A DNA stretch of 50,097 nucleotides from Gammaproteobacteria bacterium. GTDB taxonomy: Bacteria > Gemmatimonadota > Gemmatimonadetes > Longimicrobiales > Gaopeijiaceae. The first letter of the stretch is position 1, and every line of letters starts with the position of its first letter. The notes under the pieces were generated by a model that was not told the DNA's origin, searched no databases, and was given only the letters and a program-made list of their open reading frames with translations. Made by a program: the position numbers and the translations under genes. The stretch covers positions 1-50,097 of the forward strand of contig VXNP01000100.1 in assembly GCA_009840525.1 (NCBI GenBank), given 5' to 3'. This document shows, in pieces, positions 1-50,097 of this stretch.

Positions 1-458
1 GCACCCGCCAGGCGCGCCCCCCCGCCCCATCCCCGCGCCGTCACCACCGTCATGACCGTGGCCAGGCCCAGGAAGAGGAACGCGAGCGCCAGGTGGGAGG
101 ATGAGATGGCGTCCGGCAGGCGCATCAGCACGGTGAGCCCGCCGAGCACCGACTGGACGATGAGCAGCGCGATCCCGGCCAGCCCCGCCCGGTGCAGCCA
201 CCGGCGCTCCGGCTGCCGGCGCCAGGTCAGCCAGGCGGCCGCCGCGAACAGCAGAACCAGCGCGCCCGCCACCAGTCGGTGCAGGTGCTCCCAGAAGACG
301 CCGCCGGTCATCTCGGGCATCATGGTGCCGAAGCAGGTCGGCCAGTCCGGGCAGGCGAGGCTCGACCCGGTCGCGTGCACGATGCTCCCCAGGAGCAGAA
401 GCCCAAGGGTCCATCCCAGCACGGCGGCCAAGGCGATGTGGTGAAGACGCGCGCTCAT
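1..458 (-). CDS. ctaA: Heme A synthase, COX15/CtaA family (C-terminus outside window)
   Basis: This integral membrane enzyme oxidises heme O to heme A for cytochrome c oxidase. About 152 residues are visible before the left edge cuts the gene. Seen in the sequence: a first transmembrane helix, a periplasmic loop with paired cysteines C36 and C42 (ACPDWPTC), the family motif ExxHR (E57, H60, R61), two more helices, and a further histidine H122 (SSHLALA) in the position expected of a heme ligand. An upstream in-frame ATG lies at 464, but AGGA sits correctly spaced before the ATG at 458, so I chose 458. The start is 12 bases after the acyl-CoA dehydrogenase stop, so the genes are probably co-transcribed. 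Cytochrome oxidase genes may lie to the left. Confidence 0.88.
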   Translation of the reverse strand, partial: MSARLHHIALAAVLGWTLGLLLLGSIVHATGSSLACPDWPTCFGTMMPEMTGGVFWEHLHRLVAGALVLLFAAAAWLTWRRQPERRWLHRAGLAGIALLIVQSVLGGLTVLMRLPDAISSSHLALAFLFLGLATVMTVVTARGWGGGARLAG

Positions 459-470
459 CGGCATCCTGCG

Positions 471-2423
471 CTAACGCGCCGCCACCGCGGCCTCCCAGGC
501 CTGCTTCGCCGCCGTTGGACCGTGGGAGGCGCCTGGCTCGGCCTCTTCCATCGCCTCCAGGTCGGCCATCGTGACCACGCCCTCCTCCAGCCACCCGTAG
601 GTCCCCTCCATGGCCCTGGCGGCCACGTCGTAGGCGGCGACATCGTCGTTGGAGAAGAGGGCGGCGAAGTGGGCCTTGATGCGCCGCCGCGCCTGACGGC
701 AGAACAGGTCCGCGAGATCCTCCGGAGATGAGTCGCCGGGGCTCTTGGCGGCCAGCATGTCGACGCGAACGCTGACGGCGGTCATCGCGAAGAGTTCGGA
801 TCCGATGTCGACGATGCGGCCCAGCACGGCCTGGCGCTTTTCGAGCCCCGCCCCGAACCGGAGCATGCAGTGGAACAGGGAACGCGCCAGCTTGCGCGAA
901 CTGCGCTCGATGAATCGCATGTGCCCCGCCAGGCGCCCGAATTCCGAGTATCTGGGCCAGCGGCTCCAGCCCACCCAGCGCGTGGGGTACCACCAGGAAT
1001 AGTGCAGCCCTGCGCGCACCAGCGCGGCCATCCGCTTCCCGAAAGGCGCCCGCGGGTCCACCAGGGCCCCGGCCAGCTTCAGGTGCTGATCCACCGCCTC
1101 GCGCGCGATGAACAGGCGCATGATTTCGCTTGAACCCTCGAAGATGCGATTGATGCGCACGTCGCGGAGCAGGCGCTCCACGGGAGCAGGCATCTCCTCG
1201 CCCCGGGCACGCAGGGAATCGGCGGTCTCATACCCGCGGCCGCTGCGCATCTGAACCGCGTCGTCGGCCAGGGCCCAGGCGGTTTCGCTGTTCCAGAGCT
1301 TGGCCATGGCGGCTTCGATGCGGATGTCGAAGGTCCCGGCGTCGGCCATCACCGACGACAGTTCCATGACCGCTTCCATGGCGAAGGCGTTCGCGGCCAT
1401 CCGGCCCAGCATCTGCGCGACGGCGTCGTGCCTGCCCACCGGCGCGCCCCACTGAACCCGGTCGCCGCACCAGCGGCGGCACATGTGCAGGGCGGACTTG
1501 CCGGCCGCGGCGCACAGGGCCGGAAGCGACAACCTGCCCGTGTTCAGCGTGATGAGCGCGAGCTTGAGACCGAGCCCCTCTCCCCACAGCAGGTTCTCAC
1601 GCGGCACCCGCACGTTGGTGAAGCGCAGGACTCCGTTGGAAAGCCCCTTCAGCCCCATGAAGCGGCTGGTGTGCACCACCTCCACCCCGGGCCAGGCCTT
1701 GTCCACGATGAATGCCGAGATGGGCCGCTTGCCCTTGACGCCCGGGCGCGCCGGCGTGCACGCCATGACCACCAGGAGCTCCGCCCGCGGTCCGTTTGTG
1801 CACCAGAGCTTCTCTCCGTTCAGGATGTACGCGCTGCCGTCCGCCGTGGGCGTGGCGGTGGTCGACATGTTGGCGGGATCGGATCCGGCTTCCGGTTCCG
1901 TCAACGCGAAGGCGGAGAGCGCCCCCGCGGCCAGCCTGGGGAGGTAGGCCCGCTTCTGCGCCTCGGTGCCGAAGTACGAAAGAGGTTGGGGCACGCCGAT
2001 GGACTGGTGCGCGGAGAGGAACGCTGCCGTGGAGATGCAGCGGCTTGCCACGATCTCGAGCGCGCGGTTGTAGGTGATCTGCGAGAGTCCGAGGCCTCCG
2101 TACTCCCGCGGAATCTTGATCCCGAAGGCGCCCAGGGCGCGCAGCCCGTCCAGCACCTCCTCGGGGACCCAGGCGTCCCGGTCGACGGCGTCGCCGTCGA
2201 TATGTTTGCGCGCGAACTCCTCAAGCTCTCTGAGGAAATGAATCCCCCGAAACTGCTCCCCGGGGTCGGGCAGCGGATGGGGATGGACCCAGCCCGCGCG
2301 GAACCGGCCCGAGAAGAGCGACTTGACGAAGCTCCGCTGCTTCCAGCGCTTTTCCCGCGCGCTCTCCGCCACCTCGCGCGCTTCGTGCGCGCTGGCGTGG
2401 CCCCGGGCTGGGTTTGGCGTCAT
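471..2423 (-). CDS. Acyl-CoA dehydrogenase, long form with C-terminal extension
   Basis: This FAD enzyme introduces the alpha-beta double bond into acyl-CoA thioesters and passes electrons to ETF. The protein has 650 residues against about 380-400 for short-chain family members. The length and the roughly 200-residue C-terminal helical extension resemble the VLCAD/ACAD9 type, which is often membrane associated. Visible motifs are FALTEPEAGSD at 172-182 (FAD/substrate segment), the central beta domain, and IFEGSSEI around E429, the usual catalytic-base position. The first 40 residues are basic and have no clear signal peptide. GGAG lies about 9 bases before the ATG. It sits between a small membrane protein and ctaA on the same strand. 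The substrate chain length cannot be read from the sequence. Confidence 0.88.
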   Translation of the reverse strand: MTPNPARGHASAHEAREVAESAREKRWKQRSFVKSLFSGRFRAGWVHPHPLPDPGEQFRGIHFLRELEEFARKHIDGDAVDRDAWVPEEVLDGLRALGAFGIKIPREYGGLGLSQITYNRALEIVASRCISTAAFLSAHQSIGVPQPLSYFGTEAQKRAYLPRLAAGALSAFALTEPEAGSDPANMSTTATPTADGSAYILNGEKLWCTNGPRAELLVVMACTPARPGVKGKRPISAFIVDKAWPGVEVVHTSRFMGLKGLSNGVLRFTNVRVPRENLLWGEGLGLKLALITLNTGRLSLPALCAAAGKSALHMCRRWCGDRVQWGAPVGRHDAVAQMLGRMAANAFAMEAVMELSSVMADAGTFDIRIEAAMAKLWNSETAWALADDAVQMRSGRGYETADSLRARGEEMPAPVERLLRDVRINRIFEGSSEIMRLFIAREAVDQHLKLAGALVDPRAPFGKRMAALVRAGLHYSWWYPTRWVGWSRWPRYSEFGRLAGHMRFIERSSRKLARSLFHCMLRFGAGLEKRQAVLGRIVDIGSELFAMTAVSVRVDMLAAKSPGDSSPEDLADLFCRQARRRIKAHFAALFSNDDVAAYDVAARAMEGTYGWLEEGVVTMADLEAMEEAEPGASHGPTAAKQAWEAAVAAR

Positions 2424-2490
2424 TCGCGGCTCCGTTGAGTTGCGGGTCCGGGGTCGGCGATTCGTTCTGGCGATTCTCGCACCGGAACGG

Positions 2491-2886
2491 CTAGCCCGTG
2501 GTCTCGAGCAGCGAGCGCCCGATCGCGGCGACGCCCGCCCAGATCAGCGCCAGCGCGATCGCGGCGGATACGGCGTGGGGTGCGTAGGTGCGCGCCTCCT
2601 CGGGACGGCGCCGCATCACCGAAACCGGCAGTTGCGCCACGGCGGCCGCGATCGCCATGGGCATGATGTGCCCCATGAGCGCCGTGCTGAAACTGCCCGG
2701 TATCGTGAGGATGACCGCCACTCCGAGCAGGATCTGCAGGTGCAGCGATCCTGCGAAGATGGAAGCCAGCACCCGCATGGGGCGATCGTAGCGCCGGCCG
2801 GTCGCCATTCCCACCACGGCGTAGAGTATGCACGCCACGCCAAACAGCAGAACCAGGTAGCGAACTCCCGAATGAGCCATGAACAT
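2491..2886 (-). CDS. Small four-helix membrane protein, function unknown
   Basis: The protein has 131 residues with four hydrophobic segments (about 8-28, 42-64, 70-90 and 102-122). Histidines lie near the ends of the first three segments (HSGVRY, SLHLQ, GHIMP), a pattern that could coordinate heme, although I do not recognise the family. AAGGAG lies 10 bases upstream of the ATG at 2886; an internal ATG at 2880 is possible. It precedes the acyl-CoA dehydrogenase and ctaA on the same strand with a gap of 67 bases. A role in cytochrome oxidase or heme handling is only a context-based guess. Confidence 0.7.
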   Translation of the reverse strand: MFMAHSGVRYLVLLFGVACILYAVVGMATGRRYDRPMRVLASIFAGSLHLQILLGVAVILTIPGSFSTALMGHIMPMAIAAAVAQLPVSVMRRRPEEARTYAPHAVSAAIALALIWAGVAAIGRSLLETTG

Positions 2887-2930
2887 GGGGGCAGAACTCC
2901 TTGTCGGTTACTGGAAACGGGGGTTCGCCA

Positions 2931-5903
2931 TCAGCGGAGGCCGCCTGCGTCCTCCAGCTCCTCGCGGGCGCTGGCGAGGAGGGCCTCGACGCGCTCCTTC
3001 TGCTCGCGGTGGGTCGCCGTGGGCGGATAGAGCGAACCCTGGCGGACGCCCCCGCCGTTCATCGACTGGTAGATGCCGGCCAGCGCCGCCCGGCCCTGGT
3101 TGAGGGCCTCGATCCGGTCGCCTCTTGCGCCGCCCGCGCCCCTGCCGCTCAGCTCGTCCCGCACCCGCTCCACCTCCTGCCTCAGCGCCAGCACGTCCGA
3201 CAGGAACTGCTCGCGCTCCCGGTACTGGGCCAGGGTGACCGGCAACTCCGGATCACCCGTGACCACCAGGCTTTGTTCCGAAGTCGCGCCGCGAGCCTCC
3301 AGCATCACCCGGAACGTGCCCGGGGACACGAAATGGCCGCGGTCCTCGATGGTGCGCGCCAGCCCCTCCACATCGTGGGCCCGCCACTGCGTCGAGCTGC
3401 CGGGAAGCGGATGCCGGAGATCCCAGTTGACCCTGTGCACACCCGAAGAACCGGGTACCGAGAGCTCGCGCACGAAGTTCCCGCGCTCGTCCTCGATGAC
3501 GATGCGCGCCGAGCCGCTTCCCTCGCCGAGGCTGTAGGTGATGATGGCCCCGTCCACGGGATTCTCACCCGCATAGGGCTCCTGGGCCCGGTACGAAGTG
3601 TCCTTCCAGTACTGGAAGATGGCCTGGGACCGGATCGGGAAGAGGTGCGCGGGCGCGGAGGCCACCCGGGCGTTCCACGCGGCGAGCGCCCCGAGGTCGT
3701 CCAGAATCAGGATGCCCCGCCCGTGGGTGCCCATCACCAGGTCCTTGTCGCGCGGATGGATGACGAGGTCGTCGTAGGCGGTGGTGGGCGCGGGCATCCT
3801 CGCCCAGGTGCCGCCCGCGTCGGTGGAGGCGAACAGTCCGTGCTCGCTGCCCGCGAAGATCAGCTCGGGGTTGTCGGGATGCTCGGCGAGCGAATTGACC
3901 GAACCGCCCGCCTCGAGCCCGACGCTCAGGTTCAGCCAGGTGGCGCCCGCATCCTCCGTGCGGAACACGTAGGGCGCGAAGTCGCCGCTGCGGTGGGCGT
4001 CGAAGGCGACATAGGCGACATCCGCCCCCCGCACCGAGGGAAGGATGCGGCTCACGTAGGTGCCGTCCGCCACCCCGTCGATGTTTCCGGAAAGCTCCGT
4101 CCAGGTGGACCCCCCGTCGCGCGACAACTGCACGTTGCCGTCGTCCGTGCCCACCCAGAGCACGTCCCCGTCGAGGGGCGACTCCATGATGATGGTGATC
4201 TCGCTGAAGCCGCTGGTGCCGTCGTTGCGCGACAGGCGGATGTCGGTGCCGCGCACGCCCATGATCTCCAGGGCGTCGCGGTCGACCTGGCGCGTCAGGT
4301 CCTCCGTGCGTGTCCAGCTATTGCCGTGGTCGCGGCTGATGAAGAGCCGGTTGCCGGCCGTGTAGACCAGGCCCTCGGTGTGCCGGGACACGAGCGAGGG
4401 CGAGACCCAGTCGAAGCGATAGCGGTCCTCTCCCTCGGGAGGCTGGGGACGGATATCGAGCTGGTCTCCGGTCTCGGTGTCCACGCGCACGTAGCCACCG
4501 CCGTTGGAGTTCACGTAGACGTAGCGGGGATCGCGCGGATCCGCCTGCTGGTACATGCCGTCGCCGAAGCCGGTCTGGCGCCAGTCGTCGTTGAGGATGC
4601 CGGCCCAGCGCCGGGTGCGCGACGGCCCGGCGAAGGAGTGGTTGTCCTGAAGCCCCCCGTGCACCCAGTACGGGTCGCGCATGTCCACCCCGATGGCGTA
4701 GAACTGCGCGATGGGGATGTTGTTGATGCGGCGGTAGTTGACGCCGCCGTCGTAGGTCTCGTGCAGCCCGGCGTCGCCGGCCAGGTAGAAGTGCTCGGGA
4801 TCGCCCGGGTTGATCCACATTGTGTGCTTGTCGGCGTGCACGCCCACGTCGTAGGTGGGGCGCGCCGAGATGTCCTCCCAGGTGCGTCCTCCGTCGCGGC
4901 TGCGGTAGGAGGACGTCGCCAGGGTGTACACCACGTTTTCGTCGTTGGGGTCGATGTAGATGTGGGAGTAATACATGGGGCGGCCGTTCAGGTCGCTCAT
5001 CTTCTCCCAGGTGTCGCCGCCGTCCGTCGAGCGGTACGTCCCCGTTTCCTCGGTGTGCTCGATCAGCGCGTTGAGCACCATGGGGTTGGAGCGGGAGATC
5101 GCCAGGCCGATGCGCCCCTTGTCTCCTGCGGGAACGCCTTCGGTCAGCTCCTCCCAGGTGTCGCCGCCATCCGTGGACCGGTGGATGCCGCTGCCGGGAC
5201 CGCCCCCGTTGAAGCCCCAGGCTGTGCGGCGGCGCTGGTACATCGCCGCGTAGACGACATCGGGGTTCTCATGGTTGAGGACGAGGTCGATGGCCCCGGT
5301 GTCGTCGTCCACGTACAGGACCTTCCGCCAGTTGCGGCCCCCGTCGAAGCTGCGGTAGACGCCCCGCTCCTCGCTTGCGTTCCAGAGGTCTCCGCTGGCC
5401 GCCACGTAGACGACGTCGGGGTTGCGCGGATGGACCTGCACCTCGGCGATGTGCCGGGTGGCCTCCAGTCCCAGGTGCTCCCAGCTCTCCCCGCCGTCAT
5501 CGCTGCGGTAGATGCCGTTGCCCCACGAGGTGCTCTGGCGGTTGTTCTGCTCCCCGGTGCCCGCGTATACGACCCGCGGATCCGAGGGTGCGAGGGCCAC
5601 GTCGCCGAAGGTGTTGACCTCCATGTCCTCGAAGACGTTAACCCAGGTGTGCCCGCGGTTGAGGCTGCGCCAGAGGCCGCCGGAGGCGGTCGCGACCCAG
5701 AGCACGGACGGATCGTCCGCGAGCGCCTCCACGTCGTGGACCCGCCCGCCCGTAACCGCCGGGCCTATGGACCGCGGACGGAAGGCTTCGAGTTGTGCTT
5801 CGGAGATGGGCGCGGACTGCGCCGCAACCGAAAACGCGAGCGAGAACGCCAGCAGCAGGCTCCCCAGAGCGCCTGCGCCGACTCTCCGCAAATGGACGGA
5901 CAT
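2931..5903 (-). CDS. Secreted VPS10/sortilin-type beta-propeller protein
   Basis: The protein has 990 residues beginning with a signal peptide (hydrophobic core around residues 9-25, ending AAQS). The body carries many Asp-box/BNR motifs of the form SxDGGxTW (for example STDGGDTW twice, SRDGGRTW, SRDGGSTW, STDAGGTW), typical of the large propeller in VPS10/sortilin-like proteins often labelled glycosyl hydrolases. The last 250 residues form a separate domain with a helical tail. The open frame begins at 6044, but AGGAGA lies just before the ATG at 5903, directly ahead of the signal peptide, so 5903 is chosen. Such proteins are abundant in Gemmatimonadota, commonly beside peptidases. Substrate and catalytic activity are unknown. 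Confidence 0.87.
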   Translation of the reverse strand: MSVHLRRVGAGALGSLLLAFSLAFSVAAQSAPISEAQLEAFRPRSIGPAVTGGRVHDVEALADDPSVLWVATASGGLWRSLNRGHTWVNVFEDMEVNTFGDVALAPSDPRVVYAGTGEQNNRQSTSWGNGIYRSDDGGESWEHLGLEATRHIAEVQVHPRNPDVVYVAASGDLWNASEERGVYRSFDGGRNWRKVLYVDDDTGAIDLVLNHENPDVVYAAMYQRRRTAWGFNGGGPGSGIHRSTDGGDTWEELTEGVPAGDKGRIGLAISRSNPMVLNALIEHTEETGTYRSTDGGDTWEKMSDLNGRPMYYSHIYIDPNDENVVYTLATSSYRSRDGGRTWEDISARPTYDVGVHADKHTMWINPGDPEHFYLAGDAGLHETYDGGVNYRRINNIPIAQFYAIGVDMRDPYWVHGGLQDNHSFAGPSRTRRWAGILNDDWRQTGFGDGMYQQADPRDPRYVYVNSNGGGYVRVDTETGDQLDIRPQPPEGEDRYRFDWVSPSLVSRHTEGLVYTAGNRLFISRDHGNSWTRTEDLTRQVDRDALEIMGVRGTDIRLSRNDGTSGFSEITIIMESPLDGDVLWVGTDDGNVQLSRDGGSTWTELSGNIDGVADGTYVSRILPSVRGADVAYVAFDAHRSGDFAPYVFRTEDAGATWLNLSVGLEAGGSVNSLAEHPDNPELIFAGSEHGLFASTDAGGTWARMPAPTTAYDDLVIHPRDKDLVMGTHGRGILILDDLGALAAWNARVASAPAHLFPIRSQAIFQYWKDTSYRAQEPYAGENPVDGAIITYSLGEGSGSARIVIEDERGNFVRELSVPGSSGVHRVNWDLRHPLPGSSTQWRAHDVEGLARTIEDRGHFVSPGTFRVMLEARGATSEQSLVVTGDPELPVTLAQYREREQFLSDVLALRQEVERVRDELSGRGAGGARGDRIEALNQGRAALAGIYQSMNGGGVRQGSLYPPTATHREQKERVEALLASAREELEDAGGLR

Positions 5904-6031
5904 GCTGATTCTCCTGACACGAAGAGACCCGGCCGGCCGGCGAGGGATGAGACGGGAAACGCCGTTCCGGCACTCCTGGATGGCCCGAAAAAGAATCGTA
6001 TCCGCGCCGGTGCGGTGCAAGCCGACGACCG

Positions 6032-6865
6032 TCAGAAACCCCACTCCGGAGGTTCCGCGCCGCCCCCGGACGGTTCACGCCCGCTGAAGCGCTCGAGGGC
6101 CTGGCTCACCGCTTCGAGCACGTCGTCCGGCATGTCGCTGGCCGTCAGCATCCAGTCCAGGTAGTCGGGCGCGTTCGCCGCCACCTCCGACAGGCGCGTC
6201 CCCCGATGCTTGCCGCGGGCGAAGACATAGCTCTCCAGGTCGCCGCCCGAGAACCACTTCTGAAACTCCGTCAGAAAGGGCCTGAACTCGTCGCAGTAGG
6301 CATGGAGGCCGTCGATGTCGCCCGGAAGATCCGGGTAGCGGGCGAGCTGCGCGGCCAGAACGCGGGCGGTCATGCGGACATCGCCCTGGGCCGTGTGCGC
6401 ATCGTCGTCGTGATCCTCGTCGAGGTAGAAGCGCGCGGCGGCGGCCAGGTCCCGCGGCTCTTCCCGGTGAAAGATCGCCTGGGCGTCGATGAGCCGGCGG
6501 TCCTTGATGTCGAAGGGAATCTCCGCGCGCCGGAACTCCTCGAGCAGGATGTGCAGGTCGAAGCCGCGGATGTTGAACCCGGCCAGATCGCACTCCGCGA
6601 GCAAGCCGGCCAGGCTGCGCGCCCGGCTCCGGAACGGGGCTTCGTCGGCAACGTCGGCATCGCTGATGCCGTGGACCGCGGAGGCTTCTGCGGGGATGGG
6701 GATTTCCGGGTTGAAGCGGCGAACCCTGTCCACGACCCGGCCATCGGGATGCAGGATGAGCAACGCCAGCTCGACGATGCGGTCCTCGCTGCGGTTCAGA
6801 CCGGTGGTTTCGAGGTCGAGGAAGGCAATAGGGCGGGTCAGGCTGATGGGGAGGGCAGGATCCAT
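6032..6865 (-). CDS. DnaQ-like 3'-5' exonuclease with C-terminal accessory domain
   Basis: A 277-residue DEDD-superfamily exonuclease. The ExoI motif is FLDLETTG (D17, E19), ExoII is GFNIRGFD (N98, D103) and ExoIII is the epsilon type HxxxxD (H157, D162), so all four metal-binding acidic residues are present. The C-terminal 60 residues contain a segment (GKHRGTRLSEV, then YLDWML) that resembles a small domain often fused to DnaQ-like exonucleases. The open frame continues upstream to 6967, but that part is proline- and arginine-rich and lacks similarity. I chose the ATG at 6865, just before the fold begins, although no strong ribosome binding site is visible. Likely role: proofreading or repair outside the replicative polymerase. 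Confidence 0.85.
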   Translation of the reverse strand: MDPALPISLTRPIAFLDLETTGLNRSEDRIVELALLILHPDGRVVDRVRRFNPEIPIPAEASAVHGISDADVADEAPFRSRARSLAGLLAECDLAGFNIRGFDLHILLEEFRRAEIPFDIKDRRLIDAQAIFHREEPRDLAAAARFYLDEDHDDDAHTAQGDVRMTARVLAAQLARYPDLPGDIDGLHAYCDEFRPFLTEFQKWFSGGDLESYVFARGKHRGTRLSEVAANAPDYLDWMLTASDMPDDVLEAVSQALERFSGREPSGGGAEPPEWGF

Positions 6866-7230
6866 GGGCGGTGGGTCAAGGGGGTTGTTGCGGCGCGGGC
6901 CCGTACATCCGGCGGTCGCTGCCCCGCGCGAGTCCGATTCGGGGAGCGTTGAGTCTGGCAGCGGCAACGCCGGAATGCCAGAGTTGCGGCGGATCCGGTC
7001 GCCCGCGGGCGCGGGTGTCTCAGGCCCAGCCGTGCACGTTGCAATCGAATCGCTACATCATCACGTCGGGCAACATCGACTCGCGTCCTTCATCTGCTAA
7101 CGGACGAGTCGTCGACCGAGCGCTATAGCGCCAGAGGCCCTGCCGGAAGATGAGGGTTCCGACAGGGCCTCGGGTGCGTTCCCGGGGAGAAACTAGTCGC
7201 AGAGGACACCTTCTGGTCTCCTCCTTCGCG
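6866..7230. other. Non-coding spacer with palindrome and hairpin
   Basis: No convincing gene was found in these 365 bases. They hold a perfect 12-base palindrome GCGCTATAGCGC (7120-7131) immediately beside a 15-bp hairpin (listed separately). The rest has no obvious promoter match. The spacer separates the lipoprotein gene (ending at 7231) from the exonuclease start on the same strand, so it should contain a terminator for the former and a promoter for the latter. Confidence 0.6.
7134..7171 (-). terminator. Strong hairpin downstream of the lipoprotein gene
   Basis: Arms GAGGCCCTGCCGGAA and TTCCGACAGGGCCTC pair over 15 positions with one mismatch on this strand pair (a G-U wobble on one RNA strand) and an 8-base loop. 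It lies about 60 bases after the stop at 7231. No U-tract follows on the minus strand, so it may be a factor-assisted terminator or an mRNA 3'-end stabiliser rather than a classic intrinsic terminator. Confidence 0.5.
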
Positions 7231-7770
7231 TCACTTCCAGCAGATGTCCTCGCACTCATCGGGCATCACCCGGTAGAGCACCATCCAGAGCGAGTCGTGT
7301 TCAACACGCGCGGCATCCTCACGCACCGCGAAGCGCCAGGCGCCACGGCAATACCAGCCGTCGCAGGCGATGCGCGTGTTCTCGGGACACTCGCCGAGGT
7401 CACAGCGCGGCCACCCGGACTTGAGTTCCGGCGTGCGCTCGATATCCAGAGTCCATCGCGTTCCCGGCAGAAGCTCCCAACTGAGAGACCCCTGCACCAC
7501 GATCTCGTCGTCCTGCGCGATCTGTGTCGAGACGGTTACCTGGCCGGTGTCCGGCACCCGAAACCGCGGCACGCCGGGTTCCTTGAAATGTGGCGCATGG
7601 TAGACCTTGGTCGGCCCGGCCCCGGTGATCTCGATCCTGATGCCGGCCATATCTGCCGGATCGTCAAGACGGCTGTCCCGTGCCCTGACGATGAGCTCGA
7701 GCGTCGCCTCCGGCTCGCTCTCCCCCACCGAGCACGCCGCGACCGCGAGCAGCAGGACGACGAGCCTCAT
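7231..7770 (-). CDS. Small lipoprotein, function unknown
   Basis: The protein has 179 residues. The start at 7770 gives a short signal peptide (MRLVVLLLAV) with a lipobox-like end at AAC, so Cys13 is probably lipidated. The mature part looks like a beta-sandwich (a run of alternating hydrophobic strands at 25-110). It is followed by a cysteine-rich C-terminal region with six cysteines (CDLGEC, CDGWYC, CEDIC), which suggests disulfide stabilisation outside the cytoplasm. The ATG overlaps the stop of the upstream metallopeptidase-like gene (ATGA), so the two are translationally coupled and probably act together, for example as enzyme and surface-anchored partner. I do not recognise the family. 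Confidence 0.75.
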   Translation of the reverse strand: MRLVVLLLAVAACSVGESEPEATLELIVRARDSRLDDPADMAGIRIEITGAGPTKVYHAPHFKEPGVPRFRVPDTGQVTVSTQIAQDDEIVVQGSLSWELLPGTRWTLDIERTPELKSGWPRCDLGECPENTRIACDGWYCRGAWRFAVREDAARVEHDSLWMVLYRVMPDECEDICWK

Positions 7771-9524
7771 CCTGCGCGCCTCTTCACGTTCAAGAGCCAT
7801 GTCGCGCGGATGTGGTCGGCGTTCCAGTCGTCCGGTTCGGTAGCCGACTCTGCCGCGTTCAAGGGCGGGGCGGGGCCGGTCGGAAAGTGCTTTTCATGGA
7901 GTTCTCTGTTCACGCTGCCTTCGAGGCACCATATGAAATCGGTCACATCGTCGCGCTCATCGGGCCCGCCAACCTCATCAAGCTGCACCGTGCAGCTCGC
8001 GAACACGTCCGCGATATAGCTCGCGTCGTAGGAGGTCGAGTCGGTCTTCTCGGTCTCATCGTACTCGTCGATGAGGTCGAGGATCAGTGAGCCCACGAAC
8101 CCCTCGATCTCGGCCCGCTCGTAGGGGGGATCCTCGTCTGGGTGGTCGTATCCGTCCGGCAGGTCGAGCGTCCGGGAGTCTTCAGGATCGTAGTAGTAGC
8201 CCGCGTAGTCCGCGACCCCCTCCAGGAACGCGCAGGTGTAGGAGGACACGTACCAAACGTCGTGCTCCCCGCAGCTGTCGGCGGTCCAGAGGCCACCGAG
8301 CTCGGTCTCGTGCAGCGCGTGGAAGAACTCGTGCGCGGAAGTCCAGGGTTTGTCGTAGGTGATACCGAACTCGATCTTGTCGCCGAGCCACACCGGCAGG
8401 TAGCGCGAGCCTTGTTCCTTCGCCACACGGTCCCGATCTGTTTGCCAGCGCATCACATCTCGATCCCTGCCGAAATGCTCCTCCAGGAGCGGGACCGCCT
8501 CCTTGAGAAACGTCCACGGCAGGTAGTCGAGGCGCGGGCCGGGAGCCTCGATCGTGTCGCCGCAGTCGGCCGAACCCGCCTGCCAGTGTCCGACGAAACC
8601 GCTGCCGCCAACGTCCTCGTTCGACGGAAGCGTCACATGGCCCGCCCAGTACTCGCCGCTGGCCGGGCAGGTGAACGCCACGACACCGCTCTCGCCGACG
8701 GTGTGGCCCTCGGTCTTCGGCGGCCAGTCCTCATCCTCGCCTTCTTCGAGTATGGTGTTGGCGTAGGCGTAGGAATCGACCGCCGGCATCCGTTCCTCGT
8801 CTTCGAGGTAGGAGACGAACACGTACACCGGGTCCTCTTCCCCATCGGCCCCTACATCACGAGACGCAGCCGACTGGCCGGGGCTCCCGCCGCCGCGCAG
8901 CCGGAACGGGCCGGGCTGAGGCGCGATCTCGTCAGGGAACAGCGACTCGTCGAATCCGTTCGTGAGGACTCCGCCCCCACCGATGATGTACATCCACCGC
9001 TGCTGGTGGACCTCATCAATCAGGTTGCCGGAGCCCTTCGAGCCCTCCGGACCGTTCGCGCGGACATCCACGGCGATGTGGTAGTAGCCCTTCTCGACGC
9101 CATCAAGGTCGAGGACCTCCTTCCAATGGTCGCCCTCCTCCATCGCGGGCAGCGTCCACCGTGCGGCCGCCGGGATCTTCTTGCCGGCCGGGTAATACGG
9201 CTGCTTGTCCGACCCGGCGTAGTCCATCGCCGCGAAGGTCGGCAGCAGGACGACGACCTCGCCGCCGACGATCTTGCCGTTCGCCTCGCCCTCGACGCGG
9301 ATCGTGATGGACGAGTCCGGCTCCAGGTCGCCATCAACGGTGACCTGCACCCCGAGCCGGGGGCTTTCGCTGCTGATGATGGGCGAGGTCGCCCGGTCTT
9401 CGCGCCCGGTAGCCACTCTAAGCCCAGCCCCGGTCCGGCGGCCCCCTACCGCCTCGGCGGGACGGCCATGACCGCGGCGGCCTTCCGGGCGATCTCGGAA
9501 GCGACCCAACGGCCGACGACGCAC
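7767..9524 (-). CDS. HExxH metallopeptidase-like protein (N-terminus uncertain)
   Basis: Up to 585 residues. A zinc-binding motif HEFFH lies at 398-402, with E435 in FLEGVADY 33 residues after its second histidine, the arrangement of gluzincin-type peptidases. Several cysteines flank the motif (C418, C431), in keeping with an exported protein. Residues 55-180 resemble a beta-sandwich domain, and 225-300 are acidic. No signal peptide is visible. The annotated start is a GTG at 9524, and the first 46 residues are arginine-rich and not convincing; another GTG at 9416 is possible. A frameshift near 9450 that hides the real N-terminus is also possible. Its stop overlaps the lipoprotein start. The family is not recognised, and the peptidase role is inferred from motifs only. 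Confidence 0.72.
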   Translation of the reverse strand: MRRRPLGRFRDRPEGRRGHGRPAEAVGGRRTGAGLRVATGREDRATSPIISSESPRLGVQVTVDGDLEPDSSITIRVEGEANGKIVGGEVVVLLPTFAAMDYAGSDKQPYYPAGKKIPAAARWTLPAMEEGDHWKEVLDLDGVEKGYYHIAVDVRANGPEGSKGSGNLIDEVHQQRWMYIIGGGGVLTNGFDESLFPDEIAPQPGPFRLRGGGSPGQSAASRDVGADGEEDPVYVFVSYLEDEERMPAVDSYAYANTILEEGEDEDWPPKTEGHTVGESGVVAFTCPASGEYWAGHVTLPSNEDVGGSGFVGHWQAGSADCGDTIEAPGPRLDYLPWTFLKEAVPLLEEHFGRDRDVMRWQTDRDRVAKEQGSRYLPVWLGDKIEFGITYDKPWTSAHEFFHALHETELGGLWTADSCGEHDVWYVSSYTCAFLEGVADYAGYYYDPEDSRTLDLPDGYDHPDEDPPYERAEIEGFVGSLILDLIDEYDETEKTDSTSYDASYIADVFASCTVQLDEVGGPDERDDVTDFIWCLEGSVNRELHEKHFPTGPAPPLNAAESATEPDDWNADHIRATWLLNVKRRAG

Positions 9525-9683
9525 TTCGTGGCGGTCAAGACGGAAGCGCAGCAGGCGTTGAGGGCAACGGCACCGGCCATCGGCTCGATGTCGCTGGCCT
9601 GCATCCCGGGGTCCGCTGGCGGACGCGACCTTCGATGTGCAGCTTGCCAGATACCTGTGTCACCTTCACAAAGGAAGGACCTG

Positions 9684-11546
9684 ATGGGTCGCTTTTCGAT
9701 CCCGACGATCACGCTTCTCGCCGCAGCTGCCCTCCTCCTGCCGCCGGGCGCTGCGGCCCAGGACAGGGGGCTGGCGCGGCACCTCGACCGGGCGGCGCAC
9801 CGGCCCGCGGTGCCCGGACCGAACGGCCTGGTGACGGCCGGACATCCGCTGGCCTCCATGTCGGGTCTGCGCATGCTCATGGCCGGGGGCAACGCCGCCG
9901 ATGCCGCCGTCGCGACCCTCGCCACGCTGAACGTGGTGCGGCCCCAGATGTCGGGGATGGCCGGGAACGGGTTCCTGACCGTCTACGACCGCGTTTCCGA
10001 CCGGGTGTACTCGCTCGGAGCGACCGGCGCCGCACCCCTGGCCATCGATCCCTCGAGCCGCACGGCCGACGAGTTGAACAAGGGAATCCACGCGGGCGTC
10101 GTTCCGGGCCTGTTCGGGGGATGGATCGCGCTTCTGGATCGCTTCGGCACCATGAGCCTGGCCCAGGTGCTGGCGCCCGCCATCGACTACGCCGAGAACG
10201 GGCATCCCATCGAGCCATCGGTGGTGGCGTCGATCGAGTCGCACAAGGAGCTGTTCGAGAGCTTCCCGTCGAGCCGGCGGATGTTCCTGCCGCTCGGCAG
10301 GGTGCCGGAGCCGGGCGAGAACTTCCGCATGTCCGACCTGGCGAACACGCTGCGGCAGGTCGTCGAGGCTGAACAGGTGGCGCTGGCGGCCGGCAAGTCG
10401 CGTTCCGACGCACTCCAGGCCGCCTTCGACCGCTTCTACCGGGGCGACATCGCCGAGGAAATGGCGCGCTTCTACAGCGAGAACGGCGGCGACTTCACAA
10501 TGGAGGACTTCGCGCGCTACGAACCCATCTGGGCGGAACCGGTGCACACCACCTACAGGGGCTACGACGTGTACACCAGTCCGCCAACGTCTCGGGGCGG
10601 TCTCGAGGTGACGATGCAGTTGAATCTCGTCGAGGGCTTCGACCTCAGGGCACTCGGCCCCGGAAGCGCCGAGACCATCCATCTGCTGGCGGAGGCGATC
10701 AAGGTCGCCAAGGCGGACATCTACGCCTACGTGGCCGATCCGGCTCTGGTCGACGTGCCCGTCGACGAAATGCTCTCGAAGGACTACGCGTCGGCGCGCC
10801 GGTCCCTCATCGATCCTTCGCAGGTGATGGCGTACCCGGCGGCAGGCAATCCCGCGCGCGTCGAGGTGTTCCAGCCGGGCGGGCGCGCAGCGGGCACAGG
10901 GGTGGCGGGCGCGGGGTTGGCAGAGCGCTCACGTGGCCACTTTGCCGAGCAGTCGTACGAGGGCAGCACGACCAGCTTCTCCATCGCGGACCGGTTCGGC
11001 AACGTCATCGCGGCCACGCCCACACACGGCGGAGGCTTCGGCACGGGAGTGGTCGTCGGCAACACCGGTCTCACCTTCAACAACGGCACCCGCATCGGTT
11101 CGACATCGCCCTACCCCGACAACGTGAACTACGTCAGAGGCGGGCAGATTCCGATCCTCAACAACTCGCCCATCATCGTGCTCCGGGACGGGCGCTTCCA
11201 TGCGGCTTTGGGAACGCCGGGCGGCGAGACGATCGGCCAGACCCAGTTTCAGGTGCTGGTGAACCTGCTCGACTTCGGGATGCCGATCCAGGAGGCCATC
11301 GCGGCGCCCCGCTTCGCGCTCGCCGGAGAGCCGAACTTCTACCGGCCGGGAGCGGAGATTCACTTCCGCCTGGAGGACCGACTGCCCGGCGACGTGGTCC
11401 ACGCGCTCGAGGGGCTGGGGTACGCCGTGGAGCTGGCGCCGGGATACGCCTTCGGCAGCATTCAGGGAATCACGCTGGATGCCCGGATGGGGACGCTCAT
11501 GGCGGGAGCGGATCCCCGGCGGGTGGCCTACGCGGTGGGCTGGTAG
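9684..11546 (+). CDS. ggt: Gamma-glutamyltransferase
   Basis: An exported Ntn-hydrolase of 620 residues that cleaves the gamma-glutamyl bond of glutathione and related compounds and self-processes into two subunits. It begins with a signal peptide (hydrophobic 7-22, ending GAAAQ). The large-subunit signature GGNAADAAVATLATLN and the small-subunit start GSTTSFSIAD are present. T429 is the expected nucleophile and cleavage point, and the glycine-rich segment PTHGGGFGTG follows. AAGGAAGGA lies 4 bases before the ATG at 9684. The frame is open much further upstream, but only as an antisense shadow of the metallopeptidase gene. It converges on sucA with 10 bases between the stops. Released glutamate could feed glutamate dehydrogenase and SucA in this window (inference). 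Confidence 0.93.
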   Translation: MGRFSIPTITLLAAAALLLPPGAAAQDRGLARHLDRAAHRPAVPGPNGLVTAGHPLASMSGLRMLMAGGNAADAAVATLATLNVVRPQMSGMAGNGFLTVYDRVSDRVYSLGATGAAPLAIDPSSRTADELNKGIHAGVVPGLFGGWIALLDRFGTMSLAQVLAPAIDYAENGHPIEPSVVASIESHKELFESFPSSRRMFLPLGRVPEPGENFRMSDLANTLRQVVEAEQVALAAGKSRSDALQAAFDRFYRGDIAEEMARFYSENGGDFTMEDFARYEPIWAEPVHTTYRGYDVYTSPPTSRGGLEVTMQLNLVEGFDLRALGPGSAETIHLLAEAIKVAKADIYAYVADPALVDVPVDEMLSKDYASARRSLIDPSQVMAYPAAGNPARVEVFQPGGRAAGTGVAGAGLAERSRGHFAEQSYEGSTTSFSIADRFGNVIAATPTHGGGFGTGVVVGNTGLTFNNGTRIGSTSPYPDNVNYVRGGQIPILNNSPIIVLRDGRFHAALGTPGGETIGQTQFQVLVNLLDFGMPIQEAIAAPRFALAGEPNFYRPGAEIHFRLEDRLPGDVVHALEGLGYAVELAPGYAFGSIQGITLDARMGTLMAGADPRRVAYAVGW

Positions 11547-11556
11547 GGCAGCCCCC

Positions 11557-14499
11557 CTACTCCGCGAACGCCTCCCGGATGATGCGCCGCTGGCCCTTCA
11601 TGTGGTCGGACAACTTGCCCTCGGCCGGGCTGGACCACTCCGGACGCGAAGCCTGACGTAACGTCAGGGTTTCGGGCATCAGAGCCCGCAGGAGGGGTGC
11701 GACATGGGGGCGCGCCCCCATGTTGCGGGGTTCCTCCTGTACCCACACGACCTCCCTCAGGGCCGGCAGGCCCGCCAGCAACTCCGCGATCTCGCGCCGC
11801 GGGAACGGATAGAGCTGCTCGACCCTGGCCAGCATCGCATCCTTCGCGTTGGCGCGCTCTTCGCTCGCAAGCAGATCGTAGTAGACCTTGCCGCTGCAGA
11901 GGATGAGCCGGGTCGCGAATCCGCGGGCTTCGTCCCCCACGTCTTCGGCCAGCACCGGACGGAAGCCTCCGTCGGCGAGTTCCGAGGCCTGCGAGCGGGC
12001 CAGCTTGTGGCGCAGGAGGCTCTTCGGGGTCAGGACCACGAGCGGACGCTCGGGGGTGTGCGCCTGGTTGCGCAGCAGGTGGAAATACTGGGCGGAGGTG
12101 GTGGGGTTGGCGATCCGCATGTTGCCTGCCGCGCACATCTGGAGGAAGCGCTCCAGGCGGGCGCTCGAGTGCTCCGGGCCCCGCCCTTCGTAGCCGTGCG
12201 GCAGGAGCATCACGAGGCGCGAAAGCTGTCCCCATTTGGCCTGCCCCGACACCACGAACTGGTCGATGATGGGCTGGGCCACGTTGGCGAAGTCGCCGAA
12301 CTGGGCCTCCCAGATGACCAGATCGCGGTCGGCGCCCACGCTGTAGCCGTACTCGAAGCCCAGCACCGCGGTCTCCGACAGCGGCGAGTTGTGGATCTCG
12401 AAGCGGGCGCCGTCCATGGCAGCCAGCGGCGCGTGTAAGGAGTCGGTCCCGGCGTCATGGAAGACGAGGTGGCGATGGCTGAAGGTGCCGCGCTGCGCGT
12501 CCTGCCCGCTGAAGCGGATGGGAATCCCCTCCCTGAGCAGGGAACCCAGGGCAAGCACCTCGGCGTGGGCCCAGTCGAGCGACGATCCACTGGTGAAGCC
12601 GCTCCGGCTCCTGTCCAGTTGCCGGCGCAGCTTGAGGTTGACGGAGAAGTCCTCCGGGACCGCCATCGAGGCGGCGTTGATCTCCGCGAGCGTCGCAAAC
12701 GGGACGGCGGTCGGGCGGGCATCCCCGTCCCACGCTTCCGTCGGATCCCCGTCGTCTTCCCCCACGACATCGCCGTCCGGGCCGGCCGTACCTTCCGCGG
12801 CGGATTCCCCGTGAGGATCGACCGCGTCCTCCGCGGACGGTTCGGGTGAACCCGTCCCCGCCTTCCCGGCGTCACCGGAGGGCTTCGCCGCGCTGGCCGC
12901 CACCAGCGCCTGCCGCAGGCGATCGGTGGTGCCGCTGCGGGCCGCCGCGACCTCGTCCGCGGTCACGATCCCGGCTTTCGCCAGCGCCTCGGCGTACAGA
13001 GTGAACACGGTGGGGTGCGCCCGGATGCGCTGGTACAGGCGCGGCTGGGTGTAGGCCGGGTCGTCCCCCTCGTTGTGCCCGTGGCGCCGGTACCCGATCA
13101 GGTCCACCACGATGTCGTCGTGGAATTCCGCGCGGTACGCCATCGCTAGGCGCATCGCGGTGAGGCAGGCGGGAGGATCGTCGGCGTTCACGCGCAGGAC
13201 GGGGATGTCGTAGCCCTTGGCCAGATCGGAAGCGTAGCGGGTGGAGCGGCCCTGTTCCGGGTCGGTGGTGAAGCCGATCTGGTTGTTGACGATCAGGTGG
13301 ACCACCCCGCCCGTCGCGTATCCCGCCAGCCGGGCCAGGTTGAGCGATTCCGCCACCACGCCCTCGGCCGCGAAGGCGGCGTCGCCGTGGATGAGGAGGG
13401 GCACGACCGCGGCCGTGTCCTGTGCGTCATCCTGCCGGGGACCCGCGAACTGCCGGGCCCGGGCCAGCCCTGCCACCACCGGGTTGACGAACTCCAGGTG
13501 GCTCGGGTTGGGGAGCAGCGTGACCCGCACCGTGCTTCCGTCGCGCAGGACGTGGTCGCGGGTGGCGCCGTGATGATACTTGACGTCGCCGATCCCGCTC
13601 TCGTCGTCGGGGAGGGTGAGGATGCCGTCCGGGGCCGGGGCCGCGCCCTCGAACTGGCGCAGGATCTCGTCGTAGCCGACGCCCACGCTGTGCGCGAGCA
13701 TGTTGAGCCGGCCACGGTGGGCCATCCCCATGACGACTTCCCGGCATCCCCGCGCCGCCGCCACCTCGAGGACGAGGTCCACCATGGGCACGAGCATGTC
13801 GTTGCCCTCGAGGGAGAACCGCACCTGCCCCGGATAGACCCGGTGCAGGAACTGTTCGAGGCCTTCCACGCGGGCCAGGCGGGTCAGCAGCTCCACCTGC
13901 TCCTCGCGGGTCAGCGGCTGCGCGTGGGCGCCCGACTCCACCTGGTTCCAGAGCCAGCGCACCCGCTCCGGCGACTCCAGGTGCTCGAACTGGTATCCGA
14001 TGGACCCGCAGTACGCGCGCTCCAGCCGCTTCAGGTAGTCCGGTACCCGTTCGTCGCCATCGTCGCCGAAGACGGTGGATGCGGGGAGCGCCTCCAACTG
14101 CTCCATGCTGGTGCCGAAGAAGGAGGGATCGAGCTGCGGGTGCCCCGGGGGATCGCTCCCCAGCGGATCGATGCGGGCCAACTGGTGCCCGTGGTCGCGG
14201 AAGGCCTGCACGAGTGACGTGGCGCGGGCGACGAGGTGGAGGAGTTCCTGCATCGCGCGCAGGGTGGCACTGCGCTGCGGGGCGGGCGCGGGTGTCGGTG
14301 CCGGGCGAGCCGGTGCGGGGCGGGCCGGCTCGGGCGCAGCGGTTGGCGCCAGGCCCCGCGCCGCCGCCTCCTTCGCGAAAACCGAGCCCCAATGGGCGGA
14401 CACCGAGTCGGGGTCGGCCAGATAACGTTGGAACAGCTCCTCGACGTATCCGGCGTTCGGTCCACTGAATAGTTCGGACGAGGGCATGGGTTGCGACAT
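11557..14499 (-). CDS. sucA: 2-oxoglutarate dehydrogenase E1 component
   Basis: This thiamine-diphosphate decarboxylase of the TCA-cycle 2-oxoglutarate dehydrogenase complex has 980 residues. Visible features are the N-terminal E1 arm (ELFSGPNAGYVEELF), an Ala/Pro-rich linker at about 60-80, HRGRLNMLAH, the ThDP/Mg segment around GDAAFAAEGVV and NNQIGFTT, and the C-terminal transketolase half with EFGYS-like EYGYSV and HGYEGRGPEHSSAR. An acidic, Gly/Pro-rich insertion of about 65 residues (about 533-598) lies before the second half and is not usual for the family. The ATG at 14499 is chosen because the preceding open frame has no family match. sucB is not adjacent. Confidence 0.93.
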   Translation of the reverse strand: MSQPMPSSELFSGPNAGYVEELFQRYLADPDSVSAHWGSVFAKEAAARGLAPTAAPEPARPAPARPAPTPAPAPQRSATLRAMQELLHLVARATSLVQAFRDHGHQLARIDPLGSDPPGHPQLDPSFFGTSMEQLEALPASTVFGDDGDERVPDYLKRLERAYCGSIGYQFEHLESPERVRWLWNQVESGAHAQPLTREEQVELLTRLARVEGLEQFLHRVYPGQVRFSLEGNDMLVPMVDLVLEVAAARGCREVVMGMAHRGRLNMLAHSVGVGYDEILRQFEGAAPAPDGILTLPDDESGIGDVKYHHGATRDHVLRDGSTVRVTLLPNPSHLEFVNPVVAGLARARQFAGPRQDDAQDTAAVVPLLIHGDAAFAAEGVVAESLNLARLAGYATGGVVHLIVNNQIGFTTDPEQGRSTRYASDLAKGYDIPVLRVNADDPPACLTAMRLAMAYRAEFHDDIVVDLIGYRRHGHNEGDDPAYTQPRLYQRIRAHPTVFTLYAEALAKAGIVTADEVAAARSGTTDRLRQALVAASAAKPSGDAGKAGTGSPEPSAEDAVDPHGESAAEGTAGPDGDVVGEDDGDPTEAWDGDARPTAVPFATLAEINAASMAVPEDFSVNLKLRRQLDRSRSGFTSGSSLDWAHAEVLALGSLLREGIPIRFSGQDAQRGTFSHRHLVFHDAGTDSLHAPLAAMDGARFEIHNSPLSETAVLGFEYGYSVGADRDLVIWEAQFGDFANVAQPIIDQFVVSGQAKWGQLSRLVMLLPHGYEGRGPEHSSARLERFLQMCAAGNMRIANPTTSAQYFHLLRNQAHTPERPLVVLTPKSLLRHKLARSQASELADGGFRPVLAEDVGDEARGFATRLILCSGKVYYDLLASEERANAKDAMLARVEQLYPFPRREIAELLAGLPALREVVWVQEEPRNMGARPHVAPLLRALMPETLTLRQASRPEWSSPAEGKLSDHMKGQRRIIREAFAE

Positions 14500-14600
14500 C
14501 TTACCGTGCGGACAGCAGCGTTGGAGGGAGTGGAAGATAACCGGAACACCTTCCAAGTTGTACGGATCGCACGTCTCCCCCTCACTATCCCGGAGAGAGC

Positions 14601-15470
14601 TTGCCCCTCCCGCAGCCAGGCGCCCGCTCGGGCAGCGAACCCGTCCGCCGGGTGACCGAGACGACTCGGCATGGGCGGATTCCCCTGCGCGTGCACCCCG
14701 AGTGGGCCCGAGCCTTTCCGTGGGTCGTTCAGGGGACCACGGTGCGCGCCGGCGCCGACGCCGACTTCGGACTGTTCACGGGCGGGCCCGCGGGCGAGGT
14801 GATGAAGCGGTGGGAATCTCTGGCGGAGGACACGGGATGCGGCAGCATGGTGCACGCCCGCCAGGTCCACGGGCGCGCGGTCACCCTGCACGAGGCGACC
14901 CCGCCAGGTCTCATGCTGGCCCCGCCCTGCGACGGGCACGCCACGCGGCGGGCCGGCACGCTGCTCGCGGTCTCCGTGGCCGACTGCGTGCCCGTCTTCG
15001 TGGTCGCGCCCCGCGTCCGGGCCGTGATGCTGCTGCACGCGGGCTGGCGGGGGGTCGCGGGCGGCATCCTGGAAGCGGGCCTCGCGATGCTGGAACGGGA
15101 CTTCAGAACCCCTGCGCGTGAGGCCCACATACACATGGGACCAGCCATCTGCGGGCGCTGCTACGAGGTGGGCCGGGAAGTACACGAGGCGCTGGGGCTG
15201 CCGCGGCCGGCTTCTCCCGGCCAGCCGGTCGATCTGAGGCGCGTGCTGGTCGACCGCGCCCTCGCCGCCGGCGCCGATGCCGCACACCTGACGACCTCCT
15301 CGTTTTGCACCCGGTGCGCGGACGCGCCATTCTTCTCGCACAGAGGCGGGGACGCCGGGCGCCAGATCGCGGTGCTGGGCATCACTCCGGACGACTTCGG
15401 ATCCCCGGGAGGGGAATGGCTCGACGACCATCGCCGGGAGCGGGACCGGCAGCCCGTGGAAGACCGCTAG
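14601..15470 (+). CDS. pgeF: Peptidoglycan editing factor PgeF / YfiH-type laccase-domain protein
   Basis: A 289-residue member of the DUF152/YfiH family, described as removing mis-incorporated L-Ser from muropeptides and, in homologues, acting on purine nucleosides. The metal site residues are visible as H90 (RQVHG), C129 (VADCVPV) and H146 (LLHAGWRG). The family segment GPAICGRCYEVG follows. The start is TTG with GGAGAG a few bases upstream; the first 30 residues are variable, so a later start is possible. The stop shares one base with the GTG of the next gene, so pgeF heads a coupled group that includes the UGA-containing OsmC gene. Confidence 0.88.
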   Translation: MPLPQPGARSGSEPVRRVTETTRHGRIPLRVHPEWARAFPWVVQGTTVRAGADADFGLFTGGPAGEVMKRWESLAEDTGCGSMVHARQVHGRAVTLHEATPPGLMLAPPCDGHATRRAGTLLAVSVADCVPVFVVAPRVRAVMLLHAGWRGVAGGILEAGLAMLERDFRTPAREAHIHMGPAICGRCYEVGREVHEALGLPRPASPGQPVDLRRVLVDRALAAGADAAHLTTSSFCTRCADAPFFSHRGGDAGRQIAVLGITPDDFGSPGGEWLDDHRRERDRQPVEDR

Positions 15471-15757
15471 TGGACCGCTCCTTGCAGGACTTGCGCGCGG
15501 ACCCCTCGGTGGGACTCTGCTCGGTGTGCGCGCACAGCCGGGTGACGGGAAACCGGCGAGGCTCCATCTTCTGGCTCTGCCGGCTCTCGGCCGAGGATGC
15601 GCGCTTCCGGCGCTACCCGCGCCTCCCGGTGGCGCGCTGCTTGGGATTCGAGCACGCCGCGGCCGGACGGATGGACGAGGACCGCAAGGACCAGGAGCCA
15701 CAGGCTCCAGACAGCGCAGACCAGCAGCGAAACCGAACCGGGAGAACCGAAGAATGA
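15470..15757 (+). CDS. Small four-cysteine protein, conserved type, function unknown
   Basis: A 95-residue protein starting at a GTG that overlaps the pgeF stop (TAGTG) and ending in an ATGA overlap with the next gene. Its core is CSVC (C17, C20), then GSIFWLC (C37), then RFRRYPRLPVARC (C57). This spacing resembles a widespread family of small proteins with a treble-clef or zinc-ribbon-like fold, recalled from pattern only. The charged C-terminal 35 residues look disordered. The tight coupling on both sides and the conserved cysteines support a real gene. A metal-binding or redox role beside a thiol peroxidase-like protein is plausible but not shown. Confidence 0.75.
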   Translation: MDRSLQDLRADPSVGLCSVCAHSRVTGNRRGSIFWLCRLSAEDARFRRYPRLPVARCLGFEHAAAGRMDEDRKDQEPQAPDSADQQRNRTGRTEE

Positions 15758-16227
15758 GCGAACCCTTCTACGTGTCCAAAGTGGAATTCGAGAAAGTGGC
15801 CGGCGCGCGCAGGCGCGGCCGGCTTCCCGCCGGAGCCACGGTCGAACTCGGCGTCCACGGGCCGGTCAAGAGCCACTACCGGCTCGATGCCGAACCGGAT
15901 CAGCCGCTCGCCGTGGACTACGTCGTCGCCGCCGCGGGCGGGTGACTGCTCGGAACTCTCAACGGCGCACTGGAGGTGCGCGGGATCAGCCTCACCCCGG
16001 ACCAGATCAGCGCCCGGGCCGAAGGCTTCAACGAGATGGCGGGCAGGCTGCCGGTGCTCAAGCGCATTCACGTTCACTACCGGCTCTCGATCCCCGAGGG
16101 GTCGCGCGCGCCCACCGACCGGGCCCTCGCCAGCCATGTCGACAAGTGCCCCACGGCCGCAAGCCTGCGGGACGCCATCGACATCACCTGGAGCGCGGAC
16201 ATCGTCGAGCACGCCGCCGACGCGTGA
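15754..16227 (+). CDS. OsmC-family protein, probable selenoprotein (in-frame UGA at codon 64)
   Basis: The 157-residue reading frame has one internal TGA (15943-15945) and is otherwise continuous. The N-terminal 63 residues end in VDYVVAAAGG. After the TGA the frame resumes at once with LLGTLNGALEVRG, and the C-terminal half carries SHVDKCP with C132, the second conserved OsmC cysteine. In OsmC-family peroxidases the first catalytic cysteine occupies exactly the position of this UGA (AAxGGC). With the hairpin at 15965-15981, this points to selenocysteine at position 64 and a Sec/Cys pair reducing hydroperoxides in the cytoplasm. The start overlaps the previous stop. A conventional gene caller would split it into a 63-residue ORF and an 83-residue fragment beginning at 15976. 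The alternative is a nonsense-mutated pseudogene. Confidence 0.85.
15965..15981 (+). promoter_or_regulatory. Bacterial SECIS-like hairpin
   Basis: GCGCAC and GUGCGC form a perfect 6-bp stem with a 5-base loop UGGAG. The loop starts 25 bases after the UGA codon and has G as its second base. This fits the published bacterial SECIS pattern of a short stem, a small apical loop with G among the first two bases, and roughly 16-37 bases from UGA to loop. It lies inside the coding frame, as bacterial SECIS elements do. Confidence 0.75.
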
Positions 16228-16260
16228 ACTTCCCCGCCCCCGCATCACCTGAGGGATCCC

Positions 16261-17829
16261 GTGCCTGAGCTGCTGGCACAGACGATCATCGGCCTCTCCC
16301 TCGCGGTGCTGGTCCTGCTCCTGCCGTTCGCCGCCCACCGGACGTATCTGCTGCTGCTCAGCCGCCGTCCGCCCCCGGAGCTGCCGCGCAGGTGGTCCGG
16401 CCGTTTGCCGCCGGTCACCGTCCAGCTTCCCCTGTACAACGAGGCTCCGGTCGCCCGCAGGGTCATCGACGCCGCGTGCTCGCTCGACTATCCGGCGCGC
16501 GCCCTCGAGATCCAGGTGCTGGACGACTCCACCGACGAGACCGTGGAGCTCGTTGCCCGGCGGGTGGCGTGGTGGCGGGCGCGGGGCGTGAACGTGTGCC
16601 ACATCCGCCGGCGGGAGCGCTCGGGCTTCAAGGCGGGCGCCCTGGCCGCGGGCGTGCGCCGCGCCCAGGGCGAGTTCCTGCTCGTGCTGGACTCGGATTT
16701 CGTGCCCGAGCCGGATCTCGTCAGGAAGCTGCTGCCGCCCTTCCGGCTGGCCCGGGTGGGGATGGTGCAGGCCCGCTGGGATCATCTCAACGAAGACGCC
16801 AACTGGCTCACCCGCGCCCAGAGCCTCCTTCTCGACGGGCACTTCTTCTTCGAGCACGGCGGACGCTACCGCGGAGGGCTCTTCTTCAACTTCAATGGCA
16901 CCGCGGGCATGTGGCGCCGCGAATGCCTCGAGGACGCGGGAGGATGGCAGGCCGACACCCTCACCGAGGACCTCGACATCAGCTACCGCGCGCAGATGCG
17001 GGGATGGCGCTTCGTCTTCCTCGAGGACATCGGCGTTCCCGCGGAGCTTCCGGACCAGACCGGTGCCTTCGAGATCCAGCAGCGGCGGTGGTCCCAGGGG
17101 GGGATTCAGACGGCGCGCAAGCTCCTCCCGGAACTGCTGCGCGGGCCCTGGCCGCTCTCGGTGAAGAAGGAGGCGGTGATCCATCTGTGCGGGCACATCG
17201 CCTACCCGCTCACGCTGCTCCTCGGCCTCCTCATCTATCCCTCCGCCCTGGCCCGGCGCGCGCTCGGCGGGGAGGAGTTCCTCTTCATCGACCTGGTCGT
17301 CTTCTTCCTGGCCACCATTCCCTTCGTCATCTACTACGCGGCCGCGGGCCGAAAGCGGAACCGCCCCTGGGGCGACCTGGTGCCCTCGGTGGCCGTCACC
17401 CTGGCCACGGGCGTCGGGTTGACGGCGCCGGCGACACGGGCGGTGCTGCGCGGCCTGGCGGGCCGCAGGGACAGCTTCGCGCGAACGCCCAAGAAGGGCA
17501 GCGGCGGCATGGTTCGCGAACGCCCGGGAAGCCAGACGCCGGACACCCTGTTCAAACTGGCCATGGCGATGGTGATGAGCCTCTTCGTGGGCGCCGCGAT
17601 GCAGGCTCGGCTATACGCCTCGATCCCGTTCCTGATGCTCTTCGCCGTGGGCTACTGGAGCCTGGGGGTCGGCGGCCTGAAGCGCTTCGGACCGGGGCCG
17701 CGCATCCCACAGCAGCAGCGCGTAGAAGGGCAGCCAGAGGAGGAGAACCGTCCAGAGGGGCCTCGGCCACTCGCCGGTCTCCAGGTACGGACCCAGACCC
17801 AGGTACGTGACGAATGCGAGGCCGCTTAG
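16261..17829 (+). CDS. Membrane glycosyltransferase, GT2 (cellulose synthase-like)
   Basis: A 522-residue processive-type glycosyltransferase. An N-terminal membrane helix (about 6-28) is followed by a GT-A catalytic domain with LDDST (about 86), LDSDF (about 143), TEDLD (about 235) and QQRRW (about 274), the D-D-D-QxxRW set. C-terminal membrane helices lie at about 310-380 and 435-475. This form resembles bacterial beta-glycan or glucomannan synthases of the CESA superfamily. GTG start with GAGGGA 5 bases upstream. The last 73 codons overlap the 3' end of the opposite-strand GT-C gene, and the tail after about residue 475 is hydrophilic and probably not essential. The sugar substrate is not determinable. 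Confidence 0.86.
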   Translation: MPELLAQTIIGLSLAVLVLLLPFAAHRTYLLLLSRRPPPELPRRWSGRLPPVTVQLPLYNEAPVARRVIDAACSLDYPARALEIQVLDDSTDETVELVARRVAWWRARGVNVCHIRRRERSGFKAGALAAGVRRAQGEFLLVLDSDFVPEPDLVRKLLPPFRLARVGMVQARWDHLNEDANWLTRAQSLLLDGHFFFEHGGRYRGGLFFNFNGTAGMWRRECLEDAGGWQADTLTEDLDISYRAQMRGWRFVFLEDIGVPAELPDQTGAFEIQQRRWSQGGIQTARKLLPELLRGPWPLSVKKEAVIHLCGHIAYPLTLLLGLLIYPSALARRALGGEEFLFIDLVVFFLATIPFVIYYAAAGRKRNRPWGDLVPSVAVTLATGVGLTAPATRAVLRGLAGRRDSFARTPKKGSGGMVRERPGSQTPDTLFKLAMAMVMSLFVGAAMQARLYASIPFLMLFAVGYWSLGVGGLKRFGPGPRIPQQQRVEGQPEEENRPEGPRPLAGLQVRTQTQVRDECEAA

Positions 17830-19071
17830 CAGGATCCAGGCGCGGCTGCGGCGCAGGGCCGCGAAGGGCAGGATCCAGAGCGCGTACCAGGGATGGAAGG
17901 TCGGCGACAGCAGCAGCCCGGCTCCGAGGATCCAGAAGAGGGCCCGCTCCGCGTCGAGGTTCCTGAATGTCGCCCACGCCACGACCGCGAGCACGAGCGC
18001 TCCGGACAGGTAGCGGGGCGCGCTCGGTCCCGGCACAACGGCTTCGATGACGGCAAAAGCCCCCTCGTAGGCGCGCCAGTGCTCCGCATAGGTTGCGAGC
18101 CCGGCCCAGAGGGCGGATCCCGCTTCGAGATAGGGGAGATGGAAGAGGACCAGGACCACGGCACACGCTGCCGCCAGGCGCACCCCGTAGCGGCGGATGA
18201 GCGCCGGAAGCGCGACGATGGGCGCGAACTTGGTGAGGGTCGCGAGGGCCAGCACCGCACCCATCGCCCAGGGCACCCACGACCTCGGTGCGAACCCTGC
18301 GCCGGAGGAGACGGGATCGGCGTCGCCGGAGACGGGATCGGTACCGGGCTCGTCCGGGGAGCCGTGGGCGGACCCGGCCCCGCGCGCGGGCAGGGCGAGG
18401 AAAACCAGGACCACGAGCAGGAGGATGCCGACAGACTCGAAGTGGCCGCTCCAGGCAGTCTCGACCACCAGCAGCGGCGACCAGGCGAAGAGCACGAGGG
18501 TCCCGGGAACGGAGCGTCCGGTTCGGCGGGCTATCTTTGCGAGCAGCAGGCAGGCGGCCAGGTCGGCCAGCGTCCACAGCACCTTGAGCGCGAGCAGCGA
18601 CCCGCCGGCGAGCCCGCCCGCCGCGAACACCAGTTGCGCGAAGGGCGGGTAGATGGTGGAAATGGACGGATTGTTGATGCGCGCGTGCCAAGCGGTGCGA
18701 ATCGATTCGAGTTCGGGCGCGTCAGGGGGGTACAGGTAGGGGTTGATCCCCGCCAGTTGCACATGTCCGTCCCAGAGGTAGCGGTAGATGTCGTCGGACA
18801 GAAACGGAACGCAGGGGAGTAGAACCACGCGGAAGAGGATGGCGAAGCCCCAGATGAGGCGGATGTCGGCACGCCCGTCGAACGCGGCGCGCGCCGCCCC
18901 CCAGTAGACCGCGAACGCACCCCCAAGGAGCACGAGGCGTGGAAACGGAACCCCGGCTTCGGGCCACCAGCCCGCAGCCGTCAGAAAAACGAGTTCCAGG
19001 AGGCCCAGGACGATCAGCGTCCGCGGGCCTGCACCCGGCGTCCGCGCGCCCCCGCTCCGCAACCGACTCAC
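17611..19071 (-). CDS. GT-C mannosyltransferase-like integral membrane protein (GT87/DUF2029 type)
   Basis: The protein has 486 residues and about a dozen hydrophobic segments. The loop SDDIYRYLWDGHVQLAGINP matches the acidic-pair signature of polyprenol-phosphate-dependent GT-C mannosyltransferases, with D-D near the first periplasmic loop. A cytosolic-looking hydrophilic loop rich in Gly, Ser and Asp lies at about 245-275. The open frame extends to 19827, but that part is antisense to the next gene, so the GTG at 19071 is chosen. It lies 30 bases from the divergent GT2 start. This gene and the GT2 enzyme at 19102 plausibly supply and use a lipid-linked sugar. It overlaps the convergent glycosyltransferase by 219 bases. 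Confidence 0.8.
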   Translation of the reverse strand: MSRLRSGGARTPGAGPRTLIVLGLLELVFLTAAGWWPEAGVPFPRLVLLGGAFAVYWGAARAAFDGRADIRLIWGFAILFRVVLLPCVPFLSDDIYRYLWDGHVQLAGINPYLYPPDAPELESIRTAWHARINNPSISTIYPPFAQLVFAAGGLAGGSLLALKVLWTLADLAACLLLAKIARRTGRSVPGTLVLFAWSPLLVVETAWSGHFESVGILLLVVLVFLALPARGAGSAHGSPDEPGTDPVSGDADPVSSGAGFAPRSWVPWAMGAVLALATLTKFAPIVALPALIRRYGVRLAAACAVVLVLFHLPYLEAGSALWAGLATYAEHWRAYEGAFAVIEAVVPGPSAPRYLSGALVLAVVAWATFRNLDAERALFWILGAGLLLSPTFHPWYALWILPFAALRRSRAWILLSGLAFVTYLGLGPYLETGEWPRPLWTVLLLWLPFYALLLWDARPRSEALQAADPQAPVAHGEEHQERDRGV

Positions 19072-19101
19072 CGTTCGCGCGCGGCTGAGCGCCGGCCCGG
19101 C

Positions 19102-19836
19102 ATGACCCCTTCCCCACCACCCCAGGCACCCCCCGTCACCGGCCGCGTGGCGGTGCTCATCCCCGCGCTCGACGAGGAGCCGACCATCGCGTCGGTGATG
19201 CGCGCGCTGCCGGCCGGGCTGGTCGACGAAATCGTGGTCGCGGACAACGGCTCGCGGGACGCCACCCCGCGGATCGCGCGCGATCTGGGGGCGGTCGTGG
19301 TGACCGAGCCGCGCCTCGGATACGGCTCGGCCTGCCTGGCCGGCATGCGGCACCTGGCCCGGCGGCCTCCGGACATCGTGGTGTTCCTGGACGCCGACGG
19401 AAGCGACGATCCCTCCGGGCTGGCGCGGCTGATCGAGCCCATCCGCTCGGGCGCGGCCGACATGGTGCTGGGGGTGCGCACCGGCGACCCGCCCGGGGTG
19501 CCGCTGCACGCGCGCATGGGCAACCAGGTCGTGCTCATGTGCGCGCGCCTCCTCTTCGGCCTTCGCTTCCGCGACATGCCTCCCTTCCGCGCCATTCGCT
19601 ACGATCGCCTGTGCGAGCTGCACATGGATGACCGCGACTGGGGCTGGACCCTGCAGATGCAGATCCGGTCCGGCCGGCTCCGCCAGCGCATCGTCGAGAT
19701 CGACGTCCCGTACACTCGCCGGGCGGGGGGTGTTTCCAAGATCAGCGGCACGCTGAGCGGCTCTCTCAAGGCCGGCGCCAAGATGTTCTTCACTCTCGCT
19801 CGTGAGAGATTGATGTCCGTGAGACAATACAGATGA
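19102..19836 (+). CDS. GT2 family glycosyltransferase, dolichyl-phosphate mannose synthase-like
   Basis: A 244-residue soluble GT-A enzyme. The N-terminal strand VAVLIPALDEEPTI, the ADNGS turn and the LDADGSDDP metal motif are those of DPM1-like or UDP-glucose:polyprenol transferases. There are no membrane helices apart from weak hydrophobic stretches near 145-160. The stop overlaps the ATG of glutamate dehydrogenase (ATGA), so they are co-translated despite unrelated roles. The divergent GT-C gene probably uses the polyprenol-linked sugar it makes (inference). No clear ribosome binding site is seen before the ATG. Confidence 0.85.
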   Translation: MTPSPPPQAPPVTGRVAVLIPALDEEPTIASVMRALPAGLVDEIVVADNGSRDATPRIARDLGAVVVTEPRLGYGSACLAGMRHLARRPPDIVVFLDADGSDDPSGLARLIEPIRSGAADMVLGVRTGDPPGVPLHARMGNQVVLMCARLLFGLRFRDMPPFRAIRYDRLCELHMDDRDWGWTLQMQIRSGRLRQRIVEIDVPYTRRAGGVSKISGTLSGSLKAGAKMFFTLARERLMSVRQYR

Positions 19837-22800
19837 ACGACACAGATACCCAGGTCATGCACCGCGCGCGGGACCCATCATCCGTCATCGACGACGTGCG
19901 CGGCCGCCTCAGGCGCATCCTCCCCTATGGGGAAGCCGAGCTCGCGGCGGACTTCGCGGGGCTCTTCCTCGCCAGAGCGCCCGCCCTCTATCTCCGCGAG
20001 CGGAGCCCGGTGGCGCTCGCGCGGCTGACGGCGGACGCCTTCGCCTTCCTGCAGAAAAGCCGTCCGGACCGGGTGGACGTGCAGGTCTTCAACCCCGCCG
20101 CGGAGCCGGAGGGGCGGCGGGCTCCCGTGACCGTGATCCGCACCAACGTGGGCGAGCGCCCCTTCATCGTCGACTCGATTCGCGAGCACCTGCACTCGCG
20201 CGATCTCACCATCGAGCACTTCATCTACCCCCTCCTGGGGATCGTGCGTCACGAGGGCCGCATCCTGCGCATCGTTCCGCCCGCCGACGCGGAGGAGCGG
20301 GAATCGCTCATCCACTGCGAGATCTCGCGCGTGACCGATCCCGCCGTCCTCCAGTCGCTTCAGCAGGAACTCGAGCAGCGTCTCGAGGACGTGGTGCGCG
20401 CCACCGACGACTTCCGGCCCATGCTGGCGGCGCTGGACCGGTCCATGAGGACGCTGGAGGCCCGCGCCCGCCAGCTGCCGGACCTCGCCGGCGAACTCGA
20501 CGAGATCCGCGCCTTCCTCGCCTGGCTGCGCGACGACGGCTTCGTCTTCCTCGGCCACCGGCGCTACGACATCGCCGACGACCCGGACACCGGCGAGCCC
20601 CACGTGATGGTGGAGCGCGGTTCCGGCCTCGGCATCCTGCGTGACGAAGGGCGTTCGGGCTACGTGAACCCGGTGCCACTGGCATCCATGCCAGACACAC
20701 TGCGACAGCTCCTTGCCGACGGTCCTCTGCTGCTCATCGGCAAAACCAACACCCGTTCCACCGTGCACCGGCTGGCGCACATGGACTACATCGGCGTCAA
20801 GAAGCTGGACGGGGCGGGACGACAGGTGGGAGAGGAGCGCTTTCTCGGGCTCTTCACCTCGAAGGCGTACGGCGACCACGCGGACCGGATCCCCATCCTG
20901 CGCCGGAAGCTGCGCTGGATCCTGGAGGATGCCGGGGCTGAGAAGGGAGCCCACGACTACAAGGAGATCAACACGATCTTCAACTCGATGCCGAAGGAGG
21001 AACTCTTCCTCAGTTCGGCACGGGAAATCGCCAAGGACGTCAGAACGGCGCTGACCTCGTACCACACCACCGGGGTTCAGGTGACCCGCCGGGAAGACCG
21101 GCTCCGCCGGGGAGCGTCGTTCATGGTCATCATCCCGCGCGAGAAGTTCTCCGCCAAGGCGCGCAAGGCGATCGAGAAGGCGTTCGTCAACCTCCTCGGC
21201 GGCGAAGTCCTGAATTATCATCTGGCGATGGGCGGCGGAGAGCAGGCGCGGCTCCACTTCTACCTGCGGGTGCGCCCCGAGCTGCTGGACGTCGTCACCG
21301 ATGTCGAGCTCAAGCGGCTCGTGCAGGAGCTCACCCGCGACTGGACCGACCGGGTGGGCGACGAGTTGGAACAGGTCAGGCCGCGTGACGAGGCGCGCCG
21401 GCTCGCCCACCGCTACGCCGCCGGCTTCGGCGCGGACTACCGGGCCGTTGCCGACCCCGGCGCCGCCGCGCGCGACATCCTGCAGCTGGAGGCGATGGTT
21501 GCCGACGGGCGCAGCCTGTCCATCGCGCTCTCCAACCCGCAGGACAGCGCCGTGGCGCCGGGTGACCGAGTGACCGAGCTTCGCCTCTACCGGCTCGGGC
21601 CCCGCCTGGTCCTGTCGCACTTCATGCCCATCCTCGAGAACGCGGGGCTGCGCGTGATCGCGGAAAAGCCCGCCCAGCTCCGGGGATCCGGAGTGCCCGA
21701 GGGCGCCGTCCATACCTTCGCCGTGCAGACCTCCGGCAAGTCTCCGCTCGATCTCGGGAAGGTCGGCCCGGTCCTTGTGGACACCATTCTGGCGGTGAGC
21801 GCGGGCGATGCCACCAACGACCGGCTCAACGCCCTGGTGCCCACCGCACGCCTGGCGTGGAGGGAAGTGGAGGTGCTGCGGGCCTACGCCAGCTACGCCT
21901 TCCAGCTCGGCGCGGTGCCGAGCCGGGACTCCATCGTCGATGCCCTCCTCAACTATCCCCGCATCGCCCGGCTGCTCTTCGGCCTGTTCGAGACCCGCTT
22001 CCACCCGCGCGAACAGGCGCGCGATCGCCGGCAGGCCGGCATGGAAGCAACGCGCGCGAAGCTGCTCGCCTCCCTGGACGACGTCTACCTGCTGAGCGAC
22101 GACCGCGCCCTGCGCCATCTGCTGACGCTGATCGAAGCCACCGTGCGCACGAACTACTACGCGACCGGGGGAAGCACGCCGACGCGGCGGTCGGGGGGCG
22201 TTCCGTACATGTCGTTCAAGGTGATGGCGCGCGCGCTGACCTCGCTGACCCGCACCAGTCTCGTCTTCGAGGCCTGGGTGCGCTCGGCGCGGATGGAGGG
22301 CGTGCACCTGCGCGGGGCGCGCGTCGCCCGGGGAGGCATCCGCTACAGCGACCGCCCGGACGACTTCCGCACCGAGGTGCTGGGGCTCGCGGAGACCCAG
22401 ATCGTCAAGAACTCGGTGATCGTGCCCGCCGGCTCCAAGGGCGGGTTCGTCATCCTCGACCAGCCGTCCCTCTCGGTGGCCACCCGCAGCGAGGTCGAAC
22501 GGCAGTACCGGACCCTCATGCGGGGGCTCCTCGACCTGACCGACAACCTGCACGGGGGCACGCCGGTCCCTCCCGACGGCGTGATCTGCCATGACGACCC
22601 CGATCCCTACCTGGTGGTGGCCGCCGACAAGGGCACGGCCGGGTTCTCCGACATCGCGAACGCGGTCGCGGACGACTACGGCTTCTGGCTGGACGACGCC
22701 TTCGCCTCCGGAGGCTCCAACGGATACGACCACAAGGAGCTGTCGATCACCGCGCGCGGCGCGTGGGAGTGCGTGAAGCGCCACTTCCGGGAGATGGGCA

Positions 22801-24758
22801 AGGACATTCAGTCGGAGCCCTTCACCGTGGTGGGCATCGGAGACATGAGCGGCGACGTGTTCGGCAACGGCATGCTGCTGTCGCCGCATATCCGGCTCAT
22901 CGCAGCCTTCGACCACCGGCACATCTTCATCGATCCCGACCCCGACCCGCGCGCATCCTTCGAGGAGAGGGAGAGGCTGTTCCACCAGCCCGGCTCCTCG
23001 TGGGCGGACTACGACGCGAGCGCGATGAGCACCGGCGGCATCATCGTGCGGCGCGGCTCCAAGGAGGTGGAGCTCTCACCCGAGGCGCGCACGGCCCTGG
23101 GCATTTCGCGGGATCCCGGAAGAGTGAGCGGCGAGGAGCTGGTCCGGCTCGTGCTCCAGGCCGACGCCGAGCTGCTCTGGAACGGGGGAATCGGCACCTA
23201 CGTGAAGGCCTCGGAAGAGACCCACGCCGATGTCGCCGACCCCTCCAACATCCCGGTGCGGGTGGATGCGAGCGAGCTGCGCGTCAAGGTCGTGGGCGAG
23301 GGCGGCAATCTCGGGCTCACGCAGAGCGCGCGCACCGAGTTCGCGCTGGCCGGAGGGCGCCTGAACGTGGACGCGCTCGACAATTCGGGCGGCGTTTCCC
23401 TGTCGGACCGCGAAGTCAACCTCAAGATCCTGCTCAACGCGGTGGTGGAGGATGGGCGCATGACGGGAGCGGAGCGCAATGGCATGCTGCGCGACCTGGC
23501 CGAACCCGTTTGCGACCAGGTGCTGCTCGACAACGCCTCCCAGAGCCTGGCGGTGTCGCTCGATGTCATGCGCGCCCGCGAGGGAGTCGACGACTTTCGC
23601 CAGCTCATCTCGGAGCTGGAGAGGGACGGCTTCTTCGACCGCTCCCGCGAGCATCTGCCCACCTGGGAGCAGCTGCTCGAGCGCGACGAGACCGGCTCGC
23701 GTCTGACCCGGCCGGAACTGTGCGTGCTGCTCGCGCACGCCAAGCTGCACCTGATGCGCCGTCTGCTGAAGGGGACGCTCATCGACGACCCGGTCGCGAG
23801 CGGCTACCTGGCGCGCTACTTCCCGCCGGTCGCCGTCGACACCGCGGGCGAATCCGGTCTGGCCGCCCACCGCCTGGGGCGCGAAATCGTGGCCAGTCAG
23901 CTCACCAACGACCTCGTGGACCTCATGGGCGGCGGATTCGTGCATCGCATGATGCGCGACTCGGGGGCGTCCGCGGACGAGGTGGCGCGAGCCTGGCTGG
24001 TGGCCTCCCGGCTCTCGGGACACCGGCAGCTCCTCGCCGACCTGAGGGAGCGCGAGCGCGATGCGGGGACGGCGGTCGCGTACCGGTGGTACAGGGAGCT
24101 CGGCCGGGTACTGGACCGCACGACCCGCTGGGTGCTGGGTAACGCCGAGCGCGAGGAGATCGACAGCCTGGTCGGCGGCAACTTCGGTACGCTGCGCGAG
24201 CTGCAGCGCATCTTCCCCGGCGTCGTGAGCGGCGAGGACCGGCTAACCTTCGAGCGGCTGGTGTCGGAGATCCAGGAGGTCGGGCCGGCCGCGGATATCG
24301 CGCCGGCGCTGGCCACCCTGCGCTTCCTTGACCAGTTGATGGACATCCTGCGCGTGGCGCGGGACACGCGGACGGCGCCGGTGTACGCGGCGCGGGCCTA
24401 CTACGCGGTGTCGGAGCTGCTGGAGATTCCCTGGCTCCGCCATGCGATCGACGAGTGCGCTCGGGACGAACGCTGGGAGCAGCGCGCCGCGCGGGCGCTG
24501 AACGACGACCTGACGCGCGCGCACCACCGGATCGCCAACTTCTCGGCGGCGGCGGCGGCGGTACGGGACGCGCAGGCCGGCGGCGTGGCGCATGTCCTGA
24601 CCGCGCTACGCAGCCGGGAGGTGGCCTACTTCGGCGAGCTGCTCACGGAACTGCGCGCCGAGAGCACCCTCACGCTGTCGGGGCTGGCGGTGGCGGTGCG
24701 AGCCATCATGGTGCTCTCCGAACGCACCGGCAAAGGCTCGGGAGAGGGCGAACCGTAG
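19833..24758 (+). CDS. NAD-specific glutamate dehydrogenase, giant (GDH-180) class
   Basis: This enzyme deaminates L-glutamate to 2-oxoglutarate and ammonia with NAD. At 1641 residues it matches the about 180-kDa bacterial class (Bac_GDH), not the 450-residue hexameric type. The N-terminal ACT-like regulatory region includes RTNVGERPFIVDSIREHL (about 105-125). The catalytic part includes RGGIRYSDR, PAGSKGGFV (about 865), the loop with GGSNGYDHK, and the NAD-binding GEGGNLGLTQ (about 1152), followed by NSGGVSLSDREVN. A helical C-terminal domain follows. The ATG overlaps the stop of the glycosyltransferase. It is likely catabolic. Ends just before a bidirectional hairpin. Confidence 0.95.
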   Translation: MNDTDTQVMHRARDPSSVIDDVRGRLRRILPYGEAELAADFAGLFLARAPALYLRERSPVALARLTADAFAFLQKSRPDRVDVQVFNPAAEPEGRRAPVTVIRTNVGERPFIVDSIREHLHSRDLTIEHFIYPLLGIVRHEGRILRIVPPADAEERESLIHCEISRVTDPAVLQSLQQELEQRLEDVVRATDDFRPMLAALDRSMRTLEARARQLPDLAGELDEIRAFLAWLRDDGFVFLGHRRYDIADDPDTGEPHVMVERGSGLGILRDEGRSGYVNPVPLASMPDTLRQLLADGPLLLIGKTNTRSTVHRLAHMDYIGVKKLDGAGRQVGEERFLGLFTSKAYGDHADRIPILRRKLRWILEDAGAEKGAHDYKEINTIFNSMPKEELFLSSAREIAKDVRTALTSYHTTGVQVTRREDRLRRGASFMVIIPREKFSAKARKAIEKAFVNLLGGEVLNYHLAMGGGEQARLHFYLRVRPELLDVVTDVELKRLVQELTRDWTDRVGDELEQVRPRDEARRLAHRYAAGFGADYRAVADPGAAARDILQLEAMVADGRSLSIALSNPQDSAVAPGDRVTELRLYRLGPRLVLSHFMPILENAGLRVIAEKPAQLRGSGVPEGAVHTFAVQTSGKSPLDLGKVGPVLVDTILAVSAGDATNDRLNALVPTARLAWREVEVLRAYASYAFQLGAVPSRDSIVDALLNYPRIARLLFGLFETRFHPREQARDRRQAGMEATRAKLLASLDDVYLLSDDRALRHLLTLIEATVRTNYYATGGSTPTRRSGGVPYMSFKVMARALTSLTRTSLVFEAWVRSARMEGVHLRGARVARGGIRYSDRPDDFRTEVLGLAETQIVKNSVIVPAGSKGGFVILDQPSLSVATRSEVERQYRTLMRGLLDLTDNLHGGTPVPPDGVICHDDPDPYLVVAADKGTAGFSDIANAVADDYGFWLDDAFASGGSNGYDHKELSITARGAWECVKRHFREMGKDIQSEPFTVVGIGDMSGDVFGNGMLLSPHIRLIAAFDHRHIFIDPDPDPRASFEERERLFHQPGSSWADYDASAMSTGGIIVRRGSKEVELSPEARTALGISRDPGRVSGEELVRLVLQADAELLWNGGIGTYVKASEETHADVADPSNIPVRVDASELRVKVVGEGGNLGLTQSARTEFALAGGRLNVDALDNSGGVSLSDREVNLKILLNAVVEDGRMTGAERNGMLRDLAEPVCDQVLLDNASQSLAVSLDVMRAREGVDDFRQLISELERDGFFDRSREHLPTWEQLLERDETGSRLTRPELCVLLAHAKLHLMRRLLKGTLIDDPVASGYLARYFPPVAVDTAGESGLAAHRLGREIVASQLTNDLVDLMGGGFVHRMMRDSGASADEVARAWLVASRLSGHRQLLADLRERERDAGTAVAYRWYRELGRVLDRTTRWVLGNAEREEIDSLVGGNFGTLRELQRIFPGVVSGEDRLTFERLVSEIQEVGPAADIAPALATLRFLDQLMDILRVARDTRTAPVYAARAYYAVSELLEIPWLRHAIDECARDERWEQRAARALNDDLTRAHHRIANFSAAAAAVRDAQAGGVAHVLTALRSREVAYFGELLTELRAESTLTLSGLAVAVRAIMVLSERTGKGSGEGEP

Positions 24759-24768
24759 CCGGGACCCG

Positions 24769-24799
24769 GCCGCCAGCCCGGATGTGACGGACTGGCGGC
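24769..24799. terminator. Bidirectional hairpin between convergent genes
   Basis: GCCGCCAG (24769-24776) pairs with CTGGCGGC (24792-24799), and CCG/CGG pair inside after one mismatch. It lies between the stop of glutamate dehydrogenase and the stop of the repeat protein at 24813, where a shared terminator is expected. No U-tract is present on either side. Confidence 0.5.
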
Positions 24800-24812
24800 A
24801 GCCCCCGGATTG

Positions 24813-25592
24813 CTAACCGATGCGGTCGATGTAGTCGTCCACGGCCGCGAGCACCCTCACGACGCCCGACGTGTCTTCCGCCGCGGTGACGTCTGCCACA
24901 AGGTCGAACATCACCTTGCGAACAGCTTCGCGGTCGATGCCCGCGGGGGCCGCCTCGGGGGCCGGTGCCGCTGCGGGCTCGGGGGCCGGCTCGGGCTGGG
25001 GAGCAGGCTCTGGCTCGGGCGCAGGAGCGGGTGCTGCAGCAGCCGGCTCCGGCTCGGGCGCGGGGGCCGCAGGCTTGCGGCGGCGGCGACGGGGCTTGAT
25101 GCCGGCCGCGGCATCCGCCGCGCGCTTGGCGGCCCGCTTGACCTGAAGGGGGTAGCGGGCGTGGAACTGGCGCTTGGTCAGCTCCGCGATTCCGGCGTTC
25201 AGCTTGACCGCGCCCGCGAGCAGTTCGTCCACCGAAACGTCGGGATTGTCCTTCAGTTGTCCCTCGACCCAGCTCATGACTTCGGCGTCCGTCGTCGTCT
25301 TGCCCTTCGCAGGCGCCGGCGTTGGGGCAGGAGCCGGAGCCTCGGCGGGTGCGGCGGCAGCTTCCGCGGCAGCCTCCGAAGCAGCTTCAGCAGCGGCTGC
25401 CGCCGCCGCGGCCCTCTTGGCCCGCCGCTTTACCTGAAGCGGATAGCGCGCGTGAAACTGGCGCTTGTTCAGTTCGGCCACATCGGGCTGGAGAACCTTC
25501 GCGCCCTCGAACAACTCATCTACCGTCACTTCCGGATTGTCCTGCAATTGCTTCTCAACCCAGCCCATTACTTCAGTATCGGTCGCGACCAT
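24813..25592 (-). CDS. Protein with two near-identical basic helical modules and Ala/Pro-rich linkers, function unknown
   Basis: A 259-residue protein. Module 1 (4-63) and module 2 (101-160) share the pattern EVMxWVExQLxDNPxVxVDEL and then an invariant KRQFHARYPLQVKR followed by AKRAA. Between them lies an alanine- and proline-rich linker. After module 2 come KPRRRRRKP, a long Pro/Ala/Glu-rich stretch (175-217) and a final helical piece of about 40 residues. The layout recalls histone-H1-like or nucleoid-bridging proteins, with each module's basic helix as a DNA-binding candidate, but I recognise no family. GGGGAG lies 8 bases before the ATG. A promoter-like site is upstream, so it is probably monocistronic and possibly highly expressed. 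Confidence 0.75.
   Translation of the reverse strand: MVATDTEVMGWVEKQLQDNPEVTVDELFEGAKVLQPDVAELNKRQFHARYPLQVKRRAKRAAAAAAAAEAASEAAAEAAAAPAEAPAPAPTPAPAKGKTTTDAEVMSWVEGQLKDNPDVSVDELLAGAVKLNAGIAELTKRQFHARYPLQVKRAAKRAADAAAGIKPRRRRRKPAAPAPEPEPAAAAPAPAPEPEPAPQPEPAPEPAAAPAPEAAPAGIDREAVRKVMFDLVADVTAAEDTSGVVRVLAAVDDYIDRIG
25113..25583 (-). repeat. Two coding repeats of about 180 bases within the basic-module protein
   Basis: Copies at 25404-25583 and 25113-25292 encode the two 60-residue modules. The stretch coding KRQFHARYPLQVKR is the best conserved part. The copies are 291 bases apart from start to start and are separated by low-complexity Ala/Pro codons. Confidence 0.75.
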
Positions 25593-25647
25593 CGATCAAC
25601 TCCCCCGTGTAACGATGAACCAGCCAGGACATGCTTTGCCAGCGCGA

Positions 25648-25676
25648 ACGATAAGGTGTGACAAAGTGGAACGCAA
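25648..25676 (-). promoter_or_regulatory. Possible sigma-70-type promoter
   Basis: Read on the minus strand, TTGCGT (25676-25671) and TATCGT (25653-25648) are separated by 17 bases. Each matches 4 of 6 consensus positions. The region is clearly less GC-rich than its surroundings and lies 56 bases upstream of the ATG at 25592. Confidence 0.35.
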
Positions 25677-25738
25677 TATCCATCAGTGCTGATTAGAATA
25701 TGATTCCGCGGCGCGGATGTCCCCGACGTCACCGGGGT

Positions 25739-27289
25739 TCAGAAATCAATGACGACCCGGAGCCCGAAGGTCTCCTCGAAGAGGCCTTTTTTCTGATCCA
25801 CGGTCCAGCGCTCCAGCAGCACGTCGCCGGCACAGTCGGCACTCAAGCGAAGACTGCGCCCCTCCAGGGTGGCCGTGACCGAGGGGATAAGCTGACGGCG
25901 CTGCCGGTCCAGACCGTCAACCAGGCGCAGGATCGCGCCCAGGTGGTCGACGAGCACTCGATCCGCCGGGGCCAATGACGCATATGCCCGGTGATGCGAC
26001 CTGGGATGGCTCTTGCGATGGTAGCGCGCGACGTTGCCCACAATCGCCATCTCGCGCGGCGAAAGGCCCGGTATTTCCGAGTTACCGAGAATATAGAGCG
26101 TGTGCTTGTGGTGCTTTTTCATCGCGACGAACACGCCGATGTCGTGCAGGATTGCCGCAACTTTCAGGAGATGCCGTGCATGGGACCCCTGGCCGTGCAG
26201 GGACTCGAGCTGGTCGAATACGCTGACCGCCAGCCTTGCGACATGACGGCCATGGGCCTCGTCGAACATGTAGCGGCGCCCGAACGACACCGCCGCCTGT
26301 GTAAGTTGCTTCTCCTGCCGGCTGTCGTTGGTGGCCCTGGAATTGAGGTCGGCCATGAGGTCGAGCGTCACGCCCTCTTTCACCCCGATGTGCGGAACCA
26401 GGATCTCCCGGGTGCCGGTGAGCTCCGCCAGTCGCCTGAAGACCACGGCGGCGGGCAATATGACGTCCGCGCGGTCGTGCCTCAGCCCCAGTTGTTCGAT
26501 GCGCTCCGAATACGAAAGGCGCGCGAGGAGCCCGATGGCGGAATCCAGGCCCGATACGGGCAGTCTGCTGACACCGTCCTTCGTCTTGCCGGGGGCGGCC
26601 AGCGCGGCCAGGGCCTCTATGTTTCCTCCACAACCGATGAACCCGGTCGGCTGCCAGTATTGCGCGGGCGCCGGAATGTTCATGACCGCCACATACTCGG
26701 AGAGCAGTCGCTGAAACGCCCCCGGCTCGTTGCCGGGCTCGGCCAGCCGTTCCAGCAGACGGACCGAACCCATCGAGTGGGTTTCGCTCCAGAGCATGCC
26801 CGAGTCGTCCACCAGCGACAGCTCGACGCTGCCGCCGCCGAGGTCCACGAGCAGCCAGCGGCCGCCTTCCAGGCCGATGCGCGCCGCCACCGCCAGGTGC
26901 ACCAGCCTCGCCTCCTCGGATCCGGTGATGGCCTTCAGCCGGATCCCGGTTTCGCGTGCGATGCGCTCGACGAGGAAAGGCCCGTTGCGCGCTTCGCGCA
27001 CGGCGCTGGTTGCGACCGCCCGGTAGTGTTCGATGTCGAATTGCTTCAGGTATCCCTGGAAGCGCTGGAAGGCCTCGACCGTGGCGTCCATGGTCTCGGG
27101 AGCCAGCCTGCCGGTGAGGAAGACCTGGTGCCCCAGCCGAATCGGCACTCGCTCCGAATGAAGCGTGCTGTACCTGGCCGGCGAGCTGAACTCCACGGCC
27201 ATGAAGCGGATTCCGTTCGACCCCGTGTCGACGCACGCAAGGCGGATCGGGAATTCAACCTGTGCGTCGGAACCATTCTGATTCGTCAT
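25739..27289 (-). CDS. Ppx/GppA phosphatase family protein with C-terminal HD-like domain
   Basis: A 516-residue protein of the exopolyphosphatase / pppGpp phosphohydrolase family. The actin-like ATPase fold shows VDTGSNGIR near residue 20, GSEEARL, and the second phosphate loop VDLGGGSVELS at about 145-156. Residues after about 310 form an HD-type domain with HLLKVAAILHDIG. The ATG overlaps the lutC stop (ATGA), making it the last gene of the run. The open frame extends to 27430, but that part is antisense-like or intragenic. Substrate (polyphosphate or pppGpp) is not decidable from sequence alone. A 5-bp GC hairpin overlaps the stop codon at 25721-25737. Confidence 0.87.
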   Translation of the reverse strand: MTNQNGSDAQVEFPIRLACVDTGSNGIRFMAVEFSSPARYSTLHSERVPIRLGHQVFLTGRLAPETMDATVEAFQRFQGYLKQFDIEHYRAVATSAVREARNGPFLVERIARETGIRLKAITGSEEARLVHLAVAARIGLEGGRWLLVDLGGGSVELSLVDDSGMLWSETHSMGSVRLLERLAEPGNEPGAFQRLLSEYVAVMNIPAPAQYWQPTGFIGCGGNIEALAALAAPGKTKDGVSRLPVSGLDSAIGLLARLSYSERIEQLGLRHDRADVILPAAVVFRRLAELTGTREILVPHIGVKEGVTLDLMADLNSRATNDSRQEKQLTQAAVSFGRRYMFDEAHGRHVARLAVSVFDQLESLHGQGSHARHLLKVAAILHDIGVFVAMKKHHKHTLYILGNSEIPGLSPREMAIVGNVARYHRKSHPRSHHRAYASLAPADRVLVDHLGAILRLVDGLDRQRRQLIPSVTATLEGRSLRLSADCAGDVLLERWTVDQKKGLFEETFGLRVVIDF

Positions 27290-27873
27290 GGTGGCCCCGG
27301 CCATCTGTCGAGGAGGAGCGCGATCACGCGGCCGGGCCCATGGACCCCGGTCACCATGACCTGGCCGATGTCGGCCGACTTGCTGGGACCGGAGTGCAGC
27401 GCCAGCGCGGCGCCACCGTCGTCGCGGCACGCGGCCAGCGCCTCGCCGAGGGTGGCGGCGACCGTACCGGCGTCAATCAGCACCACGTGCACCGGCGGGA
27501 GCAGTTGGGTGCGCCGCCCGTCCCGGCTGCTCAGCACCAGCGACCCGGACTGGGCGGCCGCCGCGCGCGCAACCGACACCCCCAGCGCGGCCTCCCGGGG
27601 CGGCGCCTCGGGAGCCGGCAACGCCAGGACCCTGGGAACGCCGGTCCCGTGGCTGACGCTCGCGAAGCGGGCGGCGAACCCGCATAGCCACCGGCGCGCC
27701 GCGTCCGCGTCGGCGAAGCGGTGCACCTCGCCCCCTGCCGCCCGGAAGCACTCCGCGAAGTGCTCCACCGGCGGGGGGGCATCGGGCGCCGCCGTGCTCA
27801 ACTCGCCCGGATGAGGCGCCCGAGGCCGGTCCCGGAGCGCCTGCCGCACCCGCTCGAGAATCCGCTCCCTCAT
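27286..27873 (-). CDS. lutC: Lactate utilization protein C (LUD domain)
   Basis: A 195-residue protein of the LutC/YkgG family, the third component of the LutABC L-lactate oxidase system. The conserved core lies near the C-terminus (GPSKSADIGQVMVTGVHGP, then VIALLLD). The N-terminal MRERILERVRQAL is typical of family starts. The start and the lutB stop overlap as ATGA, and the stop overlaps the ppx-like gene in the same way. The open frame continues upstream inside lutB, but 27873 gives the family-length protein. Confidence 0.85.
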   Translation of the reverse strand: MRERILERVRQALRDRPRAPHPGELSTAAPDAPPPVEHFAECFRAAGGEVHRFADADAARRWLCGFAARFASVSHGTGVPRVLALPAPEAPPREAALGVSVARAAAAQSGSLVLSSRDGRRTQLLPPVHVVLIDAGTVAATLGEALAACRDDGGAALALHSGPSKSADIGQVMVTGVHGPGRVIALLLDRWPGPP

Positions 27874-29249
27874 TCGATGCCCTCCCGCCAGAGATCGCGG
27901 AACGAGGCCCGCGACGGCTCCGGATCCTTGCGCACCTCGCGCCAGCCACCCACGACCGGCAGGGGGACGCGCCGCACCGGTTCGGGGAGCGCGTGCAGCA
28001 TGGCCCCGGCGGCGCGGTACAGCCCCGGCCGGGTGGCGACCGCAGTCCACGCCTTCAGCAGGCCCGCCTTGGCACGGGAATCCATCCCGGCCTCCACCGC
28101 CCGGCGGCGCCAGCTCAGGAGCAGCTCGGGGATGGGGATGCGCACCGGGCAGGCCTCCTCACAGGCGCCGCACAGGCTGGACGCGAAGGGGAGCGGCATG
28201 GACGCGTGCAGCCCGGCCAGCCCGGGGTTCAGCACCGATCCTATGGGGCCCGAATAGACGGCCCCGTAAGCGTGCCCGCCCGTCTGGCGGTACACGGGGC
28301 AGGCGTTGAGGCAGGCGCCGCAACGGACGCACCGTAGGGCCTCCCACGCCTCCGGGTCGGCGAGCACGTCGGTGCGGCCGTTGTCGACCAGCACAACGTG
28401 CACCTCCTCCGGGCCGTCGGGGTCGTCCGCGGTCCTGGGACCGTGGATCATGGAGACGTAGTTCCCCACCGGCTGTCCGGTCGCCGCCCGGGCCGTGAGC
28501 TGCAGAAACACCGCCAGGTCGTCCCAGCGCGGCAGCAGCTTCTCGATGCCCACCAGCGCCACGTGCACCGGCGGCGCCGAGGTCGTCAGCCGGATGTTGC
28601 CCTCGTTCTCGATGAGCGCCACGGTGCCCGTTTCCGCCACCAGGAAGTTCCCCCCGGTGATGCCCACGTCGGCCGCGAGAAAGGCCTCGCGCAGGATCAG
28701 CCGCGAGACCGCGGCCAGCTCGTCGGGCGTCGCATCCAGCTCCGTCCCGTGAGTTTCTTGGTACAGCCGGCGGATCTCGTCCAGGCTCAGGTGGATGGCC
28801 GGGCCGACGATGTGGCTGGGTGGCTGTTCGAGCAGTTGCAGGATGTACTCCCCCAGATCGGTCTCGAGCACGTCGACGCCCCGCTTCTCCAGCAGCTCGT
28901 TCACCTCGAGCTCCTCGGAGAGCATGCTCTTGCCCTTGACCGCGCGCCTCGCACCCCGGCGCTCGATGATGCCCGAGAGGATGTCGTGCACGTCGTCCTG
29001 CGACCCGGCCCAGTGGACCTCGGCACCATTGGCTTGGAGCCGCGCCTCGGCATCCTCCAGGTATCGGTCAAGGTGAGTCAGCAGGTGCGTCTTCACCCCT
29101 TCGGCCCAGACCCGCCATTCCTCCGCGGCCACCCCCGCGAACGCGGCCCGCCGGCGCGCGTCGAACGACAGCGTCGCTCCGGTCACCGATGCGCGGACAT
29201 CCCCGCCCTGGCGCGCCCGCTTCGGATACTCCCGGCTATGAATCTGCAC
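27870..29249 (-). CDS. lutB: Lactate utilization iron-sulfur protein B
   Basis: A 459-residue protein containing an N-terminal LUD domain (about 60-290, with KGKSMLSEE and ITGGNFLVAETGT) and two [4Fe-4S] motifs, CVRCGACLNACP and CGACEEACP, near 300-370. Known homologues with LutA and LutC oxidise L-lactate to pyruvate. The start is taken as the GTG at 29249 because GGGAGG lies 7 bases upstream and the next ATG up is inside lutA. It overlaps the lutA stop by 14 bases. C-terminal 80 residues match family helices (LLSWRRRAVEAG). Confidence 0.9.
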   Translation of the reverse strand: MQIHSREYPKRARQGGDVRASVTGATLSFDARRRAAFAGVAAEEWRVWAEGVKTHLLTHLDRYLEDAEARLQANGAEVHWAGSQDDVHDILSGIIERRGARRAVKGKSMLSEELEVNELLEKRGVDVLETDLGEYILQLLEQPPSHIVGPAIHLSLDEIRRLYQETHGTELDATPDELAAVSRLILREAFLAADVGITGGNFLVAETGTVALIENEGNIRLTTSAPPVHVALVGIEKLLPRWDDLAVFLQLTARAATGQPVGNYVSMIHGPRTADDPDGPEEVHVVLVDNGRTDVLADPEAWEALRCVRCGACLNACPVYRQTGGHAYGAVYSGPIGSVLNPGLAGLHASMPLPFASSLCGACEEACPVRIPIPELLLSWRRRAVEAGMDSRAKAGLLKAWTAVATRPGLYRAAGAMLHALPEPVRRVPLPVVGGWREVRKDPEPSRASFRDLWREGIE

Positions 29250-29994
29250 CGGCCGCCTCCCAGAGAACGTCGGCAAGATGGCGCACGGCGAGATCCTGCC
29301 CGCGCTTTCGCATGCGGCTCGAGAGCTGGAGCAGGCAGCCGCAGTCGGCGGAGGTCAGGAAGTCGACCTCGCCCGCCGCGGCGAGCGTGTCCAGCTTGCG
29401 GTCGGCCATCCCCGCGGACACCTGCGGGAAGCTCACCGAAAACAGGCCCCCGAAGCCGCAACATTCCTCCGCGGCCTCCCATGGGACCACTTCGGCCCCG
29501 GCGTTGTCCAGCAGCTTGAGGGGCTCTTCGCGGATCCCCAGCTCGCGCAGGGCGTGGCACCCGTGATGGTACGCGATCCGGCGTCCCTCCAGGCCGCGCC
29601 CGAGCTTCGTCACCCCGAGCACCCGCACCAGGAACTCCGCCAGCTCGAAGGTGCGCCCGGCGAGGTCGGCCGCCTGCCCCGCCAGGTCATCATCGTGGAA
29701 GAGATGGGCGTAGAAGCGCCTGAGCATGCAGGCGCAGCTCCCGGAGGGAAGCACCACGTACTCGCTTTCGCGGAAGACCTCGATGGTGTGCGCAGCCATG
29801 CGGCGCGCCTCGGCGTCGCGGCCCGCGTTGAAGGCCGGCTGCCCGCAGCAGGTCTGCGCCTCGGGAAAGTCGACTTCCACGCCCAGCTTGCGCAGCAGCC
29901 GCACGGCCGAGGCGGCGGCATCGGCGTAGAAGTGGTCGCCCAGGCAGGTGACGAACAGGGATGCGCGCACGGGCGCGGCGGGCGACTCGGACAT
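29236..29994 (-). CDS. lutA: Lactate utilization protein A (CCG-domain)
   Basis: A 252-residue protein with two CCG domains: TCCGQPAFN near 48-56 and ECCGFGGLFSV near 178-188. Cys-rich GSCACM and HHGCHALRE precede each domain as the remaining cluster ligands. These bind a non-cubane [4Fe-4S] cluster in heterodisulfide-reductase-like subunits. N-terminal VTCLGDHFY is the usual LutA/GlpC start. The ATG lies 14 bases after the apbE stop. The open frame upstream to 30351 is antisense-like noise inside apbE. It acts with LutB and LutC. Confidence 0.89.
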   Translation of the reverse strand: MSESPAAPVRASLFVTCLGDHFYADAAASAVRLLRKLGVEVDFPEAQTCCGQPAFNAGRDAEARRMAAHTIEVFRESEYVVLPSGSCACMLRRFYAHLFHDDDLAGQAADLAGRTFELAEFLVRVLGVTKLGRGLEGRRIAYHHGCHALRELGIREEPLKLLDNAGAEVVPWEAAEECCGFGGLFSVSFPQVSAGMADRKLDTLAAAGEVDFLTSADCGCLLQLSSRMRKRGQDLAVRHLADVLWEAAGADS

Positions 29995-30008
29995 GGATGT
30001 CGAGCGCT

Positions 30009-31106
30009 TCAGGCTCCGAAGCCGGAACTGCGCACCAGATCGAGCTCCTTGGTGACGATGAGGCCTTCGGCACCGTCGACGCGCTCCAGCAGCTCGATGC
30101 CGCGGACGGGGCCCAGCACCATGGCCGCGGTGGCGAGCACGTCGGCGTCCATGGCGGTCCGGGCCACCACGGTGGCCGCACTGGCATGGCCGGGCGAGGC
30201 GCCCGTGCGCGGGTCGACGATGTGATGATGGCGGAGGTCGGCGGTGTGCGCCCGCATGTAGTCGCCCGAGGTGGCGACCCCCTGGTGGCGCACCTCGATC
30301 GTCCCCAGCACCGTCCCCGGCTCGCGCGGGTGCTCGATCCCGACCGGCCATCCCGTGCCCGCCACCTCGCCTTCCCCGGCCGAGATGTCCCCGCCCCCGT
30401 CGGCCAGCACGCCCGCCGCGCCCGCGCCCGTGACCAGCGCGACCACCCGGTCGAGGATGTACCCCTTGGCGATGCCGTCGAGCGAGAGCGCCATACCCGG
30501 GCGCGCGAACGCGATGCGCCCCGCATCCGCCGCGACGTGCCGGTGGCCGACCCGTGACATGGCCTCCTCCAGGGCATTCGCCGCGGGCGGCGCGTCGGTC
30601 TTCGCGAAGCTGCTCCGGTACACCTCGATCAGCGGCGGCACGGTGGGGTCGAAGGCGCCGCCGGTCAGCTCGGCGAAATGGAGGGCGCGGCGCACCACTG
30701 CCACCAGCTCGGCCGGCGGGTCGTCGAGGACACCGTCCCGGTTGAGTCGGGACACCGGCGCCTCGGGGCGGTAGCCGCTGAAAACGGCCTCCAGCCGATC
30801 GATCTCGTGGAAGGCGGCACCGGCCAGCTCGCTCGCCCGCGATGCATCCGGGTGCACCACGGTGACGTGGACCAGCGTGCCCATGCGGGTGCGGGTATCG
30901 CTCGCGCTGTGCAGCCCGGCCCGGCGCAGGATCGCGGCCGTGAGTCCGCCGCCCATCGCCAGCAGCAGGCCCGCAGCTCCGCCAGCCCGGAGCGCCTTGC
31001 GCCGGGAAACGCCTCCGTTCCCGGGACGGCCACCGCGCAAGGCAGGCATCGCGGGCCCGAACTCGGATCCCGACAGCGGCCTGGACCGGGTCTGCGGCTC
31101 GGACAT
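30009..31106 (-). CDS. apbE: FAD:protein FMN transferase (ApbE), exported
   Basis: A 365-residue flavin transferase that attaches FMN to Thr in target proteins such as NosR, RnfG and NqrC. A twin-arginine-like segment SRRKALRAGG is followed by a hydrophobic stretch (about 45-60), so the protein is probably exported. Family motifs are SLDGIAKGYILDR, LADGGGDI, HHIVDPRTG and MDADVLATAAMVLG. The open frame starts at 31142, overlapping the NosR-like gene; I chose the ATG at 31106. The immediately upstream gene encodes an FMN-binding-domain protein with an SRAT motif, its likely substrate. Confidence 0.88.
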   Translation of the reverse strand: MSEPQTRSRPLSGSEFGPAMPALRGGRPGNGGVSRRKALRAGGAAGLLLAMGGGLTAAILRRAGLHSASDTRTRMGTLVHVTVVHPDASRASELAGAAFHEIDRLEAVFSGYRPEAPVSRLNRDGVLDDPPAELVAVVRRALHFAELTGGAFDPTVPPLIEVYRSSFAKTDAPPAANALEEAMSRVGHRHVAADAGRIAFARPGMALSLDGIAKGYILDRVVALVTGAGAAGVLADGGGDISAGEGEVAGTGWPVGIEHPREPGTVLGTIEVRHQGVATSGDYMRAHTADLRHHHIVDPRTGASPGHASAATVVARTAMDADVLATAAMVLGPVRGIELLERVDGAEGLIVTKELDLVRSSGFGA

Positions 31107-31116
31107 CGACCCCGGC

Positions 31117-33654
31117 TCAGGCACCGGTTCCGATCCGGGCACCGGCTTCGACCCCGGCGCTGGGCGCCACCTTCAACTGAACCAGCCGGCCGCGCACGTC
31201 ATCGATCTCGTGGCGACAGACGCCGGCCTGCTCGATCAGCTTCGCTTCGCAGATGTTGCAGCGAACGCATTCGCGAAAGTCGATGCGCGGTCCCTCGATG
31301 GCCCCCGTGGGACATGCCTGCTCGCACACCTTGCAGTGGTCGCAGTGCTCCACCCTGCGGATGCGAAAGGGCGACACCGTGGAGGCGACAGCGAGCGCGG
31401 CCCCCAGCGGGCAGGCGTAGCGGCAGTAGAAGCGGGGCACGATCGCCGACGCCACCAGGATCCCCCCGGCGATCCCCCACAGCACGATGGACGAACTCAG
31501 GAAGAAGACCGTCCCGAAGGGTTCGAAGAAGGAAAAGATGCTGGCCCGGCTCCCCGCCAGCGCCGGAAGCAGAATCGCCGCCAGGCACACGTACTTGACC
31601 AGGTACAGGCGCTCGTGCAGGGCGCGCGGCAGTTCCCGCTTGAACTTCCTCGGAACCACCTTCTCCAGGAAATCCTGCAGGACCCCGAACGGGCACAGAA
31701 AGCCGCAGAAGACGCGTCCCACCAGCAGCGTGGTCACCACCGTGAAGACCACGAACAGGAGCAGCGGGATGTCCTCCAGGAACACCGCCGGCCCCACGGA
31801 GATGACCGCGGTGATGTGCGACACCGAGAGGAAGCCGCCGTCGAACCACCCCAGGTACAGGAAGGTTGCCACCAGCGCCACCCAGCGCAGCCGGTCGCGC
31901 TTGAGGAAGAAGGCGACCGTGACCAGCGCCAGCAGGCCCAGCATCCAGGCGACCTCGGCGGGCGAGGTGCGCGCCAGCGTGCGCTCGAGGACGGTCTGTT
32001 CCTCGGCGAGGGAGAAATCGAGGTCCGGTGGGGCCGCCGGCTGGACCGTCGCGGAAGGATTCTCCTCGGCTTCGGACGGGTTCGCGGATGGCGCGGGGTC
32101 GCCTGCGGCCGCGTCGGCTGCCTCCGACTGGTCGACAGGTACAGGCGCAGCCGCGGGGTCATCGGGGGATGAGGATTCGCCCGCAGGATCCTCGGGGGAT
32201 GGAGGCCCGCCTGGGGGAACCGCCTCGGCGGCGAGGCCGGCGTCCGTCACCTCCGGATCGTCCCCCGGAGCAGCTTCCGGGACAACATCCTCTTGCGCGG
32301 TCGCCGCAACGTCCTCTGTCACATCGCTCGCCACCGCGCCGGCTTCCGCCGGATCCTGCTCTGGGTCGGAGGGGACCGGCGACGGATCGCCCCTGGCGGT
32401 TTCGGGCTCATCCGCGGTGGTTTCCGCGCCCCCGACGGTTTCCGCGCCCCCGGCGGGATCGCTCCCTTGGGCCACGGGCTCAGCGGGATCCGGATCCTCC
32501 GCCAGCGGCACGTCCTCCGCCACAACCCGCGCCGGGAGCTGCGGGGGCGGATACGCGGTCGTGTACAGCCCCATGCCCGGACGGAGATCGAAATGGATGT
32601 CGAAGGCCTGCTCGACATCGAGCGCGCCCGGCACGGCCATCACCCCGACGTTGCGGAACTGCCCCTGGACCATTCCGCTGCGCGGCTCGCCCAGCATGAC
32701 GACGTCCGGGTTGTCCATGTCGATGGTGTCGGCGCCCTGCACCAGCGAGAGCGTGCGCGGATAGAAGAGAAGGGCCAGCGCGCCATCGACGCCCACGAGC
32801 ATCAGAGGGTCTTCCTGCACCCGCTCCCCGAGCTGTTCCGCCACCTCGGCGAACCTGCTCCGGCCGACCATCATCTCGCCGACCGAGTCGCTGCGGATGT
32901 GCGCGAAGGAGAGCACGATGCGGGTGACGTTGTTTTCGAGCACATGGATCTGCGGCACCAGCCCGCCCGCGACCATGTCGGACCAGGACAGCTCGTCCAG
33001 CTCCTCCATGCCGATGGTCAGGAGCGAGCCTCCGGACTCGGCGGACGGGCGGGTGGCCAGGTAGTTGGCGTACACCCGGCGGGCGGAGGCGCGGATGCCG
33101 CGCGACATGGCCGACACCGAGATCGTCGCCCGCGAGACCACGCGGACATCGCGCTTGGCGCGGAAGGGGTCGGAGATGGACTTGCCCGTGAACTGGGCCT
33201 CGTAGCCGGGGGTGCGCAGGAAGTCGCCGCGGGTGCGGATGTACGACTCGACGTAGTGGGTGACCCGCACACCGGTGAGGGTCCCTTCCCGGTCCATCCC
33301 CACCAGTACCTCGATGGGACCGTTGTAGCCGAGTTCCTCCGGGGGCACGTCGGATGTCAGGAAAGCATATCCGACGAGGGCGTCCTCGTCCGGCGCGTCG
33401 GCCGCGTAGCCGACGATCACCCGCGGTTCGCCGTCCCGCACTTCGAAGGAGGTCGCCCCCGGCAGGACGTCCTCGACAAGGCTTTGCGGGAACGGGAAGT
33501 CGTCCGCGATTTGCTGGGTGAAGGCAGGAATCGGTGCGAGGATGCTCGCCGCCGTAGCGGCGCATGCGCATGCGACAGCCCTTGCGGCCAGCGGCAACGC
33601 TTTTCTCCGGCGCGAGACTATTGCGGCGGCCCGCCGCGCCCCGTCCTCAGGCAT
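31117..33654 (-). CDS. NosR/RnfG-like membrane flavoprotein with polyferredoxin C-terminus
   Basis: An 845-residue protein. A signal peptide (about 20-46) leads to a periplasmic FMN-binding domain (about 60-200) whose flavinylation site reads SRAT (T177) instead of the usual SGAT. A second soluble part (210-375) and a Pro/Ala/Glu/Asp-rich disordered linker of about 165 residues (380-545) follow. Then come membrane helices with FCGFLCP and YCRYACP, and two ferredoxin motifs, [13 protein letters not shown] and ECVRCNIC. This is the electron-transfer architecture of NosR/PceC-type proteins. No nosZ or nosD is adjacent. Its ATG overlaps the P-type ATPase stop by 8 bases. Likely role: transfer of electrons between quinol, flavin and iron-sulfur centres across the membrane. 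Confidence 0.85.
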
Positions 33655-35815
33655 CCACCCGCGCGAGCCGGAGCGCGTTGCCCGTCACCAGCAGGGAAAC
33701 CCCCACGTCGCCCACCAGGACGGCGGCGATCAGCGAGACCATTCCGAGCGGGACGCCCACCACCAGCACGAGCTTGACCAGCAGGGCGGTGGCGATGTTC
33801 TGGCGGATGACCGCCCGCGACTTGCGCGAAAGCCGGAACAGGTAGGGCAGCCGGGTGAGGTCGTCGCCCATCAGCGCCACGTCTGCGCTGTCGATGGCGG
33901 CGTCGCTCCCGGCGGCGCCCATGGCGATGCCCACCGAGGCGGCCGCGAGCGAGGGCGCGTCGTTCACGCCGTCGCCCACCATGGCCACCCGGCCGTGCTC
34001 CCGCTCGAGCGCCTTGAGCGCCTCCACCTTCTCGTGCGGGAGCAGCCTGGCCATCACCTCGTCCACCCCGGTCTCCCCTGCGACCCGGCGGCCGGTCGCG
34101 GCATCGTCACCGGTCAGCATCACGACGGGTCGGATTCCCATGCCGTGCAGCCGCCCCACCGCCTCCCGCGCCTGCTTGCGGGCCCGGTCCTCCAGCGAGA
34201 TCCACCCCAGCGGCCCGTCCTCGTCCGCGACGACCACCACCGTGCGGCCGTCGCCGGCCATGCCCTCGGGTGCCTCGCCGATCCCCAGGACGGCCGGCTT
34301 GCCGACGAAGTGGCGCACACCGTCCAGGCGGGCCTCGACACCCTCGCCCCGGCGGGCGGCGAAGTCGCGCACGGCGTAGTGGGTGTGGATGTCGCGCCTG
34401 GCCGCCTCCTCGTGGATCGCGCGCGCGACGGGATGCTCCGAGCGGGCCTCCATTGCGGCCGCGCGCGCCAGCACCGTGGCCGGTGGCGCCCCCCGGGTCG
34501 AGCGCACATCGCGCACCTCCAGGTGCCCGACCGTGAGCGTGCCGGTCTTGTCCATCGCCATGGCCCGCACGCCGCTCATCGCCTCCAGGTAGACCCCGCC
34601 CTTGATCAGCACCCCGCGGCGCGCGGCGGCCGTGATGCCGCTCACCACCGCGACCGGGGTGGAGATCACCAGCGCGCACGGGCACGCGATCACCAGCAGG
34701 GTGAGCCCCCGCACCAGCCAGGTGATGAAGTCCGCGCCCACGAGGGTCGGCACGGCCACCACCAGCACGGCCGCGACGGTGACCGCCGGCGTGTACCAGC
34801 GCGCGAACCGGGTCACCACCCGTTCGGTTTTCGCCTTCTGCGCCCCCGCCCGCTCCACCAGCTCCACGATGCGCGCGAGCGAGCTCGAGTCGGCCGGCTT
34901 CTCCGTGCGGATTTGCATGAAGCCGTCGCGGGTGATGGTGCCGGCGAATACCGGGTCGCCGGGGTCCTTCTCCACCGGGAGCGACTCCCCGGTGAGGGGC
35001 GACTCGTCCACCGCCGAGCCCCCCTCCACCACGCTGCCGTCGACCGGAATCCGCTCGCCGGGGCGCACCACCACCACATCCCCGACCGCGACCTCCGACG
35101 CCCGCACCGTCTCCTCCACCCCGCCCCGCAGCACCACGGCCGTCTTGGGGGCGAGGTCCATCAGCGACTCCATGGACGCCCGCGCCCGGTCCACCGCATA
35201 GCTCTCCAGCAGCTCGGCGGTCGAGAACAGGAAGGCGATGGCTGCGGCCTCCAGGTACTCCCCGATCGCGATCGCTCCCAGGATCGCCACCGTCATCAGG
35301 AAGTTCATGTCCAGCGAGAGCTCGCGCGCGGCGCGCACCCCGTCCGGCATGAACCTCCATCCGCCCACCAGCGCCGAAGCGACGAACAGCAGCGAAGGAA
35401 TCCGCACCTCGTTCAGCGGCAGCGTGAACAGCAGCGGCCCCACCCCGGCCAACTGGAGCGCGAGCCCGACCGCGAACAGCGCCGCCGACGCGTACGTGAT
35501 GCGGGCGTCCCGCGTCGCCCAGGTCGCGGCCGCGCGCTCCTCGCGCGCGCCGGTATCCGGCTCGGCCAGGTGCCCGAGGCGTCCGATCGCCCGCCGCACC
35601 TCCTCGGTCTCGACCCGGCCGGCATCGATTTCGACGGTCACGGTGCGGCCCACCAGGTTGGCTCCCACCCCGAGCACTCCGTCGACCCCGCGCAGCCCGT
35701 CCTCGATGCGGGTCACGCAATGCGTGCAGTCCATGTCCCGGACCCGGAACCGAACCGCGGTAGCGGTGCCTCCTCCGTCCCGGTCCAGCATCACGCCGCC
35801 CCGCCCCACGACCAT
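33647..35815 (-). CDS. Heavy-metal P1B-type ATPase, Zn/Cd/Pb class
   Basis: A 722-residue pump. An N-terminal heavy-metal-associated domain contains MDCTHC (28-33). Then come membrane helices, TGES, the transmembrane metal site CPC (about 377-379), DKTGTLT (about 418; phosphorylated Asp) and [12 protein letters not shown]. In the last helices the sequence has LLVKLVL and [15 protein letters not shown], with the Lys and Asp characteristic of the Zn/Cd-exporting P1B-2 group rather than the Cu group. The ATG is 10 bases after the aminotransferase stop. ATGs at 35791 or 35734 are alternative starts. It is expected to export Zn or Cd from the cytoplasm. Confidence 0.91.
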
Positions 35816-35825
35816 TCCCGTCCGG

Positions 35826-37118
35826 CTAGACCGCCGCCGCCACGGCCTTGCGGTCCACCGCCGCTCCCGGATAGGGCGACTCCAGCCGGTACTCCGGCCG
35901 CGCGGCGAGGAAGGCGGCCACCCGGTCCTCCCGGGTCACGGCCTCGGCGATGAAGTCCAGCGCCTCCTGCAGGCGCTCGTCGGTGGCCGCGCAACTGAAG
36001 CGCAGGAACCCGGCCCCGGCATCGCCGAAGCACTCGCCGCCCAGGCAGGCGACCCCGAAGTCGTCGTCGGCCCCCTCCAGCAGGTACATCGCCAGGCCGT
36101 GGCTGGTGATGTCCATCCGGTTGCACACCGGCGCCACCTTGGGGAAGACGTAGAACGTGGCGTGCGGGTCCAGCGACGAGAATCCCTCGATGCCGTTGAG
36201 CCCGTCGGTGAGCAACTCCACCTTGCGGCGGAAGCGGCGCATGGCTTCGTCGCGCTCGCCGGAGTCCCGCTCCAGCGCGGCCACGCCCGCCAACTGCACG
36301 AAAGGCGGCGCGCACGACACGCTCGTGTTGATCATCTTGCCGATGGCCTCGACCGTCTCCGGCGCCGACACCGCGAACCCCAGCCGCCAGCCGCCCATGC
36401 TGTACGACTTGCTGAAGGTGTAGGCGGCCACCGAACGCTCCATCATCCCGGGCTGCGCCAGCGGCGACACGTGCTTCCCCTTCCACACCATGTGGCAATA
36501 GGGCTCGTCGCTGAACACGGCGACGCGCGTTCCCCGCACCAGGTCCGCGATCCCGCGAAAATCCTCCTCCGTGGCCACGCCCCCGGTGGGATTGTGGGGC
36601 GAGTTCAGAAAAATGGCCCTGGGCCGCGGATCCTCGGCGAGAAAGCGCTCGACCGCCGCCAGGCTCGGGCGGAAGGCGTCCTCCTGACGAAGCGGCGTGA
36701 ACACCGGACGCCCCCCGCGCCTGAGGATGTTGGGAACGTACGTCGGAAAGTAGGGGCTGAAGACCAGCACCCCGTCCCCCGGATCCACGAAGGCCTCGCA
36801 GAAATACTGCTCGAAGACCTTGGTGCCGGTGGCGATAACGACATTCTCGCGCCCCGCGGGCACGCCGAACTCGTCGCGCATGTAGCGGGCCGCTGCGTCG
36901 CGCAGCTCCGGGAGCCCCAGGGAGGCGCAGTAGCGCGTGTGCCCCGCGGCGATGGCTTCCCTCCCGGCCTCGGCCGCCGCGCTCGTGGTCGCGAACGGGC
37001 TGTCGCCGATCTCGAGCTCGACGACGTCCTTCCCCTCGGACTGAAGCCGCTTGGCGACCGCCAGCACGGTAAAGGCGGCTTCCGCCGTCAGCGACCGCGC
37101 GAACCCGCTCAGTTCCAT
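35826..37118 (-). CDS. Class I/II PLP-dependent aminotransferase
   Basis: A 430-residue fold-type I aminotransferase (aspartate/kynurenine-like group). Visible motifs: LEIGDSPF near the N-terminus, the cofactor segment [19 protein letters not shown], and the PLP lysine in [14 protein letters not shown] (about 232). RFSCAA near the C-terminus supplies the expected carboxylate-binding arginine. The open frame reaches 37178, but the family start is [10 protein letters not shown] at 37118, with GAGTGG a short distance before it. It is the first gene of the eight-gene run on this strand. Amino-acid specificity is not determined. Confidence 0.88.
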
Positions 37119-37535
37119 AGCCACTCGTCGATTCTCCGGATGTCGTTGCGTCGGGAGCGAAACGGGCAGCGGCGTCACGCGCAGCGCTGCCCGGACCGGA
37201 ATGATAGGCGACCCTCCCCACTAACCGGAAGGGTAGGCGCCGTTTGCGCTAGCCGCCAGACCGGGAAGTGCTACTCCCGCCGAGATGCAGCGGCAACTCA
37301 TCGGCTAACGGTTTCGCGGCCCTCTGCAGGGTGTTGCCAATGCGAAAATGCAACACATTGTTGCCAATGCAAGAATGCAACGCCGTGCAGAGGGGGTGGG
37401 CGGCGATCAAGAAGCCCCGCGCGTCTCACCCACGGTGCCCGCCCGCCTTGCCCACATCCCACAGCATCTTCATCTTGCGATGCTCGCTCCGTTGTGCGAG
37501 GCGATGAACATCTGTTTGGAAGGGGGATGCGGAAG
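37119..37535. other. Divergent intergenic region with repeat element
   Basis: This 417-base spacer separates the divergent aminotransferase operon (minus) and the PQQ dehydrogenase (plus) and must contain both promoters. It holds the 75-base repeat element at 37320-37394. I found no confident -35/-10 pair. Small open frames here (for example 37268-37507, plus) run through the repeats and have no recognisable product. Confidence 0.6.
37320..37394. repeat. Composite repeat: outer inverted arms enclosing two tandem dyad units
   Basis: The 9-base arms CCCTCTGCA (37320-37328) and TGCAGAGGG (37386-37394) are perfect inverted repeats. Between them are two direct copies starting TGTTGCCAATGC at 37332 and 37359, identical at about 22 of 25 positions and 27 bases apart. 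Each copy also contains TGTTGC...GCAAC as an internal dyad. It could be an operator pair, a REP/MITE-like element or a structured RNA. Confidence 0.75.
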
Positions 37536-39557
37536 ATGACAGGACAGGACCGTCAATCACGGATGCCGGCCACGCGAGCCTGGTGCTGGCTGGCCCTCGT
37601 TTCGCTCGCAGCGGGCGCGTGCGCCCAGACCTCGGATGCGGGCCCCGCCGGAAGCGTGGTCACCGAGGGCGACTGGGCCTACATCGGCGGCGACGCCGGC
37701 AGCCAGCGCTACACCGAGCTCACGCAGATCAACCCCGCCAACTTCGACCAGCTCGAAGTGGACTGGATCTGGGACGGCTCCGCGTATCCTAATGTTAACG
37801 CGCGCGCGACCCCCATCTACGTCAACGGCAAGCTGATCAGCGTCGCCGGCGAGAAGCGCCACGTGATCGCAACCGATCCGGCCAGCGGCAAGGTGCTGTG
37901 GGACTGGGTGGAGCCCGAGACCTTCCGCTGGGAGTACTCGATGCGGAAGAACCACGGCAAGGGCGTCGCGTACGCGAACGTCGACGGGCGCGACATCGTC
38001 TACGTGGTCACGCCCGCATTCTTCCTGCACGCGCTCGACGCCGAGACCGGCGAGCCCATCGAGGGCTTCGGCGGCTCTGTGGACATCGAAGGCTTCCCCA
38101 AGACCGGGACCGTGGATCTGCTCGACGACCTGGGCCACGAGCACGACGACTACATGGGCGTCCCGCTCGAGAAGGGCTACATCACCAGCTCGTCCCCGGC
38201 CATCGTGGTCAACGGCGTGATCATCGTCGGCAACTCCGCCGAGCAGGGGTACAACCAGTCGCGCATGGAGAACATCCCGGGCGACATCCTCGCGTATGAC
38301 GCGCGCACCGGCGCGTTCCTGTGGAAGTTCAACGTGCTGCCGGGACCCGGCGAGTTCGGGCACGAGACCTGGGAGAACGACGCCTGGGAGTGGACCGGCG
38401 ACATCTCTTCGTGGGCGCCGCTCTCGGCGGATCCGGAGCTGGGGCTCGTCTACATCCCCACCAACGGCGCCACCCAGGACTTCTACGGCGGTTTCCGGCC
38501 CGGCGACAACCTGTTCAGCACCAGCCTGATCGCGCTCGACGTGCAGACCGGCGAGCGGGTGTGGCACTACCAGTTGGTCCATCACGACATCTGGAACTAC
38601 GACACCCCCACCGCGCCCGTGCTGATGGACGTGACCGTGGACGGGGAGGACATCCCCGCGGTGGTGCAGATTACCAAGCAGTCCTTCGCCTACGCCTTCA
38701 ACCGCGCGACCGGCGAGCCCATCTGGCCCATCGAGGAGAAGCCGGTGCCGAAGTCGAAGGTGCCGGGCGAGAAGCTGGCGGAGACGCAGCCGCATCCGAC
38801 GAAGCCCGCGCCGTACGACATGCAGGGTCTGAGCGTGGACGACCTGGTCGACTTCACGCCCGAGCTGCGCCAGGCCGCGCTCGACCTGCTCGAGCCCTAC
38901 GACTGGGGTCCGTTCTTCCAGCCCCCGCTGCACCGCGACAACGACGAGGGCAAGCTGGGCAGCATCTGGTGCCCCGGCGACGTGGGCGGCACCAACATCG
39001 ACGGCACGCCCGCGGTGGATCCCGAGAGCGGAGTCATCTTCGTGACCTCGCAGAAGGGATGCTCGTCGCGGCTGGTGGTGCCCGGCCACGAGGTCGACGA
39101 GAGGGTGGAGGCACCCACCGGCACGACCATCAACGACTTCGCGGTGCTGGGCGGCGCGCGCATCGGGCGCGTGCAGGGCCTGCCGATGTACAAGCCCCCG
39201 TACAGCAAGATCACCGCGATCGACATGAACACCGGCGAGCACCTGTGGTGGATCCCGGTGGGCGACACCCCCAACAACGTGCTCAATCATCCCGCGCTGG
39301 AAGGGATGGACATTCCCAACACGGGGACCGGGCGGCAGGCCGCGCAGATCGTGACCCCGGACATGCTCATGTACACCGGCAACGCGAGCGACAACACGCC
39401 CATGCTCTACGCCGTCGACAAGGCTACGGGGGAGCGGTTGGGCGAGGTCGAGCTCCCCGGCAACCCGCGCTACGGCATGATGACGTACATCCACGAGGGC
39501 AAGCAGCGGGTGGTGATCCAAGCGCCGAACATGCTTATGGCGATGAGTCTGCCGTAA
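37536..39557 (+). CDS. PQQ-dependent dehydrogenase (quinoprotein), exported, without cytochrome domain
   Basis: A 673-residue eight-bladed quinoprotein of the glucose/alcohol dehydrogenase superfamily. Signal sequence: hydrophobic 13-30 (WCWLALVSLAAGACAQ), with either signal peptidase or lipoprotein processing possible. Tryptophan-docking and blade motifs include GGDAGSQRYTELTQIN, KVLWDW, YNQSRM, VWHYQLVHHDIWNYDTP and LWWIPVGDTPNN. No CxxCH heme motif is present, so electrons must go to a separate acceptor. An in-frame ATG at 37527 is nearer to the purine-rich GGAAGGGGG, and 37563 is also possible; 37536 has better spacing. The substrate is unknown. Confidence 0.9.
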   Translation: MTGQDRQSRMPATRAWCWLALVSLAAGACAQTSDAGPAGSVVTEGDWAYIGGDAGSQRYTELTQINPANFDQLEVDWIWDGSAYPNVNARATPIYVNGKLISVAGEKRHVIATDPASGKVLWDWVEPETFRWEYSMRKNHGKGVAYANVDGRDIVYVVTPAFFLHALDAETGEPIEGFGGSVDIEGFPKTGTVDLLDDLGHEHDDYMGVPLEKGYITSSSPAIVVNGVIIVGNSAEQGYNQSRMENIPGDILAYDARTGAFLWKFNVLPGPGEFGHETWENDAWEWTGDISSWAPLSADPELGLVYIPTNGATQDFYGGFRPGDNLFSTSLIALDVQTGERVWHYQLVHHDIWNYDTPTAPVLMDVTVDGEDIPAVVQITKQSFAYAFNRATGEPIWPIEEKPVPKSKVPGEKLAETQPHPTKPAPYDMQGLSVDDLVDFTPELRQAALDLLEPYDWGPFFQPPLHRDNDEGKLGSIWCPGDVGGTNIDGTPAVDPESGVIFVTSQKGCSSRLVVPGHEVDERVEAPTGTTINDFAVLGGARIGRVQGLPMYKPPYSKITAIDMNTGEHLWWIPVGDTPNNVLNHPALEGMDIPNTGTGRQAAQIVTPDMLMYTGNASDNTPMLYAVDKATGERLGEVELPGNPRYGMMTYIHEGKQRVVIQAPNMLMAMSLP

Positions 39558-39601
39558 GTTCAGGAGCGAAAGGGCGTCCCTCGAAGACGAGCAGGCCTGG
39601 G

Positions 39602-40507
39602 GTGACCTCTGAGGCCCCCCGCGCAGCGGAGTCGGTGTCCAGGCGACCGCAGTCGCTGGGCAACCGCATCCTCCAGTTCGGGCTGACCCGGATCGTTCTG
39701 GGTGTCGTGACGATCGTGGGGGTGGGGATCGTCACCAACTTGATCGTGCTTGGCCTGTACAGGGCCCTGGGCTTCGATGCACCGGGCCAGGACTCCCTCC
39801 ACTACGTCATCCCCCTGGTGATCGCGGTCCACTTCGCGTACGTCGGTTTCGTGCGCCTCGTGGAGCGCCGCCGCGCCGAGGAGCTGTCCGGAAAGGGCGC
39901 CGTGCGGGAGACTGGCGCGGGGATCGCGGTCGGCGCGGGCCTGCTGGCAGCCACCATCGGCATCATCGCAGCCCTGGGATACTACCAGGTGACCGGCTCG
40001 AACCCGTGGACCGCGGCGGTGCCCACGTTCGCCACGGCCGTGGTCTCCGGGTACGTGGAAGAGGTCGTCTTCCGCGGCGTGCTGTTCCGCATCATCGAGG
40101 AGAGCCTGGGCACCTGGATCGCCCTGGCCTTCACCGCACTCCTGTTCGGGTTCGTCCACATCCTGAACCCCAACGCGACGCTGTTCTCCTCGTTCGCCAT
40201 CGCCATGGAGGCGGGCATCCTGCTGGGCGCCGCCTACGTTCTCACCCGTCGGCTCTGGCTCGCGGTCGGCATCCACTTCGCCTGGAACTTCACCCAGGGA
40301 GGCATCTTCGGCGGGAGGATGTCGGGGCTCACCGTGGATGGCCTGCTCGAGTCGGAGCTGAGCGGCCCGACGCTGCTTTCAGGCGGGGAGTTCGGGGTTG
40401 AGGCGTCGATCTTCGCGCTGGTGCTGGGGCTGGGGACCGGGGTCTGGCTCCTGGTCCGGGCCGGCCGCAAGGGCCACTTCATCGCGCCGTTCTGGAGGAG
40501 GGGGTAG
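39602..40507 (+). CDS. CPBP-family intramembrane metalloprotease
   Basis: A 301-residue membrane protein of the CPBP (Abi/CAAX-protease and bacteriocin-processing) family. The catalytic motifs are EEVVFR (VEEVVFRGVLF, mid-protein), FVHILN and GIHFAWNFTQ, giving the required Glu-Glu, Arg and two His in successive helices. Eight hydrophobic segments are visible. The frame is open far upstream through the quinoprotein gene as a shadow. The GTG at 39602, 44 bases after the previous stop, is the most likely start, though without a strong ribosome binding site. Co-transcription with the quinoprotein is likely. Substrates are unknown. Confidence 0.82.
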   Translation: MTSEAPRAAESVSRRPQSLGNRILQFGLTRIVLGVVTIVGVGIVTNLIVLGLYRALGFDAPGQDSLHYVIPLVIAVHFAYVGFVRLVERRRAEELSGKGAVRETGAGIAVGAGLLAATIGIIAALGYYQVTGSNPWTAAVPTFATAVVSGYVEEVVFRGVLFRIIEESLGTWIALAFTALLFGFVHILNPNATLFSSFAIAMEAGILLGAAYVLTRRLWLAVGIHFAWNFTQGGIFGGRMSGLTVDGLLESELSGPTLLSGGEFGVEASIFALVLGLGTGVWLLVRAGRKGHFIAPFWRRG

Positions 40508-40521
40508 GGCGCAGCCGCGAA

Positions 40522-41397
40522 TCAGAACCGGACCCTCCGCTGGAGGTTGAACCCGAAGCGCCATGACCCCGGGTCGAAGAAGTCCTCGGCAGCCCCGGCC
40601 AGGGTCTGAGTCGGGTTCATCTGGTGCTGATTGGTCACCACCAGCTTGAAGAAGTGCCCGCGGGTGCGGATTTCGGCGCCGAAGGAACCCGCATCGTACT
40701 CCTGATCCTCGCGGGTCTGGCTGAAGATCCACTCACCGAAGAGGCTCCACGTTCGGTCGAGATACAGTTGGCCGTGCACGCCGACTGAAACGGAGGTCTC
40801 CGGGTCGTGGTCTTGAATCCGGGGATTCCACAGGAGCGTGGGCACGACACCGAGCGCGAGTCGATCGGCGAAGATCGTGTTGGCGATCGCCTGGACGTAC
40901 GCCTGCATCTCGTTCGGGTCGGCTGTGTCGTCGTGGCGATGGCCGGCATCCATGTTGGTCCCATGGTCATGACCGGCGTGATCGTCGCCGCCTTCGACTT
41001 GCAGGTTCCACGCCACTCCCGCCTGCCCGGCAAACTCGAATGAGCCGGTCGCGGCATCGAGGGCCACTCCGCCGAAGCGCGCGTTGAACTCCAGGTTGTC
41101 GAAGCTGTTGGAGCGGAGAATTCCGACGGTGAGGTAGTCGTTAGGCGAGACCGCCAGGCCGAGGCGATTCAGAACGAATCCATCGAGTCCCCACAGTTCG
41201 CCCGCGCCACCCGACAGGTAACCGAACCTGTGGGAGATCTCGATATGCACGTCGCCTGCGCGCGATGGGGCCGCGGTCGGCAACGTCGCCGACTGGGTGG
41301 AGGCGAAAACGTTCTGAGCCGAGCTCGCGTCCGGGGCCGTCAAGCAGATGACAAGAACGGCGAAGGCGAGCCGTGCGCGCGTGGTGATTTCCCGCAT
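40522..41397 (-). CDS. DUF5777-like beta-barrel outer-membrane protein with histidine-rich loop
   Basis: A 291-residue protein with a signal peptide (hydrophobic 9-24, ending SSAQ), followed by alternating amphipathic strands and ending in RRVRF with a terminal Phe, as in outer-membrane barrels. The pattern matches what I recall of DUF5777. Between strands, residues 138-157 form a loop with H140, H143, H145, H153 and H155 plus several Asp, a candidate metal-binding segment. AGG lies 8-10 bases before the ATG. It begins 32 bases after the stop of the surface adhesin gene, so the two are probably co-transcribed. It converges on the CPBP gene. Confidence 0.75.
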   Translation of the reverse strand: MREITTRARLAFAVLVICLTAPDASSAQNVFASTQSATLPTAAPSRAGDVHIEISHRFGYLSGGAGELWGLDGFVLNRLGLAVSPNDYLTVGILRSNSFDNLEFNARFGGVALDAATGSFEFAGQAGVAWNLQVEGGDDHAGHDHGTNMDAGHRHDDTADPNEMQAYVQAIANTIFADRLALGVVPTLLWNPRIQDHDPETSVSVGVHGQLYLDRTWSLFGEWIFSQTREDQEYDAGSFGAEIRTRGHFFKLVVTNQHQMNPTQTLAGAAEDFFDPGSWRFGFNLQRRVRF

Positions 41398-41429
41398 GTT
41401 GATAACCTACCCTTCAAGTCAAGGCGTCG

Positions 41430-44400
41430 TCACCGACGGTTGGCAAGCGCGAGGCCGATGTGTCCCGTCAGTTGCAGGCGTCGGCCGCCTGATGCGCGAT
41501 CGTACGCGGTGGCGACTTCGAGCAGCCGGCCGCTCAGCCGGGCCCGGTAGGCGCCGCGCACGTCCATCGTCCAGCCTGTGGGGTGGGCGTCCGGTCCCGG
41601 GGTCATGCCTGGAGCGCGGTCCTGCCAGAGCGCGAGGCCTCCTCCGGTCGGGCTGCCCCAGCGGGGCGACGCGGAAAGCGAGAATCCCTCTTCCCCGCGT
41701 CCGCCCACCGTGAGGGTCAGGCCGGCGCCGCTCTCACCGTAGCGGGTGGCCGAATGGAAGGCGAGCCACCTGCCCTGCAGGTCGAGGCCGACGACGCCGA
41801 TCTGGGTGCGGAGCCCGCCGGAGACGTCCACGCCGCGTCCGGTCCGGCCGTCGCCGCCGTCATGGCGCACGTGCACCGCGCCGAACGGGGCGAGTCCCGC
41901 GCCGCCGACCCGCATCTCGCTTCGCGCATCGAGGCCGAGGCGGGCCTGGTGCACGCGCCCGCGCAGATTGTCGATCGTCTCCATCCCCTCGCCGGTCGAA
42001 AGGCTGGCCCACCCCGCGTCGGCCCTCAGTCCGAACGCGACCGGACCCCCCGCCGGTCCCAGCCGGCGCTGGAACTCGACGAGCCCCATGGCCAGGTCCA
42101 GCGGGCTCTCGCCGACGCGGCCCGTCGCGGTCCGCTCGTTCCGGGCATCTCCCCTGCCCGCGCCGAATGTCGTCCAGATTGCGGTGGCCCCTCGGGACCA
42201 GCGCAGGTACGGGTGCACCGACGTCATGGAGGTGCTCAGCCGGCCACTCGCCGCCCCGGCGTTCCAGTCGCCGGCGCCCTGGCTGTGGCCCAGCGCGACG
42301 CCGAAGAGCCAGCTCGGAAGCTGTGCGTCAAGCCCCAGGTAGCGGACGCGCAGGTCGCCATCGTAGTCGCCGGAGATGCCGGCCAGCCCCGACCCGAGCT
42401 CGGCGGCACCGCCATCGTAGCGCTGCACGTCGGTCTGACCCCACAGCGACCACGCGACGCCGGGGCGTGCCGAGTCGGCGGACTGGCCTCCCCAGGCAAA
42501 GGTGAAGTCCGTGGCGGAGATGCCGGTCGGAGCTCGGATCTGGTTCAACGGGTTTGAAACGCCCGCGAGAGCGAAGTCCGACGATGAGAGTTTCGAGTCC
42601 GGAGCGGGCGATGGCGCACCGGGCGTCGACATCGCTTGGAGGTCGGGCAGCCATCCGGCCACGACCTGCGTCGCCGCGTCCCAGAAGGTGTGCCCGTCCG
42701 GGAGCGCCACGGATCTGCCTCCAACGCTCAGCCCGGACCGCTGGCCCGCACCGGTACCGCCTGTGCGAGCACCGGGCGCGACGCGTCGTTCGAGCGTCAT
42801 GCGGGCACTCGAGAGATAGGACCGCGCCATGGCGGCGAACGCGTCGCTCAGCACGGCTCGCCCAGACCGGTCGCTCACGCCGACTGTCACGCGCTGGGTC
42901 GCGGCCAGTCCATCCGGGTCGGTGGCCGTGACGGTGACCGTGGCATCCCCGTAGGTCACCGGCAGCAGGGCGAGCGCCGCTCCGTTCACCACCGCTGTGA
43001 CGACGTCCGCGTTGGAGGTCTCGGCCGCGAAGGCCAGCGGATCGCCGTCGAGGTCGGTGAAGAAGGGCGTGAGGTCCACGGTCACCCCGCCTGCGCCCTC
43101 GTCCAGCATCTGATCGGGGATCGCCCCGACCGCCAACGGCCCGTCGTTGACCGGAACCACGGTCACCTCGACGGTTGCGGTGTCTGTGAGGCCGTCCATG
43201 TCGGCGACGACATAGGTGAAGCGGTCCGGGCCGTGGTAGTTCGGGTCCGGGATGTAGGAAACGTGCGTTCCGCCCCCCGCGACCTCGGCCGCCCCGTGCC
43301 CGGCGGGCGAGACGCTCCGGACGCTCAGCCGGTCGCCGTCCAGATCCGCGTCGTTGTCGAGCACGGGAATCTCGATCGCCTCGTCCTCCCGCGTGGTGGC
43401 CTGGTCGTCGGCGGCTTCGGGCGCGTCGTTCACGGGGGTCACGGTGACTTCCACCGTCGCGGTGTCGGTGAGGCCGCCCGCGTCCGCGACCACGTACGTG
43501 AAGCGGTCAGGGCCGTGGTAGTTCGGGTCCGGGACGTAGGTGACGTGCGTTCCGTCCGCCGCGACCTCCGCCGTGCCGTGCCCGGCGGGTGAAACGCTCT
43601 GGACGCGCAGCCGGTCGCCATCCAGGTCCGCGTCGTTGTCGAGCACGGGAATCTCGACCGCCTCGTCTTCCCGCGTGGTCGCCTGGTCGTCGACCGCTCC
43701 GGGCGCGTCGTTGACCGGAGTCACGGTGACTTCGACGGTCGCGGTGTCGGCGAGGCCGCCCGCGTCGGCCACGACGTAGGTGAAGCGGTCGGGGCCGTGG
43801 TAGTTCGGATCAGGCGCGTACTGAATGGCCGCCCCGGCTCCGACAACCTGCGCCTGCCCGTGTCCGGGCGCGCCGACCGAAACCACCCGAATCCGGTCTC
43901 CGCGATCCGGATCGTCGTCGTTGGCCAGGACATCCACCCTCGTCCTCCGGTCCTCGGGCACGCTCAGCGCATCGTCCACGGCTGCCGGGTGTTCGTTCAC
44001 ATCGGCCACCTGCACCTCGATCCCCGCCTGCGCTTCGTCGCCCGGCTCGTCGGTCGCCGTCACGGTCAGCGCGTAGCGGTTCGGGCCCGCTTCGAAGTCC
44101 TCCCCAGGGCCGATGTAGCTCAGCGCCCCCGACGCCGCATCGATGACGAAACGGTCGCTGCCCGACACCAACTCGAGCTCGACATCGTCTCCATCGGGAT
44201 CAGTCACGCGAACCTGGCCGAGCGTCACGGGCGTCCCGCGGCCATCGCGGTTCTCGGCAAGCTCGAAACGCAGTGGCAGGCCGAACACCGGAGGGCGGTT
44301 CACGACCTCCACCGCGACTTCCGCAGCCGCCGTCCCGCCCCGGCCGTCGCGGACCGCAACGCGGATGACGACGACGCCGATGCGGTCCGGTGCCGTCCAG

Positions 44401-45242
44401 CGCGCATCAGGCCCATCCGTCGCGCCCGTGAACGTCCCCTGCCCGGCGCTCCAGTCGTATGCGATGGCGTCCCCGTCCGGATCCGAGGCGTCGGCCCTCA
44501 GGCGCACCTCGCCGCCGCGCGGAACCGCGCAGGGCTCGCACGCCACCTGCACCGTGGGCGGGTTGTTCGGCGTCGGCGGGGGCGTCGTCAACCTGGTGAA
44601 CGTGAGCCTTGCCATGCGCACGTTGGAGAACGGGCCCGTCCCCGCAATGCGCGTAATGACGCCCTGCGGGCTCGTGTCGGGATTGGAAAGCGAGAAGTCG
44701 TCGCCCTCTTCGGTGCCGGCATCGTAGGGAAAGAGATCCACCACATGCGATTCCCGCCACTCATCCGCACCGTCGAGCAGGGACACTCCCGACACACCCA
44801 CGAACCAGTCGGGACTGGGACCGATCATCGACAGCAGCGTTACCCGTGGATGCGTCCTCGTGACGTCGATATCGAACCTCGCACCGCCGGTGCCGCCTCC
44901 GGAGACGCCCCGCTCAATGATGGACCGCGTGTGCGGACTGGCCGCAACTTCGCCGCGGAAGGTCGCCGTGAAGCCCGTCTCGGCCACGCCCTCGACGCCG
45001 GGACTGGCTCGCTCGCCGGGCCGCCAGAACGTGACGCCGCTCCCGTGCACGCCGCCGATCAGCGTCGTGAAGTGCCCGCCCGGCGCCACCCCTCCGGGTG
45101 TGCTCGCCAGGGTCCAGTTGCCCTCGAACGTCACCCGGTAGGTGATCTCCTGCGGGGCGGCGGGAAGGGGGGAAAGGCCCATGGCCACGGTAACGGCAAG
45201 CAGAAAGCCGAGGCGTCGACGGCGCGGGAATCGAGGTTGCAT
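41430..45242 (-). CDS. Surface protein: Spondin_N domain, Ig/cadherin repeats and C-terminal beta-barrel
   Basis: A 1270-residue exported protein. Signal peptide 1-31. A Spondin_N-like domain (about 31-218; TYRVTFEGNW, HFTTLIGG, WRPGERASPGVEGVAETG) is followed by a PKD/Ig-like domain (227-315), a cadherin-like domain (316-418), three near-identical cadherin/VCBS-type repeats (420-513, 514-605, 606-700) and one more Ig-like domain (704-795). A spacer then leads to a C-terminal barrel (about 900-1270) resembling an autotransporter translocator. Calcium-type motifs DPDGD and DLDGD recur. It looks like a self-displayed adhesin. The frame is open to 45314, but MQPRF at 45242 sits just before the signal peptide and clears the neighbouring gene. 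Confidence 0.82.
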   Translation of the reverse strand: MQPRFPRRRRLGFLLAVTVAMGLSPLPAAPQEITYRVTFEGNWTLASTPGGVAPGGHFTTLIGGVHGSGVTFWRPGERASPGVEGVAETGFTATFRGEVAASPHTRSIIERGVSGGGTGGARFDIDVTRTHPRVTLLSMIGPSPDWFVGVSGVSLLDGADEWRESHVVDLFPYDAGTEEGDDFSLSNPDTSPQGVITRIAGTGPFSNVRMARLTFTRLTTPPPTPNNPPTVQVACEPCAVPRGGEVRLRADASDPDGDAIAYDWSAGQGTFTGATDGPDARWTAPDRIGVVVIRVAVRDGRGGTAAAEVAVEVVNRPPVFGLPLRFELAENRDGRGTPVTLGQVRVTDPDGDDVELELVSGSDRFVIDAASGALSYIGPGEDFEAGPNRYALTVTATDEPGDEAQAGIEVQVADVNEHPAAVDDALSVPEDRRTRVDVLANDDDPDRGDRIRVVSVGAPGHGQAQVVGAGAAIQYAPDPNYHGPDRFTYVVADAGGLADTATVEVTVTPVNDAPGAVDDQATTREDEAVEIPVLDNDADLDGDRLRVQSVSPAGHGTAEVAADGTHVTYVPDPNYHGPDRFTYVVADAGGLTDTATVEVTVTPVNDAPEAADDQATTREDEAIEIPVLDNDADLDGDRLSVRSVSPAGHGAAEVAGGGTHVSYIPDPNYHGPDRFTYVVADMDGLTDTATVEVTVVPVNDGPLAVGAIPDQMLDEGAGGVTVDLTPFFTDLDGDPLAFAAETSNADVVTAVVNGAALALLPVTYGDATVTVTATDPDGLAATQRVTVGVSDRSGRAVLSDAFAAMARSYLSSARMTLERRVAPGARTGGTGAGQRSGLSVGGRSVALPDGHTFWDAATQVVAGWLPDLQAMSTPGAPSPAPDSKLSSSDFALAGVSNPLNQIRAPTGISATDFTFAWGGQSADSARPGVAWSLWGQTDVQRYDGGAAELGSGLAGISGDYDGDLRVRYLGLDAQLPSWLFGVALGHSQGAGDWNAGAASGRLSTSMTSVHPYLRWSRGATAIWTTFGAGRGDARNERTATGRVGESPLDLAMGLVEFQRRLGPAGGPVAFGLRADAGWASLSTGEGMETIDNLRGRVHQARLGLDARSEMRVGGAGLAPFGAVHVRHDGGDGRTGRGVDVSGGLRTQIGVVGLDLQGRWLAFHSATRYGESGAGLTLTVGGRGEEGFSLSASPRWGSPTGGGLALWQDRAPGMTPGPDAHPTGWTMDVRGAYRARLSGRLLEVATAYDRASGGRRLQLTGHIGLALANRR
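43143..43985 (-). repeat. Three tandem coding repeats of about 280 bases in the adhesin
   Basis: Units at about 43704-43985, 43428-43703 and 43143-43427 encode repeats of 92-95 residues. Each shares PDPNYHGPDRFTYVVAD, and the last two share TTREDEA and IPVLDNDADLDGDRL. The middle and last copies are almost identical at nucleotide level, which points to recent duplication or ongoing homogenisation. Confidence 0.8.
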
Positions 45243-45271
45243 TCGCGGAATCCCGGCCGCTAACGCGGAAT

Positions 45272-46591
45272 CTACCCCTTGGAAGCCGAATCGTGGGGCC
45301 TGAAGGCGAGGCATTTCAAGTAGTCGTCGATGCGTCTGTACTCCGACTCGTCCGAACCCATGAAGTCCTTGAGTCTTCGGAGCACCTCGTCCTGGCTCTC
45401 GGATGCCGCCATGTCAACGAGCTCGGCGTTGGACAGAAGCTCCTGGCGGTAGATCCGATACCAGCCGAAGGCATCGCCCTTCATGGGGTACTTGCCTGGA
45501 TCGAGTCTGTTAATCGGCGTCGCGTGCATGAACTTCTTGAGCCGGTCCAATGGGGAATGCTCCTCTCGACCTTCCTGCCCTTCGTAAAGGTAGAAGCTCA
45601 CCCGGACTCCGTGATACGTGAACGTCATGCCCCAATGGAGGGAGTCCTCGTTGCCCACGAGGCTCTGCGACGTGTCAGCGAGATTCTGATCCGTCCAGGT
45701 CAACCAATAGTGCGTCAGCTTGGGATTGTGGGAAAACGAAGTTGTACAGCCTTGGCCCTTCAAGTAGTCTGCTACCGCCCTTCGTAGCCGCTTCGGATTC
45801 TGTCTGGATTCCTTCACCAACTGCAAAAGCGCCTCGCGGTAATCCGCCAAGTCCTGCGGCACCACATCCCGGACGCCGTCATCGCCCTCCTTCCCCAAGG
45901 TCTCGCGCAACTTCGTCAGGATGGAGCGATGGGCGCCGAGAAGTGTCTTGAAGCCCTCGCTTCCCGCGGGACCGAACCACCTGTCGACCAGGTTGAGGTA
46001 CTGTGAGACGAAAGCCTCCACGCCACCTGCGTGGAAATCGCCGTTCTCATGGAATGAACCGATGGCTTCGTGAACGGACATCCAACTGACATGGGCAATG
46101 CCCGGGCTCTCCGCGCTTCCGTCCGGCGAGGTGGTCAACAGGACGCCCCCTACGGTGTGGTCTTCGTACTCGTCGCGTAGCTCCTTGACGTACCTCCTGA
46201 TCTGATCAAAGTGGGCGGGCAATGCCGGCCCCGGCTTGTTCTCGATAGCGATCACGTACTTCTCCTTCTTGAAGAAGATCGTGACGTCGACGTAGTGTAG
46301 CTCTCGCCTGACCACGACATTCGCCGCCGTGAGCTCGGTGGCGGGAAGAGGCCCTCCACCCGCCGCTGAGAGCCGCTCCTTGACGTGGTCGACGAACCAT
46401 TCCAGGAAGCGTCTGCCGAGACCGTGGGTGTCGGCAGGACGGAGCAGCCAAGCCACCACGTTGCTGTGGCGTATCTCGTAGTCCGCGTACCGGAGAACAT
46501 CGAAAGTGTTGAATTCCCGTGGCCTCAGGAATTCCCGATGATAGTTCCGGAACAGGCGATCGTCGATCAGTTTCCGCAGATCATCTTCCAC
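45272..46591 (-). CDS. PD-(D/E)XK nuclease-superfamily protein (PDDEXK_4-like)
   Basis: A 439-residue protein. The motif is DVTIFFKKEKYVIAIENKPG, with D102, E117 and K119 as the catalytic D-(E)xK set. The preceding helix (HSNVVAWLLRPADTHGLG) is the region usually seen before the core in this family. The C-terminal 200 residues have no recognised fold. The start is the GTG at 46591, preceded by GGAGGG; the ATG at 46639 is less likely. The gene looks noticeably less GC-rich than its neighbours and sits alone between a surface protein and a membrane protein, so acquisition by transfer is possible. Related proteins are sometimes found in phage-defence loci, but no partner gene is visible here. 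Confidence 0.8.
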   Translation of the reverse strand: MEDDLRKLIDDRLFRNYHREFLRPREFNTFDVLRYADYEIRHSNVVAWLLRPADTHGLGRRFLEWFVDHVKERLSAAGGGPLPATELTAANVVVRRELHYVDVTIFFKKEKYVIAIENKPGPALPAHFDQIRRYVKELRDEYEDHTVGGVLLTTSPDGSAESPGIAHVSWMSVHEAIGSFHENGDFHAGGVEAFVSQYLNLVDRWFGPAGSEGFKTLLGAHRSILTKLRETLGKEGDDGVRDVVPQDLADYREALLQLVKESRQNPKRLRRAVADYLKGQGCTTSFSHNPKLTHYWLTWTDQNLADTSQSLVGNEDSLHWGMTFTYHGVRVSFYLYEGQEGREEHSPLDRLKKFMHATPINRLDPGKYPMKGDAFGWYRIYRQELLSNAELVDMAASESQDEVLRRLKDFMGSDESEYRRIDDYLKCLAFRPHDSASKG

Positions 46592-46679
46592 GCTTCTACC
46601 CTCCTCCGTCTTGGACCGCGCATAGGTCCCTCCCTGCACCCCAGACGAGTATCGCAGTGCCAGGTGCTTCCTCCCGGCG

Positions 46680-47450
46680 TCAGCCCAGCCGCACCGCGAC
46701 GAGCGTGCTCCAGAACAGGAAGAACGAGTAGACGTTCAGCCAGCCGACCAGGCCCGCGGCGATCAGCGCGGTTCGCGTCCAGAGCCCCGCGCCCCGGAGC
46801 CCGAAGACGGTTCGCAGCGACCGGCTCAGGTACCATGTGGTCAGCCCGATCAGCCCGGCCACAACCGCCAACGTGGCTACCCGGGACATCACCGGATCAT
46901 CGAGGAGCGAGTCCAGAGGAACCCCCATCACGCGCATGAAGATGTTGCCGAAGAGGATCACGACGAGGACCCACGCAACGAAATCCGTTGCGTAGACCAG
47001 GTGTTCTCCGAACAGCCGACGTGGAAGCAACACCTTGGTAAGGATGGCGATAGCCGGGATCATCAGGAAGAAGAAGGTGGGTGCATGTTGCTCGATCGTG
47101 AAATCGAAGCGCAGCTCATACATCCCCGCGCTCATCCCCAGGTCGAGCAGTTCCCGCTCCACGAACGGGCGAAAGAACGCAGAGGAGGCGACACGCTCAT
47201 CCAGATAACCGTCGAGACCGAAAGCGACCGCGCCGACGTACGGACCCACCAGGAAGACGACCAGGTTCGCCACCAGAAACAGCTTCAGCGCCGACAGGTA
47301 GGCGTCGCGCTCTCCGTCCAACGCGGCCCGGGTCAGAAAGCCCGGTTGCGCGAACAGCTTCCCGAGCGAACGCGGGAGGCGGCCTTCAATGCCGACCACC
47401 TCCCGCACCCACTCGGAGAGGATGCCCCGGAGGGAGAGATCGCGAGTCAT
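46680..47450 (-). CDS. DUF3667-like multi-pass membrane protein
   Basis: A 256-residue protein with hydrophobic segments at about 56-76, 120-140, 155-172, 188-205 and 225-250. The N-terminal GIEGRLPRSLGKLFAQPG resembles the DUF3667 signature region that precedes the first helix, but the zinc ribbon found in many members is absent. Function is unknown. It starts at 47450, about 40 bases after two phased direct repeats. It is followed by the nuclease gene on the same strand, with a gap of 88 bases. Confidence 0.72.
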   Translation of the reverse strand: MTRDLSLRGILSEWVREVVGIEGRLPRSLGKLFAQPGFLTRAALDGERDAYLSALKLFLVANLVVFLVGPYVGAVAFGLDGYLDERVASSAFFRPFVERELLDLGMSAGMYELRFDFTIEQHAPTFFFLMIPAIAILTKVLLPRRLFGEHLVYATDFVAWVLVVILFGNIFMRVMGVPLDSLLDDPVMSRVATLAVVAGLIGLTTWYLSRSLRTVFGLRGAGLWTRTALIAAGLVGWLNVYSFFLFWSTLVAVRLG

Positions 47451-47489
47451 GCGATCATCGCTCCACGTCCCAAGCCCGCCGAGTACGCC

Positions 47490-47522
47490 CGTTTTGTAAT
47501 GTTTACCTCACGTTCTGTAATG
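47490..47522 (-). promoter_or_regulatory. Two 12-base direct repeats with 21-base phasing (regulator site candidate)
   Basis: On the plus strand, CGTTTTGTAATG (47490-47501) and CGTTCTGTAATG (47511-47522) differ at one base. Their starts are 21 bases apart, which places them on the same DNA face. They lie in the only spacer upstream of the DUF3667-like gene. The C-x-C-G-T-T-x-T-G core and this spacing resemble sites of LytTR-type response regulators. That assignment is inference. Confidence 0.5.
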
Positions 47523-47567
47523 CAGACATAACACCCCGTGGACCGGAATGGGCGCTGGGCCCTTCAC

Positions 47568-50006
47568 TCACCGCGGCGGCCCACCTCCCCGGCTGCTGCC
47601 GCCGATCGGGTCGCCCTGCGGCATCTCCAGCGCGCCGCCGGGCACCGTGTTCTCGATGCGCTGCTGCCAGCGGCGGATGTCCGCAGCCACCAGGCGCTGG
47701 TGGGGTGACGGATCCGCCATCGCCTCCAGGTCCGCGGCCAGCCCCTCCAGCCGGTCGGCGAGCACGGCGCGCACCTCGGCGGCGTTCCCGTCCCGGCTGG
47801 CCTGCTGCATCATCCGGTCGGCGACCGAGCGCTGGATGGCGTGCAGCACCCGCTGGCGGTAGGCGTCCGGGGCCGCGTCCGCCCCCCAGGTGTGCTCGAT
47901 CAGGCGGTCCGCGACCTCCTCAAGGCCCGGGTAGTCGCCCATGCTGCCGAACACCAGCAGGCGGGCCATGCGGTTGGGGTGCAGGATCTCGCCCACCGCG
48001 AAGTCGGCCGCCGCCTCGGCCGCGCCCACCGGGTCGAAGATGATTCCGGTGTAGCCGGGGAAGACCTCGCCCTCTTCGTGGCGGAAGGCCGGGGGCGGGA
48101 TCATCGACACGACTTCCTCGGGCAGCGTCAGGAAGTCGACCGTCAGCGTCGAGAGAATCGTCTCCAGCGCATCGCGCTGCTCATCCGCCGGGATGATGGT
48201 GAACGGCGTCTGGCCATCTCCCTTGAGCGCGTAGCGATAGTCGGCGCCGCCGATGGTCTGCGCCGCGGAGCGGAGCTGGAAGCGGTGGTGCATGTAGAGC
48301 GGCATCAGGACGTATTCGAGGTCTGAGAGCGGCTCGCCGGGGCGGATCACGTCGGTGCCGAAGTTCTCGAGCCCGATCTCGCGCACGTCGATTTCGAGCT
48401 TCAGATGGTCGACCAGGTTGGCCCCGTTGTCCCATACGCTCGCCCCCGGATGGGCGGCCCCGATGAAGTTGTTGTTGGTGTGCATCATGAAGACGAGCCC
48501 GTCGTCAATGCCCTGCATGACGATCTCGTTCAACGCCGCCCGCTCGTCGGTGCCGTCCGGGAACTCCCGGTAGAGCCAGTTGACGGAGAGCTTGTCGTAG
48601 GTGCCGATGCGGGGCACGTAGGCGTCGGAGAGGTCGATGTTGCCGTTGTCGTCGATGGTGGCCATGGGCGCGGGATAGTCCATGACGCTCTCGCGTCCGT
48701 AGGCGCTGGCGAGATAGTTGTGCGGGAAGCCGAGCGTGTGCCCGACCTCGTGCGCGGACAACTGCCGGACGCGCGCGAGCGCCATCTCCACCGCGTCGGA
48801 GTTGCCCGCGACCTGGGCCAGGTACTCGAAGTCCGGAGCCCCCGCGAGCATGCACGCCTCCCAGTAGGCGCGCGCCTCGGCGCTCATGGGGATGTCGAAG
48901 TAGCCGCCCCCGTCGTCGGAAGTGATCCCGCCCGAGAACGGCGGCACCATCCCCTGCCCGTGCAGGTAGTCCTGGCGCAGCCGCAGGCTCCCCAGGTTCA
49001 CCACCCCGCGTACGATCTCGCCGGTGCGCGGATCGATCACCGAGTTGCCGTACGAGTAGCCGCGCGTCCGCCGGTGGGTCCAGTGGATCATGTTGTAGCG
49101 GATGTCCTGCGCGTCGACCCCCTCGGGCAGCACCTCGACCCGGTAGGCGTCGATGAAGCCGGCCTCCTCGAAGGCCTCGGCCCACCACTCGGCCCCCTCG
49201 ATGAGCGCGCTCCGCACCGGCTCGGGCGTGCCCGGATCCACATAGTAGACGATGGGCTCGACCGCCTCGGAACGCTCCGCGTCCGGGTCCCGCTTCTGCA
49301 GGCGATGGCGGGCCACCCAGCGGATGCGCATGTCCTCGTCGATGGGACTCGCATAGTCGCGCACGGTCGGCCCGTTCACCCCGATGCGCGGATCGGCGAC
49401 GCGCGGTTCGTAACCGGGGCCGGGCAACTGGATGAAGGAATGGTGCTGCCGGACCGTGAAGGTGCTCCCCGTGGCCGCGACCCCGCTGACCAGGTTGCCG
49501 GGCGCGTCGCTCGTGAACGTGAGCATCGCCTCGACCTCGGTGTTCTCCGGGAACGACTTGGTGTTGGGCAGATAGATGGCGCTGCGGGACGCGTCCAACT
49601 CAAACTGCCCCTGCCCCCGCTGCGCGATCTGGGTGATCACCCCGCGCGCGTCGCGCATGAAGAACTCGGTGGCGTCCACCAGCACGCGATCGCCGGTGCG
49701 CGCCACGATGTCGAAGCCCCAGTGCACCGACGGCGCGAAGGCATCGCGCACGGCCCGCGCCTCGGCGGTGTTGTCGGTGATGGCCCGGAACTCGTAGTTG
49801 GGCTCGACCAGCAGCACCCGCGGCCCGATGCGCCGCGCTTCGAAGACGTGCGTCCCGCGCAACTGCCCCCGGTCGATCCCCACCGGATTGCTCCCGAGCC
49901 CCGACCCCATCGAGATCTGGTAGAGAAACTCGGTGTCCAGCTCGGCGATCTCCCAGTAGAGCGACCCGGCGTCGTCGTCCCAGTAGAGGTTGAAGAAGCC
50001 CTCCAT
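47568..50006 (-). CDS. Zinc-dependent metzincin-type metalloprotease (DUF5117-like), N-terminus incomplete
   Basis: At least 812 residues. The zinc site is HEVGHTLGFPH (about 418-428), a full HExxHxxGxxH metzincin motif, followed by the Met-turn SVMDYP. The N-terminal region (EGFFNLYWDDDAGSLYWEI) matches the start of the DUF5118/DUF5117 proteases common in Gemmatimonadota and Bacteroidota. These are normally secreted, but no signal peptide precedes the ATG at 50006. Similar coding continues upstream to about 50060 (AQTLPTIEAHTEGTTA) and meets an in-frame TGA at 50061-50063. The residues AQT look like the end of a signal peptide, so the real start was probably lost by a frameshift or lies near the sequence edge. 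Expected to degrade extracellular proteins. Confidence 0.88.
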   Translation of the reverse strand: MEGFFNLYWDDDAGSLYWEIAELDTEFLYQISMGSGLGSNPVGIDRGQLRGTHVFEARRIGPRVLLVEPNYEFRAITDNTAEARAVRDAFAPSVHWGFDIVARTGDRVLVDATEFFMRDARGVITQIAQRGQGQFELDASRSAIYLPNTKSFPENTEVEAMLTFTSDAPGNLVSGVAATGSTFTVRQHHSFIQLPGPGYEPRVADPRIGVNGPTVRDYASPIDEDMRIRWVARHRLQKRDPDAERSEAVEPIVYYVDPGTPEPVRSALIEGAEWWAEAFEEAGFIDAYRVEVLPEGVDAQDIRYNMIHWTHRRTRGYSYGNSVIDPRTGEIVRGVVNLGSLRLRQDYLHGQGMVPPFSGGITSDDGGGYFDIPMSAEARAYWEACMLAGAPDFEYLAQVAGNSDAVEMALARVRQLSAHEVGHTLGFPHNYLASAYGRESVMDYPAPMATIDDNGNIDLSDAYVPRIGTYDKLSVNWLYREFPDGTDERAALNEIVMQGIDDGLVFMMHTNNNFIGAAHPGASVWDNGANLVDHLKLEIDVREIGLENFGTDVIRPGEPLSDLEYVLMPLYMHHRFQLRSAAQTIGGADYRYALKGDGQTPFTIIPADEQRDALETILSTLTVDFLTLPEEVVSMIPPPAFRHEEGEVFPGYTGIIFDPVGAAEAAADFAVGEILHPNRMARLLVFGSMGDYPGLEEVADRLIEHTWGADAAPDAYRQRVLHAIQRSVADRMMQQASRDGNAAEVRAVLADRLEGLAADLEAMADPSPHQRLVAADIRRWQQRIENTVPGGALEMPQGDPIGGSSRGGGPPR

Positions 50007-50097
50007 CGCGGTCGTGCCCTCGGTGTGGGCTTCGATGGTGGGGAGGGTTTGGGCGCAGTCTCATAAACACATCAGACCCTTCCGACGAACATACGCG

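Follow-up and report, generated by a model that had tools for sequence, protein, structure and literature searches.

An OsmC-family gene with an in-frame UGA, probably a selenoprotein gene of a separate subfamily widespread in Gemmatimonadota

The window considered here, a stretch of 50,097 nucleotides of Gemmatimonadota DNA, carries a reading frame in which 63 codons are followed by a TGA, and this in turn by 93 further codons and the frame's own TGA stop. The question raised by this locus is whether the internal TGA marks a decaying gene or is decoded as selenocysteine (Sec) in an intact protein. The second answer is strongly favored by the analyses described here, and the probability that the frame encodes an OsmC-family selenoprotein with Sec at residue 64 is estimated from the sequence data at about 95%. 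The features discussed are collected in Table 1.

Table 1. Features of the locus and of related genes in the host genome (positions without a prefix are those of the window)
Feature	Position	Strand	Remark
YfiH/laccase-like gene (PF02578)	14601..15470	+	upstream of OsmC gene
Small Cys-rich protein, 95 aa	15470..15757	+	between laccase-like gene and OsmC gene
Putative OsmC-family selenoprotein gene	15754..16227	+	157 residues, predicted Sec at 64; own stop TGA 16225-16227
In-frame UGA, predicted Sec codon 64	15943..15945	+	site of N-terminal (peroxidatic) Cys of OsmC/Ohr
Predicted bacterial SECIS hairpin GCGCAC-UGGAG-GUGCGC	15965..15981	+	apical loop UGGAG begins 25 nt past UGA
Codon of C132, conserved second (resolving) Cys in KCP	16147..16149	+	
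Family 2 glycosyltransferase	16261..17829	+	downstream of OsmC gene
Paralogue L063	G000:C33:21628-22089		same UGA and hairpin
Paralogue L064	G000:C25:3858-4292		same UGA and hairpin
L171, FdhA with in-frame TGA	G000:C25:27461-29464		contig also bears one OsmC-Sec paralogue

A sequence-only reading of this DNA had pointed to a lone TGA at codon 64 of an otherwise open OsmC frame, located exactly at the first catalytic Cys, with the second Cys (C132, in the motif KCP) kept, and had warned that standard annotation would misreport the gene as two fragments. All of these points are borne out. Standard translation does yield two fragments, and when the TGA is read as a residue, the product gives a single match to the OsmC domain (PF02566) that runs across the TGA, scoring 44.2 bits against a cut-off of 27.5. 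When the family profile was compared with solved OsmC proteins, the first Cys of Thermus thermophilus OsmC (1ukk) was paired with residue 64 and the second with C132, such that the in-frame UGA occupies a position where homologous proteins have a catalytic Cys. An AlphaFold model, built from seven sequences of the protein's own family with Cys at 64, adopts the OsmC fold with a pLDDT of 83, a low-confidence loop at residues 47-50 limiting its detail, and its top structure matches are E. coli OsmC along with other OsmC and OsmC-like structures. With a score above the gathering threshold, the OsmC fold and both catalytic Cys positions filled, the protein is placed in the OsmC/Ohr family.

That standard translation gives two fragments is also what would be expected if the TGA were a nonsense mutation or a sequencing error and the OsmC gene were undergoing decay, but the distribution of the codon among relatives makes this explanation extremely improbable. 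Homologues are present in 50 of 98 related genomes, and the TGA lies at the same codon in all 50, its position being conserved among homologues down to ~35% identity. Among the 77 matches listed from these 50 genomes, the TGA is present in all but one, a fragment of 32 residues, and when 80 loci were parsed, it lay at the identical codon in each of them. The frame is open on either side of the TGA, and across 28 diverse members the invariant residues include G33, H35, D55, residue 64, G67 and T68, as well as R76, Y109, R123, H128, the second Cys C132 and P133. The hairpin downstream of the TGA, described below, is conserved and covarying, which likewise speaks against decay. The earlier judgment that a random nonsense mutation would rarely strike this codon agrees with the retention of the TGA there in all 50 gene-bearing genomes, and the decay in relatives that would have spoken against a selenoprotein was looked for, with the finding that relatives keep the frame open.

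The host genome itself contains two more copies of the gene, both with the TGA; identity to the window protein is 60% for L063 and 35% for L064. A homologue 58% identical to the window protein (L052, G014:C1) is found in another genome, G014, and a second, more diverged group of OsmC-Sec proteins is common across the phylum.

Downstream of the UGA lies a hairpin with the family consensus GCGC[A/G]C-UGGAG-G[U/C]GCGC, the six pairs of which are formed in all 60 distinct sequences compared. Standard pairs occupy each of the 360 pair cells, and 30 of these cells are altered on both sides: the pair at positions 27 and 35 is G-C in 31 sequences, A-U in 28 and G-U in one, while that at positions 26 and 36 is C-G in 58 and U-A in two. 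The covariation score exceeds those of all 500 shuffles and of all slid versions, and the same hairpin is recovered unprompted by RNAalifold. Moreover, synonymous codons are frozen at +7 to +13 (GGC 70/70, CTG 70/70, GTG 36/36, CGC 64/70), and the Ala codon at +8 is only GCA or GCG, tracking its pairing partner; the codons adjoining this locked stretch are freer in their synonymous choice. The strongest gene-wide folding excess, with a z of -7.7 against synonymous-codon shuffles, is located at the hairpin, and the runner-up among the 21 folding windows, at the far 5' end, reaches -4.3.

According to the published rule for bacterial SECIS elements, an apical loop of 3-9 nt with a G in its first two positions and a stem of 4-16 bp should be situated 16-37 nt from the UGA, with an MFE of at most -7.5 kcal/mol (PMC13188914). 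The hairpin agrees with this rule throughout, having the loop UGGAG, a stem of 6-7 bp, a spacing of 25 nt and an MFE of -9.7 to -11.3 kcal/mol, and the energy limit of -7.5 kcal/mol is respected in all 70 distinct genes. When the 52 nt following the UGA were folded from the window sequence alone, no signal was obtained (z -0.03); since the conserved hairpin of 17-19 nt by itself gave a z of -3.5, folding the whole 52-nt stretch of a single sequence is considered unsuitable as a test. A scan of the window with Rfam at gathering thresholds gave no match, and the same strong hairpin was not seen in two diverged homologues from the second phylum sampled (L195 and L206). In two other homologues (L134 and L135), the UGA is kept and GGAGCCCTGGAAGCCAGAGG replaces the usual hairpin sequence, possibly as a differently built SECIS.

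The sequence-only reading had also proposed a genome search for selA, selB, selD and tRNA-Sec, and all four are present. In the host genome (3.99 Mb in 155 contigs, 98% complete), a tRNA-Sec with anticodon UCA scores 68.3 bits (gathering score 47), selA 520 bits, selD 308 bits, and selB, which runs off a contig edge and has the SelB-specific beta-barrel domain, 308 bits. The set of SelA, SelB, SelD and tRNA-Sec is therefore represented in the host, with selB cut by the contig edge. In addition, the host encodes a formate dehydrogenase alpha chain (FdhA, 726 bits) with one in-frame TGA, which stands in CSRA-U-HAPTVAGL, the classic FdhA Sec site (RUHAPTVAGL-type). Because the machinery is present together with a TGA at this Sec site, Sec decoding appears to be used in the host independently of the OsmC gene.

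These data also bear on the proposal that, in this lineage, TGA has come to be read as an ordinary amino acid, through reassignment or leakiness, for instance as Trp or Gly rather than Sec. An altered code would likewise leave the frame open through the TGA, but the gene's own stop is a TGA, as is that of many homologues (others end in TAG or TAA), the internal TGA coincides in every case with a catalytic Cys position, and the genome holds a full Sec system with the FdhA TGA at a known Sec site; this proposal can be given almost no credence. The UGA at the catalytic position, a putative SECIS hairpin and the decoding machinery can all be read from the DNA itself, and the initial suggestion of a probable selenoprotein has gained support from the alignment with Cys, the Sec machinery, the intact relatives and the covarying hairpin.

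At the level of genomes, selA accompanies the gene in 48 of the 50 that carry it, and 17 of the 48 gene-less genomes have selA (Fisher p = 5e-11, a value that overstates independence because the genomes are related). The two gene-bearing genomes in which selA was not found are both draft assemblies, and in each of them tRNA-Sec scores above the cut-off, as it does in the Acidobacteria-labelled genome that carries the homologue L062.

With regard to its surroundings, the OsmC gene is preceded by a small Cys-rich gene, whose product has no Pfam match. The stop codon of this gene and the start codon of the OsmC gene share the sequence ATGA, an overlap that suggests translational coupling of the two. 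The laccase-like gene also precedes the OsmC gene in many relatives; two of these loci, L036 and L044, come from a different family of the same taxonomic order. The downstream glycosyltransferase is kept within the genus and is also found at several loci of other genera.

How the product would be made and what it may do can be proposed from these features and from the characterized members of the family. SelB carrying Sec-tRNA(UCA) would recognize the hairpin just past UGA-64, and we infer that Sec is inserted at residue 64 in place of termination. In Ohr/OsmC proteins, the N-terminal Cys is peroxidatic and the C-terminal Cys resolving, and Ohr is reduced by lipoylated proteins (PMC4069020). 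By analogy, the selenolate at 64 would attack a hydroperoxide, possibly an organic one, to give a selenenic acid, which C132 would resolve as an Se-S bond to be reopened by a dithiol reductant. The product probably works as such an OsmC/Ohr-type peroxidase, given that U64 and C132 fill both OsmC/Ohr catalytic positions in every aligned member and fit a peroxidatic/resolving pair.

Also part of the Ohr/OsmC family is YhfA, a branch for which peroxidase activity is not known (PMC4069020). The protein might accordingly contain Sec and yet be a YhfA-like or other OsmC-fold protein of redox or of sulfur/selenium transfer, as the subfamily is far from characterized OsmC, Ohr and YhfA (the best solved relative scores 27.7 bits) and is marked by conserved residues peculiar to it (G33, H35, D55, R123 and H128). 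To our knowledge, no function has been assigned to any OsmC-like selenoprotein, which leaves further room for such a role. In view of the two catalytic positions, a non-peroxidase function is regarded as unlikely, though far from negligible.

The Sec-only character of the subfamily was examined in 395 genomes from across the phylum and 396 from the phylum of the Acidobacteria-labelled genome, about 790 in all. Among the matches listed or followed up in these two phyla, all full-length ones of at least 140 bits have the TGA, and generic Cys OsmC proteins reach at most 45 bits in the same sample. No Cys member of the subfamily was seen among the matches listed from the approximately 790 genomes. 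Weak matches taken up as Cys candidates turned out to be generic Cys OsmC or Ohr proteins, in which the reported TGA was only the terminal stop; a rare Cys member might nevertheless lie among the middle-ranking matches. Such an all-Sec pattern is unusual, as Cys homologues exist for almost every selenoprotein (PMC13188914). It is conceivable that this is a distinct and ancient OsmC subfamily, obligately dependent on Sec, which, instead of reducing hydroperoxides in the ordinary way, may catalyze a reaction beyond the reach of Cys; the proposal is tentative, with the odds judged to lean somewhat against it. If there is indeed no Cys orthologue in the phyla where the subfamily has spread, it would evade the discovery methods that rely on Cys/Sec pairs.

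The implications reach beyond this locus. A sizeable set of bacteria, most of them uncultured, appears to maintain as many as three OsmC-type selenoproteins per genome, the genes of which would be split or truncated by standard gene calling, and a subfamily for which no Cys counterpart was seen in the sample from the two phyla is well suited to testing why Sec is kept.

OsmC-like selenoproteins as a kind have been known since 2005, when three sequences from the Sargasso Sea with the motif UxxT were described, followed by five in 2008 (PMC1088965; PMC2398784), and this selenoprotein from the Sargasso Sea and GOS data also figures in a 2022 and a 2026 review (PMC13188914). A literature search combining selenoproteins and Gemmatimonadota returned nothing relevant. 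In the models tested here, the subfamily is without a name. One of these, NCBIfam NF041052 (OsmC_like_Se, 'OsmC-related (seleno)protein'), has weak similarity to the window protein over residues 51-145, and the score of 14.1 bits, where 95 are required, places the protein outside that family; both host paralogues and L062 score 15.7 to 17.8 bits, and a search of the host genome with this model gave no match at E <= 0.001. Its matches in relatives are almost all other, stop-free OsmC-like proteins, and the sole match over the cut-off among the 98 relatives comes from one domain of L158 (G051:C234:11099-12175), a longer protein of 415 residues with two tandem OsmC-like stretches and no in-frame TGA.

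In comparison with the characterized OsmC and Ohr of E. coli and Thermus, the window protein has the fold and the two catalytic positions in common, but it has a predicted Sec where these have the N-terminal Cys, its identity to them is ~22% or less in structural alignments, and its N-terminal half is distinct. With the OsmC-like selenoprotein described from the Sargasso Sea and GOS data, it shares the OsmC domain (PF02566/COG1765), one UGA predicted to encode Sec, and a putative bacterial SECIS. The two are set apart by the published description of the motif, which is UxxT in the Sargasso Sea sequences, whereas the window gene has U-L-L-G-T and the subfamily U[LM]LGT in its close group and UxxGT in general (G at +3, T at +4). 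On account of this motif and of the 14.1 bits against 95, the window protein is assigned to a separate subfamily of a known kind. The earlier type comprises 3 to 5 environmental sequences, with Cys homologues reported, while the subfamily described here is widespread in Gemmatimonadota and occurs in far more than 100 genomes.
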